Positions 1-64,000 of a stretch of DNA of 64,000 nt are shown one piece after another. Location of the stretch: contig NC_083393.1 in NCBI RefSeq assembly GCF_030864355.1, forward strand, positions 558,001 through 622,000, in the 5' to 3' direction. The position numbers and the translations under genes are program-made. Within the stretch, counting starts at the first letter, position 1. Every line of letters begins with the position of its first letter. The DNA is from Cutaneotrichosporon cavernicola. Lineage: Eukaryota > Basidiomycota > Tremellomycetes > Trichosporonales > Trichosporonaceae. The notes under the pieces are model-generated. The model did not search any database, was not told where the DNA came from, and worked only from the letters and a program-made list of their open reading frames with translations.

Positions 1-1068
1 AACGCATCCGCCGGGCCAAGCAGGCCCCGCGCACCCCATCCCACCCACCGACCCAATAAGTTGCGGCCGCCTGCGCCGCCTGCGCCGCCTGCTCAGTCGA
101 AACAGACATTGCCTACCAAGATGCTCCTGGGTCAGGGGTTGCGGCGGACGGATACGCAGCGGCCGGGGTTTGGGCGGGAGACAATCTTTGTCACGCGCAA
201 GACGAGTTTGGGGAGTCTGTTGGGGCGCGCGCGCGGCCTGGTGTTGGATGAAGGGTGAGTGGCGAGTTGGATGGAAGAGAGTGGAGAGGTGGAGGTGGAG
301 GTAAAGGGAGGTTGCTGCCCAGAACACAAGGAGTGTAAGCTGTTCTGCTGGGGCGGAGTACAGGCACGTGGAGCAGACAGGCGTTGTGGGATGTATCCCG
401 GCCCTCTCCTCGTCCCCAGGTGCTGCAGAGAGGCCACCCCTCGTAGGTACTGCAGACAGGCCACTCCTCGTCCCCAGGTGCTGCAGACAGGCCACTCCTC
501 GTCCCCAGTTGCTGAGCTCACAAGCTTCGCTTGCTCGCGCTCGCGCTCGCGCTGACACCAGACTCTCCCACATCACGCTGTACGCGCTCGGTGCAGCCAT
601 CCCACACGCTCTGCTGCTGCTCCACGCGCTCCTCGACGTGCTGCCGTACCCCGCCGGCCCAAATGGCGTGTGGTACGAAATGGAGACCGGGAGCGTTGTG
701 TGCACAGACGAGGTGAACGGCGAAACAGAGGACGATTTACTTGGCCTAGGAGCAGTGGAGGAGGACATGCCCGAATTGCGAGACCGAACCAAGGTTAGTT
801 GGCGGCAATTTCCGCCAGTGATACCGAGGTGAAACCGGGCTGACCGCAGTCGTCTCTGCGTATCGAGGTTCATGTTTCGCCAAAGGACGCGCCTGTCGTC
901 ATCCCTGCACAGGCACAGCGGAAAAAAGCCACGCCGCGGGGCACGATGGAGGCGCCTATTCGAAACCGGGGGCACAACAAGCGGCGCGCGCGGTCCAAGG
1001 CCGCTGTGCGTGCGGCGCGACGTGATGCGGCTGCAGCCGCTAATGAGGAGGACGCGATGAATGGATAA
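1..1068 (+). CDS. POP7: RNase P/MRP subunit Rpp20/Pop7-like (5' truncated by window edge)
   Basis: The reading frame is open from base 1, so the N-terminus lies outside the window. Three exons join in frame: 1-254, 562-793 and 850-1068 (stop TAA). The joined protein has an Alba-like core: IFVTRKTSLGSLL, then ITLYALGAAIPHALLLLHAL, then METGSVVCTDEV, and after the last intron RTKSSLRIEVHV. This order and the final R-x-K-S strand match the Rpp20/Pop7 family, which binds the RNase P and RNase MRP RNAs in the nucleolus with its partner Rpp25/Pop6. The C-terminal 50 residues are Arg/Lys-rich and fit RNA binding. Intron 1 (307 nt) is long for this locus and carries a minisatellite; intron 2 is 56 nt with a CTGACCGCAG acceptor. 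Without intron 2 the frame stops at 832 and the last conserved strand is lost, which supports the splice. Confidence 0.75.
402..509 (+). repeat. 31-bp minisatellite inside the POP7-like intron
   Basis: A 31-bp unit beginning CTCCTCGTCCCCAGGTGCTG is present as one full copy (464-494), a partial copy after it (495-509) and two diverged copies before it (from about 402). Each copy carries CCCCAG followed by GT or TT, so the array multiplies acceptor-like and donor-like dinucleotides inside a real intron. Confidence 0.75.
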
Positions 1069-1498
1069 TGGGCTGCCGAGTTGCCGAGAGAGTGAAATGG
1101 ACACAGGGACGCGTACACATTGGCTCGAATGAATGTATCGCGAGAGTCTGTTTTGTGGGGTCGGAACGGGGTGGTTTGCTTGGCTTACTACTGTAAAAGG
1201 TCAGCCTCTTCACGTCTGTGGCGCCAACTTCTAGAATAGCTTGCTGCCGGGACTGTTCAGTAATGTCTCAGTACAGGAGGGGCCGAGGGGGTTGGGCGGG
1301 GTTCAGGGCAAGGGGTAAACAAGGTGCCGTGATCAAATGTAACCGCGTGTTACACGGCAGTTGCCTCATTCAAATTCGAGGGCCCTTGCAACATGCTAAA
1401 ACTGTCTTTTTAGACTGTACTTTTACACAATTACATTACGGCTAGATTACAAGGTACTATGGCGGGGCAAATGAGAACTGGAGACGAGAACAGAGAAT
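1069..1498. other. Intergenic, convergent 3' ends
   Basis: The interval lies between the POP7-like stop and the stop of the minus-strand gene at 1499. It is AT-richer than the flanking coding DNA. I see no convincing coding or RNA feature in it. Confidence 0.5.
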
Positions 1499-2119
1499 CT
1501 ATCGGCGCTTGGGCTCGCGCGACGAGTCGGATGCGTCGCTGTTGGTGCTGTTCTGGGAGCGCCGGAACTTGCGTTTCCAAAGAGTTGGGACGCGAGCGAG
1601 CGACCGTCCAGCCGATGCGAGCGACACGCGGCTGGCACTCGCTTCCTTGTTACCTCCGAGGCGATTTGTGTTGGCAGCCGAGTTGCTAGGACGCGGCTGG
1701 AGGAGGTTGGGTGTGCTCCGGGCGGGGAGGTAGTGTGGGGTTGGCGGCGACATGGGCGACGACGTGGGTGTATAGTATCCGTGTCCAAACGAGAGGGACT
1801 GGGAATGGTAGTGGGCCGGGAGAGAGGGGAGGGGCGGCGCGGCCGTTGTGTACAAGTTGTGCGTGGACGCCGAGGGGTGGAGGCGTGGACGATGACGTCC
1901 AGCTGGCTGTGGCATGCCGAGAGTTGGCGAGTGGGCGGCGTAGCTCCCGCTCGAGAGGGAGGAGACGGCACTGGATGGCTCCTCGATGAGGGGGAGGTGT
2001 GCGCGGCTCATGGCGGGAGTGTGAGAGATGGACCCGAAAGATGAAGTGCTCTCAATGGCGGCTTCGCAGGCATACGGCGACGTCGAGGAGCGCGAGTTCT
2101 TACGGCGAAAAAAGCCCAT
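1499..2119 (-). CDS. Hypothetical Ser/Pro-rich protein, 206 aa
   Basis: A single-exon frame of 206 residues starts MGFFRRKNSRSSTSPY and ends KRKFRRSQNS...REPKRR. It is rich in Ser, Pro, His and Tyr (SPMSPPTPHYLPARSTPN) with basic clusters at both ends, the second resembling a nuclear localisation signal. I recognise no domain. The frame is much longer than its overlapping alternatives and its GC-rich third positions resemble neighbouring genes, which favours real coding, but low-complexity frames are easily over-called. The many SP/TP dipeptides suggest a phosphorylated disordered protein; that is inference only. Confidence 0.5.
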   Translation of the reverse strand: MGFFRRKNSRSSTSPYACEAAIESTSSFGSISHTPAMSRAHLPLIEEPSSAVSSLSSGSYAAHSPTLGMPQPAGRHRPRLHPSASTHNLYTTAAPPLPSLPAHYHSQSLSFGHGYYTPTSSPMSPPTPHYLPARSTPNLLQPRPSNSAANTNRLGGNKEASASRVSLASAGRSLARVPTLWKRKFRRSQNSTNSDASDSSREPKRR

Positions 2120-3173
2120 TGTAAGTGATGAGAGCTAGCTAGGATTTTGATGGAGGGAAGAAGGCATCCGAAGCATCGAAGAGCGTTGATATGTAAGTAT
2201 GCTTGCTTGTATCAATGCCGCGTCGTGCCGCAACGCAACGACGGTAAATGTGTACGACGACAGCCGTCGCTTTCTGAAATGAGGTTACCCAACCTGTATG
2301 CCTGTATTCGGCACAGGCACAAACAGGGCCTGGCCTTGATGGCCCATGCATGCTGTTACATGACCGCGTCTTCACTTTTTGTAGATTTGTTACTACAAGC
2401 AAGTTCTGGGGTTGTCGCTATCCGAAACATAGGGTTGGACGTTAGGGTGGGTAGTGAGTTGGGCGAATGTTCTGTATTCTCTCGTAAGCACTAGACCTTT
2501 TCTCCCCCACTCTGGTCTGAAACCTTCCGTTCATCTAGCCGGTCGCCACGCTGATAAAAGGCACGCCTCTGTGTCGCCGAGAACATTGAGACGCCCGGTC
2601 GCGTGTGTTGGACATGCCCCATGGATGCATGTGCGTACTACTTGGTCTTCTGTACCCTTGCGGCCATTCGAACACAACACTGTTGTGCACGCCGCCATTA
2701 TGCAACCCCCAGGGTAGAGGCAGAGGCACGCTAGGCCTAGACTGACTAGACTGATGCCCGGCGTGAACCAGCCCGGGTCCAGAAATGGAGCTGCCTCTTC
2801 CGCTCCTTAGCTTGGCTCACGAGTCGCTTCTTCCGAAGCTTCTTCAGCTTCGCTCTAAGCCTGGGGCCGGCAAAAGCGAGATGACCGACTGTAAACCCAT
2901 CCACCAGGACTGGGACATTCTCTGGCTCTGGACCTAATGACTCGCATCGGGCAGTGCATGTCACCTCAACGGGCCCGCGTCACATCATGACACAAACTCC
3001 AAAACGCACAGAACCACCCCTCGTGCCGTTTAGCTCCTCGCCCTCTCACACTGTAGCCAACCTTCCGCTCTCCTGGTCGCACCGAGTGTATGGACTGTTC
3101 CTCCCGTCCGAGTTTCCATCCGTCCACCAACTCACCCCGCCAGCCACATCCGCGTCGAGGTACTCTGAGACAT

Positions 3174-3214
3174 GGTACCTCCGTGCCGTGGCACCGCCAC
3201 GGCACCGAGGTACC
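3174..3214. repeat. Inverted repeat, 18-bp arms and 5-nt spacer
   Basis: The left arm 3174-3191 begins GGTACCTCCG and the right arm 3197-3214 ends CGAGGTACC. The arms are reverse complements with one mismatch in 18 and a CACCG spacer. Both ends carry a KpnI-type GGTACC palindrome. It lies between two minus-strand genes. A hairpin or cruciform is possible; no U tract follows, so it does not look like a terminator. Confidence 0.85.
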
Positions 3215-3413
3215 GGACTCGGGGCCGACCACCGCAGACGACTACTACGAGTGTCGTCGCGTGGCAGACTTGGCGCTTCTGCGTCAAAGAAAACCCAAGT
3301 CCGCAGGCACAAGCACTGGACAGAAGCCTGTGTCTACTAACGCTAACACCCTTGTTCTGTAGCGGGGACCCTCATCGGAGCTGGTTTCAGCGCCTGGGCT
3401 ACATACTGACACT

Positions 3414-3486
3414 GAGGCACATAAGAGTACATACATCCGTGTACACGACGGAGGCACATAAGAGTACATACATCGTGTATACGACG
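3414..3486. repeat. Tandem duplication of a ~37-bp unit
   Basis: Units 3414-3450 and 3451-3486 both begin GAGGCACATAAGAGTACATA and end CACGACG or TACGACG. The second copy has a 1-nt deletion and one substitution, so the duplication looks recent. Confidence 0.85.
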
Positions 3487-3561
3487 CCTATCCCCCCGTC
3501 CATCCCCGACCGATGTCTCTTCCATCCTCTCACCAACCCTCACCAGTCTATACTCCTCGCC

Positions 3562-4047
3562 CTATCGTTTGTTCTGCACACTCCACGCGACGAGGATGAA
3601 TGCTAGGTCGCCCTGCGAGACCTCCATACCGCCAGTTGCGAAATCAAACGACCCGCCATAAGGATAGTCTGGGTTGGGCCTACATACGCCCGGTGTGGCC
3701 GAGTATGAAGAGTTGAAATACTTGTCGTCGGCGAATGAGTGGAGACGGTTTGTACGTGACCGTTGTTGCGCTAGGGGGTTCGTGGGCTTGGAGTTGTCGC
3801 GCGGAGTCAGTCCAATCGGCCGTCTCAGCGCGTCGAGTGACGAATGGCGCTCGGATAATCGTGGAGCGCTCTCCGTCACCGAAAGCGCTCTTGTACTGCT
3901 AGTGGTCGCGCTGGGGCTGGGGCTCATCGTTGGAGAGCAAGAGCAAGTGGGGTATCGTTGGAGAGGGTGGGAGATCGCCGCCTTATTACCTCGAATCAGA
4001 CCTTGCCGCCGGCTAGGTTGATACGTGGCGAGTCTCCGGTTCTCCAT
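3562..4047 (-). CDS. Hypothetical protein, up to 161 aa
   Basis: An open frame runs from 4047 to 3562. The first 40 residues look less protein-like, and an internal Met at about 3927 starts MSPSPSATTSSTRALSV, a more plausible beginning giving about 121 aa. The body is Ser/Thr-rich and ends with a short mixed segment (GDLAFILVAWSVQNKR). I recognise no domain. A GTAATA donor-like site near the N-terminus would also permit splicing. It may be a real small lineage-specific gene or a chance frame. Confidence 0.35.
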   Translation of the reverse strand: MENRRLATYQPSRRQGLIRGNKAAISHPLQRYPTCSCSPTMSPSPSATTSSTRALSVTESAPRLSERHSSLDALRRPIGLTPRDNSKPTNPLAQQRSRTNRLHSFADDKYFNSSYSATPGVCRPNPDYPYGGSFDFATGGMEVSQGDLAFILVAWSVQNKR

Positions 4048-6187
4048 ATATGTCTCTCCCTTGCCCCTCGGCTCAATGCTTATCGGCCTTGGAGCTAGCT
4101 TTCAACTATTAACGGCCGAACTTCAGTCCCCATGCGAGATCTACGCCTCCTCCCCTCCGCTCTCCCCCCCCCCCCAGCCCCCCGGAATGCCGATCCCCTG
4201 GTGCAACCGATGAACTTGTGAGTACATACCACAAACGTCATCCCCCCCCCTCCTCCCTCGGTTTGATCGGGATACCTCCGCATGGCGACCACCTTGCCTC
4301 CAGGCATGTCAATGTACCCTCAAAGAGGTTCGCGATACTGGCGATACTGCCCTTTTACTCGATCCGAGGGGATGAGGGTTGCTAACGAGCCATGATCACA
4401 TCGTTAGCCTGGCGCACGCCATGACCGCCGCCGCTGACACGTCACGCACCAGTGGTCGTCGTAAAGCAACCGGAATGATGCGGGACGACTAGCATTACCG
4501 CGGCTGTCGGCGTACGGCAGTACTGGAGCAATGGGGCTGCGGTCGACTCCGCAGCCACGCTAATGGCCAGCACGAGCACGAGCATGAGCACATGCTGCCT
4601 AGTCTGTTGGTGACGCACCATCGTCCCACTCACCATAGCATCTCATTCTACTCGTTTGTCAACCGTGACACACGTTGGTCTTGTGACGCAGCGGGATATG
4701 CCGCCCACTGCTTATTTAATTAATTGCATCAGCTGTACACTTATTCTGCTATTCTGGTTCAGATTTAGCCCCAACGCCCGTTTCATATCATCAACATTCT
4801 CACGCTCGGTGGTATAGATCTCATCTGTTAGTGCCGGCGCGGAATATTGAGGAATATCCAAAGGGCTAATGGATTAATAGACCGGATTGATATTCGGACC
4901 GATGAGTCGGTGTTGACTCTGACAATGGCGAGGGCAAGGATCTCACCAGGAATGGATCACCATGGGCTCGACGTGGGTTTCGGGTTTGTCGACCTCACGA
5001 AATGAGGAATGAGGGATGAGGAATGAGGGGTTGGATGGAGAGTGGAATCAACGTAGAGACCCAGCCAGGTTGATGTAAGTCGTCTATGCGTGTGTGTCGT
5101 CCTTGGGCGAAGCCGTTCGGCTCGGTCATGGCCTTTGTTTCATTCCTTGCTGGCGATAAGCCAGGTCGACTCAGTCAAGTGACGTGAGAGGGGAGTGTAC
5201 GCCACTCCGTCGGCCGCCGCAAGTCTGCCCTACCCGACGTACTGGGTTGACTTTGTGCCGTGGCGGTGTGGCATCGTGTGTGGTGTCGCTACATTGCTCG
5301 CGCCGTTTTGGACGTTACTCACTGGAATATGTATTCATCATCGGGCGTAGAGTGGGCCATGATCGATGCGGCTTTCATTTCCCTTCCTCCAATCCTCCTT
5401 CCAGTGAATACGAGTGCTCTTCTTATTGACAAACACTGGACGCGTTCAAACCCCCACATGCCCCACACCAGATGTTACTCGCCAAGGTTTCTTGCTCTCC
5501 TTGAGGGTTCTGACGTGTGACGCGAATAGGCTCTACTCTTCGGAACACTGCTCCTGGAATCAGTGGCGCTGCTGGCGTGTGACTACCCTGATGCCCACCA
5601 TTTGTTGGGGGGTGACATACCGGCCAAACACACTGCAGCAGTTACAGTCCGACAGTGCATGTGAGCAGCTTGATGCTACATTCGGCAATGTACACTGGAA
5701 GAGGGAGCGGGGGGGAGTTGTATATCTTGTGTAGAGGAGAAATGCAACAACTCGCCCCAGTCGCCCGGTTGGTCGCGTTTGGCGTTTGGAGCAATGTCGT
5801 CGTACTCTACTTGTCACGCAGTCACGCAACCCGCCACCAACATTAACATTAACATTAACATGCAATACCAGTCATCTTGCATCTAAGCTAGCGAGAGTAT
5901 CAGGTGGACAATGATGCCTGGGCCAGACTTGGCGGTGGGCGGATATGCCCCGAGAAACAAGAATCGGGGTTGACCGAATCCTGTTCTGCGACATGTGCTC
6001 CCTCCAATCTGCCAGATGCGGCCAGTATGATTCCCATACAAACACTTGTACTCGTTCTCAGATCGGGCCCATGATGTGAGAGCTCATGTGCGACATGGAC
6101 AAGCGGGGCAAACCTATGTAACCATGTTCACATGAAGATGAGTGATTACAATGTACTGTACAACTATAGAATAGGTCATGTATGTAT
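4048..6187. other. Long intergenic region without recognised genes
   Basis: About 2.1 kb holds only short unconvincing frames. Visible features are poly-C runs near 4167 and 4242, a TATTTAATTAATTG stretch near 4712, and a short ACATTA array (about four copies) near 5842-5862. I see no tRNA or rRNA. Confidence 0.5.
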
Positions 6188-6990
6188 CTATGGTCTCCAT
6201 CTGCGGAGGCGACTGAACAACCCCGGCTTCTTGGCGCAATGTGCGATGCCCTTCCCCACCACTCTGACTTGGACGCTTGGTTCCGGGCAACCCAGCCCAA
6301 GACCGAGGGGGAGGGATCCAACTACGCCGTGTCGCCTTCGCCCACGCTCTGCCGCCCATCGCTCGCACTCAGGATCTTGGGATAGGCCGGCCAGATTCGC
6401 ATGTCGCCGATACACGGCCGCAGCGACCGATGCTGCGTGCCGTGATTCCCATTCGCCCATTCGGGCAAGGGCTGCGCTGAATTCCGCCTCGTCGCCCTGT
6501 TTGTGGAATCCGCGGTGCGCATGCCATGGCGCCTTGCTTGGTAGGGGCATCGATACGGAGTGTGCAAATGGTCGGGGAAGAGGTGGGTCGGAGCTGTGGA
6601 TTTGTTGAGGTGTTGCGGATCGCTTTGGAGGATGAGAATATGGTCGAGTTTGAACTTGGGGTATGAGTTGGGCCATGGAGGCCATGAAGGAGAGGAAGAG
6701 CTGTTCTGCTGTTTCGAGCTCAATCTCGTTGGTCACAATCGAGGCCGCGTCCCATTCATGCTCGGTTTCTGTGTCATCTTCATCTTCCGAGTCGCTCCAG
6801 TACGAGATCTGAATCAGCTCTTTCCTCGAATAAGACGGCATACCTCTGGATAACGGGAATAGGACGAGTAACTCGATATCGAAGTAGGCCAGGAGGACGA
6901 GGCTTCACTATCCCATGCCGAGCTGGGGGCGGAACTCATCGAGCTCGTGCTCGACCAGTCGGCACTCTCCCAGGCGGGTCGTGAGTTCAT
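6188..6990 (-). CDS. Hypothetical Ser/acidic-rich protein, two exons
   Basis: Exon 1 starts at Met 6990 (an upstream in-frame Met at 7020 is possible) and encodes a Ser-rich leader (MNSRPAWESADWSSTSS) to 6844. A 35-nt intron, 6809-6843, has a GTATGC donor and CTGATTCAG acceptor and joins in phase 0 to ISYWSDSEDEDDTETEHEW and a 206-residue remainder. The middle contains a hydrophobic helix-like segment (AEQLFLSFMASMAQLI) and the C-terminus is basic (LFSRLRRWRP). An alternative is an unspliced start at 6841. I recognise no family. The in-frame splice joining two protein-like segments supports a real gene. Confidence 0.5.
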
Positions 6991-8303
6991 TCTAGTAGTG
7001 TTGGGAAGAAACACAATCATGACTCTGTTGTGTTCTTAATCAACCAGAACCAGTACACATCCAACTCATGAAGCTCAAGCCTCAACTCTCAAACTCTCAA
7101 GCTCTCAGGCTCTCAAGCTCTCAAACTCGTCAAGATAGGAACAACGAGAGCAAGACCAGAGAATGCGTAACAATGGGCAGCCGTGCCTATGTGTTCCTGT
7201 TACGTTATTCCCTTACAAGCAAAACCTTGCTCTTGTAGCCCTGCTGGGCTATGCTCTTGTAGCCCTGCTGGGCTATGCTCTTGTAGCCCTGCTGGGCTAT
7301 GCTCTTGTAGCCCTGCTGGGCTATGCTCTTGTAGCCCTGCTGGGCTATGCTCTTGTAGCCCTGCTGGGCTATGCTCTTGTAGCCCTGCTGGGCTATGCTC
7401 TTGTAGCCCCGCTGGGCTATGCTCAGTACCCCAGTTTGCCTCAAGCCAGCCCAAGCTCTAAGCTCTCAAGCCCAAGCCCAGTTTCACAGTTTTGCATGCT
7501 GTCCATGCTGTCCATCAGCCTGCCTGTCGTCATCAGCCAACCCTGATCCTCTCCAACCCCAGGCCCATACAGGTCCTCCCACCAACACCTACCCCTTCAA
7601 TTGCACAGCAACCGTCGCAGAACAACAGGTACTGGCACTGGAATTGAATTTGCGTATCATGCCCGTAAGACTATTAGGAACATGCTCATGACCATACATG
7701 CTACGCCCGATGTGCAGGCTACAACGTATTCTGTAGGCCCTTTCAAGTTTGCCCGTGGCGTATTAACCTTACCTTTACGCGCTGTGGCGCTTGGGTAATC
7801 AGTCGGGAATCGTTACCTCCTGGTTCTGGCTGGGTTCGATTCCAATGTGGATGTACAGCACAGGAGGCCAAGCCATACGTCACCTCAGCCCTGTGATAAG
7901 GAAAGACGAAGAGGGAGGTGACACTCGTAACCTTGCGTGAATGTCGGGTCCTATGGTTTCGCCCGAAGTCACTGGTATAAGAGCGCGGCTCAACCATGTC
8001 CTGTGGCTGAATTGCGTACGTTAGATGAATCGGTTGCCTGAATGGCAGCTGGCTAAACCGCGGGTGTGCATTCTGCGTCAACTTCCCATACCTGACACAG
8101 CGGGGCAGGTACTGGGTACGGACCTGATCGTCGCTGCCGTTGAAAGTTGAGGATACATCTTTGCCGGTCGCAGGACTGGTACAGTACATGCTTAGCTCTA
8201 ACGAGAGCGAGGCTGGCCGTTGGCTCAATCACACCCACAACCTGAATGCAGCACACAGTCATACATGTAATAAAATCCGAAGCCCTTAGAATGTCCTGGC
8301 CCA
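6991..8303. other. Intergenic region with minisatellite
   Basis: The interval holds CTCTCAAG/A-rich simple sequence near 7080-7130, the 24-bp minisatellite at 7228-7419, and about 880 bp with no convincing gene. A B-box-like GGGTTCGATTCC near 7833 was examined as a tRNA and rejected. Confidence 0.5.
7228..7419. repeat. Minisatellite, 8 x 24 bp
   Basis: Eight head-to-tail copies of a 24-bp unit starting TGCTCTTGTAGCCCTGCTGG are nearly identical; the last has one change (CTG to CCG). Because 24 is a multiple of three and the unit has no stop in several frames, long frames exist on both strands through the array (octapeptides such as LVALLGYA or EHSPAGLQ). None has a convincing gene context, so I call it a repeat rather than a CDS. 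Confidence 0.95.
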
Positions 8304-10124
8304 CTACTGCTCCCGCCGCTCCTGCTGGCTCTCACGCTGCAGTGCCCACTCGGGATTATACCGCGGCGGCACAAACTCGGGAAGCAAAGTACCTCCATCA
8401 TCTTCCTGCACGACTGGTCTCTGACCCATGCGGCGTGGTCGGCGCGGTGCCTTGGTACTCGTCTCGGGACTCGTGCGGGTTGGAGAGATGTCCGGTGAGC
8501 CACCAGGACTTGCCGGGTGTCCATTCTCGATTCCCAACGACTCGGGACGGTGTGCAGGCAGCGTGGCGTATGACCCGTGCTGCAGCGTGGCGTACGAACC
8601 CCGCCACACTGGCTCCCTCGGCGGTCCGGCACCTGGCGGCAGGTTGTGGATACACGCCGCGAGGTTGCTCTTGGTGCTGTCGATCGGGCTTGAGGGTGAG
8701 CTCGAGTTTGTCGGGGTTGCAATGGTGGGCGTGAGGTCCTGCGTTTCGTCCACCTCGAAATATCCACCAGTGCTTGGAGTTACTGGTTGCGGACGCCGCC
8801 TGCGGAGGAAATACAAAACAAGAGCGCCGATAATTAGAGCACAAACTCCGCCAACTACCCCGCCGACTATCGCACCGATATTCGTCACCTTGCGTGGTTC
8901 TGGGTCAGCTCTGTCGGACAGAATCTCACTCTCTTGCTCAAAGGACATGGCCGGCCCGAACGGCCCGTCCCTTATGTCAGCGCGAATTTGGGACAACGCA
9001 CTCATCCACGCGTAAAAGGACAGTGATCACGTCTAGATACACGCCGTCACCGGCTGTTGCTGCGTCTGTCGATACCGAGAGAGTGTACTGCGTATTCGCG
9101 TTGAGGGGGACGCTGAAGAACGACGACACGGCGAACCAGCTACGGTTCGTGGAAAAGTCTGTAAGATTGGGGAGGAGATCGACTGGCGCCGGCGGGTCGA
9201 ACGAGATCCTTGCGCGCCCGTAGTTTGGTCCCACAAAACCCCGGAGCTGGACGTGGGTAAGTGCCGGTGGGAGCTTGTATTTCAGGACAGTGTCGCCGCG
9301 CAGCACTAGGGCCGGGACGCCCTCGCCATCTAGTGTCAGAAAAAAGCTTTGTAGTGGGCCACGCACTCTTCAAGGTATAATTCTCTGCGGTTGCGCTGCC
9401 GGTGATTTGGAACTGAGGCTGAGGAGCAGAGTTGTTGACGAACAGCAAGCGATTGCCCGTCTGCCCGAACAGCATCGGGAGCGACGGCTCGCTGGTTGTC
9501 AGCCCATCCCCTAGAGACGCACCTAGGTCGTTCCGTCATGGTCGTACACACGAGGCCCTTGATGCCCATCGTCCCGCTAAACGTCGATTTAAGCTGGATA
9601 GTGACGTTGAATACCCCTGAATTCTGTGGTGCCGAAGTCTCGACAAACGCAGCACTGGTATTGAAACTGTACGCGCCCAACTCCAACACCTGGCCATTCA
9701 GAAAAATATTCCAGTCCACCTCTGGCGAGAAGGCGCCATTTACCTCGCCAAGTATGCGGAGCTTGGGGCAGGTCGTGAGGATGCTGACTGTCTGGTTTGG
9801 GAGGGAGGTACGCAGTTGAGTGTACGAGTTGCGCCAGCCGAACTCGAACACGTTGTTGGGCTGTTGGGCTGCCCATGTGTCGCCTGGCGCCTCGCGCCAT
9901 GGAAATTGTGGGTCTTGCGCGTTACGATACGACCATCCGCCCGTAAGGGGTTGGATGAAGGGGAGTTGGCCGCCGTCGTGCCATGTCGTTATGGGCATGC
10001 GGGGGTCGAAGGGGCTGGGGGGTTGGGGTCTCGCGTTCGCGTTCGCGCTCGCGCTCGGGCTGGGAGATGGGACGGACTGGGCCGCCGTGAGACCCAGTAC
10101 CAGCAGGGCCATTAGTTGGCCCAT
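8304..10124 (-). CDS. Single-pass membrane protein with secreted ectodomain and PPxY tail (copy A)
   Basis: Four exons (10124-9523, 9491-9367, 9329-9002, 8970-8304) give 573 aa with intron phases 2, 1, 2. A signal peptide (MGQLMALLVLGLTAAQS) is followed by an Asn-glycosylation-rich ectodomain of about 350 residues with beta-sandwich-like strands (LPPALTHVQLRGFVGPNYG, ISFDPPAP). One transmembrane segment follows (IGAIVGGVVGGVCALIIGAL) with an RRRR stop-transfer. The cytoplasmic tail is disordered and ends with QEDDGG, then FVPPRYNPEWALQRE. PPRY fits the PPxY consensus bound by WW domains such as those of Rsp5/Nedd4 ligases. Copy B (58779-61096) has the same layout, phases and tail. Function is unknown; a surface sensor or carbohydrate-binding protein is a guess. 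An upstream in-frame Met at 10190 exists, but the signal peptide favours 10124. Confidence 0.75.
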
Positions 10125-11658
10125 CGTGGAAGTGGAATGTTTGGCTACAGCGTGATCCGCGCGGTTGTTACCAGAGTGCGACTCATTCACAGGGGGAGCT
10201 GTGCCAGTCCTTGGGAAAGATCTTGAGCGTCAGTGTCGACTTGAGGGTCAGGACTTTGGACGGGAGCCAAGGTAGGTCGCAGGCAACGCCTTGGCAAGCC
10301 CCGCCGGTACATACAACGCCTTGGCAAGCCCCGCTGGTGTATTAACCCCAGCCGTCTCCGCAACGACACCGACGGCTTCCTCACCCCCGCCCACCCACAT
10401 CCACTTACCCGTCAGATACGCCTAATCGTGTTCTTGTCCTTGTCGGCCTTTGACACAGCGATGGAGCATCAGTTTGGGGCTACCATTCCCGCGGTCAGCC
10501 TTAAGTGGTGCCAGAATGCTGGGGATCTCGCCCATCTGGGCACCTCGGAAGCGTTTACACCTCTGGCAGTGCGGGCACATCTGGGTTCCCATGCTCCAAC
10601 TCTTGCCGTAGGCACCAACTGGTCACGAGATGTAACTCGTCAGTGGAGCTCGATAAGAGCTGCAACCGAGGACCCCACCTGAGGGCGATCGTGCCTGCTC
10701 AACTGTCAGATGTTTCGTACTCTTGCGTTGAGGTTGTGCAGCCTTGTAGAAACTGGTAAGCATGTGGATGGTGCAGAGAACAGTGCTGTAGTCGCCTCCC
10801 CCACTTGGTCATAGATGACCGCGGGTGAAATGAGTGAGATGAGATGAGACTTGCTCTGTGCACGTCCGTGTAAGAATCCACGCAGGATGGAAAAACTTGA
10901 CCTAGAATCGAACCCACGACTCTCATTTGCTCTGACTGTTGTTCAGACATCGAGTCGAATGCTTCTGCGACCCAAATAGAAGCGGAAAACACTTGCAAAA
11001 ACTCGCGATGAGCTCGCTTTGGCTCGCATTCAACCCCAGTATAGCCCAGTGTAGCCCAGTCTGGACGGCTATAGGGTCGATAGCGAGGTTTGGAAGGAAT
11101 GTTTCCTGTAGATCTGTGCACGCACGTTGTTGGCCGTGCCCGCGTGCCCTCACAGCGGGATTTTACGCAGAGCACAGTTAACCTCAGACCAACCACACCA
11201 TACACAACATAATCGAGTACTGAGCGTCCTGAAGATGCTCCATCTGGCTCAACCTTGGGATACTAAGACAGCTTAAGAAAGGTTGTTGTTTCTAATCTTG
11301 GGATTGAAAAAGGAAAAGAAAAAAGTGCCTGACGGCCTAAACGTCACCTCTATCCGGTGTCGATTGTCAATTGTCAACTGTCAAGCCTTCAAACTCGAAG
11401 CTCCATCTCTTATCATCCATCCACCGCCATCCACATCTTGTTCTTCTTCTCCGTCCATCGACTTGGATCCTTCAAGTACCATATCCATAACCCCATAAAC
11501 CGCGTCAAAGCAGCGTAGTCGATCGCTGTCGCTACTTTGCTCCGCCGCCGGCCCTTGCCACCCGTCTCCACCGGATTCTAGTTCTTCCGTCTCATCCACC
11601 CACCACCCTCGCACAGGGTCCTACTCACCTTCCCTCACCTATCAATCCACGATCCACC
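10125..11658. other. Divergent intergenic region between copy A and the CorA gene
   Basis: About 1.5 kb contains the 30-bp direct repeat at 10284-10343 and a tRNA-like, B-box-bearing stretch on the minus strand near 10890-10975 (see findings). No convincing coding frame was seen. The last 150 bp before the CorA start are pyrimidine-rich, as in other promoters of this window. Confidence 0.5.
10284..10343. repeat. Direct repeat, 2 x 30 bp
   Basis: Two adjacent copies begin CAACGCCTTGGCAAGCCCCG at 10284 and 10314 and differ at a few positions near the end of the unit. Confidence 0.85.
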
Positions 11659-14155
11659 ATGTCGCCTCCGCCGTCGTCTCCTAGACAGATCCAGACCGAC
11701 CCGAGCCTCCCAGCGGCCTCACACCACCGCACGATGTCGTCGAGCGGGCACGGCGGACCCCCCTCCTCCCCGCAAGCGCTCCGTCCACCGGTGCACCGCG
11801 GGAGCGTGGCCGCGACGAGCATTGGCACGTCGTACCGCGACGACCCGGGTGTACAGCGGCAGATGCAGCAGGACATCGATTCCGCAATGAGCATGTGTGA
11901 GTTCTTCCCTCCACCCCTGGGCGCGTCTGTTGCATGCCAGATATAGACACCAGCTAATGCCTACACAGCGCGCGCCCGCTCCAGCTCTGTCGTGGAGCGT
12001 TCCCCCATGGTGCGCGGCACTCGAGGAGGTACTTATTCGTCGTCACCCATCGAGGAGGCGCCGTTTGGGATGCTGAGCGATGCCGAAGAGCGCGAGATGG
12101 AGCGCGCACAGTACCGGCGCGACCACGACAGCGACGATGAGGAACACCGCCAGTACCGGCACGACGAGCACCACTCGGACGCCGAAAGCTCCCACACATA
12201 CAGCAGCCGCCGGTGGAGGAGGAGGTCGGACGCGGGCCGCCAGGGCAGCGAAGGACTGCGGCGCGTGGGCTCGTACTCGACGGCAGACGGGATCCGCAGC
12301 GTTTTCGACTTTGCTGCCATGGACGAGTTTGCTGCTACGGAGCGCGAGGCGCTCGACGATATTGAGGGCTCGGTAACGGGTGTGGCCGTCGAGGACATGG
12401 GCACGCCGCCGTTGGGCATTGATGCCGAGATGCGGCGGCGGAGCGATGTCTTTACGCGCTTAGAATCCCCTGCTCGCCAGCAGTCAGGCGACCTGAGTGG
12501 CAGCGGGAGCAGCACGCGGCAAGACGATGGCAACGGCAAGGGCACGTTTGACGACGACATCATGTCGTTACCAAAGGACGAGGAAGAGTCGCCACAGCCG
12601 CGTTTCGGGCGGCGCGCTCGCAAGCATAACAAGCAGTCGCACCCGGCGCGGCGGCAGGCAAAGCTCGCACTGTTTGAGAGCTTTGGTGGAGGCGATAGCG
12701 AAGAGCTGCAGGGCGGCGCGCTCAAGGCCCCAAGGCCGAGCGCGAGACCACACGCTCCACCTCAACCTGCCGAACCAGCGCCAGCCAAGTTCACGCCGTA
12801 CTCGGACAGCCCTGGTCACGGGCGGCCGTACCGGTTCTCGTTCTACTCGAACGCTCTTCCGGTGACAATCCACGCCCGCAGCCTCGCCGAGCTGCCGGCC
12901 GAGGGCCAAACGTTTGAGGACCTGTTCAAGGGCAGAAACAGTCCTGACGAAGTGCCGCAAAACACAGCCGAGGCCCCGTTCAGCAGCGGGCGGAACACAC
13001 CCAAGGATCCCAGCGGACTCTCGCTCACAGCTCCCATTGCGCAACACTGGCAGCAAGCGGCAATCACCAAGAGCATGGCGATCGCTGGTGCACCGACGCC
13101 GCCGCCTCCCCACCCCGACGATGACCCCGACACGACCACGTGGTGGCTGGATGTGCTGTCTCCGACTGACGAGGAGATGCGCGTGCTCTCGCGCGTCTTT
13201 GGGATCCACCCGCTCACGACGGAAGACATCTTACTCGAGGAGACGCGCGAGAAGATTGAGCTCTTCCGCAACTACTACCTCGTGTGTTTCCGCTCGTTCG
13301 ACCAGGACCCGTACAGCCAGACGTACCTTGAGCCGCTCAACATGTACATCATCGTGTTCCGCGAGGGCACGTTGTCGGTGAGTCGCACCTGCTCACAAGT
13401 AGGACCTAACTCCAGTTCCACTTCCGCGCCACGCAGCACCCGCAGAACGTGCGCCGCCGCATCAAGCACCTCAAGGACTACATCTCGGTGACCTCGGACT
13501 GGATTTCGTATGCGCTCATCGACGACATTACCGACGCGTTCGGGCCGCTCATCCAGAGCATCGAGTACGAGGTTGACAGCATTGACGAGCTAGTCCTAAT
13601 CCTCAAGGACTCTGAGCAGACGGACATGCTCCGACGCATCGGCACGTGCCGGAAGAAGGTCATGGGTCTGCTTCGTCTAATGGGCAGCAAGGCGGATGTC
13701 GTCAAAGGTCTCGCGAAGCGTTGTAACGAGAACTGGCTGGTGGCACCAAAGTCGGACATTGTGAGTGTCTGCTGGCTATTTGGTTATCAACTAACATGCA
13801 GGGCCTCTACCTCTCCGACATCCAGGACCACTTGATCACGATGACGTCCAACTTGAACCACTACGAGAAGATTCTTTCGCGCTCGCACTCCAACTACCTC
13901 GCGCAGATCAGCATTGAGATGACCGACGCCAACAACCAGATCAACGACGTGCTCTCCAAGCTCACGGCGCTCGGTACGGTGCTCATCCCCATGAACTTGG
14001 TCACGGGTCTGTGGGGCATGAACGTGCTTGTGCCGGGACAGGCAAAGGACGACGGGACCGACACTCTGCACTGGTTCTTCAGCATCCTCGGTGGCCTCGC
14101 GGCGTTTGCGGTAGTCGGCGCGTGGGCGACGTACAAGTGCTTTGTGCGCGTGTAG
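11659..14155 (+). CDS. CorA-family Mg2+ transporter (Alr1/Mnr2 type)
   Basis: Four exons (11659-11896, 11969-13377, 13416-13760, 13802-14155) give 781 aa. The first ~430 residues are a charged, Ser/Pro-rich cytoplasmic extension as in fungal Alr1/Mnr2. The CorA domain follows: WWLDVLSPTDEEMRVLSRVF, HPLTTEDILLEETREKIELF, then across an intron GTLS-FHFR, and a long helical stalk (LYLSDIQDHLITM, NDVLSKLTALGTVLIPMNL). The pore helix ends LVTGLWGMNVLVPG with the signature GMN, and a second membrane helix (FFSILGGLAAFAVVGAWATY) closes the protein. CorA proteins are pentameric Mg2+ channels with both ends cytosolic. Whether this one is plasma-membrane (Alr1) or vacuolar (Mnr2) cannot be told from sequence. 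Introns are 72, 38 and 41 nt. Confidence 0.93.
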
Positions 14156-14604
14156 GCGGTCGCAGCTCTGGAACCTTGGGGGACGGGCATGTCGCAGACA
14201 GAGTCTGGTGTCTCACTGGTGCTGCTTGTGTCTGCATACCCTGCATATGCATCCGGACGTCGAATGACATCACAGGGCCACACGCAGCCAAGCGTTGAGC
14301 GAGGCCCAACCTCCGATACGGAGATTCAGCGGGGCCCAGGTAGTACGAGGGGCTCATAGGATGCGCCAAAGAGCTGGGCGCAGGCCTCGGCGTCTTGCTA
14401 GTCGTAGATTACAGATTGCAAATGTTGTGAGCTCTGCCTCTGGTGCCTCAAGGGCACGTGGGCGGGGGGACTATGCGCGCATGGTGGAATCGACTCCACA
14501 CACCACCCTCGGCGACTAATTGAGTCGTATTGGTGTCTTACTTATCCGCCTACCTACGTCTCCCTCGTCTCGCTCGTTTCTCTCATCCTCGATACACTCG
14601 CACC
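14156..14604. other. Intergenic; promoter of the O-methyltransferase
   Basis: Tandem genes on the same strand are separated by 449 bp. The last 70 bp are CT-rich (TACGTCTCCCTCGTCTCGC), a typical 5'-leader composition here. No other feature is seen. Confidence 0.5.
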
Positions 14605-15345
14605 ATGGCGTCAACCGCAATCTCCCAGCCCGGCACCAACGACGAGCACCACCCCAACCCCGTCCGCGCGTCTCCCCAAGTACACGCCCTTCTGCAACGT
14701 CTACACGACCTGTCATCGACTCAGGAATCGCGCCTCGACCTACTCAGCATCCCCGCCTCGTCGTTCCACGCGACCGTATCGGACCAATTCGTCGCCCTCG
14801 AACAGGACAAGTGCCAGTTCGTCTACGCGCTCATCTGCATGAGTGGCGCGACGACAATTGTGGAGGCTGGCACGAGCTACGGTGTCAGCACGATATACCT
14901 TGCCCTGGCGGCGAGGCTCAATGCGGGGGGCCAAGGAAGAGGAAAAGCACGGGTGATCGGCACAGAGCATGAACTGGCCAAAGCGCAACAGGCGAAGACG
15001 TATTGGAAAGAGGCGGGGGTAGACGACGTGATCGAGTTGAGAGTGGGCGATCTACGCGAGACGTTGAAGATTGAGATGGGCGTAGTGGATTTCCTGCTGC
15101 TTGATAGTGAGTCGAAACCCACACTCGCATGCACGCTGACCAAAGTCTGGGCGGACATGGCTCTGCCCGCACTCAAGCTCGTACAGCCCCACTTGCGGCC
15201 CGGCGCCACCATCGTGTGCGACAACATTATCGCCTCGGCGGCCCGGTATGCCGACCTGCTGGCCTACGTCCGCGCCGACCCCGCGTTCCAGCGCATCACC
15301 GTGCCGTACCACAAGGGTCTGGGCGTGTTCATCTACAGCCCCTGA
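14605..15345 (+). CDS. SAM-dependent O-methyltransferase, family 3 (CCoAOMT-like)
   Basis: The ATG at 14605 sits in a CACC context. Exons 14605-15106 and 15146-15345 give 233 aa. The SAM motif I is TIVEAGTSYGVSTIYLALA; later come FLLLD-IWADMALPALKLV, where the post-splice D-IW matches the family acidic motif, and CDNIIASAARYADLLAYV. The family methylates catechol-type or other small hydroxyl substrates using divalent metal; the substrate here is unknown. The 39-nt intron is a multiple of three and has no in-frame stop, so an unspliced transcript would still encode a protein with 13 extra residues beside the metal-binding motif. Splicing restores the conserved DIW, so the spliced form is preferred. 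Confidence 0.85.
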   Translation: MASTAISQPGTNDEHHPNPVRASPQVHALLQRLHDLSSTQESRLDLLSIPASSFHATVSDQFVALEQDKCQFVYALICMSGATTIVEAGTSYGVSTIYLALAARLNAGGQGRGKARVIGTEHELAKAQQAKTYWKEAGVDDVIELRVGDLRETLKIEMGVVDFLLLDSESKPTLACTLTKVWADMALPALKLVQPHLRPGATIVCDNIIASAARYADLLAYVRADPAFQRITVPYHKGLGVFIYSP

Positions 15346-15390
15346 TGAATTCAAAGATATACTTGTACTGATCTATCCACATCTATTCTT

Positions 15391-16987
15391 CTAATTCATC
15401 CCGTTACGCAGGTTCTCGTACATGCTCCCCGGGTAGTGGAGCTCGTTCTCGCGCCACTCGAGCTGGCCAAGCACTTCGCGCGCGGTCCGCACGAGAGCTT
15501 GGCCCGTCGCCTCGTCCTTGTCCGCGTCGAGCTCCCACCACATTGCGCCGCCCAGATTCATCTGGTTGATATAGGTTGCCTTTTGGTGCGTAATGGCCTG
15601 GGTGTCGTACGAAACGAGCTGGCCAGTGTTCCGGTCAAAGCAGTACGACGCACCCAGCCGGTGGTCGTTGACAACCTCTGCTCCGGGGCGCGGCAGGTCC
15701 TTGTAGTCCCACATGCCGTTTTCCCACGATCCCTCACCGACACCATTGTATGGCTGGCCGGGGCCGCTGGTGCCCATGAACGCGCGACCGTACAGCGGCA
15801 TCCCGATCACTAGCTTGTGAGGTGCGACACCGGCGGAAAGGTACTTTCGTACAGCGCCGTCGACGCTGTTGCCGTTCGGGTTGTCGGTGTATAGCGCCGC
15901 TTGGTGGCCTGAAACCGAGTCCCACGAGCCGGCGAACTGGTGTGAGCCTGCGTGTGAAACATGACATGACCAAGCAAAGCACAGCTGGTACACGATAGTA
16001 TGCAGCTGTGCAGATGTCGCCAAGCTGCTGCTGCGCCCGCTGCGATCCCCACACAGCATTGCCACCACTCACGTCATAGGCCATGAGATTCCAGAAGTCG
16101 AGCACACGGTCCATCTCCTGGATGCGCAGGACGCTGACCTGCTCGTTGCCGCAGGGCGCGGCGACAGTCAGCTGGTACTGTCCCGGAGGCTTGCCCTTGG
16201 ACTGAGCGAGCTGCTCGAGGGCAGCGCGCAGCTCGTGCAGGAGCGCAACGTACCCCTGCGCGTCCGCGGCTGTCTTGGGGTACTCGTAGTCGATGTCGAG
16301 GCTGGTATCAGTGGCAAGCTCGGAAGTGTGGTCTCGGGCGACCTTCTGGCCACACTCACCCATCAAGGCCCACATCCTCGACGAGCTTGACGCCCGACTG
16401 CACAAATGTCTGGCGCCACTTTGGGTCGCCGATCTTGGCAAAGTTGGGCGAGTACGACCAACCGCCAATGCTAAGAAGGACCTTGAGGTTGCGGTTCTGC
16501 TTCTTCTGGAGATAGATTGCCTTGAGGCAGCCGTAGAGGTTGGTGCCCTTGTCGTTCCAGCTGTCGCCCTCGTAGTGGATCTGGGGTCAGCACCATCCCA
16601 ATCCCACGCACCTCGACGTCGGCCCACTTGTCCGAGAGGATCACCTCGCCCGTGTCCTTGTTGATGTTGCCGAACGCATAGTTGATATGCGTGAGGTGCT
16701 GGTGGGGGATTTTCTGGGGCGGAAACTTGCGCCCGTAGATGCCCCTGGGGTTAGGTTGTTAGGTTGGCAGGTGGTCAGCTCACCAGTTGACCTGTTGTCA
16801 GCTATAGACGAGAGGGAGGGCTCACAAAGTACCCGACGTGCTTCTTGCCCTGCATGTCTAAGCGGTCGAGGTCGAGGTGGTGGTGTGGGTGTTGTGGAAA
16901 GATCCAGTTACGAGCGAGGAGGAGGATTGCTAGTAGTGCAAGTAGTGATGCGATGGAGTTGATGCGAAGAGGAAGAGGAAGAGGCAT
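15391..16987 (-). CDS. Membrane-anchored GH18 chitinase with an 8-nt microexon
   Basis: Six exons (16987-16826, 16791-16784, 16744-16612, 16580-16360, 16301-16073, 15936-15391) give 432 aa. An N-terminal signal anchor ([20 protein letters not shown]) precedes the TIM barrel. The barrel shows [46 protein letters not shown], the catalytic [10 protein letters not shown] (last E is the proton donor), [15 protein letters not shown] and [16 protein letters not shown] is supplied by the microexon GTCAACTG, flanked by 34- and 39-nt introns; omitting it breaks both frame and the conserved NWG. The product should hydrolyse chitin at the cell periphery. No chitin-binding module or GPI signal is visible. 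It is divergent from the DUF1279 gene. Confidence 0.9.
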
Positions 16988-17349
16988 AAGAGGGAGTGAG
17001 AGTGAGAATGAGGCATGAGGCGAGGCGGGAGGCGGGAGACGCGATCCAGTTACGATTACCCGCAGTCGCGTCCGCTTTGACCCTACTGACGTACCTGTAG
17101 CATAGCATCGCTGATCACTCAGTGCGGGGTAATAACATAATACCACGTGGGGCCGGGGACAGGTCAGCGTGCCTGCCGGCTTCAAACCAACCAAGGTCCA
17201 ACTATTTTGACGTTGACCGACGGCCGGCCGACTTTGGATCATAATCGTCATCATCTCCCTCGGCCCGTCGCCACTAAGAACTATTACTGCCACTACAACC
17301 TACACTTTTCTGTTTTCCATCTCATCACCTCCCCCCCACCTCGCTCACA
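16988..17349. promoter_or_regulatory. Divergent promoter region, chitinase / DUF1279 gene
   Basis: 362 bp separate the two start codons. It includes GGAAGAGGAAGAGG-type purine repeats just upstream of the chitinase ATG and a CT-rich leader before 17350. No specific operator was identified. Confidence 0.4.
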
Positions 17350-18117
17350 ATGATCGGGCTCCGCACCGCACGATTGGCAGCGCTGCGCGGCCTCACGCGT
17401 CCCCTCCCGCGCGTGACCCCTGCTCGACCTCCAACGCGCGCATACTCAACCCCCACCCGCCCAATCTTGAGGCAACGGCTCCCCGGTCGTCGGTTCAACA
17501 GCACCCATCCGAACCCGCACACGGCCCATTCGGCCGCCCAAGAACCTCCCAAGACGGCCACTCAGCGATTCAAGGAACTGACCAAGACGTATGGTTCCTA
17601 CGCCATTATCATGTACTTGGCGTTGTCGGCCGTCGATTTTAGCGTTGCGTTTGCGATTGTACACAGCGTAGGGGTCGAGCGGGTCGAACCGTACACACAC
17701 CAACTCGTAAAGTGGTACCGCCGCCTCCGACATGGCGAGGCTGGAGCCGAGGCACTGGAGAAGGCCGACGCGGCTAGGAAGGCCGCCGACGAGGCTGAGG
17801 AAGCGGCCGACGAGACTATTGGGAAGAAGGACGCTTGGTGGTCGAACAAGGCTTTGTGGGCCGAGATCGCACTCGCATACTCTATTCACAAGGTCGGGTT
17901 CTTGCCCATTCGCGCCGGGTTGACTGTCGCGTGGACGCCCAAGGTCGTTAATTGGCTTCGGGCACGGGGATGGATCGGAAAGGTGAGTCTAGAGTCGAAC
18001 TTTTTGAGGTCAAGCTCATCCCAGGCCGGTACCAAGCGCGCAATGAAGCAGGGCCAGGATAAGGTCCGCGGCGCAATGCAGCAGGCCAAGGATGTTGCCA
18101 AGGACGCGAGGCGCTAA
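17350..18117 (+). CDS. Mitochondrial FAM210/DUF1279-domain protein
   Basis: Exons 17350-17982 and 18025-18117 give 241 aa. The Arg/Ser/Pro-rich, acid-poor N-terminus (MIGLRTARLAALRGLTRPLP) looks like a mitochondrial presequence. The DUF1279 core is KTYGSYAIIMYLALSAVDF followed by FAIVHSVGVERVEPYTHQL, an Ala/Glu coiled-coil insert, then EIALAYSIHKVGFLPIRAGL and TVAWTPKVVNWLRARGW. Family members sit in the inner mitochondrial membrane; the molecular role is poorly defined. The 42-nt intron is a multiple of three without stops, so retention would insert 14 residues. The lysine-rich tail (KRAMKQGQDKVRGAMQQAKD) is helical. Confidence 0.85.
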   Translation: MIGLRTARLAALRGLTRPLPRVTPARPPTRAYSTPTRPILRQRLPGRRFNSTHPNPHTAHSAAQEPPKTATQRFKELTKTYGSYAIIMYLALSAVDFSVAFAIVHSVGVERVEPYTHQLVKWYRRLRHGEAGAEALEKADAARKAADEAEEAADETIGKKDAWWSNKALWAEIALAYSIHKVGFLPIRAGLTVAWTPKVVNWLRARGWIGKVSLESNFLRSSSSQAGTKRAMKQGQDKVRGAMQQAKDVAKDARR

Positions 18118-18246
18118 CATAAATCGCCGCAAACTAGACCTAGACGTAGTATACAACTCATGCATGCCGCCGCACTCTGGTGCTGCGATCCCAAATTACT
18201 GGCCTACGATGGATGACGTGCCGGATATCAAGCGATAATAAAATAC

Positions 18247-19306
18247 CTACAGAAAGATACACTCTTTCTTCTTCTTCTTCTTCTCTTTCGAGCCAAGTGT
18301 GAGATTCTTATCGTGCGGGGTAAGGACTGCGCGAATAGCTTCGTCAAACACGCTCTTGAGCCCCTTTTGCGTCTTGCTCGATGCCTCGACGTATCGTACC
18401 GCCCCAATCTCCTTGGCCAGTTGCATGCCGGCCGCAAAGCTGATGGGCGCAAACCGCCGCTCCTTGAGCCGCTGTACGCTCACGGGGTCGTCGCGGAGAT
18501 CGAGCTTGGTCCCGACTAGGATTACCGGTACGCCTGGTGCGTGGTGTCGGACTTCTGGGACCCATTTCTGGTATCAGCGCGACCTGAATGCGACGTACCG
18601 TCTTGACGTTTTCAAAGCTTGGTGGGCTCATGACTGAGAAGCATACCAAGAACACGTCGGTCTGGGGATATGACAACGGGCGCAGGCGGCTGTGTGTCAG
18701 CGACGCAGCGACGCAGCAAAGCAACTCACTCGTAGTCCTCCTGCCCCGCCGTGTCCCATAATCCTAACGAGATTGGTCGCCCGTCGACGAGCACTGATGC
18801 CGAGTAGTTGTCAAAGACCTGGTGTGAGTGGGTGTGTTTGTGAGCCCGGCTCCGGCGTCATGGCCCCCTGGCCAGTTGGCTTGTCCCTCCTTGCCGCCCC
18901 TCCCATCCCGGCGCAACGCACTGTAGGTACATATCTGTTGTCAGCCTCGTCGCGTTGGAACCGCGCAGCGCGCAGGCGCAACTCACTCCCCCGGGAAAGA
19001 ATTGGTCGTGTACGAGATGAGCAGACATGTCTGGGGTCAGTCTGCTCTGTCAAACTAACACAACACAAACCTTGCCCACAGCTCCGTCACCGACGACGAC
19101 ACCTGCATTCAGCTCTCTGTTCTTGTCCAGTCGCGTCAGGCCAGCAAGCAGCATGCCCCAGGGTACCGCCGGGGTATGTGAGGCGTACTTTACTGTACTG
19201 TAGTGTGCTGTACTGTAATGTACGCCTTGCATTCCGCGCGGCGGTCCAAACATAACATGTGCTTTGACGGTCACGCACATTTCAACGACTGGATGTTGTG
19301 GTTCAT
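18247..19306 (-). CDS. RAC1: Rac-type Rho GTPase
   Basis: Seven exons (19306-19279, 19102-19071, 19030-18987, 18934-18922, 18818-18730, 18689-18599, 18567-18247) give 205 aa. They assemble [20 protein letters not shown] (P-loop), [26 protein letters not shown] (switch I/effector loop), [15 protein letters not shown] (switch II), [14 protein letters not shown] (guanine specificity) and [11 protein letters not shown]. The tail is polybasic (KEKKKKKK) with a CIFL CAAX box; Leu at the end predicts geranylgeranylation. Rac controls polarity, actin and NADPH oxidase in fungi. Exon 4 is only 13 nt (EYVPT). Placing the first coding exon at 19279-19306 restores the usual SLKCVVVG start and is preferred over longer upstream frames. 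Confidence 0.92.
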
Positions 19307-20540
19307 CCCGTCCTAGCCGTCCTGATCTCGTTATGTGGAGATGAGGGTGTCGAGGGATGAAGGGGGGGGGGGGGGGGGTACAGGTGTGGGTGTGGGTCCG
19401 AGCGTCGGTGCGAGGGGTGGATGGGATGGCGGGCAGGAGTGGGCGAGCAGGAGAAAGATCAAGCGGCGTGGATGAGCTTGGTTTCCCAAGATGCAAGTTG
19501 TGAGGTGAGTAAATAGAGAGAGAGAGAGGTTGTTGTCATTCATTTGGTTGTTACCAGTCAGTTGTCATAGTGTATTGCCATTCTACCAAGTTGCGGGTTA
19601 CCGCGTCAGTAAGTGTGTCTTTGGACCTCTTTTTCCCCTTTCCGCTCATTCCCTTTCCCTTTCATTCCGTTGATAGAAAGCATATCCCTATTACCATTCA
19701 ATACAAACTGGTTTGAATAAGGAACAGTGGAGGAGTCTTGTTTTGGTCGGCGGATCGGCATATCCGGACTCCCTGCATCATTTTTCCCTGGCGACCACAT
19801 ATTTATGCCCTCCTGAAAAAGGGGTTACGGCTAAACAATAAACAAACCTTTCCTTAGTAAATTAACACCCACAATTGAAGCAAGTCACGTGGGTGTGGAG
19901 GTGTGATCGAGTCTAACATGACCGTCATCCATCTCCACCCACACCTTGATAACTCAACACACGATATCACCTCGCGTCACGTCAAACCACAAACATACTT
20001 TGCCTGGCAACTGGCAAACTGAATGGAATGCTATCTGGCGCTGGCGGCTGGCGGCTGGCGGCACCTGCGTTCGCGTCCGATCCACCCTGACATGCTCATC
20101 TCATCTTGCTCACCTGTACATGTACACCTGTACACCTGTACACGCTCGCTCTGCACAGGCCTCAACAGAAGGGAGTCAATTGGAAAACGAATACCAAGTT
20201 CTCGCGATGAGGGTCCCATACCAGCCATCTAAATGCTGACCTAGGAGGACCGTGCGTTCATGGCCGCACAAACACACTCATACCCCAATCTGGGCGGTGG
20301 GCGTTGGGCGTTCGCACCCGCCAGATCTCGCACCATGGAGACAGACTCGAACATTGAACAAACATTACTCACTCCTTTCTGATCATCTCTCATCTTCCCT
20401 CTCATCTCTCATCTTCCCTCTCATCTCTCATCTTCCCCCTCATCTCTCATCTCTTGACCAGTCGGGATCACATCTCGCATCTCGCATCTCGCATCTCTAG
20501 CCCAAGCCCCAGCTTGATCGTGGTGATCACGCCAGGCACA
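19307..20540. other. Divergent intergenic region, Rac / protease-like gene
   Basis: 1.2 kb contains a G homopolymer of about 17 nt near 19362-19378 and CT-rich arrays at 20382-20498 next to the downstream gene. No convincing gene was seen. Confidence 0.5.
20382..20498. repeat. CT-rich tandem arrays upstream of the protease-like gene
   Basis: About four copies of a 19-bp unit (CTCATCTCTCATCTTCCCT) occupy 20382-20455, followed by a 7-bp CATCTCG array (about four copies) near 20470-20498. They end about 40 bp before the ATG at 20541 and probably lie in the promoter or 5' leader. Confidence 0.85.
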
Positions 20541-22562
20541 ATGGCTTCCCTGCTCCCACTCCTCGTGTTTCTCACGCTCACCACAGCAGCCGACGTCGAC
20601 GCAGACCGTATCGGCACACTCCAAGCCACTTTGCCCCTCCGCTACGTTGATGGCCGTACCCTTGTCACTCCCGGACTTGGTACGCTGCCCCAATCACTCC
20701 CCCTCGTTCTCTGTATGTCTCTATTGGGTAATTGAGGCCCTAACTATCAGCGCCAGACGTCGGATACCTCACGGCGGTGGGGCACTGCACGACGTGCCGG
20801 CACAGTGGGGCCGAGTACGACGTCGCATCGTCCACCACTGCTCATGTACGCTGTAAATGGAACACACTGATGTAAAAGGTCGAGGCCGGAAGCTCGTTCA
20901 ACCTCACACTCGCGGGACGCACCGGTAATGCCTCCGAAACACTTACTCTAGGTGGCATGATTGTTCAGGATGTGCTCTACGCCCAGGGCCAGCGCCTCCA
21001 ACTCCCAGCTGGCGTCTGCAACATCCGAAAGATCATGAGTATTACCAATACCACCGGCGGCGCATCATCCCTCCCAGACGGCGTGAGCGGACACTGGGGC
21101 CTGGGTTTCAACGAGGTGAGCTTGTAGATGGGCCAAGCTAATAGCAGTCGCAAACCGACTCGCTATTCCCTGCGGCATGTCCCCCCAACGGATCAATCAC
21201 CGTCGGCTTTGACCTCAAGAACACGTCGGCACCGGCTGGCGACATGCACTGGGGCGGCGTACCTCCCGAAGCATACGAGGGGCGCTTGTGAGCCTTTCTT
21301 CCTTTCCATTCCAATTCTAAATATAGCAACTGGCTGCCAACGTCGGCGTCAACCTGGGCCATCCCCATTGACGGTTTCCAAGTCGGGTCCACCAAGATTA
21401 ATGCCAACAAGTCGTCTACAGCTGTTCTCGACCCCGGCCTGGACGGCATCTTCGTTCCCTTGGCCTTTGCCGAAGCGCTGTACGCGCCGCTCGGCGGCGT
21501 GAGGGACAGGGTGTACACTGAGCGTTGGGTACGTTTTTAACCTAGACATGGCTTATTCAGAACTTGCCATGCAACACGACCGCCGACGTGCACGTCCGCC
21601 TCGGAGGCGTATCGTACGCTTTGGCAATCAACCAGCTCGTAGTCCCGCGCGACCGGTTGGGAAGGACGTGTTGGGGCAGCGTAGTGTCGTGGTCCAACGC
21701 TTCGATCCCCGAGACGAATGGCGACATCCGCTTGGGAAAAGCATTCATCTCGGGAATATACATGGCCTTATCGTACTGCTGCGATAAGAAGGAACGTCAT
21801 GTCGGTCTCGCGGGAAAGCCACACTCGGCCAACCCAACAAACGTCCACGTCTCCACGCCCAGCATCAACATTGTGGGTGTTGTCCTCGGTACGGTTCTAC
21901 CGTTCCTCGCTATTCTTTTCGGCCTGTGTGCTTGTCGCAAGAGGTTACCTTTCCGCCGTCCCCACCGTCACCATCACCACGAGGGGTGCAACCACGACAA
22001 CCCAGGCCAATGTCCCGGATGTGCACACGAGGCCCAGGCCCACGGCCACGCGAGCTCGGCGAGTTCAGCCTCCTCGGCATCCAGCCCTCGGTTCCAGGAA
22101 GTCCCTATGCCCGTCCCCCCGCCCGTCCCACCGCCTGTCCGGCCAGCCCCGATCTATCCCACCCCCGCAACCCTCCCCCCTCTCCCGATGGTGCACGTGC
22201 CCGCCCCATGTCCACCCAGGCCATACCTGCCGCCTGCACCGTGTCCTCCCCCACAAATGGTGTGCAACCCCGCCCCAGTCATCTGCCAGACCATCCCCAT
22301 CACCTATGTCGCCACGCAATACCCGGTCACCGTTGCCCCAGTGGCCCCCGTCACCCCAGTCATGCCCGTGGCTGCAATCACGTCGATCCCGACCCACTCG
22401 GCCCAGCCGTGGATGTATGCGCCCATGCCCGTGTGTACCGAGATTGATCCGTGCGACACACTGGGAGAGGCGTGGCTTCGGAGTCGCCGTTCGTCACACT
22501 CTAAGAGCAAGAAGAAGAGCAGGAAGAGTAAAAAAAAGAAGCGCCACTCGGGCAAGCATTAG
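20541..22562 (+). CDS. Pepsin-like (A1) membrane protein with altered catalytic triads
   Basis: Six exons are inferred, with introns near 20680-20755, 20848-20878, 21117-21147, 21290-21327 and 21531-21560. A signal peptide (MASLLPLLVFLTLTTAADVD) precedes a bilobal aspartic-protease fold: CTTCRHSGAEYDVASSTT, LTLGGMIVQDVLYAQG, DGVSGHWGLGFNE, MHWGGVPPEAYEG, FQVGSTKIN, STAVLDPGLDGIFVPLAFAEA, CWGSVVSWSN and GDIRLGKAFISGIYMALSY. The two D-T/S-G motifs read DVG (after PGL) and DPG, so the Asp residues are present but the conserved Thr/Ser are not. A transmembrane helix (IVGVVLGTVLPFLAILFGLC) leads to a His-rich, then Pro-rich, cytosolic tail ending in poly-Ser/Lys. It may be a non-catalytic protease homologue at the cell surface. 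The first acceptor is ambiguous by 6 nt (both in frame); both keep DVG. Confidence 0.78.
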
Positions 22563-22892
22563 TCGAGCTCGTCTAGCTCGAGCTCGTCGGGCTAGATATT
22601 AGAAATGTATTGAATTTGTTGGACGTTGGGCGTGGCGGAACGTGGCGGGGCGTGGCGGGGCGTGGCGTGCGTGGCGTGCGTGGCGTGCGTGGCGTCTGTT
22701 GATCTGGCCAGTCTGTCCAGTGCAGCGCATCGCCTCGCTGGCTGGCGCTCTTGACGCGCCGTGGCGCTGCCACTGAATGAAGCGTATGTTATACATATAA
22801 CCTATGGTGAGAATACCAGCCCAAGTGCTGCGCATCCCACACGCTCGTATCATCCAGCATGCACACCGTGCGAATACAAACATAAAGTCCAT
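22563..22892. repeat. GC-rich repeat between convergent genes
   Basis: After the stop at 22562 comes an imperfect palindromic AGCTCGTCTAGCTCGAGCTC, then a GGCGTGGCGGGGC/GCGTGGCGT array at about 22627-22699. The rest carries no recognised feature. The strand-asymmetric G-richness could structure the transcript end. Confidence 0.7.
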
Positions 22893-25800
22893 CTAGTTGG
22901 GAGAGCCGGGGGACATGTGCTCTGCTGCGCGGCCCACGCCACCCGGTGCGGTCCGCAGCCGGTCCATAAGCGCCTGCAGGCGATCCTGCACCGTCGATTC
23001 GCCACCGCTGGCGTCCGAGCCAGTCCAGCTGCCACTGGGAGCCACGCCGGCCTGGTACGCCTGATGTGCGTCGGGGCGGAGGAGGCTGGCAGAGCGCTTG
23101 GGAGGAACGTTGAGCGGGCTGGGCGCGTTCGAGAATTGACCCGGCTCGTGCTGCCCGTCCAGCTGCCCTTCAATGCTGGGATACTCGGGAGGCGTGGGAG
23201 ATGTTGGCTGGATATCAATGCGGCCGCGAGCAGCGCCCGCAAGGTCCGACGAGAGCTGGTCAATCAGGTCCGCCACATCCGCAGACGACGTGTAGTATAC
23301 CCGTGTATCGGGGCGGCGCATGAATGCTGGAGTGGGGGTTGGGCCGACACGCCATGGCAGGTCCTCCTCTATCAGGCTTTCTGTGTCGCTCTCGGCAACC
23401 GAGTCGCGCATTGCCGCACCCCGGGCAAAGGGGCGTAGCGGGTCCGTGTCGAGCGATGGGCGTGGGGCGTCGTCGCGAAGCGCGTTCACGAGGTTCCACA
23501 CAACCCTGCCATCCGAGTATTCCCTGTTTGTCAGTAGAGTTGGTTACATACGCTCACATAATCTCGACGGCCTGCGACGACCGGTCGACGCCCATGCTTG
23601 GCCGCTCCATCGCCATACTAGGCCGATCCATCGTCATGCTGGGCCGCTCTGTAGCCGTGCCATGCTCCTGTCGATCCATCTGCGAGTCGTTTGACTGTGC
23701 GTACTCATACCCATACCCGTAGCCGCCGGATTGACCCACGCTGCCACTCCCCGAGTCACGGTAGCGCAAGTCCGACGCGCGGTCAGGGCTCATGCCATCG
23801 CCGCCATAGTAGTCGTATATGCTACCCTGAGCGGACGAGCGCATTGACCCCGCAGAGTCGGGCATACCCTCATATGCGCCGTCGAACTGACGCGGAGGGA
23901 GTGCCCACTCCGAGCCCGAGCCCGTGCTCTGCTGCGACTGCGTGCGCTGGTGCTGGGAAAGCTTCTGGGCCTGCTCGGACTCGATGCTCTGCTCGGACAG
24001 GTGGCGCTGGTGAGACGCATAGCTCTGGCGCTGGCTGTAGCTCGCGTTGGAGAAGTTGCGCTGGTGACCTGGGTTGTGGCTCGCATGCGAGGCGGTGTAA
24101 GACGAGGCACTGGCGGCGTACGACGATTTGGGAGAGAGGGAGAGCAGGTCGCGGTCGTCAGCAGTGATCGGCACCGGCTTGCGGCGGATCGAGTTGGATC
24201 GCGTCGGCGACTTTTGGGACTCGGTTTGGAGGAAGCCACTCTGTGGTGGTGTCTGCGTGCGCAGATCCATGTCCTCGACCATAACGACCGTGTGGCGAAC
24301 GATGACGGGCACTGGCTCAGTATCGGCTATGTCGCTCGAAGCGCGCTCAGAGTGTATGCTCCCGGCGTCGCTCTTCTCAACTACAGGCGTGGGCATTCTA
24401 GCAAGTGACGCTGGCGGCTGCAGCTTGACACCGTTGCCTAGGTGCATAGTCCCAGGGAGCGGGGAGCCGGGCTGCGGTGACTGCCCGTGGGAACGTGCCG
24501 ACGTCGGCGCGGTGGACCCGTGCGAGCGCGAGCTCGTGTTCGTGCCGGAGCGGTTGAGCGTGGTGTTCTGCCGCAGCATGTCCTGTAGCTGGGCCTCGCT
24601 CAGACCGACGGCACGACCCGACTCGAAGAACCTGGCGAGGGCAACAGAGTCCTCGGATCCAGAGAGCTTGTGCGTTTTCTTGGCCAGCTCCACGACCTGG
24701 GCGACACTGGGGAGTGAGCGCGCCTGTGTCTGTGCCGGCGTCTGGGCAGCAACCGGGCGCGGCGCATCATTGACCTCCTTTTGGAGGTTTGTCGACGACG
24801 GCGTGTTCGGGAAGCGGAAGTCGTTGAGGTCTGTTTCGCTCTTCTTGCGCGGCGCAGGTGTGGGACTGGCGACCGACTTGGTGATGGAAGTGGCGCTCGC
24901 TGGTGTGTTGGCCGTGGAGGGCTGGGTGGTGCTTGGCGTGGCGAACTTGCCAGGCAGCGACGACGGTGGTGGTGGCGTGCCCTCTGCACTCTTCTTGCCC
25001 TTCCGCTTCCACCGTAGACTAAGCTTGCGTTTGGGCTTGTCGGTCGAGCCTGTGCGCTGGTGCGGGCTGTCCTCGATGTTGGCAATAGGCACGGTCGGGA
25101 CATTGGCGGAGTACGTAAGAAGCGTCGGCGAGGATATCTGCTTGCGCGCGCTCTTGGAGAGAGAGCGCTTGTGCGCCCTGCCTGACGACGCTCTGAACAG
25201 ATCGGAAGTCGCGTTCGCTATCCTCTTCTCAATGTCTCTCTTTGCCTCGGGGTCGTCGTCGAGCCACATGCGTCCCTTCGACTCGCCACGAGCGTGGTCA
25301 GCCGTGGTCGGAGACTGGTTCTGCGACGAAGGGAGAGACGGAGTGGAGTTTTGCGTACGGGCTACGACGTCGGATGAGTGCGCGGGCCGCGGTGGCGGGG
25401 GGCCGTAGGGAAGCTCGGACGGGTCGACGGGTTGTGGTGGCATACCCGGAAGGGCACCTGGGAGCATGGCTAAAGCCGCTAATGGGGACTGCGGCTCGTT
25501 GAACCCGCTATCATTGCTCGGCAGGTAGGCAAGGTAGCTCGGAGGTGTGGACGGAAGGAGGTTCGGGTGTGTAGTGACGGGTGAAGTGACGGGAGTCGTC
25601 TCCCCATCGGCGCGCAGACGGTCGCGCTCGCTCTTGGCCTTCTCGACGAGGCGCTCCTGGATGAGCGAGAGTTCCTCCTTGCCTATGCCGCTCATTGACT
25701 TGAGCAGCTCAAGCTCGGCGGTGTCCTCTTCGCCACACGACTGCGGCTCGGCCTGTGGCGTGTGGGAACCATTGAGTACGCGATCCCACACGTTGTCGCC

Positions 25801-28218
25801 GGTACCGTTAGACTCTGTCCACGTAGAGCTGACCGACGCGATGGATTCGGTGCGGTGTAGAGAGTTGACGCCATTGAGGCTGGGCGGGAGCGTCTTCGGC
25901 GAGCTCTTCTTCGACAGCACGGGTGAGTGCTCTCTCGACCTAAGCACCGGCGCCTGCTCCTCCTCGTTGATCGTCGTCTGGGACGGCGACGATCGGAGCG
26001 CGGACGGTGAGCCGGTCCGCCAAGAGGCGCCATGCGTCTCGCTCAGGCTCTGGCTCGTCTGGTGCCTAGACGCGAGTGCACCGACCGGAGGCGGGTGTTC
26101 AGGCGACGTCGAGGAAGGAGTAGGCGTCTGAGACTGCGAAGTGCTCTGCGAGCCGTTGGGATGCTGCTCCGAGAGTGAACGGACGAGGCTGCTCATTTCG
26201 GGACGGGCGCCGGGGACAGCAGGATAGTTGAGACGCCTAGCAAGCGAATCGACCGTTCCAGGCGATTGCGAGCTGGGTGGAGAGGTTGGCGTTGACGACT
26301 TTGACGAGTGGGATGCGTGCCGCATCGAACCAACTGGGCGCGGCTGGCCTGGGACGTACGCAGACGGCACGCCAAACGCAGGCGACGGCGTGTACCGTGC
26401 CGGCTGAGGACGGGTCGGGACGAGCGCGGGCTTTGCGTAGTCCTCTTCGCTGTACACTGTCGACGCGATCGAGCTGCTGTGCGCGTGTCCGTAGTTACTG
26501 TGGCTCGTGTTTACCCGCGACGACGACGGTTGCGATGTTGGTGATGCAAACTGCGACGTGGGTTGCGGTGGTGGCGACGTGTACCGTGCAGCGTGCTCGG
26601 GGGACGGGAAGTGTGAGGGTGCGACATGGGAATCGGGGGACGTCATGAGCGGCGAGGCCGGGTGTGGCGCGATGTCGAAGCGAGGTGACGGCGTGGCGCG
26701 TGGTGGAGAAGTCGGGGCCTCGTGTCCCCTAGACGAAACATCTGATTGTGACGAGCTGAAAGCGTTGCGGGACGTTGATGCGGTCGACGCCGTGAACGGA
26801 AACATGGACGACGCAGCCGATGGACGTCGTTCCGGTTCTTTCTCGTCGTGCTCCCCATCCAGCATCTCTTCCCGGTCGTCGTCGTCGTCGCGTTCGCCGT
26901 GATGGTCCTCCAACGCAACGCCCTCCATCACGGTCGATCGCCGGAGGTGCGTCTCAATCTCAAACAGTGCAACGGATATCCGGTTGGCCTGCTGCGGGCT
27001 CATGTTCATGAGCAGAGACTGGCGTTGTCCGCGTCGCGGGTCGACGGGCCGTTGGCGCAGCGTCGACGTTGTCCCAACCGGCCCAGGTGCCTCGTCCACG
27101 TGCACGCTTGGAGGCTCTTGGACTTCCGAGGGGCGCGGAATCTTCCATGCCGCATGAGACATGTTGGCGCTCTGTACACTGGGCGTAGGCGTTACTGTTC
27201 GCTCTGAGCCCGAAGGGCTGGCCGTGCGAGCGGTGTCTGGGTGGAGAGTCGCGGCTCCCTTGGACGCGTCTGGCGGAGGTAGAGTGGGCAGTGTCTTGCC
27301 GCGGTATGAGGGCGACTTGTTCTGGTCGACCCATGCTGGGTGGTCGTCGCCACTGTTTCCCCGGTGCTTCTCCTTCTCCTTCTCGACACTTCGCAGGTAA
27401 TTGTTGTCACGGAAGCTCGCCGCGCCAGTGAACCCGTACGAACGCGTAAACGTGCGGTCCATGATTGAGCCGGAACCCAGGGCCTGACCGAAAGGGGTCG
27501 AGTTGCTCGGCGACAGCCCCTTGCGCGGGGAGGTGCTCTCGGAGCTGAGCAGCGACGGGTTAGACGACGAGTGGGTGAGCACGCTATGTGAGCGGCTGCC
27601 GTCCAGCCATTCCGCGTCAAAGTGGGGTGGATTCCCATCCCATTCCGAGCTGACGTTGGACTCTGCGCGCGGTCGATTTTGGGCCTGTAGTTCGGCGAGA
27701 AGCATGTCTTCCTCTTCGCGCGTCATGCTCGGGCCGTGTCCACGTGCGCGCTGTTGTTCGAGAAGAAAGCGCAGCGAGGTTTCGTTGGCAGCAGTCATGC
27801 TCGGTAGGAGGACCGAGAACCGCTCGGTCATACTGCTCATCAGGGGATGTGCTCGGGCCTGGCATGGGGGGGGGGGGGGTGGGTTTGCGCCGGTGGCAGA
27901 GGAGTGGGGAGATTGTGGAGCGGAGAAGAGATGGGAAGAGGCGAGGCGGGGCGAGGCGGTGAGGCGGTGAAAGGGAGGAAACTGGATGGAGATGGCCCAG
28001 GATATGAACAAGGCATACTGCCATACTGGCCATGACCATGGTCATGGCAGCACAACTCACCTGGGCATGATGAGTGAGTTGCGGATATCAATGTTGAGGC
28101 TCGGCGGCATCGGGGCCAAGGGCTCAGCCTTAGCCTTGCCCTTGCGCGCCTTTGCGGCGGTGCGTTTGCTGGTCATCAGTTTGGTCTTCCGTCCTGCTCA
28201 CCGGAACAGCTTGTCCAT
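22893..28218 (-). CDS. Large conserved basidiomycete protein of unknown function, 1676 aa
   Basis: Four exons (28218-28202, 28168-28061, 27832-23558, 23523-22893) give 1676 aa. The short first exons encode MDKLFR-KRTAAKARKGK and PPSLNIDIRNSLIMP, which splice onto SMTERFSVLLPSMT, reconstituting one continuous block. This is better than starting at the internal Met at 27840. The middle 1,300 residues are disordered and Ser/Pro/Thr-rich with many SP sites. The C-terminus has a second ordered block: EIMEYSDGRVVWNLVNALR and, after a gap, RVYYTSSADVADLIDQLSS. From memory, these N- and C-terminal blocks recur in unnamed agaricomycete proteins; I cannot assign a function. The organisation resembles a phospho-regulated scaffold or polarity protein, which is inference. 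The third intron (34 nt) splits the ATG of EIM. Confidence 0.75.
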
Positions 28219-29045
28219 GATGGGGACGACGCGCCGAGAGTTCCGCTCTCTGGAGTCGTGGTTTGTCGACGGCGGCTTTCGGGGATGAGCTGTGTCCAAG
28301 GGGGTCGAGTTCCCGTGGGGGGGAAGGCGCTGTAAAGGCCTGCCTGCCTATATGGAGTAGAGGATGGAGATGGAGAGAAGGGAGTGAGTTGAGTTTCAAG
28401 TGCTGGTTGATACGCGTAAGGAGTGGTGGGATGGATGAATATTGCCTATTTCCCTGACGAGGCTTTAGTGTCCTTAGTACCCTTTTAGAGTGAGTGAGAG
28501 TGTGCTCTTGAGTTAGCAGGGTCAAAGCGTGCCTGAAGCCACAATTGCGGTAGGAATCCAAGTCGAAGCCTTTTTTCAACACTTGTCTCGTCTCATACCA
28601 GTTGCGTTTTTATCAAACCCTCTCATCCCGGCCTCTCCACTTACTGCCTCCCCGTTCTGCCCGGCGGGAAGAGCAAACCCGAGCAATCGCCCCTAGCAGT
28701 TTCGACCTGCAAACATACCATAATGTATACTGTATACTGTATACTCCATGTTGTGTGGATGCATGCCTCCAGGAACTCCAAAGGAACGCCTCCTCGTCTG
28801 TGTACAAACGCATCCATCACTAGTACACTCGGAAGCATACAACTGGCGACATGACCGGAACAGGCATTCAAGACGATTGATAAGACCCAACCCATCTTCT
28901 CGGCCACAGGTAACCAACCAACTGAACGGATGCTTGGAATGCTTCTGGATCTCTTTTCTCGACTGCCACTGCTAGTCAAAGGGCGCAAACGATTGTTCCA
29001 CACATCGACAGGCGTCATGAATGCATCAACTCGTCCACCCACGCA
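28219..29045. other. Intergenic region between tandem minus-strand genes
   Basis: 827 bp contain a short TGTATAC array near 28725-28745 and otherwise no recognised feature. The first part is the promoter of the large gene at 22893-28218. Confidence 0.5.
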
Positions 29046-30403
29046 TCAGCTACTCCCGTTAGCATCCGGGCCACCCTTGACGCCCGCCGCATAGATGTCC
29101 GTCAGGCGCATGTGGACGTAATCGCCCGCCGTCATAACCTCGTACTTGTTCGGTCGCTCTTCACTGACACACGTGGGGATCGGGTCCATGACGACGTCGT
29201 GGTCGCAGCCAAAGAAGAATGGGATCGAGTACCGGTCCCGTCCGACGGTGGGGAGTACGCGGTGGCGCGTCGACACGAAGATGTCATCTGCGGTTAGCCA
29301 AAGGAATATGCAGCGCAGCTCGCCGCTCACGACTCACTAGTCCACCGCGCAAGCTGGTCGCCAATGTTAACCACAAACGTATCCGGAATACACTTGGCAT
29401 CAAGCCACTCTCCATGCCGATTCGCGACCTGGAGCGCTGGCACTGTGCCATTATCGTCCTGCCTCAAAATCGTAAAGCACTCAAAATCCGTGTGCGCCCC
29501 AATACCGGGCATCTTCTCATCAGCACCAACCTCCCGTTCGGGATAGTAAAGCAGCCGCATAATAGCCGCGGGATGCTGGATCTTGTCGTCAAAGAACGAC
29601 TCGGGAAGGTCTAGGGCCAGTGCGATCAGCGGGAAAAGGCGTTGGCCCAGACCGAGGATGGACGAGTAGTACTGCAGAGTGGTTGATTTCTATATCAGCA
29701 GGAGAAAAAAGGGAGACTCGACTTACAAACTCGTCCGCTCCAGGCCACACCTGAGATTGGGGCCACGCGTTCGCCCCATGCTGCATCTTGCTGTCACCGC
29801 TGCCCTCTGTACCCATGCTTTCCGGTGCGAGGGAGGGGTCGAGGCCGAGGTTGAAGGCTTCGTGGTAGTCGCCCTTGTTGGTTGGGTCGTTGTTCTCCAT
29901 CAGGACGCCCATGTAGCCACGAAAGTTGTCCGACTTGGAGATGTCGATCTGCGTGAGCGGGGATCACGACGGCGAGGGTGCGCTAGTGCACCCGGCTGCT
30001 CAATGAAATCCAGATAGGGTAGGCAGCGAGCTCCCAACCGACTCACAGAGCGCTTAACCTCGTTCCCGCTCCCAAAGAACGCCTTGGACTGGTCGAACGC
30101 CGCATCCGCGACCGCTTTCGGCACGCCGTGGTTCTTGACTGTCATCAGTCTCCATTGAATTTTCGCTCACGATAAAAGAAGCCCTGGTTGAGACACGCGG
30201 CCCGGATCTCCATCGCCACGGCATGGCGCCGGGACGCGTCGGGATGCGCCGCGTCTGTCATGTCGCTGGGGTCAGCGAGGCGTGCAATAGAGGAGTGGGG
30301 CGTATCAGCGAGGCATGCAATAGAGGAGTGGGACGTACATGATAGGAATGGAGGTGAAATCATCAGCCTTGAGCTGGGCGCTGAGCGCCGAGAGGGCTGC
30401 CAT
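29046..30403 (-). CDS. 2-oxoglutarate/Fe(II) dioxygenase, isopenicillin-N-synthase-like
   Basis: Six exons (30403-30339, 30265-30171, 30138-30047, 29948-29727, 29689-29338, 29287-29046) give 355 aa. The DIOX_N part reads DDFTSIPIIDMTDAAH and QGFFYLKNHGVPK. RGYMGVLMENNDPTNKGDYH and GLGQRLFPLIALALDLPE follow. The double-stranded beta-helix carries the metal facial triad GAHTDFECFTIL (H-x-D) and STRHRVLP (distal H), and the 2OG-binding R-x-S in DRYSIPFF. Fungal members oxidise diverse small molecules; no substrate can be inferred and no biosynthetic neighbours are present. Intron 1 consists almost entirely of a 33-bp direct duplication. Confidence 0.88.
30272..30337. repeat. 33-bp tandem duplication filling an intron
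   Basis: Units 30272-30304 and 30305-30337 both begin TCAGCGAGGC and differ at two positions. They make up 66 of the 73 nt of intron 1 of the dioxygenase; without one copy the intron would be 40 nt, the usual size here. Confidence 0.85.
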
Positions 30404-30920
30404 TGTTGGTGAGTTGGTGAGTGAGTGAGTGACTGGATGGAGGATGGTCAAGTAGGGAAATTGAGCTACGGATGAACGGATATGTCCGCCGAGATGCCGA
30501 GGCTAATCTCCATCTTGCACTCTTCACGATGCTGGTTACCTTTCCGGCTGACTCACTGCTGGCCCACTGCCCACCTCTATGGATCTCTGTCATGACCAAC
30601 AAGCCAGCACGCGAGCTGCCTGCCTCTGCTGCCTCTGAGCTCTGAGCTCTGAGCTCGTATTGGCCCTACCAGAGCGGCAGTTCACGCGCGATAAGCCGCG
30701 GAATGTCATTTCCAATCGGAATGCCAGTGGAGACCGTCATCGCCCACCTACACCATCCGTCACCTCATGTCGATACAGTACTCGGCCAGGTAGGTCGGGC
30801 CTGAAAGCCGGCGAGAAGATAACACCGCCCAATCCCTAAGCCACGACACCGTACATACTGTTGGAGTATACACTCAGACTACTGTTGGAAGTACAATGCT
30901 AAAAAGAACCCTACGCTTGA
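30404..30920. other. Intergenic region
   Basis: 517 bp between the dioxygenase start and the fusion-gene stop. The part near 30404-30440 is a GAGT-type repeat (GTGAGTTGGTGAGTGAGTGA). No gene is seen. Confidence 0.5.
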
Positions 30921-33757
30921 CTACGCGTGCACCCACTGTCCGCCCAATCCCTCGCTCCAGGAATGGAGGTTAGCACTACCCGCGCTCTTGAGGGAGTGTC
31001 CAACACCCCCCGATCCCTGCGGGAGGACGTGGACGCACAGTCCCGGTCCGCCGAGTGTCGTGAGGTGCGGCTGGGCGCCCAGCCCCTCGAGTTCACGCGT
31101 GAGCCTCGCGAGAGACGCATCGTCAAACGCATCGGGAACAAGCGTGACTGCACACCCACCCCCTCCGGCGCCGGTGAGTTTGGTCGCCAGGCCGAACTTG
31201 GAGGTAGTGGAGACGACGGATTCCAGCGAGGGGTGCGAGACGCCGAGAGTTCGCAGGTGAGTGTGGTTCTCGCGCATGAGGGCGCCCAGGCGCTCGATAA
31301 GGAAAGCACGCTCAGTTGACGAGGTGAGGAGAGAGCTGGCCTCGTCAGAGATGGCCTGGATCCGGTCCAGGATTGGGTTGACGATTTCGGGCTTGGCCAG
31401 CTTCATCGCCCCAACACCTGCGACTAGGCTCTTGGTGTCTCGAGGGACGCCGGTGTCGGTCAGAAGGAGGCGGATGGAAGCGAAACCGCCCATCGGGTCC
31501 AGACCGCCCTGTTTGCCGTTCACAGCGCGGGTGAAGGCGACGGCGCCGCCGCGAACCGCGACAGCGTTGTCGATGCCCGATGGGTTGCCGTGGAGCACCT
31601 TCTCGGCGAGGAAGGCCCAGGCGTCGACGAGGTCGATCGCGGCCGGGTCAGGCGCGCAGTGTGCGGTCGCGTGGGCGTGGGCAAAGAGCAGCGAGCTGGC
31701 AAGGCAAGCGGAGAAGGCGGCCGAGGAACCGAGGCCAGCGCCAATCGGCAGGTTGGCCGAGACGGTCAGCGTCGCAGCGAGGCTGATGTCAGCTGTATAC
31801 AAAAACAACGAAGCTCACGCATTGTCCTCCGTAACGGTCATCGCCATGTAGATGTAGAGGAAGGCGACCGAGGCACTGAAGCCGGTTTTGGTCGGCTTGT
31901 CCTGAGACACGACGGCTTCGATCGCCTCAAGCAGCGTCTGGTCGAGCGCGGCGGGGGCGACGTTGCCCTCCCGAGCAGGGACGAGGGACCACGGTAGCGT
32001 GGCAATGTCCCACGCGTGGTCGGCCTCGAGGTCTGGCGCGGCGATCGCGACCTTGCCGTCGAAGCGGCCAGCCAGCACGCCGTAGCAGCGGAGGTTGAGC
32101 GACGTAGCGATGGCAGTCTGTTGTCAGGATTTTTGAGTGGTTGAGTTTTGTTGGTTGAGATTTGAGAGATTTGGGCATTGGCACACGTTGTCATGTTGCG
32201 TATATGTATTGTATCAGAATCACACTTCTTTCACTGCTTGTCACCCACCACACCATGCACAACTGCGTGCTCGCCGAACAAGATGACCTTGCCAGGCGCT
32301 GACACAACAATGTCGCTGTCAAGCGTCTTAACCTTGGCGGTGGCGGCCTCGCCGCCGAGTGTGAGTCCACGCGAGACGCCCTCGGCCAGATCTGAGTCGA
32401 TGGGGCGCCTGAAGAAGTGGGCACGCTCAATGCCCCATGCAGGAGCGTCAACTGCGTACAGAGCGTCGAGCTCGTCGAGGGAAAGGAGGGAGTCGTCGTT
32501 GCGGGGCACAATCGCGCCAGACGCAATGAATGCCGTCTCGAGGTCGTCGAGGAGGTCGCGTGGGTCCTCGATACCGACACACAGGCGGATGAGGTTCTCG
32601 GGGAGGCCGCGCTCAGCGCGGAGGGCGGGCGAAATGGACGCGTGCGACATGAGACACGGCATCGAGATGAGCGAGTTGACAGCGCCAAAGGACACGGAGA
32701 CGCCCCACAAGCGCGTGCCGGAGACGATGCGCTCTGAGAGCGCCTTGTCGCCCGTCACAAAGGAGAGAACAGCGCCAGCACCGGTCGCCTGCTTCCAGTG
32801 AATGTCGGCGCCCGGGTGGCTCTTGAGACCGGGGTAGTGGACGAGGAAGCCAAGCTCGTGGAGGTAGTTTGCGACAATCTGGGCGTTTGCCTGCTGCTTG
32901 TCCATGCGGAGGGCGAGCGTCTTGACGCCACGCATGAGGAGGAACGAGTCGAACGGAGCGAGACCAGAGCCCATCGCGTTGATGAGCCACGCGACCTCCT
33001 TGCTGTGCTCGGGGGTGCGCACAGCAATAATACCGGCCATGAGGTCATGGTGGCCCGAGAGGTACTTTGTGGCCGAGTCGTAGACAATGTCGGCGCCGAG
33101 CTCGAGCGGGCGCTGGAGGTACGGGCTCATCATGGTGTTGTCGACCACAATAATGGCATTGGGCGCGGCGGCATGCACGGCCTTGCTGACGGCGGCAATG
33201 TCGGCAACCTTGAGGAGCGGGTTGGTGGGCGACTCGAGGAGCACCATCTTGACCTTGTTCCCTGGCTCGAGGTGGGGCATCACGCCCTCGACCTTGGTCG
33301 TGTCAACGTGGCGGACGTCGACACCGCCGTGGCTCGAGAGGTACGTGAGGAGGCGGTTGGTACCGCCGTACAGGTCATCGCCAGCGAGCACCGTCTCACC
33401 GGGCTTAACGAGGCGGAGGATTACGTCCAGGCATGTCATGCCTGTCGAGAGCGCGAACGCCGAGGTGGCAGAGTACAGGCGAGCGAGGTGGGACTCGAGG
33501 CCGCCACGGGTTGGGTTGCCGCTACGGCTGTAGTCGTAGGGGCCCTCCATGCCCTTGAAGGTGGCTGTCTGGAAGATGGGCGTGGCGCTGGCGCCGTGCT
33601 GGTTCTGCGACGAGTCAGTCGCGACGACCTGGGTAGCGAAGTGCCACTTCTGGGCGCGCGCCTCAAAGTCATACTCCGAGTTGGAGTCGTAGACTGACGT
33701 CGCCATCGACGACTCGCCAGGCGACGAGGGCACCGGCGTCGTGTCTGCGACAGACAT
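30921..33757 (-). CDS. STR3::ERG12: Cystathionine beta-lyase / mevalonate kinase fusion protein
   Basis: Exons 33757-32249, 32117-31819 and 31782-30921 give 889 aa in one frame. Residues ~30-415 are a PLP-dependent Cys/Met-metabolism lyase: ATPIFQTATFKG, YDYSRSGNPTRGGLE, SPTNPLLKVADI and SATKYLSGHHDLMAG (K binds PLP), closing with LIRLCVGIEDPRDLLDDLE; cystathionine beta-lyase (STR3-type) fits best. A linker of about 70 residues follows without any Met. From ~485 the protein is a GHMP kinase: SAPGKVILFGEHAVVHGV, TLTVSANLPIGAGLGSSAA (ATP loop), NPSGIDNAVAVRGG and KLTGAGGGGCAV, i.e. mevalonate kinase. The lyase makes homocysteine; the kinase makes phosphomevalonate for sterols. There is no stop between them and no usable ATG before the kinase within exon 1. 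Both domains look complete. The first donor could be GTGGTG or GTGGGT (both phase 0). Confidence 0.85.
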
Positions 33758-35034
33758 GGTGGGGGAGGAGGGGGGGTGGGGAAGGGCGAGAAGAAGCGGG
33801 GGGGGGGGAGAGAGATGGTGTAATGCAGGTGGTGGTATGCAGGCGAGGTTTTCGAGGATGTCGCAGCCTGCGATGTAGGTGCAGGTGTCGTCTAGTTTCT
33901 AACAAAAGTTGAGATCTTTAAGAGCACAGAAGTGGATCTGAATGAATGAGATGGTCTCAACTGGATTGAGTCGGTTGGCTAAGAATGTATATAGATGTAT
34001 CCCACTTTGGAGTGTTGGTGACGACAACCAGTGGCGTGCTCGTCCAACTTTCTAGGGTTTAGTTAGGAGTAATGACCGACCACGCGGACAACGCGGCCAG
34101 GCGGCAATCGAATCGCGAATCAGACCAGTCATAGCCAAAATGCCACCAGCAAGCGGCACGGAACTATATTGCACCAGCACGTCATATTGGAGTGGGAGTG
34201 GGGCAGAGGGGCAGATGTTTTTGGTCAACTGTACCTGTATGGGACCAACGCGACGCGTCAGGAGCATGTGGTGATCCTGGGAGGGTAGAGGGTAGCAAGG
34301 GGTTCATGGTCCCGGAGCGCTCAAAATGGCTGGCCTCTGCTGGATCTTTGGATCTTTGGATTGGGTTGATTGGACTGTACTCAGGTCCGTCACAGAGCCC
34401 TATCCAGGTGGCCAGGTGGATGACTGGATGCCTCGAGGTAGCAGTGACCGATGGATGGGATGTCGCGACGCGTCGCGTCCTGCTCGCGTTCTCGCGTTCT
34501 CGCGTCTTCCTTGCCCTCATCACAATGCACAATAGCACATCGCTCATCTTACATCGCGTTCATCGCATCTCTTCCTTCCTCCTCATCACTATCCATCCAT
34601 CATCACACTCACTCACTCATCTCATTCCATCTGTTGGGTGGGGGGTGTCCTGTGCGACTTCCACACAGACAATCGTTCAGCAGCACCTCCCTTCTCATCT
34701 CACTCTGCTCTCATCACGTCTTCCGTCTCCATAACCTTCCTTCTGGACCACAGTTTGGCTATATCATTCTTCCTTCAGCACCTTTCCTCGACACAAACGC
34801 GCCACCTCATGCTCCTACAACCATACAAACCACGCCACGCTTCCCCTGATTACTCGCTCTCCCAGACTTCGCGTTCCCTCCCCCTCGTCATCCCCCCAAT
34901 CACTGCTAACCATCGCATGGACGGGAACTACATAACGCGGGTCGTATACAAGATGGATATCAACCATGCACACAAACAGGTAGGAAGATAGGGACAACAG
35001 CAGGAAACAGATCTGCACACACCGCACTCCCCAC
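33758..35034. other. Intergenic region upstream of the fusion gene
   Basis: About 1.3 kb. The first 100 bp upstream of the ATG are a C-rich leader on the gene strand (G runs at 33763-33810 on the plus strand). The remainder has ATC/TCA-rich simple sequence near 34560-34640 and no convincing gene. Confidence 0.5.
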
Positions 35035-37434
35035 TCAGTTGGGCATCGAGTCATCAGGCGCACTGCCCTTGACGTCGTCACTGAGAGGGAAGCTAAAACC
35101 CAGACCACTGCGTGAAGCCGAGCGCAGATGACTCGACTTGCTCGACGTGCGTCTGTGTCCGCCAAACGGAGACGGCGAGAGCTGCGACGGGCGACCGAGG
35201 CCCAAGCTTCTCATGCCAGCGCCAGGCGTCTCCGGCAGCTGGCGCCGGTCGGCCGTCAGGCCCTGCAAGAATTCGTGTCTGCTCGTCATGCCTTCCGAAA
35301 AAGCGGGAGGCACCCCAGACACATTTCTGGCATGGCCCATCGGCGTGTCCCCCACGAGCATGTTGGCGTTGCGAGAGCGGCCAACTAATGGGGTGATTGC
35401 AAAGAGGCTACCGGAAAACTGGCCAGCGATGCGAGGGTCCGTGTCGAGGTGACGCGACGGCGTCGAGTTGACATCAAACACAGGGTCGTCGGGACGGGGG
35501 GTCGAAAATGTGCCAAAGCCACCCTGCGGCATGGGTGTCGACGGGTTCTCACCAGTGACACCCCATTCGTTACCATACGATAGCACTCGTGCCCGTTCGT
35601 GTCTCCGGCTGGGTGTCCGTGGTGTGCGGGTGGCCATTCCGGAATGGGCCGCCGCACGAGCCGCTTCCGGTGCAAACATTGGCGATGGCGCGAGCGCCAG
35701 AGCCTGGTTGCCGCGGAATGCCGACATGGACCGGTCGACTGTGCTGAACTGGGACGGCGTGCGCTGAGAGGGCGTCGACAATGTGGCGCGCCGAGCCTGG
35801 GCCATGCAACGTTCACAGGCCCAGTTGCTGTCGAGAGCCTCGTCGCGGCCCACGCAAGCGACATGATGCCAGCTCTTGCAGTTGCTGCACGAGACCATCT
35901 GGTTCGACGGCGCCGTGTTCTTGCACACGCAGCTCACGATGCCTGTGGGCACCATCTGCGGCCCGGCTAACTGCTGCGGCCGGCGGGCCTTGTGCATTGC
36001 GTACCAGAGGGCAGCACGGGCATCAGTGGGGTCCTGTGATGGCGGCAACTGCTCGGCTGACGGTCGCGACTGGTGTCTCTTGGTTGGGATCTGCAATCTG
36101 ACCGCGCCATCGTGATCGTCGTCGTCGTCGCTCGAAGTCTCGAGGTAACGCTGCAGCATGGCCAGGCGCTCGCGGTCCTGACGCTGCTTCTTGGTACGTC
36201 TTCCGCTGGTCTGGTTCCATGGTGCCTCGTCATCGGGCCAGTCTGGGCGAACTGGCTGGTGGGCAGAGTCTGCGTTCTGCTCCTCGGTTGCGCCACCAGT
36301 CGCCACCTTGTCCAGGCCCATGAAGGCAATCGCAATGTCCTTGCGGAGTGCGACCCGGACGGGACCGCCGTGACCCATATCGAGGCGTGTAGAGTACATG
36401 GGCTCTGCGTTGCGAGAGGTCGTCTTGAATAACGAAAGACGGCGCTTGATCTTGTCGACTTTTGTGCGAGGGGTGTCATCCTCGGCGAGCTCACGACTAG
36501 GCGCTGGAGGAGTCTTGGGGACCTGACCCATGTACGAGGCGTCAGAGTGGAGGACGTCCCCACTGCCCACCGTAGCAACACCCGATGAATTGACGCTCAA
36601 GACAGTGGCCTGCTTGGTACGCGGAGGGCCATGCTCACGGTTGGCCTCGACGCTCTCCATCCCTGTTGATGTCCGCACCAGTCCCAATTTCCTCCCCTCC
36701 GACTCAGTCGCAGTGACATAGACGCCCGAACGCTTCTTCTCGGAAAACGGATGCTGCGCTGACTGATCCACGGGAGAGTGGTGAGACATTTGTGCAGGCG
36801 TCGACACATGGTCGCCGGTGGACGGAGGGGTCGGTAAATGGGACTTGCCCGTCACCAGCCCTTGAATGGTTGACGGCAGAGGCTGCTGCATGTTGTTCCG
36901 TGGTGTGCGCAGCTCCTCGGCCTGCGACGACGAGTTGCTGCGCTTGCGCTTGTGCGAGCCGGTGGAGTCGAGTGAGCGCTGGGCTGCATGTCCGCTTGTC
37001 GATGCAGAGTCGGGAGGTGGACCACTCGACGGTCCGGCGGAGATTTCTGCGTGGCTGGGTCTTCGAGAAGGTCCAGGGGCCATCTGAGAGGGAGGATAGG
37101 GAGCAAACTGTGTTGGCGGTGGCTGGTAAAAGGTACCACTGGGGTCGTTCATGTAGACTGGCTGAAACTGTTGTAGTTGTTGGCCAGGCTGCATGGTGGG
37201 GACAAAGGTGGGCTGAGGGGGAATGGGTCCAAGGGCAATGGAGGTATTGATGTTGGCAGGACGCTTCATTCTGATGTCAGCTGTGTGCGTTTTTAGTACC
37301 ACCACCCACTTGTCCTTTTGAGATGACCGCTTGGCGGTGATGGCGTAGTGCTCGGTGATGAGCTCCTGCTTGAGCACAGGGGCCGATGGTAGTGGAGAAT
37401 GCGTTGACGACTCAAAGACGAGACCGCAGTTCAT
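35035..37434 (-). CDS. PHD-finger protein, ~800 aa
   Basis: A frame from Met 37434 (MNCGLVFESSTHS) to 35035 encodes about 799 aa; the frame is open further upstream but that part is low-complexity. Most of the protein is disordered, with an NLS-like SHKRKRSNSSS near residue 170 and an acidic SSDDDDDHD run near 470. Around residue 530 is a C4HC3 PHD finger: SCVCKNTAPSNQMVSCSNCK, then WHHVACVG and WACERC. PHD fingers read histone H3 tails, so a chromatin-associated role is likely. A possible 39-nt intron (GTGGGT to CTGACATCAG) after SSQKDK would remove 13 residues in frame. I cannot match it to a named complex subunit. Confidence 0.75.
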   Translation of the reverse strand: MNCGLVFESSTHSPLPSAPVLKQELITEHYAITAKRSSQKDKWVVVLKTHTADIRMKRPANINTSIALGPIPPQPTFVPTMQPGQQLQQFQPVYMNDPSGTFYQPPPTQFAPYPPSQMAPGPSRRPSHAEISAGPSSGPPPDSASTSGHAAQRSLDSTGSHKRKRSNSSSQAEELRTPRNNMQQPLPSTIQGLVTGKSHLPTPPSTGDHVSTPAQMSHHSPVDQSAQHPFSEKKRSGVYVTATESEGRKLGLVRTSTGMESVEANREHGPPRTKQATVLSVNSSGVATVGSGDVLHSDASYMGQVPKTPPAPSRELAEDDTPRTKVDKIKRRLSLFKTTSRNAEPMYSTRLDMGHGGPVRVALRKDIAIAFMGLDKVATGGATEEQNADSAHQPVRPDWPDDEAPWNQTSGRRTKKQRQDRERLAMLQRYLETSSDDDDDHDGAVRLQIPTKRHQSRPSAEQLPPSQDPTDARAALWYAMHKARRPQQLAGPQMVPTGIVSCVCKNTAPSNQMVSCSNCKSWHHVACVGRDEALDSNWACERCMAQARRATLSTPSQRTPSQFSTVDRSMSAFRGNQALALAPSPMFAPEAARAAAHSGMATRTPRTPSRRHERARVLSYGNEWGVTGENPSTPMPQGGFGTFSTPRPDDPVFDVNSTPSRHLDTDPRIAGQFSGSLFAITPLVGRSRNANMLVGDTPMGHARNVSGVPPAFSEGMTSRHEFLQGLTADRRQLPETPGAGMRSLGLGRPSQLSPSPFGGHRRTSSKSSHLRSASRSGLGFSFPLSDDVKGSAPDDSMPN

Positions 37435-39614
37435 CGTTGCGCTCAAGGAGGGAGAGTGGGCTGTGTGTAAGAGGAGTGTCAACGGTGTGGGAGTGAGAGC
37501 GAGTGGATGTGTGAGTGGGAGGGGTGGTGTTTGGAGAGTGGGTGCAGAACAGTGGCAGGCGACGAGTGCGAAGTCGAAGCCGGCGGTGCGAGGAGGATGG
37601 GCAAAACAATGAGAATTGTTCGTTTTGGTCGAACGAACGATGTCTCCCTTCCCCGTTCCCCGTCCCCCGCTGCCCGCCACCATAGGTCAGGCCGACAGTC
37701 ATATGGCCAGACAAGGGTACGGGCAAAGGAACAGATAGGGGTCGCAGGGTGGAAGGGTGGAGAGGGTGGAAGAAGAGGAGGGGTTGGGGGGTTGAGCGTT
37801 GGCCATGTAGGCCTAGAAGATGCGCTGGAGCCTCCAGACGTTGAGACAACTCACGATGGTGATGGTGCGGTGGGAACAGCGGGGGATGTCGAGACTAGTC
37901 CACCAGTGCCCCAAGTCGACAAGTTGTCTGAGCGATAGGGAGGGTTGTAGGGTGCGACGATACAGTCACAGTCACCGCTGGCGTTACTGTCACAGACAGT
38001 TGGTAATGTAGGGCGGGCAGGCGGGTGTACGGGTGAAGGGGAAGCGACGTGAGATCCACAGTCAGGTCTTTGCGCCGGCGCAAGGTAGTGGTAGTTGTGG
38101 TCAGGTCGAGCACACAGTGCAGAAGGGGTTTCGGGCAAGGGAGCAAGGTGGGGCGACCTGCGCGGATTGAAAGTAAAAGCCTGGTACACGGACCTGTAGC
38201 TGTGAGGTTTGAAGGAGATGTAAAGTGGGGAAATCAATGTCGATGACGGTTGACTAGCTTTACCAATGGATAAAGACGAATCCGAGGGGCAAAGTAGGGA
38301 TGAAGGGAAGGTTGAAGGTTGAAGACTGTGGGATGGGGCAAATGGTTGATGCTTCGTGGGCCGTTGGGTACTGTATCCAGTTTAGGGACGCCAAACCACC
38401 AAACGACGCCACAAAAGTCCAAAGGTTGACCTTGTCAAGACTCAAGACTGGCTGTTGTATGATGTGGATGGGGAAAGTGGAGTGACTAGAATAAGATGAC
38501 AACAAGACAACAAGGCAACAAGGCTACAAGGCAACAACATGTGATGGCACAGAGGTAGAACGGGGTACGGGAGGGGGGAGTGAATGACTGGATGACTCAA
38601 CCGAGGCAAGCAAGTCTGAAGCTATCAGAGCCCAGACTAATTGGTGGTGGGAAAACGGACACTTGTTACACTCAGGGATACCAATACATCTCAGGGTCAA
38701 CCCCTGTCCTCCCTGAAGTAGAACCTGAGGCAACACTTTAGCTCGTCACTATGAATTTATTCTCCCTTAGTCGATCTACTTTTGACTTGATGGTAAAATA
38801 AAATGAGATGGAGTGGCGCAGAGTATTATAGGGGTGGTGTGGCTGGCAACAGTTGTGCTCAAACCTTGCCTGTAATGTGTTTGGATTGGATAAACGGCGA
38901 CGGCGACGGCGGCGGCGACGGCGATCAGTTGCTGCTATTCGCCGCCTCTGACACCAGGGGGTCCAGCGTCATCACATCAGTCATGTAATGTTGTTGCTGC
39001 GGATGGTTGCTGTTTGTCAATCCTCACTGCTAGTGGCATCCAGTAGCGACACACCGACACGGAAGCGGCCTGGCGTACTGGCGTTGGCGCACTATGCAGA
39101 TATGTTACCAGACTAGTGGAGTAGGGCAATTAGTTGCAGTAGTAGGCCACCCTGGCTCCGCTCCACATCTGCATCTGCAACATGCCGCCAGAACGCAAGA
39201 ACTGCACAGGAGATCAGTAGACACATTCATGCTCGATTGGACGCGTCCTCTACATCGTAGACTCTGTGACAGTCGTTACCCAGTATGCGTCACGCATCAA
39301 TACTGAGAGTGACATTCGGGCATGGTATGGCCCATGTTGCTTCCGCAGGCTGCAAGCAGGGACGCGTGGCATGTCGGTCGCGATTACGGCACCACAGGAT
39401 CTCTAGCGCCGCGGAGCGTCGTCAACACGCCACAGTGGGCACGACATTGTTGGTTCCCACCCGCTTACAGCCCTCGGGCTCGGGTGCTCTGGGCTCGGGT
39501 GCTGGGCGCCCTGGAGTTGGCATTTGATAAACTCTATATGGGCAACTCGATTCTAGAGTTCATGTAAGACGCGCAAATAACAGACAACATGCATCATCCC
39601 CTCCTCACGCCGCG
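37435..39614. other. Long intergenic region between PHD gene and ARP5
   Basis: About 2.2 kb holds no convincing frame. Composition is purine-rich on the plus strand near 37740-37790, with CGACGGCGGCGGCGACGGCG at about 38898-38920. It may hold untranslated exons of the PHD gene. No RNA gene was recognised. Confidence 0.5.
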
Positions 39615-42085
39615 TCACAGCGCAACATTACCCCATGCGTGTTCCTTGAGCCACTCGGCGCCGTGCTCGTCGTACTCTGCACGCGTAATACGTGCCGCCC
39701 TCGCCTCCTCCGTACCAGCCCACGCCGCCATGCCGCGCCACGCCTCAAGCGCAGGGTCCGCATCAACCGACCCAAGAATCTTGAGTGGTTGCCGGAATGG
39801 CAGGAGCGGCGTGAGCGTGTTACGCATGCGCTGGACGACGTTGGGAAGCTGCGAGCATCCGCCAGACACGACGATGCACTGGAGTCAGCAGAGAAATACG
39901 AGGTAGGAGAGCTCACCTGCATGAGGCGCGAGCGCACATCGTCCTCGAACCCGTTGAGGAGCCAGCCAGCCACCTCACCGACGCCAGCGCTGTCGATCCC
40001 AAACAAGCTCGGCTGGAACCACGTCTCGGGAACGCGGATGCGCTCGACATTCAGGTGGATCTGGTATGACTGCTTGACGTCTTCGGGGTCATATTTTCCT
40101 CCATTGCCGCCTCTGACGAAGGCATTGAGGAGCGCATTCTTCGCTCGCACCTTGCCCTCAAGCGTGTCGTCCTCTGTGAAATTAGGGTCAAACTTGAGCA
40201 GCTTGGCCTCGAGCGCCTCGAGTGTCGCCAGATCGTCCTCCTCCGCCTCCGAGTCCTCGTCAACCTGGATCTCGCGGTAGACGGCCCAGTCCGAGTCGTC
40301 GCGCCCAAACCCGTCGTCCCTTTCTGTTGTCAGCTAACCGAGACGATTATCCTAGCTCACCCTCCTCGCCCTTCTTGCGCTTCTTCCCCCCGTTCGTATC
40401 TGCTGCCAACGACGCGATTGACTTCATCCGGTTCTGCGCCGCAGCACTCTTCCGGTCGCCGAGCTGCGCTTTCCGCTTCTTCCGATCCCCCAGCCGTTCA
40501 ATCACCTCCTCCTGCTCCAGGCGCAGCTTGGCCGACCATGCGGCCAGATTGTTGACCCGCTCCTCGTCATCTAGCCTCTGAATTTCTTCCTGAATGTCAG
40601 TTTGAATCGTCATTGATGAGAATCTCACCAGGCGCTCCTTCTCCCTCTGCTTCTCCTCGCGAATCTTGACACGCGCCTCCCAACCCGCCTTCATGAGCCT
40701 TTGCCTCCGCTTGTCCTTGATCTCCTCCTCTGTGAGCTCCTCGTCTGGTCGGTCAACAAGCGGGAAAGTCGGCTCCTCTTCCGGCTCGGGCTCCTCGCCC
40801 ATCGCGCGCCGCTGCTTGCGCCGGATGTCCTGTTCTGTGCGCTTCATCCACGACTCGAGCTCGGCCTCGGTCTCAAAGTTGGTCGTGTCCGAGATGCGTT
40901 TCTGGAAGTCGGCCTTCTTCATATTTCCCTTCTCAGCCAGGAGCGCTTTGTACTCGTCGAGCTCTGCGACCTTGGCCGCGAGCTGGAGTCAGCTGATTCT
41001 ACCCGCCTGAGCTTACCTTCTCGGCGCTCAGCTTGGCCTGCATCTCCTGCAGCCGCTGGCCTTGCGCTTTCCGTCGCTCCAGCTGCGCTGCAATCTCCTC
41101 CTCCGTCTTCTCGACGACGTCCGGCTTGTGGTAAGGGAACTGCATGACCTTGGTCATGGCAGCCATGTTGGCCGGGTCCTCGAGCGAGCGCAGCTCCGAC
41201 TCGTAGTCGGACGAGAAATAGCACGTCTCCTGGAACATGAACTGGGGTTAGGTTGGACATAGCGGCAGAACCTACGGTGAACTGTGATGGCGTGACCTTG
41301 AGTGGGAATGAGGGGTACTTGAGCTGTGCGAGCTTCTGCATGAGCTCCGACGCCTGTTGCCCGCCGAATGGTATCCGCTTCGCTCTGGAGATGTCACCTC
41401 GCCCATCGACAACGGGGACGACGGTGCTGGCGCTGTTTCCGAGGTGGACGGACAGGCCGTCCTTGTGCCCATGCCGCGAGAAGGCAAACAGCGAGTCAAT
41501 GCCGTACGTCACTGCAGGCGCGTTGTACAGTTCGAAAAGGAGCTCCGACGTCACTGGGGTCAGCTGAGTCAGGATATGAGATAGCCGACTCACTTGCTCG
41601 TGTGAAGAGGGGGTTAGCCAGACGCTCAGTCATGACAATCGGCTGTTCGATTTTTGGCGTGTCTATCCCGAGCGTGAGGAAGCTGTAGTCGAGCGCTGCC
41701 TCCTGTCCGTCAGCTTTGCCCGCCATAGACGCACAAGGAGGTCGGAATGTACCAGCAAGTCGCCATCAAACATGCTCTTGCCATTTGAGCGCGAGTTGGC
41801 ATCAATCTCAACATCGTGTCCAAACAGCATCATGTTCCGCCCATTCTTGCGCTCGCGGTATCGTGCAACAACATTCGGTCTGTGGATGTATGGCACGTCC
41901 ATGCCACTGAAGCCCGCACGCCACGTGTACGATCCGGGATCGATGCAGATTGTGCGTTCGCCCGTTAAAGAATGGTAGTCGAAGGGCGGCTGTGGCTCGA
42001 GGAAGTGGTGTTGGTCCCGTACGACGATGACATTGTCTGGCTGCGGACTGAGCGAGCTGCTCGCCGAGCGGTGGGATGAGCTCAT
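39615..42085 (-). CDS. ARP5: Actin-related protein 5 (INO80 complex)
   Basis: Eight exons (about 42085-41753, 41702-41594, 41553-41276, 41241-41017, 40982-40629, 40589-40361, 40323-39917, 39878-39615) give 732 aa. Actin-fold segments are ERTICIDPGSYTWRAGFSG, TSELLFELYNAPAVTYGIDS and SVHLGNSASTVVPVVDGRG. Then comes the long Arp5-specific insertion, a charged coiled coil (DEYKALLAEKGNMKKADFQK, KRRQRLMKAGWEARVKIREE) with NLS-like GGKKRKKGEE. The C-terminal actin part resumes with NVERIRVPETWFQPSLFG, GEVAGWLLNG, CIVVSGGCSQLPNVVQRM and DPALEAWRGMAAW. Arp5 couples ATP hydrolysis to nucleosome sliding within INO80. It is divergent from MSH1, with start codons about 290 bp apart. Confidence 0.93.
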
Positions 42086-42377
42086 GGCGGCGTGGGTGTT
42101 TCTGGAGAGAGGAGGAGGATGATGTGGAAGAGGAGAACCAGAACGCTCATTGAGGAGACGTCAATTCCACCAACCTCCCTCCCCGTGCCTGAAACATAAA
42201 GTGGAGGTTGGTCACCACCGGCAATACAGTCATCCACCACCACAACATTTGTCAGTTGGAGCGCAAGAGCAGAGCAGCGTGAGTTTACAGAAACCTGTTC
42301 GTAACTGATGTCAGGACAGTACGACTGCTACAAGTGGCGCGTGAACGCAAAAGACGACAGCCGCAGTAGGCGACGCG
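42086..42377. promoter_or_regulatory. Bidirectional promoter, ARP5 / MSH1
   Basis: 292 bp between divergent ATGs. It contains a GAGGAGGATGATGTGG stretch near ARP5 and a CACCACCACAAC stretch near 42236. No specific factor site can be named. Confidence 0.4.
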
Positions 42378-45300
42378 ATGCTCCGCCGCCTGGGTCCGAT
42401 CACCTCTCCGAAGCGCATCGGGTTCTGGGCGGTTCGGGCTCGACCGCTCCAAATACGATGCAACTCGACCACTACCTCGGCAGAGGCTAAGGATTCGCCA
42501 AAACGCCGCAGCAGAAAGAAAACCACCACGATTGACTTTGACGACCTCCCGGCATTCAAGGTCGACGCGGAGGGTAACAGCGTCGGCCCGCTCGAGGACC
42601 TACTGGAGCTCGGGAAGGGTTACAGGCAAGGTAGGCCACCTATCTCCGTTATCTGACTGTAGTCACCTCTCGCTCCTCCAAGAGTGAGCTCAAGGAGCGG
42701 CACGACACGGCGGCGGCTGAGAATGCCGAGTTTGCGCACGCGGTCAAGGCCGGCAAAGTCCCGGATACAGCCCTCTCGCGGCTGGTGTACGATAACTGGC
42801 GCCGATTCCCAGACTGCATCCTGCTCACGCAGGTCGGGAGTTTCTTCGAGGTACTTTTTTGGATATTGTTGTGCGTGCTGATACAAGTCATATTTTGAGC
42901 CTGCGATTGAGGTTTCTGGTCTCCTCGGCACCAAGCTTACGAGCAAGACGTATAAATCCGGCACGTTCCCATTTACGGGGTTTCCGATACATCAGATCGA
43001 CAAGTACCTCAAGCTCCTGGTGCAGGATATGGGGTATACGGTCGTGCTGGTTGAGGAGGAGAAGGATCCGCTGCATCCTCAGCCGGTTGCTGATATTCGA
43101 CGCAAGGTCGCGCGCGTGGTCACGCCCGGCACGCTGGTTGATGAGAGCTGGTTGACGGGCCATGAGAGTCGGTACCTCCTCGCCATTGCTGAGGGCGAGG
43201 GAGAGGCGGTGGGGAAGAAACAGCTCGACGGAGAGGAGGAGGAGGGGACACCGCTGTACCTCGCGTACGCTGACGTGTCGACTGGCGAGTTCTTCACTAA
43301 AGCTGGGAGCACGACAGATATCGAGGACGAACTGGCGCGCCTCGCGCCGCGTGAAATTGTGCTCGACGCCGCCCTACGACACGCATGGCAGGCTGGGGAG
43401 GAGGGCCCCGGCGGGCTACTGGAACTCCTGCGCGTGTTGGGCGTACACGTCTCATTTGCTGAATCGAGGATAGGCCAGGCAGGTCTTGAACGTACCGCCA
43501 TCACCCTACTTCGCCATCACCTGGAATATGCGCTACGCGACCGCATGCCCGCCATGGACGAGGACGAGTTCAATCGCGAATCCCAGAGCACACAGATGCA
43601 CATTGACGCGGCGACATTGCAAGCCCTTGAGATCCGGCATGCTTTACGCCCCGGCGGGTTGGTGGGCATGCACTCGTCCCCTCTCAGCGCCAAGGGTACG
43701 CTTCTGAGCGTGCTGTCGCGCACCGTGACCGACTCTGGACACCGGCTGCTCAAGCGTTCTCTTACCGCACCGTCCACTAGCCTCCCAGCTATTAATGCGC
43801 GGTTATCCCTCGTGGCGGCTCTGCACGAGCGCGAGACACTACGCACCGACCTAAGGGACAGCCTTAGGACTTTGGGGGACGTCATGCGTATTGTGCAGCG
43901 ATTCCGCGCGTGGCGGGGTGATGTGAGCGATGTGTGGGACGTCGCGCGGTGGATCAGGGGCGTGGAAAGGCTGCGGGACCGGATCAGGGTGGATATCGGA
44001 CTCGAAGGTCGGCGGCGGAAGGCTGGAGAGGTTAAGGGTGTGGAGGGTGTGGAGAGACTCCAGGCGCTCGTCGATGCGTTTTCGCCGCTTCAAGACTTGG
44101 CGGCCGGGATCGAGGGCGCGATTGACGAGTCTCGCCTTCCCGGGCTGCAGGCGGAGGAACTGGGTGATGAGGATGAGGACGTGGCGCTGGATAAACGCAC
44201 ACAAGCGCGCTGGTGGTTGCGGCCGAGGTAAGTTGTTTTGGGCGTGGCGTGCTGACAGCAGCTTCTCGCTCGAGCTGAGTGAGCTGCATAAACGCATCAA
44301 GAGCCTGACGCGCAAGCGCGCGAAATTGGAATCTCGACTGCAAGACGAGTACGGCTCGTCACTGGCGCTGAGCATAAGTGCGCGGTGGGGATACGTTGTG
44401 ACCGCCAAGCGGCGGGACATTTTACCCAAGGAGCGCTTCCACGCAGTCACAGAGGCCAAGAGCACGCGCACGTACGCGTACAATGTAAGTCTTCCCCCAG
44501 CTTCCCCGCCAAGCTGACGCAAGGAATGGTCAAGCCTCGGTAACAAGTTGGACGAAGCGTACGTCGAGCTCGGGGTAGCCGAGGCGCGCGCGTTGAACCG
44601 GCTACGTGCAATGGTCGTCGAGCGCGCATCTACGATCCAAGCCAACGCCGAACTCGTCGACGAGCTCGACCTGACTGCCGGGTTCGCGCAGGCTGCCCTC
44701 GACTTGAATTACGTGCGGCCCGTCTTGGACGAGACCACGGACCTACAGATCGTCAATGGCCGCCACCCAAGTGTTGAGGCTGGCCTATTATCTCAAGCAC
44801 GCGCATTCACCCCCAATTCGACGGTGATGACTCGGAACAGTAATATGCACGTCATCACCGGTCCGAACCAAGGAGGAAAAAGTACACTTCTCCGCCAAAC
44901 TGCCGTGATAGCCATCTTGGCTCAAGCTGGCAGTTTTGTTCCAGCCGATAAAGCACAGATTGGTATTGTGGATAGGGTATTTTCGCGCGTCGGGGCTCGA
45001 GATGACCTGTTCCGCGATCGGAGTACGTTCATGCTCGAGATGGTGGAAACGGCCACGATTCTTCGTTCAGCTACACCACGGAGTTTGGTTATCATGGACG
45101 AGATTGGGCGAGGCACGACACTTAATGCGGGTATGGCGATTGCGTTTGCGACCCTCGATTATATCCTCTCCAATGTTGGGTGTCGGACACTTTTCGCAAC
45201 GCATTACCATGAACTCGCGAGGATGCTTGGTGCGGGATCCGAGTTGAGGGACGGCGTCGCATTCTTCTGCACCGACGTCCAGGAGGCGGGGGAGGGATTC

Positions 45301-45492
45301 TCTTATGCGTACAGGCTGCGGCCGGGGATCAATTACGACTCGCATGCGATCATGGCGGCACAGATTGCGGGTATGCCCGAGGGGTTTCTCGACGTTGCGC
45401 GGAGGACGCTAGCGGGGTTGGAGGGCAAGGAGGTAGGGAGGGAGAGTGACGTGGTAGAAGACGTGGTGGAGGCTGAGCAAGCAAGAGGGTAA
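42378..45492 (+). CDS. MSH1: Mitochondrial MutS homologue MSH1
   Basis: Five exons (42378-42630, 42663-42850, 42888-44227, 44262-44484, 44524-45492) give 990 aa. The Arg-rich acid-poor N-terminus (MLRRLGPITSPKRIGFWAVR) looks like a mitochondrial presequence. MutS domain I has DCILLTQVGSFFESYFEPA and FPIHQIDKYLKLLVQDMGY; the core has STQMHIDAATLQALEI and TLLSVLSRTVTDSGHRLLKR. The ATPase domain has VITGPNQGGKSTLLRQTA (Walker A), FMLEMVETATIL, SLVIMDEIGRGTT (Walker B) and TLFATHYHELARML. MSH1 maintains mitochondrial DNA. Walker A has Q where MutS usually has M. The 3' end is convergent with the phosphatase gene, 31 bp away. Confidence 0.93.
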
Positions 45493-45523
45493 CCTGCATG
45501 TAGGCATGTACATATGTCAAGGA

Positions 45524-47096
45524 TCAGAGCATCCAAATGTACGCGTCCTGGTTACTTATCTCCATGCCGTCTGGGGCGCAAATGGCCCAATCCCGCTCCC
45601 GCGACTCTTTCTGGGACGCAACAAACGCGTCGAGTGGACACAATGTACCACCACACTCGGGCCGCTCGACAGGCATCACGCGATCGCTGGGTCAGCCCGT
45701 CCCGGAGAAACTCACTTGATGAGCATGCGGATAAATCTCTCTCTTTTAGGGCCGCAGACAACGCGTTCGAACCGCCACCGCGCGCCAAAAGGCACAATCT
45801 CCGAAAGAACCCATTCTCGGGGTGGAACTGAGCCTTGAACAAGGACACGGCGGTTGATTCCCAGTGCCGCCTGAATAGCCACCATCTCGTTATCGTGTGT
45901 AAAGTCCTGCCGTCAGGTCGAGACGTAATGCAAGCGTTAACTGACGATGAAGAGACGTTGTCCCAAAGGAAATGTGGCGGGGTTAGCATCGAGCGTGCGG
46001 TTCGTACATGTTCCATCGACGACGGCCGAGTCGGTGAGCCGCGCCACAAGCTCGTTAACCCATCCCGCCTGAGTTAGCACATTCCGACGAAATCTCACCC
46101 CCATAGTTTGTGAATATGGCTAAATCAGCTCTGCCAAACAAGGACATACACTGCCGCCACCGAAGGCGTACCACCGCCCTACTTCACCAACATATCCCAC
46201 CGCCTCCCATTCATCGGTTGTGAGGAGGGAACACCAGCTACTCCATCGTCCAGTTCGGGCCGAGTCGAAGCCACACATGCCCGCGATGTTTGGGATGTCT
46301 TCCGGTTCCAACTGGACATTCCAGAGAGACGAGAGGCGAGCGGCAGCCGGGCCGAGGAGGTGGATCACTTCTGATACCTGAGTTTCGCCGGAATGGCTCG
46401 AGCGCTGCGCAGGGCAACTGTGCACACATAGTGTGTTGTTCACGCTCTCGCCTTCTGGGATGATCACGTCTACGATCCCCCTGCCGAGGCTGGAGAGGAA
46501 TAGATGCGCGGAGTCGAGGACGCGTCGGGCGCCGGAGGAGCGGATGAAGGGTGGGAGCGCGTAGTGTCGGAAGTCGAGGCCGCTTGCGCGGGCGCTGGGG
46601 TCAGTCCCTGCCAAAGGAAATGGGGGAACTCACGCTTCTCTCCCAGGCTGGGTAAGTTCGCCAAACTCCCACCCTTTCATCGTTAGATCAGCTGTCCGCA
46701 AAAATGGGTCCGTCGCGTTAACCAGTTTTGCCAGTGTCTTGCGGAGGCGTACTGCTGCGCCCGAGGTGGGATACCGCGCCGTGTGGCGGTGCAACTTGCG
46801 TGAGCCATGTGAGCCATTGGCTGAGCCATTGTGAGCCATGTAAGCAGCCTGGAGATACGCACCACGGATACTTGGTCCACTGAGCAGCCGCCTGGGAGTG
46901 GTGGTATTCGGTGAGGGATCAGAGGGGCATAGGCGCCAAGGTTGCGGATCCATATTGCCTCGTTCTTGTTGGGCAGGTTGTGCGCGATGAGGAGGATTGG
47001 GAACAGGAGCAGGAGCAGTACCGCGATGACAGCGGGGTAAGCGTATACTGGTGGCGCGCGGCGGTGATGTCCTAGGAGGGGGGTGCGTTCGGACAT
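45524..47096 (-). CDS. Membrane-anchored histidine acid phosphatase with RHT in place of RHG
   Basis: Seven exons (47096-46863, 46794-46634, 46594-46150, 46119-46099, 46068-45946, 45906-45716, 45686-45524) give 445 aa. [15 protein letters not shown] is followed by a signal anchor ([20 protein letters not shown]). The histidine-phosphatase branch 2 core reads [40 protein letters not shown], then [20 protein letters not shown] and [16 protein letters not shown], where HDNE is the catalytic HD motif. The active-site RHGxRxP appears as RHTARYP: both catalytic His and Arg are kept but Gly is Thr. Paired Cys residues resemble phytase/MINPP-type enzymes. Substrate (phytate or other phosphomonoesters) is unknown. 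Exon 4 is only 21 nt. Confidence 0.85.
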
Positions 47097-47318
47097 GATG
47101 CATTGGAGAGAAGGATGGAGACTCAAGAGGTAGAGTTTGTGAGCACGTTTGTTATTGCGGAATGTTCATTGAGCGGGGCCGACAGCCCCACCCGCGTTAC
47201 TGTATCAGATCTCACTGCAGCCGCAGCATCACAGCGCCGTCCATCCACTTCACCTTCCTCATGTACTCACATCGCAGTATCCGTAACATCCCTATGCTTC
47301 CACAACTTTATTGATACA

Positions 47319-48957
47319 CTACGCCTCGACGAACGCACGGAACGCCTCCGTGTCCTGCTTCGCCTGCCACTTATACTCGACGCCTGCACCCATGAAGATG
47401 ACGTCGCCACGGGCGACGGGGATTGATCCGGAGCCAGCCCACTTGATGAGAGCCTCGCCGTTCGTGATGATGGCGATACTAGGCCCCTCGATAGGTCGGT
47501 GCGTCGTCATTTCGTCCCTAGCCAGATGGACGCGGAGGACCGAGAACTCGTCAATGGGTGGGTCGTAGAGGAGAGTGGTGGGGTCACGGTTGAACTCATG
47601 AGGCTGCAGCTCCTGCTTCTCCGCTGGCCCGGCCTCGTACGTGAGCATGTCGACGAGGGTTGGCACGTCGCGCAGCTTGGGCGTCAGGCCTGCGCGCACA
47701 ACGTTGTCAGACGTCGCCATGCACTCGATGATGTCTGTCGTCAGCGGCTGGGGTGACAAGCGCAATGGCCGCAAAGGCCGCACTCACCTCCACAGATGTA
47801 TGCGTGCGGCACGTTGGCGCCGAGGAACACAGCCTGACCCGTCTCGAGGTCGATGACGTTGAGGAGGAACACGCACAGCGTGCCAACGTCGGCAGGGTAC
47901 TGCTCGTCGAGGGTGATCACGAGCTCGCGGAGGCGCTCCTCGCAGGGCGCAACCTTGCCAGACTTGTAGCGGCGGACAAGCTTCTCGATCGCGCCCTCGT
48001 ACTGCTCCTTCGTCGCGTGCATAACTGCGGAGAACACAGCCTTGATGGCGGCCTTCTGCGCGTCGGTCGTCGGCTCGAACGGGCCCTGGGCGGCCTTGTC
48101 AACAGCGTCGTGGGACGTTGGGAGGCCGAGTGACTTTGCCAGCTTGTCGATCGCATCCTCAGGCACAATGTCTCCCAGCTCTGGGACGGTGATGAGGTTC
48201 TGCAGCAGGATCGGGCCTGGGACAAAGTTGAGGAACGCGCGGAAGGGCGTGAGCGCAATGGCCATCTCAGGCTTGTGGTTGGGGTCTGCGGTCAGTGGGT
48301 GCGAGGGACGATGAGGCAAGGTGAAGCGTGACCACGCGTCGCTCCGGGGTCGCACCGGGGTCATGGACACACCCTCCTTGGTAGCAGAGTCTCACAGGAG
48401 CTGACAACCACACTCACCCTTGTAGATATCAGGCCTCTCCTTGTGAAGCTGACTCGCCAACGTCTTGTCAGGGTGCGCCTGGATGCTGAGTGCGGTGCCG
48501 ATCGAGAGCACCTTGAAGAGGAACGGCAGCGCGCCGTCCCTGGTATCGGGGAACTTTTGTGCGACCTTGCTACCGATAAGGTTGGGGTGTGCAGCGAGGT
48601 ATTCGCTCAGCAGCCCCGTCGCAGTGCGCGAGGGATTGGACGGGTGTGTGCCCATCCAGAGCTGGTGTCAGCTGCGTAGCTTGTGTCACTAGAGGCGCCG
48701 ATCGATCCAGGGGCGGTATGTCACCCCGGCGCATTCGTTTGATCGGCCCACACCTTCCACGTTCGCTGGGAGCAACCGGAAAGGAAGGTGTGAGGAAGGA
48801 GTTGAAGACTCACCTCGGCGTAGGGCTTGTCCTGCACGATAGTAAAGTCGGGGACGGACTCGCGGGCGTACTGGGCTGCAAGGGAGGCCGAGCCACGCTT
48901 GCCCCAGTCATACGAGTTGATGCCTGGGGCGACCTTGAAGGCGGGAGGTGGGGACAT
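47319..48957 (-). CDS. PMI40: Mannose-6-phosphate isomerase, type I
   Basis: Four exons (48957-48814, 48661-48418, 48285-47788, 47734-47319) give 433 aa, the usual type I length. Motifs are APGINSYDWGKRGSASLAA, LWMGTHPSNPS, LPFLFKVLSIGTALSIQAHP (zinc ligands Q and H), YKDPNHKPEMAIALTPFRAF (E and H ligands), AVFLGANVPHAYICGD-IIEC (H ligand) and ATSDNVVRAGLTPKLRD. It interconverts fructose-6-P and mannose-6-P, feeding GDP-mannose for glycosylation and capsule or wall mannans. Introns 1 and 2 are longer (152 and 132 nt) than the local norm. A G-rich array lies 60-110 bp upstream of the start. Confidence 0.95.
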
Positions 48958-49909
48958 GTTCGGATCAGATGAGGAGAGGAAGGTAGATGAGATGGATAGG
49001 TGTTGTGTTGTTGGTGAGGGTGAGGGTGAGGGTGAGGGTGTGGGTGTGGGAGATGGGAAGTGGGAAGTGGATCTGGGAGGAGATGGGAGAGTGGAGCGTT
49101 ATGTGGAGCGACTACAGAGAGAGAAGGGAAGAAGAAGAGAGTGACGAGGACAGTCAAGTAGATGACGAGTTTCTTAGTTTGAGCACTCCGCGTAGTGAGG
49201 ATGACAAGTACAAGGTTTGGTAGTTGGGGGGCATGCAAACGCGAGAGTGAGATGATATCACTTTGAGCGGTAAGGGCGGTTATTTCAGGTAGAGCGGATC
49301 AACGTGTCGCATCCCCCTTTGATCCCGCCTTGGCCCGCATGTTGACCTTTGTTGCCTTGGTGTACCTAGGATTCTAGGATGCCGCCGGGAACCTGCTCAC
49401 TCCTCACTCCCGCTCCCATCTCCTCAGGGCCCTAGGCCGAGAACAACTGAGCATCCTGACAGCGCAGCTCAAATTCAAATTCAATCAATTCTAACATGAC
49501 AGGACGAGCATTGGAATTGGGCGCGACGCGCTCGGACTCTTACAACAGATCCAGATCCAGACCTGTACCGGATCCTCGCGTCCGCCTCGCAGGGATCTCT
49601 TGCTCGCTTTCAAAGTATAAACTACAGAGGTGGCGAGGATCCTTAACCAGGGTAATCGGGTACCAAGTATACCAGGAGCTCGGCCCGGTTACAGGGTAGG
49701 GTTGGGAGATCACTCTTACTTTCAGGGCGTCGTGTCCGTTCTCAACTTGACTTGGGTGACCATCTCATCATGATCATGCTCATCGTCTCGTCAGGGGCCC
49801 AACGACTCCGTGCCGAGTGGGACGGGATAAGAGTCAGACAGTCAAGGAATGGGCAATACGGGCTGTAGACAAATTCAGCCGAAGAATGGCCCGACTCCCT
49901 ATGAAAAGG
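48958..49909. other. Intergenic region upstream of PMI
   Basis: 952 bp include the GAGGGT array at about 49013-49075 and AAATTCAAATTCAATCAATTC near 49470. No convincing gene was seen. Confidence 0.5.
49013..49075 (+). repeat. GAGGGT/GTGGGT array, G-quadruplex candidate
   Basis: At least eight GGG runs separated by 2-5 nt lie on the plus strand (GGTGAGGGTGAGGGTGAGGG and onward). This is the template strand for PMI and lies just upstream of its start codon, so it is probably in the promoter or 5' leader. Confidence 0.75.
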
Positions 49910-52221
49910 CTACGATAAGACGACGTTGGGGTCAAACCAGAACTCCTGGCCGGGCACGAGATTCGCAAATGGGTCCGTCCCATTCTGTAGCATGCCAAGA
50001 AAGAAGGCGTCCTGGTGTCAGCTCCTTGAGCTTTATGACTCATGACTCACGAGGTCGAGCAACGCAGTAGCGTTGGCGGGGTTCTCGGGTGGCGGTACCT
50101 CACTTTCCGGGAGGGCGTGTTCCTCCTCGCTTGACACCAGCACGTGTAGCAGCCGCTGCATGAAACGGCCGACAAAGCCCATAACCGTCTCGCCGTCGCC
50201 GAGCGTTGCGCTGTCGCAGCATTTCGAGAGGCGGCGGACATAGCCTGTCACAACGCGACGCTGGAAATGCGGAAGGCGGGAGAAGAGCTTGAGTCAGCGT
50301 ATCCTGGGTACAGGAGTTCGCCGACGCGCAAAGCGACGCCAGAGCTCACATTATACACCATAACTCCAAAGCTGGAGATATGTGTCGCACTCGTGTCCTG
50401 GAGATAGCGCAGGATCCCCCTTAACCCAATCGCCTCAGTCTGCAGCGTGAACAGCTCGGCGAGGTGGAGCCAGTCTATGACATTGGCGTCGCGCTCGTTC
50501 GGAGCGCACATGTCGAGCATGTGCCACTTGATCTTGAGGAGATGGTTTAGGTCAAACCACTTGAGGAAAACTTGTTCCCACTCGGTGATCATGCCAGTTG
50601 CTGAGGTCAGCTTCGAACTCGCTCCCTAGCACAAGTGCCAACACACATGGATCAAGAGGGAACCAACGCTTCATATGCTGCTCGATCTGGGCGTACAGGT
50701 CCGTAAGAATCGCCCACGACAGGTCTGGTGACATTGTGGCGAGGTTACGCCGATACTTGACCCACATACGATACGTCGAGGCCGAGGAGAAGGAGCAGGC
50801 ATGGCGCATATCGCCGCACCCAAGCCACGCGGTCTCTTCAGCCCAGGAGGCGGCGTCGGGGATCTCGTCGAGCTTGACTGTCGGTGGGAGCGAGTAGACG
50901 TCCGAGTACAGCCTGTCGAAGGCTGAGTTTAGCTCGTTCGTGCGCTGGATGAAGAGGCAGGTGGTGTGGGAGGCAAGCAGTTGTCGACTCACATGAAAGA
51001 GTGTACCACGTGCGCTCGTGGTTGGCGATCTTGCGCGCCTGGACCTCAGATGACGGCAGCGGATGGTTGCGCTGAAGATGCAGGCCGAGCTGGTATCCGA
51101 GTCGTATTCCAATACCGAGTTTAAGCCAGCTACTGGCGTCGGTAGGGTCCTTCCAGCACACAATGAGAATCAGGCTCTGGATGAGGCCGATATCGCACTG
51201 GCCCAGTCCTACAGCGCGATCGATAACAACATTAGCATGCACCAGGAGGGCGCGATACAGTGGCCGGCGGAAGAACTTGGCCGCGATGGCGAGGAGGGAG
51301 GAGAGGAGGATCGGGCTCGCTGCGCGGAGGTACGGCAGCGTGTAGAGGTATGGGTCGAGAGTGGCGGTCATGGGGTTCAGGTGCTGCATGTATCTGTCAT
51401 TAGCTTGAGAATGGCAAATTAAGCTGACAAGGCGAGAAGCGTCTCCGCCTCATGAGTGGTTACGAGACCCTGTGTTACTGTCGTCAGCTGGAGAAGGGAG
51501 CGGGGCATACTGGGATCCTCGCCATCACCGACTTCAGTTGGCCGCAGGTCTGGTGGCGCATCGCTGCCATTCATGTCCCGCGGAAGCTGGGGGTCGAGGT
51601 ACTTTCTAATATCGGTGCGCTTGGACGCAGACGCAACAGCGGACGACGATGCCTCCGAGGGCGTGGAGAAGCGCACGCTCGACTCGGACATGACGTCGCG
51701 AGGGTGCGCGGGCCGGCCATGGTGGCGAGGGAGATGCGCGTGGTGGATAGGAGGAGGATGGGGATGAGGATGGAGATGGGGACAGGGATGGGGATGGAGT
51801 TGAGGTTGGGGTTGAGACCGGGAAGCGTGGTGGTCAGGTTGAGGGAGAAGGGGCGCATGTCCCACGCGCTGATGTTTGCGGTGGTCTGGGTGCTCGGCGT
51901 TTCCCGGATGCTCTGACGGGGTCCTCGGCGCAATGTTGGCCTTTGGCACCGGCGACCGTGGTGATCCAGTCGCGGAATCGTTTCGTCGTCGCCGCTTGCG
52001 CTCATACACGCACTCGAGGCTGAGGCGCTGGCAGCGCTGACATGGGGATGACTGGTCCTCGTTTCCCAAGCACCGTGTCTGCGTCAGTTAGATCAAGCCC
52101 AACATACCTTGATCTTCCGGCATCCCATGCAGGCCAGAAGATGCCGTTGGTGCCGTTTCCGATGAGGCGGGAGGACCTTTGAATCGTCGCCGTTGGCAAT
52201 GTCCGCGTTATCCTGGTCCAT
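49910..52221 (-). CDS. Zn2Cys6 fungal transcription factor
   Basis: Eight exons are inferred; the first is 52221-52108 and the last about 50013-49910. The N-terminus spliced across a 29-nt intron gives LLACMGCRKIK-TRCLGN, then SPCQRCQRLSLECVYERKRRR: a full C-x2-C-x6-C-x9-C-x2-C-x6-C binuclear zinc cluster followed by a basic patch. A His/Pro-rich disordered linker leads to the fungal-specific regulatory domain: HLNPMTATLDPYLYTLPYLR, SLILIVCWKDPTDASSWLKL, GIRLGYQLGLHL and ERTWYTLSSFDRLYS. The last exon adds DAFFLGMLQNGTDPFANLV and a WFDPNV end. Target genes are unknown. It is divergent from eIF3h, but 700 bp separate them. Confidence 0.85.
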
Positions 52222-52919
52222 GGTGGTGAGTGCGGAACCAAGATTGCCGCTGGGTTAGATGGATTTCCTGACCGGCTTATTTTCGGTTCCGCAGTCAGAT
52301 GGGCTGCATACAGATAGACAACGACGCGTCATGGATCATAGAACAGAAAACGAGGAGAGTGGTACAGCGCGAGAGCAGATAAGATACTGGCAAGACCGGT
52401 GAGCGCCAAGGGGCTCAGCCAAGGGGCTCATCGGACTGAGCGCTGCAATGACGGTCGCACCTGTCTGTGCAGTTGCACACGGGTCTGGGTGGAGGCAGCG
52501 TCGATGCCAATTTGCCTTTCCTAATGGGATTCCAACTCTGAGTCACTTGATCTCCGGCCATCATCATACACTTTCCCTCGAGATAGCCCACAACATCAGA
52601 GAAGAGTTGGATTACTATTGTCCGAGAAGGATATCGGCGTCGATGATCTCGGATCGAGGCGTCGGTCTTGCCCAACACCGGTACTCAGTTCCTTGTCGGC
52701 GGCGGAACCAAAACCATGTTTCTTGAAACCACGTGACTCTCTCGCGGCGATCACGCGGGAATTGCCGAATCTCCGCACCGTGGCAAAGTAAGTTGCGTTT
52801 TTGCGAGACCCATTGTCCGCCACCACCAACGCCTCGACCGCCATCGCCGTCAGCATCGACATCCCCCTCCCTACCCCTCCCACCCCACCACCCCCCCACC
52901 ACCCCCAAAAGACGCCAAC
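52222..52919. promoter_or_regulatory. Divergent promoter region, zinc-cluster gene / eIF3h
   Basis: 698 bp. The 60 bp before the eIF3h ATG are almost pure C/A (CACCCCACCACCCCCCCACC), a strong pyrimidine-type leader. No other feature is seen. Confidence 0.45.
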
Positions 52920-54158
52920 ATGACGTCCATGGCCGCCGCGATCGCGGCTTCGCTCCCCGCGCAGGTCGCGCCGACGCCCGCCCCCGCCCCAGCTCCCGCC
53001 AAGGTGCCCGCGCGCATGGAGGGCTTCCTTGACGTTGAGGCCGCCCGTGAGGTCGAGAGCGTCAAGCTCAACTCGCTTGTGCGTACTACTTTGTTATTCA
53101 CGAGAGAATGCAACTGACACTCAGGCGTTCCTCAAGATCTCCAAGCACTCGACCGACACGTTGCCCCAGCCTCCCGCGCACTCGTTCCAGCAGGACCGTC
53201 AGGCGCCGCCGCACACGGCCCTCTCGTCGCACCCCGACGCGCTGGGCATCCTTCTGGGTCTCGACCTCGACGGCGTTATGGAGGTTGAGGACTGCTTTGC
53301 CCTCCCCGGCGGCGAGAGCAGCCTCGGTGGTGAGTTGGGTGGCGAGACAGCCAACTAGAACTAACAATAGCCACGTCGTACTCGACGCGCCTGCTCAACC
53401 ACCTCCGCGAGGTGCAGACCCCCGACTCGCCCGTCGGCGTCTACCTCTCGACCCACAACGGCGGTTTCATCACTCGTGGAGCCGTCGACCTCCTTGTCGC
53501 CGTTGAGAAGGCCGCTGGGCGCGGCAAGGCGATCCTCGTCATCCACGACGCGAGCAAGGCCGCCGCGTCCGGCGACCTTAGCCTCAAGGCGTACAAGCTG
53601 AGCGAGGGCGCCCGCGTTGCCGCCAAGGAGGGCAAGTGGGACGCAAACGCGCTCCAGGAGAACAAGATTACCGCGTCGACCATGCTCTCCCCCCTCCCCG
53701 TCACTATCACCAGCTCGTCGCTCGTCAGCGCCTTCCTCGCGACCCTGACCACGTCTGCGACCGAGACTCGCCCGACCCTCGCCGCCCCAGCCGTTCCCCT
53801 CCCCCCGACGTTTGCTCCCCTCGTCAACCCCCTCCCGACATCGCTTCCCGAGAACCTCGGCAACACGCTCGACGGCCTCCAGTTGTACAGCCACGAGGCC
53901 AACAACCTGGCCTTCATGAACCGTCAGCTGCAGCGCGAGAAGGCCAAGCACGAGAGCATGGTCAAGGAGCGCGAGGAGGAGAATGTGCGTCGCCGCAAGG
54001 CCGGCCAGGCCGAGCTCCCTATCATCAGCTCAGAGTTCCGCTCCGCCACCAAGGAGCACTCGCGGTTGGAGATGATGTGCCTCCAGGGCCAGGTCGACGG
54101 GCTCGCCAAGAGCATGGGCGCCGAGGCCGGCAAGGGTCTCGTGAGGTGTTACCTGTAG
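52920..54158 (+). CDS. EIF3H: Translation initiation factor eIF3 subunit h
   Basis: Three exons (52920-53078, about 53125-53333, and about 53372-54158). After an Ala/Pro-rich lead the MPN domain starts VESVKLNSL-AFLKISKHST and continues PDALGILLGLDLDGVMEVED, LREVQTPDSPVGVYLSTHNG and AILVIHDASKAA. The metal-binding JAMM residues are absent, as expected for eIF3h. The C-terminal part (LKAYKLSEGARVAAKEGKWD, ITASTMLSPLPVTITSSSLV, LYSHEANNLAFMNRQLQREK) matches the eIF3h-specific region. It is part of the octameric eIF3 core. A second Met at codon 4 is an alternative start. Confidence 0.9.
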
Positions 54159-54367
54159 ATGGCATGTAGATGCATAGTGGCTGTTGTTTCGTACTGGATT
54201 GCGTAGGGTGCAAACAAGTAGAGATTGGTGCCGGAAGCCCACTTCATACAGTATAGCCGGTGGAGGTGGTCAATCGCAACTATCGTCCCCTACATATACC
54301 CGGGGACGCCACTCTTCCCCCTTCCATCGCGCTCGATTTCTCTTTTTCCCATCCTCCAAAGTCCACC

Positions 54368-56526
54368 ATGGCGCCGTTCTGTGAGCTATCCAAAGTGTAT
54401 CAGCTGACAGCAGTACAATGGTTCGGCCCAGCGATTGTGGCCGCGCACCTTCAATTGATCCGGCACATGATCCGGACGCACTTCAACTCCCTCCCTCTCG
54501 CAGCCCACAAGTTAGAGGTCTACGCCGCTCTCGCGGCAGTTAGCGTACTCTCAAGTGCGGTTTTCACGTACATTCCGGGATCGAAGCGACCCAAAGCCAC
54601 AACTCTCCTCTTCTTGGCTGCTTACGCGACCGCCCTTCCTGCCCTCGCTCGGAGTGGGCGCTGGCTCGCCGAGTTTGCTGGTGAACTGGGACCCGAGTGG
54701 GGCGCGGTTTTTGTGCAGGTCGTCCTCTGCGCGCCTGTTGTTGCGCTGATCTTCCCCGTGAGTTTTCGTCTCCCCAGATGCCCTCCTACCCAACTCCTGA
54801 GGCCAACTTTGTATCTCGCATGTCCTTGGCTAGACTGACACCAGCTCTGCGCACCCCCCGTTACACGCCAGGGTGCTGTGCGACCGTTCATTGCGTTTTG
54901 TGCGTACGCTATGCCCGTCAGCATCCTCGCTTGGGTCAGCGACACCATGGAGAGCAACGATACCATCTACCGCGGGTTGGCTGACGAGCCCGAACTCGGT
55001 GTGAGTTTCACACGACTGATGATTCAGTTTACCTGAATGTTGCGACTCATTCAGTTAATTGAATGTTGCAGCTGACTCAGGCAACCTGAATGTAGTAGTA
55101 GATTCAACTGGGTTAACGTTGTGGCCGACGCTGACACCAGATGCTGGGCATGTGCATGATGCTCAACTCGATCTCGGTCGTGTATCTCTGGGTTCCCGAG
55201 GAGGTTGTTGCTCCCGCTGCTCCGGCTGAGCCGGCAGCGCCGGCGCCGGTCAAGGGCAGCGACACCGTAGACGCCGCCCTCAAGAAGGGCAAGAAGGGCA
55301 AGAAGACGGAGAAGGCAGAGAAGAAGGATGAGCAGCCGCCGACCGACAGGCCCGTCGCTCAAGCATATCCAGGACTCCTTCGCCGGCGTCCCGCCAAACT
55401 CACCCTCGCCCTGCGCGCCCTTCCCCTCCTGACTGCGTTTGCCGGGTTCACGCTGTACAAGCAGGCTCCGTTTGCCGAGGATGGCGTGCGCATCCACAAG
55501 TCGGTGGCTAGCGTCACGGGACGTATTATTGTCGGCGACAACGTTGCCGACGGATACCGTTTCCTGCGTAACGACAAGACTCTCATCGGCGGTATGTGGA
55601 TGCACGACAACGGTGACCCGACTGGCCTCAGCGCCGAGCTCGGCGACAGCGTCTTCACTGCTATGACGTTGCAGGAGGTGTGTCTCCTCGCTCGTGCCCC
55701 GGTCAAGAACGACAAGGTACTCGTTCTCGGACTCGGGGCTGGCATCGGCGCGAGCTACTACCACGGACGTGGGCTGGACGTCACGGCGGTGGAGGTTGAT
55801 CCGGCCGTCGTTGCGGCCGCCAAGGACTACTTCGACCTCCCCGACGTCAAGGTCGAGGTCGAGGACGCCGCGATGTATGTCCACAACGCTGACGAGAGCA
55901 CCAAGTACGCGTACCTCATCCACGACGTCTTCAGCGCAAACGGCATGCCCACCTACCTCTTCACGAAGGAGTTCTGGGCCGAGGCCAAGTCTCTCCTTAC
56001 CTCGGACGGCTTGGTTGTGGTCAACGTCGCCGGGCCCGTCAATGGTCCCCTGACCCGGCGGATTGTCGCTACTTTGGTCAGCGAGATTCCCAACTGCCGC
56101 GCATTCACCGACATTTTTAGGCCCGGCGTCTATGTCAGCAAAGTCAAGAATTTTGTAAGTTGCAAAGTTCCAAGTGGGAGGTTTCTGATGGCAGGTCTTT
56201 ATTTGCTCGACCGCTGGGATGCCAGAGTTCCGCCAGGCAACCAAGGCCGACACGCTGGGCTCGCCCCTCCGCGAACAGGTTTATGGCCAGAACCGGTTCG
56301 AGAAGAACGAAGTGGCAATTTCCGAGTTCCTCAAGACTCAGAATGAGGCCGAGTTGGAGGAAGATGTGATTCTCCGCCGCGGGGAGAAGAGGGACGGTAA
56401 ATGGGACCTCGAACTTGCTCATGACGTGTGGTACAATTTGCGTAGCCGTGAGTTGCAACAAGACCGCGGGGATACGTGGATGAGCTGACGGCAGTCATGA
56501 GCCCCCAGCTGTGGGTCGCGTACTAG
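54368..56526 (+). CDS. Membrane-bound spermidine-synthase-like protein
   Basis: Six exons (54368-54380, 54414-54757, 54845-55000, 55141-56154, 56195-56447, 56495-56526) give 603 aa. The N-terminal ~190 residues contain several membrane helices (VYAALAAVSVLSSAVFTYIP, VFVQVVLCAPVVALIFP, MLGMCMMLNSISVVYLWV), then a Lys-rich linker (KKGKKGKKTEKAEKK) and one more helix. The C-terminal half is an aminopropyltransferase/methyltransferase fold: KVLVLGLGAGIGASYYHGRG, VTAVEVDPAVVAAAKDYF, YLIHDVFSANGMPTYLFTKE and LLTSDGLVVVNVAGPV. Similar membrane-tethered spermidine-synthase-like proteins occur in fungi; their reaction is not established, and true polyamine synthesis cannot be assumed. Intron 1 (33 nt) is a stop-free multiple of three. 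Confidence 0.8.
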
Positions 56527-56626
56527 GCCAAGTTGAGGGTGAGCTGGTTCAGCTCGTATTGACCAGTTGGATCCAGATCAAGCTCTTTCCTATCCATATC
56601 CATAGGCATGCAAAAATACATCTGGT

Positions 56627-57817
56627 CTAGTCCGACTCGCTCCCTTCCTCTGCAGCGCCCATGCCAATTCCCCCCGCAGCATTGATTTCAGCAATAGCAG
56701 TAGCCACTGCGCCCTTACCACGCCCGCGCTTCCTCTTCTTCTTCCGCCTCCCTTCGTCCTCTTCTCCAACTTCCTCTTCCTCTTCAACCTTGCGTTTCTT
56801 TCCCTCCTCCTCCACCACCTTCTTCTTCTTAACACTAAGCGGATTCGGACCCTGGACCTTCCTCCGCCTCCCCTCCTGCGGCTCCGATGCTCCAACGACA
56901 TTCGCCCCGTCCTTGATTCCCTCCAGGAGCTTTGTGCCTTCCGTACGACGGCCTTCTTCAGCGGCGTTCTTGGCTCGGATCGTCGCTGTCGAGGGAGGCG
57001 AGAGGACCAGCACGCCACGCGCGTTGTAGTGCATCACTGGGAGGCCAGGGGCTCTTGAGAGGTTCGTGATAAGGGGCTGGGATTGCACGGCAAGGACGTA
57101 GCGGTGCTTGTTGGTTTCGCCTGAGGTCAGCAAACTTGAGGAGCGGTCCATCCACCTTCCCCAGCCCAACCCTAGCCTATCCACCTTCCCCCATCCCCCC
57201 TCTGCCTCCGCGCCCACTCTCTCCCTCCACACCCACCCTCCCCCTCCACACCCACCCACATGGCTCCCCCTACAGGCTCGCTCCAACTCACCAACCATGT
57301 CCTTGAGACAGTCTCCCGGCGCAACCGCCTCGCGGTGGTTACACTTCCTACGCTCGGCGCGCTTGGCCATGTCGACAACGTGCTGGAACTCCTTTCCCTT
57401 GCGATACAGCGCCTCGATGCAACACTGCGTGATCACTGGTGTCAGCTAACGTCCGGGAAAAAGAGCTGCCTCATGATGAACGGCCGAGTGTCTCTCCATC
57501 TCAACCTTCCCTGCGAGGTCCTTCAAGCCCCATCATCCGGCTCCGTCTCTCGGCTCTCGGCCCTATCGTCTCCACCACTCAGCCATGCTCCATCGTTCAT
57601 CCCTTCGGGATTCGCAGCTTGGCGACTTTGACTCACTCGGCTTAACTTCCCCCTGCACAGTCGTCCCGAGCATCTTCCACCAATCGACGTCCTTCTGCTT
57701 GGCCGCTTCCACGAGAAAGTCATCTCCCAAAAGGATCTGGTATGGCGTGCGGAACCCAAAGGTCCCCACATAGAGTGCCATGACTCGCTTGTAAGCCTTT
57801 GCGCGTTTCTGCCGCAT
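56627..57817 (-). CDS. UTP23: rRNA-processing protein UTP23
   Basis: Three exons (57817-57637, 57435-57292, 57120-56627) give 272 aa. The start MRQKRAKAYKRVMALYVGTF and GFRTPYQILLGDDFLVEAAK are diagnostic of UTP23. PMITQCCIEALYRKGKEF, RAERRKCNHREAVAPGDCLK (zinc-binding CCHC-type residues) and NKHRYVLAVQSQPL complete the PIN-like domain. The tail is a basic/acidic low-complexity stretch (VKKKKVVEEEGKKRKVEEEE) ending GSESD. UTP23 is needed for early 18S pre-rRNA cleavage and snR30 release in the SSU processome. Both introns are 171-201 nt, long for the window. The 3' end converges on the spermidine-synthase-like gene, 100 bp away. Confidence 0.93.
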
Positions 57818-58778
57818 TATTCTGCGGATATGTGAATGTTGTTGTAGCGATCCAAATGGGTTGAGGTGGGAGGTAGTGGCCAACTTTTGCGGCACGTGAT
57901 GAGATCTGCCGGGGATTTTCCGGGACATTTAATTTGAAGAAGAACCGATCGGTTTAAGGAATGAACCCAACCGCCGGAGTCGCCGGAGTCGCCGGGCCGC
58001 TGCGCCGTAGGGTGGCTGGGTTGGTGTTGGCCAGCGGTGTAATTCGAACGCCCCCTCCTTACATCGCTCGGCGCTCCACATGCTATAAGCCCATGTTACG
58101 ATCCCCTACCGATTTTGACGCCAAGCCGCGCCCCAGCCCCACCCCCGCCGCCAAGCCACAGAGGGTGCCGAGGTCGCTCGGTTCCACCATATTCCCCGCG
58201 GCTGATCTCGATTCTTTTGTTTCATCAGTACAAGTACAGCAAGCCCGCGGACATAGCAGATCTCAGGAATTATTAGACGAGTGCCCCGATGGTCAGCGCG
58301 ATGCGAAGAGGTACCCGGCGTCATTGAAATGTCTGAATTGGTTCGTCTGCGTTGCGTGAGAGCCGTGTGCTCAGTGGGCAGCCTCAGCAGCAGTGGCTAT
58401 GTGTGCTTTTTTGTTCTAATGCATGGGAGTTTGAGGGCACAAGGTACCGGGGACACGTTACGGTTGTTGAGCACGTTGGGTTTTGACTGGGTTTGACTTG
58501 GTCGATTGGGTCAGAGGTCGCTTTAAGGCACTCCTTGAGAGGCATTCAACCCCAACCGCCTCCTTACGATTCCTTCAACTCCCCCCTTAGAACCCCTTTG
58601 GACCTCCCACAACCAACTGCTCGGTTTGCTTCCACCCTAACCAGCCCTACCCAGCCTCACATAGCTCAACCTCGTGACCCTCACCCATCTCGATTCTCAA
58701 AACCATCCACAACACCATCCCATCCTCCAAGCACATTTCCCAACTCTTTCCCTCTCCCGCCCTGTCTCGCCACGGCAC
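57818..58778. other. Divergent intergenic region, UTP23 / membrane protein B
   Basis: 961 bp. A 132-residue frame at 57961-58359 (start MNPTAGVAGVAGPLRRRV) has a presequence-like N-terminus but no recognised domain; it might be the first exon of a small mitochondrial protein with an unrecognised splice, or noise. The last 200 bp are CT/AC-rich leader sequence. Confidence 0.4.
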
Positions 58779-61096
58779 ATGCCGATGATGGCCCCGGCGC
58801 TCATAATAGCAGCCGCGGCCCTCGCGGCTATAGCCAGCGCGCAGCAGCCAGGCTCGTCATGGCAGTACCCCGTCTTCTTCAACTACACCATTGAGGACAC
58901 GTCGGCGCTGTGGTCCTACTCTCCTGGGCCTACAGCTGACGACCCCTCGCGCTTTACGTGGAACGACACGTTCTCCGGCTCAAACTGGACAACCTATGTA
59001 CCAGGGCAAGCAGGAATCGGCGAGTCGGGCAAGTTTGCCAACGCCACTGGACCCGGCGGCTCGCCGAGCCTCTACCTCAACTTTCCACTCACAAGCTTTG
59101 ACCTGCTTGGTGACGTGCTGGGGCTCAACTACTCGGCTCCCGTTGCGCCGCTGCAGATGATCATCGATTCCCGCACACCCATGAACTGCACGCCAACGCC
59201 TGGCGTCATCTGTTCCGCCACAAATCTCATCTGGGCCTTCCACAAGATCCAGGTTTCCCTTACGTCTGGCAACTGGACAGTGAGAGGGATACGCGTCACA
59301 ACTGGCGCGGCGATCAAGCAGTGCGTAGTCGGGAGGACGCGCTGACTCTAGCCAACAACTCGAAGACACAAAGATCGACGTCGAACCGTTCGTGTTCGAC
59401 AACCACACGCTTAATCCCTTCTTCAACTTTACCGGCGACTGGAAGGTGTGGGACACGCTCGGTGGTGTCGGTGAGTCACCTGCGGCAGAACGCGCTGACG
59501 CACAGGCGGCCAGGAGCCCGTCAACTTTACATCGTTAGTGGGCCAAGACGGCGCTAGAGTCAACATGACGGTGCCGCCTCGGACAGCGTGGATCGTCATC
59601 AACGGTACAGTGCGCCCGGATAGCGACGAGTTCCAACTCGACTGGGATCCGTTGCCACCGCTCGCCGACTCGCAGATGCTCTTCTCGGCGTACAACGCGT
59701 GGGAAGCGCCGGCATTGCTATATGCTGCGCCACTGGACCCGCAGACAAACTACACTGTCGGTATCACGACGTACGAGGACTGGGACACCAACCCGATAAA
59801 CGGCACGTCGTTAGGTCTAACCACCGTTACCTTCTACAACGAACGAGAGTGAGTCGATGCTGGATGACACGTGGGGCGCCCCTGACGCGCAGCAAACCGA
59901 TCTTGCCGGGCCAACCTGAGCCGGTTCCAACCAACAATAATGCCATTATCGCTGGCGTGGTGGGTGGCGTGGGTGGGACTGCGATCATTGCTGGGCTCCT
60001 CTGGTGGTTCTGCTGGAGGAAACGCAAGAGAGGGAAGGGGAAGAACACTCAACTGTTACCCAAGGAGGGGTCATCCTCGAACCTCGATGTCGATGAGGAC
60101 CCTTACATTGAGCTCAACGACATGAGCGCGGCTCGTCCAACGCCGTACATCAACACGTCGCCTGCACCCACTCCTGTTGCGAACGGGAACGAGACAATGT
60201 TGAATGGCAGCGCGCTGCGCAAGGCTGCAATGTTGGCAGCTGCCTCCGGATCGGGACACACTCAGCTTCTGGGCAACGACTCGGGACCACCACTGTCACC
60301 CATCGACGTCACGCCACAACACTCGTTGCTCCCCTCACCGACTGGCTCCCGAACGACGCATACTCTACCGAGCCCGGGCGGAATCTCGCCGATCTCACCG
60401 ACCTCGGTGGCGCCAAGCCCTGTTGGGACAATGTTCCCCGGAACCATTGGACCGCACTTGACAGGCATGACGGGAATGTCAGGCATAAACACGAACATCA
60501 ACGGGCCTGTACACCCCATCGCTGCCGAGCTCAAGCATGGGAGTAGTTTGCGGCGACCGCCACAGCGACAGGTCGCGCAGGAGGAGGACGGCGGCGCAGT
60601 AGACGAGTACGAACTCGTACCACCAGTGTACAACCCTGCGTGGGCACAACAGAGGCGCCAGGGATCGAGCCAAAGCGGGTTCGGCGGTCCAAATCTCGGC
60701 GAGGACCCGGAAGGTGTACCGCTTACTCCCACCCAACGCGCACCGCCGCCAACATTGTCGGTCATCACCTCATCGCCATACATGCCACTATCGGCTTCTG
60801 GATCTCCTAGGTCTTCGCCGACGTCCGCGACGACCACGCCACGCACTGCACTTGGCTCGCACATCCCCTCCCCTTTGTCAGCCGTATCGAATACGTCGCC
60901 CGTACCCCCCCCGCTCTCGGCCACGTCGACGCACCCGCCCTCGCCCCTGGCGATGACGAACCGCCTAGCGCCCAGCGACTACTCGCACGAGTCATACGAC
61001 CGGCAGTCGAGCGAATATGTTCACTACGACTCGCCACCGGCGGACGAGTACACAGGGACTGGTTCGGGAACTGGAACAGGGACTGGTGAGCAATGA
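58779..61096 (+). CDS. Single-pass membrane protein with secreted ectodomain and PPxY tail (copy B)
   Basis: Four exons (58779-59320, 59352-59470, 59506-59848, 59893-61096) give 735 aa with intron phases 2, 1, 2, identical to copy A at 8304-10124. A signal peptide (MAPALIIAAAALAAIASAQQ) precedes an ectodomain with many N-x-S/T sites and strands such as VPPRTAWIVINGTVRPDSDE, which align by pattern with copy A. The transmembrane helix is AIIAGVVGGVGGTAIIAGLL with WRKRKRGK after it. The cytoplasmic tail is Ser/Pro/Thr-rich and contains QEEDGG, then LVPPVYNPAWAQQR, about 145 residues before the end; PPVY fits PPxY. The extra distal tail (ending GTGSGTGTGTGEQ) is absent from copy A. Met 58779, 58785 or 58788 could start translation. 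Function unknown. Confidence 0.8.
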
Positions 61097-61561
61097 TTTA
61101 GCAGGCATTGGTTTGTGGGACGCGGTTGTACTTTGTATCGTGTAGCTTGGCGCCGGCGCTAGGTTTGGATTAGGTATTAGTTAGAGCAGGGTAGGGCATT
61201 GATCGTCATGTCCAAGGACGGGAAAGGGGCAAAGTAATGGCCCGGTAATGTTGGAAAACGTAATGGCCGTAATGGATTAGCGCATTGGGACCAAATAACG
61301 TAATCGGGTGCGACGCGTCTGACCCTAATTGCCCTGGACGCTAAAGCTAGAGCTAGCCTGGAGCTTAGGTTGGAGGTCTGGACCACCCAACCTCGCATTT
61401 CATGCACATGCCTTCTTTGCCTTGTTGTTCCATCCCTCTGTCCCTCTGTTCCGTCAACTAACTCACCCTCGTTAACAACAATCAACTTGCCACTCTCCAC
61501 TCTCCTTTTACTCCTTTCTCTTCTTGTTCACTAATCTATCATCATCTTCACCCTTGCCATC
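61097..61561. other. Intergenic region
   Basis: 465 bp. The last 100 bp are CT-rich (CTCCTTTTACTCCTTTCTCT), consistent with a 5' leader. There are TAATGGCC and TAATCGGG-type repeats near 61230-61310. No gene is seen. Confidence 0.45.
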
Positions 61562-63410
61562 ATGTACGTCCCTCCCACGCCACCGCTGACACCAGGCCAC
61601 TCCCAATCGAGCGTTCACAGGGTAACGTGAGTCTCTGTGCTGAGCCGCCTGTCAACAAGTCTCAAGTCTGGCGAGTGGGTCGACGCGTCGCTGGTGGAGC
61701 CATCGTCTGACGGCGCCCACTATTCATCATACGATGGTAGTCCCACACCGCCCTACACACCTCGAGCGAGATCCACCTTCCCCTTCACCCGTTCTCAGCC
61801 GCGTCGGCGCATTCCCACTCGCTCCACCTGCTAAATCTACCCCTTCCCCCCCGTCCAACCAGCCCGTGGCCCCACCCCTTCCCCTCTAACCCACCCATCT
61901 CCTCCTACGCACCCGCCCCTCCTCCTCCTCCTCCTCCTCCTCCTCCTCCTCCTCCTCCTCCTCCTCCTCCTCTTCCTCCTCCACCACCACCACCCCCTCC
62001 TCCTCTCCTCCTTCACCCTCCTACCCACCCGTGCCTCCCGCCCCCTCCCCCATCTCCCTCTCCCGCTCACGCCAGGTCGCCTCGCTCGTATCCCGTTTCC
62101 AGATCGCGGTGACACGCGATGCCACCCCCCGTCGCCCGAGCTCAAGCTCAGGCCGCCGAGCAAGCGGTTGGGCCGAGAATGTCGCCGACGACAACCACAC
62201 TCCTTCCACTTCCCAGCCCACGCCCGATATCGACAACGCCCCTGAACCCCAGCCAGTGATCATCGAACCCGTGCCCGAGCCAGAACCGCCCAAGTCTGTC
62301 CATGTAGAGCCTGTGCCCGCGGAATCTCCCCTCAAGAGCAAGGAGAAGGACACGGCCAAAGTCGCAACAAAGGGCCGTCCCAAGGTCCTCAAGCCGTCAA
62401 AGGAGAATGAGCTGAAGAATCACACAGCACAAAGGACGAACGCCAAGGACACCAAGGACCTCAAAGAACGCCACGGCGAGCTCAAGGATCGCCGCGGCAA
62501 GCCCCTCCCTCGGCCGAGCATGACACCTGGATCCGTCTCCCCTGCCCCGCCGCGCGCACTCAAGCCCAAGCTGTCCATGCCCAAGTTAAAGCCGTCACAT
62601 TCCGGCCCGTCTGACGGCCGGCCACCCCACAAAGTGCCTCGCCGCCCAGCGAGCGCCCAACCGTTTCCGCAGCAGGGCACCGGCGCGTCCATGGTCTCCC
62701 AGCGGACTGGTGGCAGCTCCGCCTCTCGCGGCAGTGTAGGGAGCGACAGCAGTCCCTCGAAGCCGACCGCAAGCAGCTTAGCCAAGTTGCGTCCGCGCTC
62801 GAGTCTCGGCGCCACGCCTACACCTTCCCACAAGTCACCCACGCCGACGGAGCGCCGTCCCCGTCACTCGACCCCGATAATGAGGTCGCCGCCCTCGGCG
62901 CAGAGTGCGTCCACCTCCCGACTGATGCAGGGCACCGCTGCGAGCCGCGCGCGTGCGGCGGCTGTGCAGTCGTCGCACACGCCGACGAAGCGGGAGCCTA
63001 GCACTGGGCCGAAGTCGCTCAAGAGCAGCACGAGCAGTGCCAGTAGCGCGCGGTCGCCGCCCTCCAAGTCTACTCCCGCCCGCTCGCCCCCGGCAGCTGA
63101 TACCCGCAAAGTGCCCGCTCCAGTTGGCCGGTCGCCTATCGGCCGCCTTGGGCTCGCGGCGGCGCGTGAGGCCCCGCGTCCGGACGAGGTGGCGGCGAAC
63201 AAGGAGGTGGCTGCTGCTGCTGCTGAGGCTGAGGCTGAGGTCGAGGGCGATGTCGAGAAGAAGGAGGAGAAGGCAGACGATGGCGAGGGCGCTAAGAGGG
63301 AAGACGGCGGCGAGAAGAATGACGACGGTACGGAGAAGGACGACGGCGCGGATAAGGACGACGGCGCGGAGAAGGACGACACTGAGGGCGACGACAAGCC
63401 TACCGAGTAA
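61562..63410 (+). CDS. Hypothetical low-complexity protein, basic then acidic (gene structure unresolved)
   Basis: An ATG at 61562 begins MYVPPTPPLTPGHSQSSVHR and splices through a GTGAGT intron (61628-61660) to LKSGEWVDASLVEPSSDGAH before a stop at 61834. A second frame, open to the stop at 63410, contains most of the protein (from about 62031, SLSRSRQVASLVSRFQIAV). The two need an unrecognised splice across the CT-rich stretch. The main part is Lys/Ser/Pro-rich (SSLAKLRPRSSLGATPTPSH), very basic, then ends in an acidic repeat (KNDDGTEKDDGADKDDGAEK). Such a profile suggests a nucleic-acid- or microtubule-associated disordered protein; I recognise no domain. Confidence 0.45.
61917..61976. repeat. 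CCT/CTC trinucleotide microsatellite
   Basis: An almost uninterrupted (CTC)n tract of about 18-20 units runs from 61917 to 61976, flanked by further CT-rich DNA and a CCACCACCACCACC run. It would encode poly-Ser, poly-Pro or poly-Leu depending on frame and hides the exon boundary of the gene at 61562-63410. Confidence 0.9.
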
Positions 63411-64000
63411 CATATTGGCTCCAATTCCCGTACCATCCCACCCCTAGATTCCCATTGATACCTCGACATTTTCCCGGATCCACATCGCGCCTAATATACC
63501 CTGCACCTATGCGCGACACGACCCAGCTCTCGACGACGATTCTGCCACTGAGTGGCTATGATGTATCTAGCTTGTACACAGCGTTGCCCCATTTGACGTG
63601 TGCGTGACGGTTGTGGAAGCCTGAGGGGTTGCATGAATCGTACTCGCACTGGTGCGATCAGTTCAGATTGCCAGTCTATGGACAGTACGCCGAATGTCGG
63701 CTCCAACGTTGTTCACGTAGAGATATGAACAGCGCAGTAGTACAGAGAGGAGGGCAAGAGTAACCTCCTAGGTGGGGTCATTGTCTTCGCTACCCAGTAA
63801 CGAGTGGATAGCCGTATTCAAGGATGGATCTGGACAATGCTGTGAGGTATATCTGATCTGGTCTTGCAGCATTATTTACCTAACAACTTGAAAGATGCTG
63901 TGAGAGGGGGGAGATTGCGCATGGACCTCTTGGGTGGCGAGAACTCATTTCGTAGTGCATTAACGAGGCACTCGTGCTGTTCAGAATCACCGATGAACAG
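63411..64000. other. Right-edge intergenic sequence
   Basis: 590 bp after the stop at 63410 to the window end hold no recognised gene or RNA. Confidence 0.45.

Follow-up and report, generated by a model that had tools for sequence, protein, structure and literature searches.

The closest described systems are fusions of cystathionine beta-lyase with mevalonate kinase in other basidiomycetes. In the available text of their report, Liu et al. (2012; PMC3342255) named the fusion metC-MVK and recorded it in 12 basidiomycetes, with Laccaria bicolor excepted; the proteins averaged about 886 residues, and the fusion was the only K00869 homolog and the only gene with K01760 as its best hit. The origin was placed by those authors in the ancestor of Basidiomycota, and a study of function was said to be under way. 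According to the same text, seven species carry a kinase insertion of 16 residues (out of 12 species in the text and out of 13 in a legend), and the tables include Malassezia globosa, a ustilaginomycete. A second, independent report from 2012 (PMC3468542), in the sections available, described basidiomycete STR3 with a C-terminal mevalonate kinase extension, Postia placenta excepted; a stand-alone kinase was not found in basidiomycetes, and ascomycetes had two separate, apparently unclustered genes. Further examples, again from partial texts, are a unigene from mycelia of Pleurocybella porrigens (PMC3720577, 2013) and a 918-residue fusion in Lignosus rhinocerotis, the only gene there that matched the kinase (PMC4129116, 2014). 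The available parts of PMC3468542, PMC3342255, and PMC3720577 describe the role of the fusion as still to be determined, and no experimental test of it was found in the openly licensed literature searched.

The gene described here lies in a window of 64,000 nucleotides (the whole stretch of DNA that was analyzed) from Cutaneotrichosporon cavernicola, a basidiomycete yeast of the Trichosporonales (Basidiomycota). The original prediction, made from this sequence, knew of no described fusion of the kind, which the four reports cited above contradict: the fusion is already known, and the C. cavernicola gene is a typical representative of this basidiomycete family, correctly rediscovered. As far as the available texts allow comparison, metC-MVK resembles it in its N-terminal K01760 lyase, C-terminal K00869 kinase, and length; STR3 with the fused kinase has the same architecture, with no difference of substance, although the sections available make no mention of C. 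cavernicola; and the L. rhinocerotis and P. porrigens proteins share its two domains and their order, differing only in species. The additions made here are modest: the listed relatives include Pucciniomycotina (three classes) as well as Agaricomycotina, the active-site positions that were checked are invariant, and no other C. cavernicola gene over the cutoffs replaces either half.

Results

One frame encodes both enzymes. The gene is on the minus strand of the window and has the following features.

33757-30921, minus strand: whole gene, three exons
32249..33757, minus strand: exon 1, encoding the whole cystathionine beta-lyase domain, the linker, and 22 residues at the start of the kinase (482-503, through SAPGKVILFGEHAVVHGV)
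32528..33634, minus strand: cystathionine beta-lyase domain, residues 42-410 (Pfam PF01053) or 41-413 (TIGR01329)
33067-33065, minus strand: K231, taken to be the PLP lysine, within the cystathionine beta-lyase domain
32315..32518, minus strand: interdomain linker, residues 414-481
30921..32314, minus strand: mevalonate kinase domain, residues 482-889 plus the stop, split by introns 1 and 2 (TIGR00549, residues 487-817)
32118..32248, minus strand: intron 1, 131 nt, GTGGGT..ACAG (GT..AG)
31819..32117, minus strand: exon 2, mevalonate kinase
31783..31818, minus strand: intron 2, 36 nt, GTGAGC..TCAG (GT..AG)
30921..31782, minus strand: exon 3, mevalonate kinase with the GLGSSA and GAGGGG motifs, and the stop

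The spliced product of the three exons has 889 residues and a computed mass of 93.1 kDa. A stop-to-stop frame of 555 codons (32231-33898) extends from upstream of the lyase to SAPGKVILFGEHAVVHGV with zero stops, so that exon 1 does pass uninterrupted from the lyase into the kinase, as had been proposed. In the spliced protein, no Met follows M370 until M594; the linker is thus Met-free, and no start codon for the kinase alone is evident in frame over that interval, which agrees with the earlier reading of the junction. That reading had also mentioned one ATG in another frame that stops after a few codons. Two ATGs were found within 32600-32249, both in other frames, and their peptides are short (3 residues from the ATG at 32438 and, read unspliced, 21 residues from the ATG at 32256). 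The spliced protein was 100% identical over 889 residues to the deposited C. cavernicola protein CcaverHIS019_0102200. The splice sites had been fixed before the deposited record was seen, with exon 1 taken from the original prediction, and the gene model is supported because these previously set sites match the deposited protein, which may itself be a prediction. The spliced frame, the domain matches, and this identity together bear out the predicted coordinates and the placing of two domains in one frame.

Each half matched its own enzyme family. The N-terminal half matched Pfam PF01053 (Cys_Met_Meta_PP) at residues 42-410 with an E value of 9.2e-124 and scored 534.7 bits against NCBIfam TIGR01329 (cystathionine beta-lyase; curated cutoff, 487.5). 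Its best match of solved structure, over query residues 40-410, was cystathionine beta-lyase 1ibj, a separate protein from Arabidopsis, and the alignment spanned the whole domain, including the active-site motifs. The lyase residues K231, Y76, R78, D206, and R391 were invariant in all 175 fusions listed (see below); K231 corresponds to the PLP lysine, and the Tyr and Arg of the PLP-phosphate site are also present. By its TIGR01329 score and its PLP residues, the N-terminal half is a eukaryotic cystathionine beta-lyase, and catalysis by it is predicted.

The C-terminal half contained Pfam GHMP kinase N (597-681) and GHMP kinase C (765-823) domains and scored 212.9 bits against NCBIfam TIGR00549 (mevalonate kinase; curated cutoff, 163.05). 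All three GHMP motifs were present, and the kinase continued over both introns, as predicted. The best solved-structure match, over query residues 482-855, was mevalonate kinase 1kvk, likewise a separate protein aligned over the whole domain with its active-site motifs, and presumably the rat enzyme. Through this alignment, K490, S623, E663, and D674, invariant in 175 of the 175 fusions listed, were equated with rat K13, S146, E193, and D204. The TIGR00549 score, motifs, and residues identify this half as a mevalonate kinase, and phosphorylation of mevalonate is its predicted activity. Since the PF01053 E value is so low and both the TIGR01329 and TIGR00549 scores exceed their cutoffs, chance matches to the two families are excluded.

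The fusion recurs throughout the listed relatives. A full-length search scored 7,994 candidates, 1,013 of them at E ≤ 0.001, and the best 120 of the 1,013, the C. cavernicola protein included, were taken. All of these best 120 covered at least 91% of the query, and they came from Tremellomycetes, Dacrymycetes, Agaricomycetes, and, within Pucciniomycotina, Microbotryomycetes. A second search with a Microbotryum protein as the query (best 120 of 692) added Mixia and Atractiella. Five species were looked up for their class, and the remaining assignments follow the species names. By blastp, both domains were present, lyase first, in all 120 matches listed from each search, or 175 of 175 distinct proteins, which span Agaricomycotina and Pucciniomycotina (three classes). 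The same two-domain architecture, which had been suggested as something to look for in related genomes, was thus found in every listed protein, the opposite of relatives that always have two separate genes. Eight lyase and 10 kinase positions were invariant in all 175; these 18 were picked when the columns that do not vary in a subset of 41 sequences were already known and are not an independent test. No Ustilaginomycotina were recognized among the matches listed (best 120 of 1,013 and best 120 of 692), and the absence of ustilaginomycete or nonbasidiomycete fusions from lists of this kind is uninformative. A 909-residue fusion (P0273) was named from Postia placenta MAD-698-R-SB12.

A search with the kinase alone used length limits that leave out full fusions, and the best 120 of 7,221 matches were taken. 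Fourteen of these 120 also matched the lyase by blastp. Among the matches listed, all four that were recognized by name as basidiomycete carry a lyase domain. The nearest named stand-alone kinases were from Mortierellomycota, with 43 to 44% identity (best 120 of 7,221). The ten best matches (P0121-P0130) are missing the 22 kinase residues encoded by exon 1 in C. cavernicola, if not more, and look like single exons, while four others (P0133, P0136, P0143, and P0151) start in what by eye is an apparent lyase C terminus. Some basidiomycete may possibly have a stand-alone kinase, and the P. placenta exception in PMC3468542 may be a gene-model problem.

One database protein (P0036) was named “cystathionine beta-lyase/mevalonate kinase.” Because many fusions are named as cystathionine beta-lyase only, mevalonate kinase can look missing from a genome, which makes the naming of the fusion a practical annotation problem. 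In the available text of PMC7396576, mevalonate kinase is the single enzyme of the pathway for which KEGG gave no prediction in Ustilago maydis, and a fusion in that species could account for the gap.

No other gene over the cutoffs replaces either half. The 20.2-Mb assembly was searched in six frames, exon by exon, a procedure that a very divergent second enzyme could escape. With the fusion protein, TIGR00549, and PF00288, no second mevalonate kinase over the cutoff was found in the genome. One of seven TIGR00549 matches exceeded the cutoff, and this was the fusion gene (172.8 bits with exon 3 alone); the other six comprised one short piece of the fusion gene itself, three frames of other enzymes, and two segments from one galactokinase frame. 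As candidates for a second mevalonate kinase, the homoserine kinase and diphosphomevalonate decarboxylase frames were rejected by scores over the cutoffs of their own families, the partial phosphomevalonate kinase frame by having phosphomevalonate kinase as its best family (below the cutoff), and the galactokinase frame by Pfam, which identifies it as galactokinase. One of eight TIGR01329 matches in the genome exceeded that cutoff, again the fusion gene (537.6 bits; next best, 269.5), and no second cystathionine beta-lyase did so. Frames L001, L003, L004, L005, and L006 failed TIGR01329 as second lyases, some of them being partial exons with scores lowered accordingly. L003 passes an O-acetylhomoserine sulfhydrylase model; L008 is a piece beside it, and the other lyase-like matches were L007 and weak ones at C1:1429192 and C5:360050. 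The search for a separate kinase or lyase that the original prediction had called for thus returned neither over its cutoff, and, should the fusion gene make no active enzyme, the cell would apparently have no other of either kind.

As a separate observation, one 763-codon frame of the C. cavernicola genome (L012; C2, about 2234561-2235775, minus strand), outside the window, joins the C-terminal domain of a galactose-1-phosphate uridylyltransferase (PF02744, plus the last part of PF01087) to a galactokinase (PF10509, PF00288, and PF08544). This frame seems to be another fusion of two enzymes in the genome, here with both belonging to one pathway.

The linker is variable in sequence and length. 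The commonest residue had a mean frequency per column of 0.22 in the linker, versus 0.83 in the lyase and 0.70 in the kinase (175 fusions listed). Between G414 and S486, the C. cavernicola linker has 71 residues, against a median of 47 and a range of 37 to 108 for the fusions listed. An AlphaFold2 model built from 41 sequences had a mean pLDDT of 79.5 and a pTM of 0.52 and gave no confident placement of the lyase domain relative to the kinase domain. Linker residues 421-450 were modeled with confidence, with helices at 427-436 and 438-446, and the stretch at 455-473, where the pLDDT was under 50, is probably flexible, as a tether would be. The pLDDT was also under 50 at residues 1-81, though 42-81 belong to the lyase domain, and in this model the low values there seem to reflect a limit of the monomer prediction and its alignment rather than disorder.

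Discussion

The reading preferred here, at a probability of about 0.9, is that the gene represents, in C. cavernicola, the cystathionine beta-lyase/mevalonate kinase fusion of basidiomycetes (metC-MVK, STR3-MVK) and encodes a bifunctional enzyme. One transcript would give one 93-kDa polypeptide, whose N-terminal PLP enzyme would convert cystathionine to homocysteine and whose C-terminal GHMP kinase would phosphorylate mevalonate, with the tether fixing the stoichiometry and joint expression of the two. Both halves are probably active, since the active-site positions that were checked do not vary and no other copies over the cutoffs were found. Less firmly, the halves may act independently on a tether of fixed stoichiometry, because no metabolite is common to their pathways and conservation of the linker is low; for want of a shared metabolite, substrate channeling is not expected. 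From its distribution, the fusion would have arisen in an early basidiomycete ancestor, and it would have persisted for lack of a separate copy of either enzyme.

A different account of its persistence is that the fusion was selected to coordinate sulfur amino acid supply with sterol and isoprenoid synthesis, for example through allostery or shared regulation. In favor of coordination, none of the listed relatives, which belong to two subphyla, lacks the fusion, and the two active sites are conserved in them. C-24 sterol methylation requires S-adenosylmethionine, and the link to this step that the original prediction raised is possible but speculative, the search having turned up evidence neither for it nor against it. 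The linker, however, is little conserved, and a fusion locked in without spare copies would persist regardless, so that conservation alone is no argument for coupling; we consider selected coordination doubtful. Its strongest form, an obligate device in place since the early basidiomycete ancestor that sets sulfur amino acid status and isoprenoid entry jointly through allostery or a mixed oligomer, is a little more doubtful again. Mevalonate kinases are dimers. Cystathionine beta-lyases are homotetramers (PMC11506715, in the text available), and oligomers that combine lyase tetramers with kinase dimers are possible. A functional tether would give mushrooms and basidiomycete yeasts a regulatory point in common; a tether without function would make the gene a clear case of a fusion that was locked in once the separate genes were lost.

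The original prediction left the choice between a bifunctional protein and a precursor separated later. The former is the likeliest reading; the latter, in which the linker is cut after translation and two free enzymes do the work, is improbable. A linker of such variable length and poor conservation, with its low-confidence stretch at 455-473, would accommodate cleavage, but columns averaging 0.22 leave little room for a common cleavage motif. We know of no report that the fusion is cleaved. In the available part of a proteomic source, which also weighs against cleavage, the mevalonate kinase of Xanthophyllomyces was two-dimensional gel spot 4609, identified by four kinase-domain peptides on gels covering 10 to 100 kDa, with the size of the spot unstated.

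Production of one half alone has just as slender a chance, whether of the kinase from an internal promoter or translation start or of the lyase by retention of intron 1. Retention would bring in a TGA stop at 32233-32231 and yield a 508-residue lyase-only protein, a possible isoform. For the kinase, eight relatives (six Rhodotorula, Gloeophyllum trabeum, and one other; P0087, P0250, P0251, P0253, and P0257-P0260) carry Met two positions ahead of SAPGK, where translation of a free kinase could begin, although this is probably a chance substitution. Against a separate kinase start, C. cavernicola has no in-frame Met between residues 370 and 594, and a Met up to 60 residues upstream of SAPGK was found in 49 of 168 fusions, at distances from 2 to 60 (the SAPGK pattern matched 168 of the 175 listed, and the other 7 were left out).

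That two genes were taken as one through a gene-model or assembly artifact has a negligible chance: no evidence favoring it was found in this analysis, the architecture is shared by all 175 listed proteins, of which many belong to species that were sequenced separately, the P. porrigens fusion is reported as a unigene in the available text of PMC3720577, and the assembly error at the junction that had been named as a refutation is very unlikely given this recurrence and the 100% identity to the deposited protein.

Neighboring genes

Both neighbors in the window are on the minus strand. Upstream, an 883-codon stop-to-stop frame (35035-37686) contains one PHD finger (PF00628). Downstream, at about 29327-30402, an extent judged by eye, is an apparently multiexon gene that encodes a 2OG-Fe(II) oxygenase domain (PF03171, frame 29327-29689).
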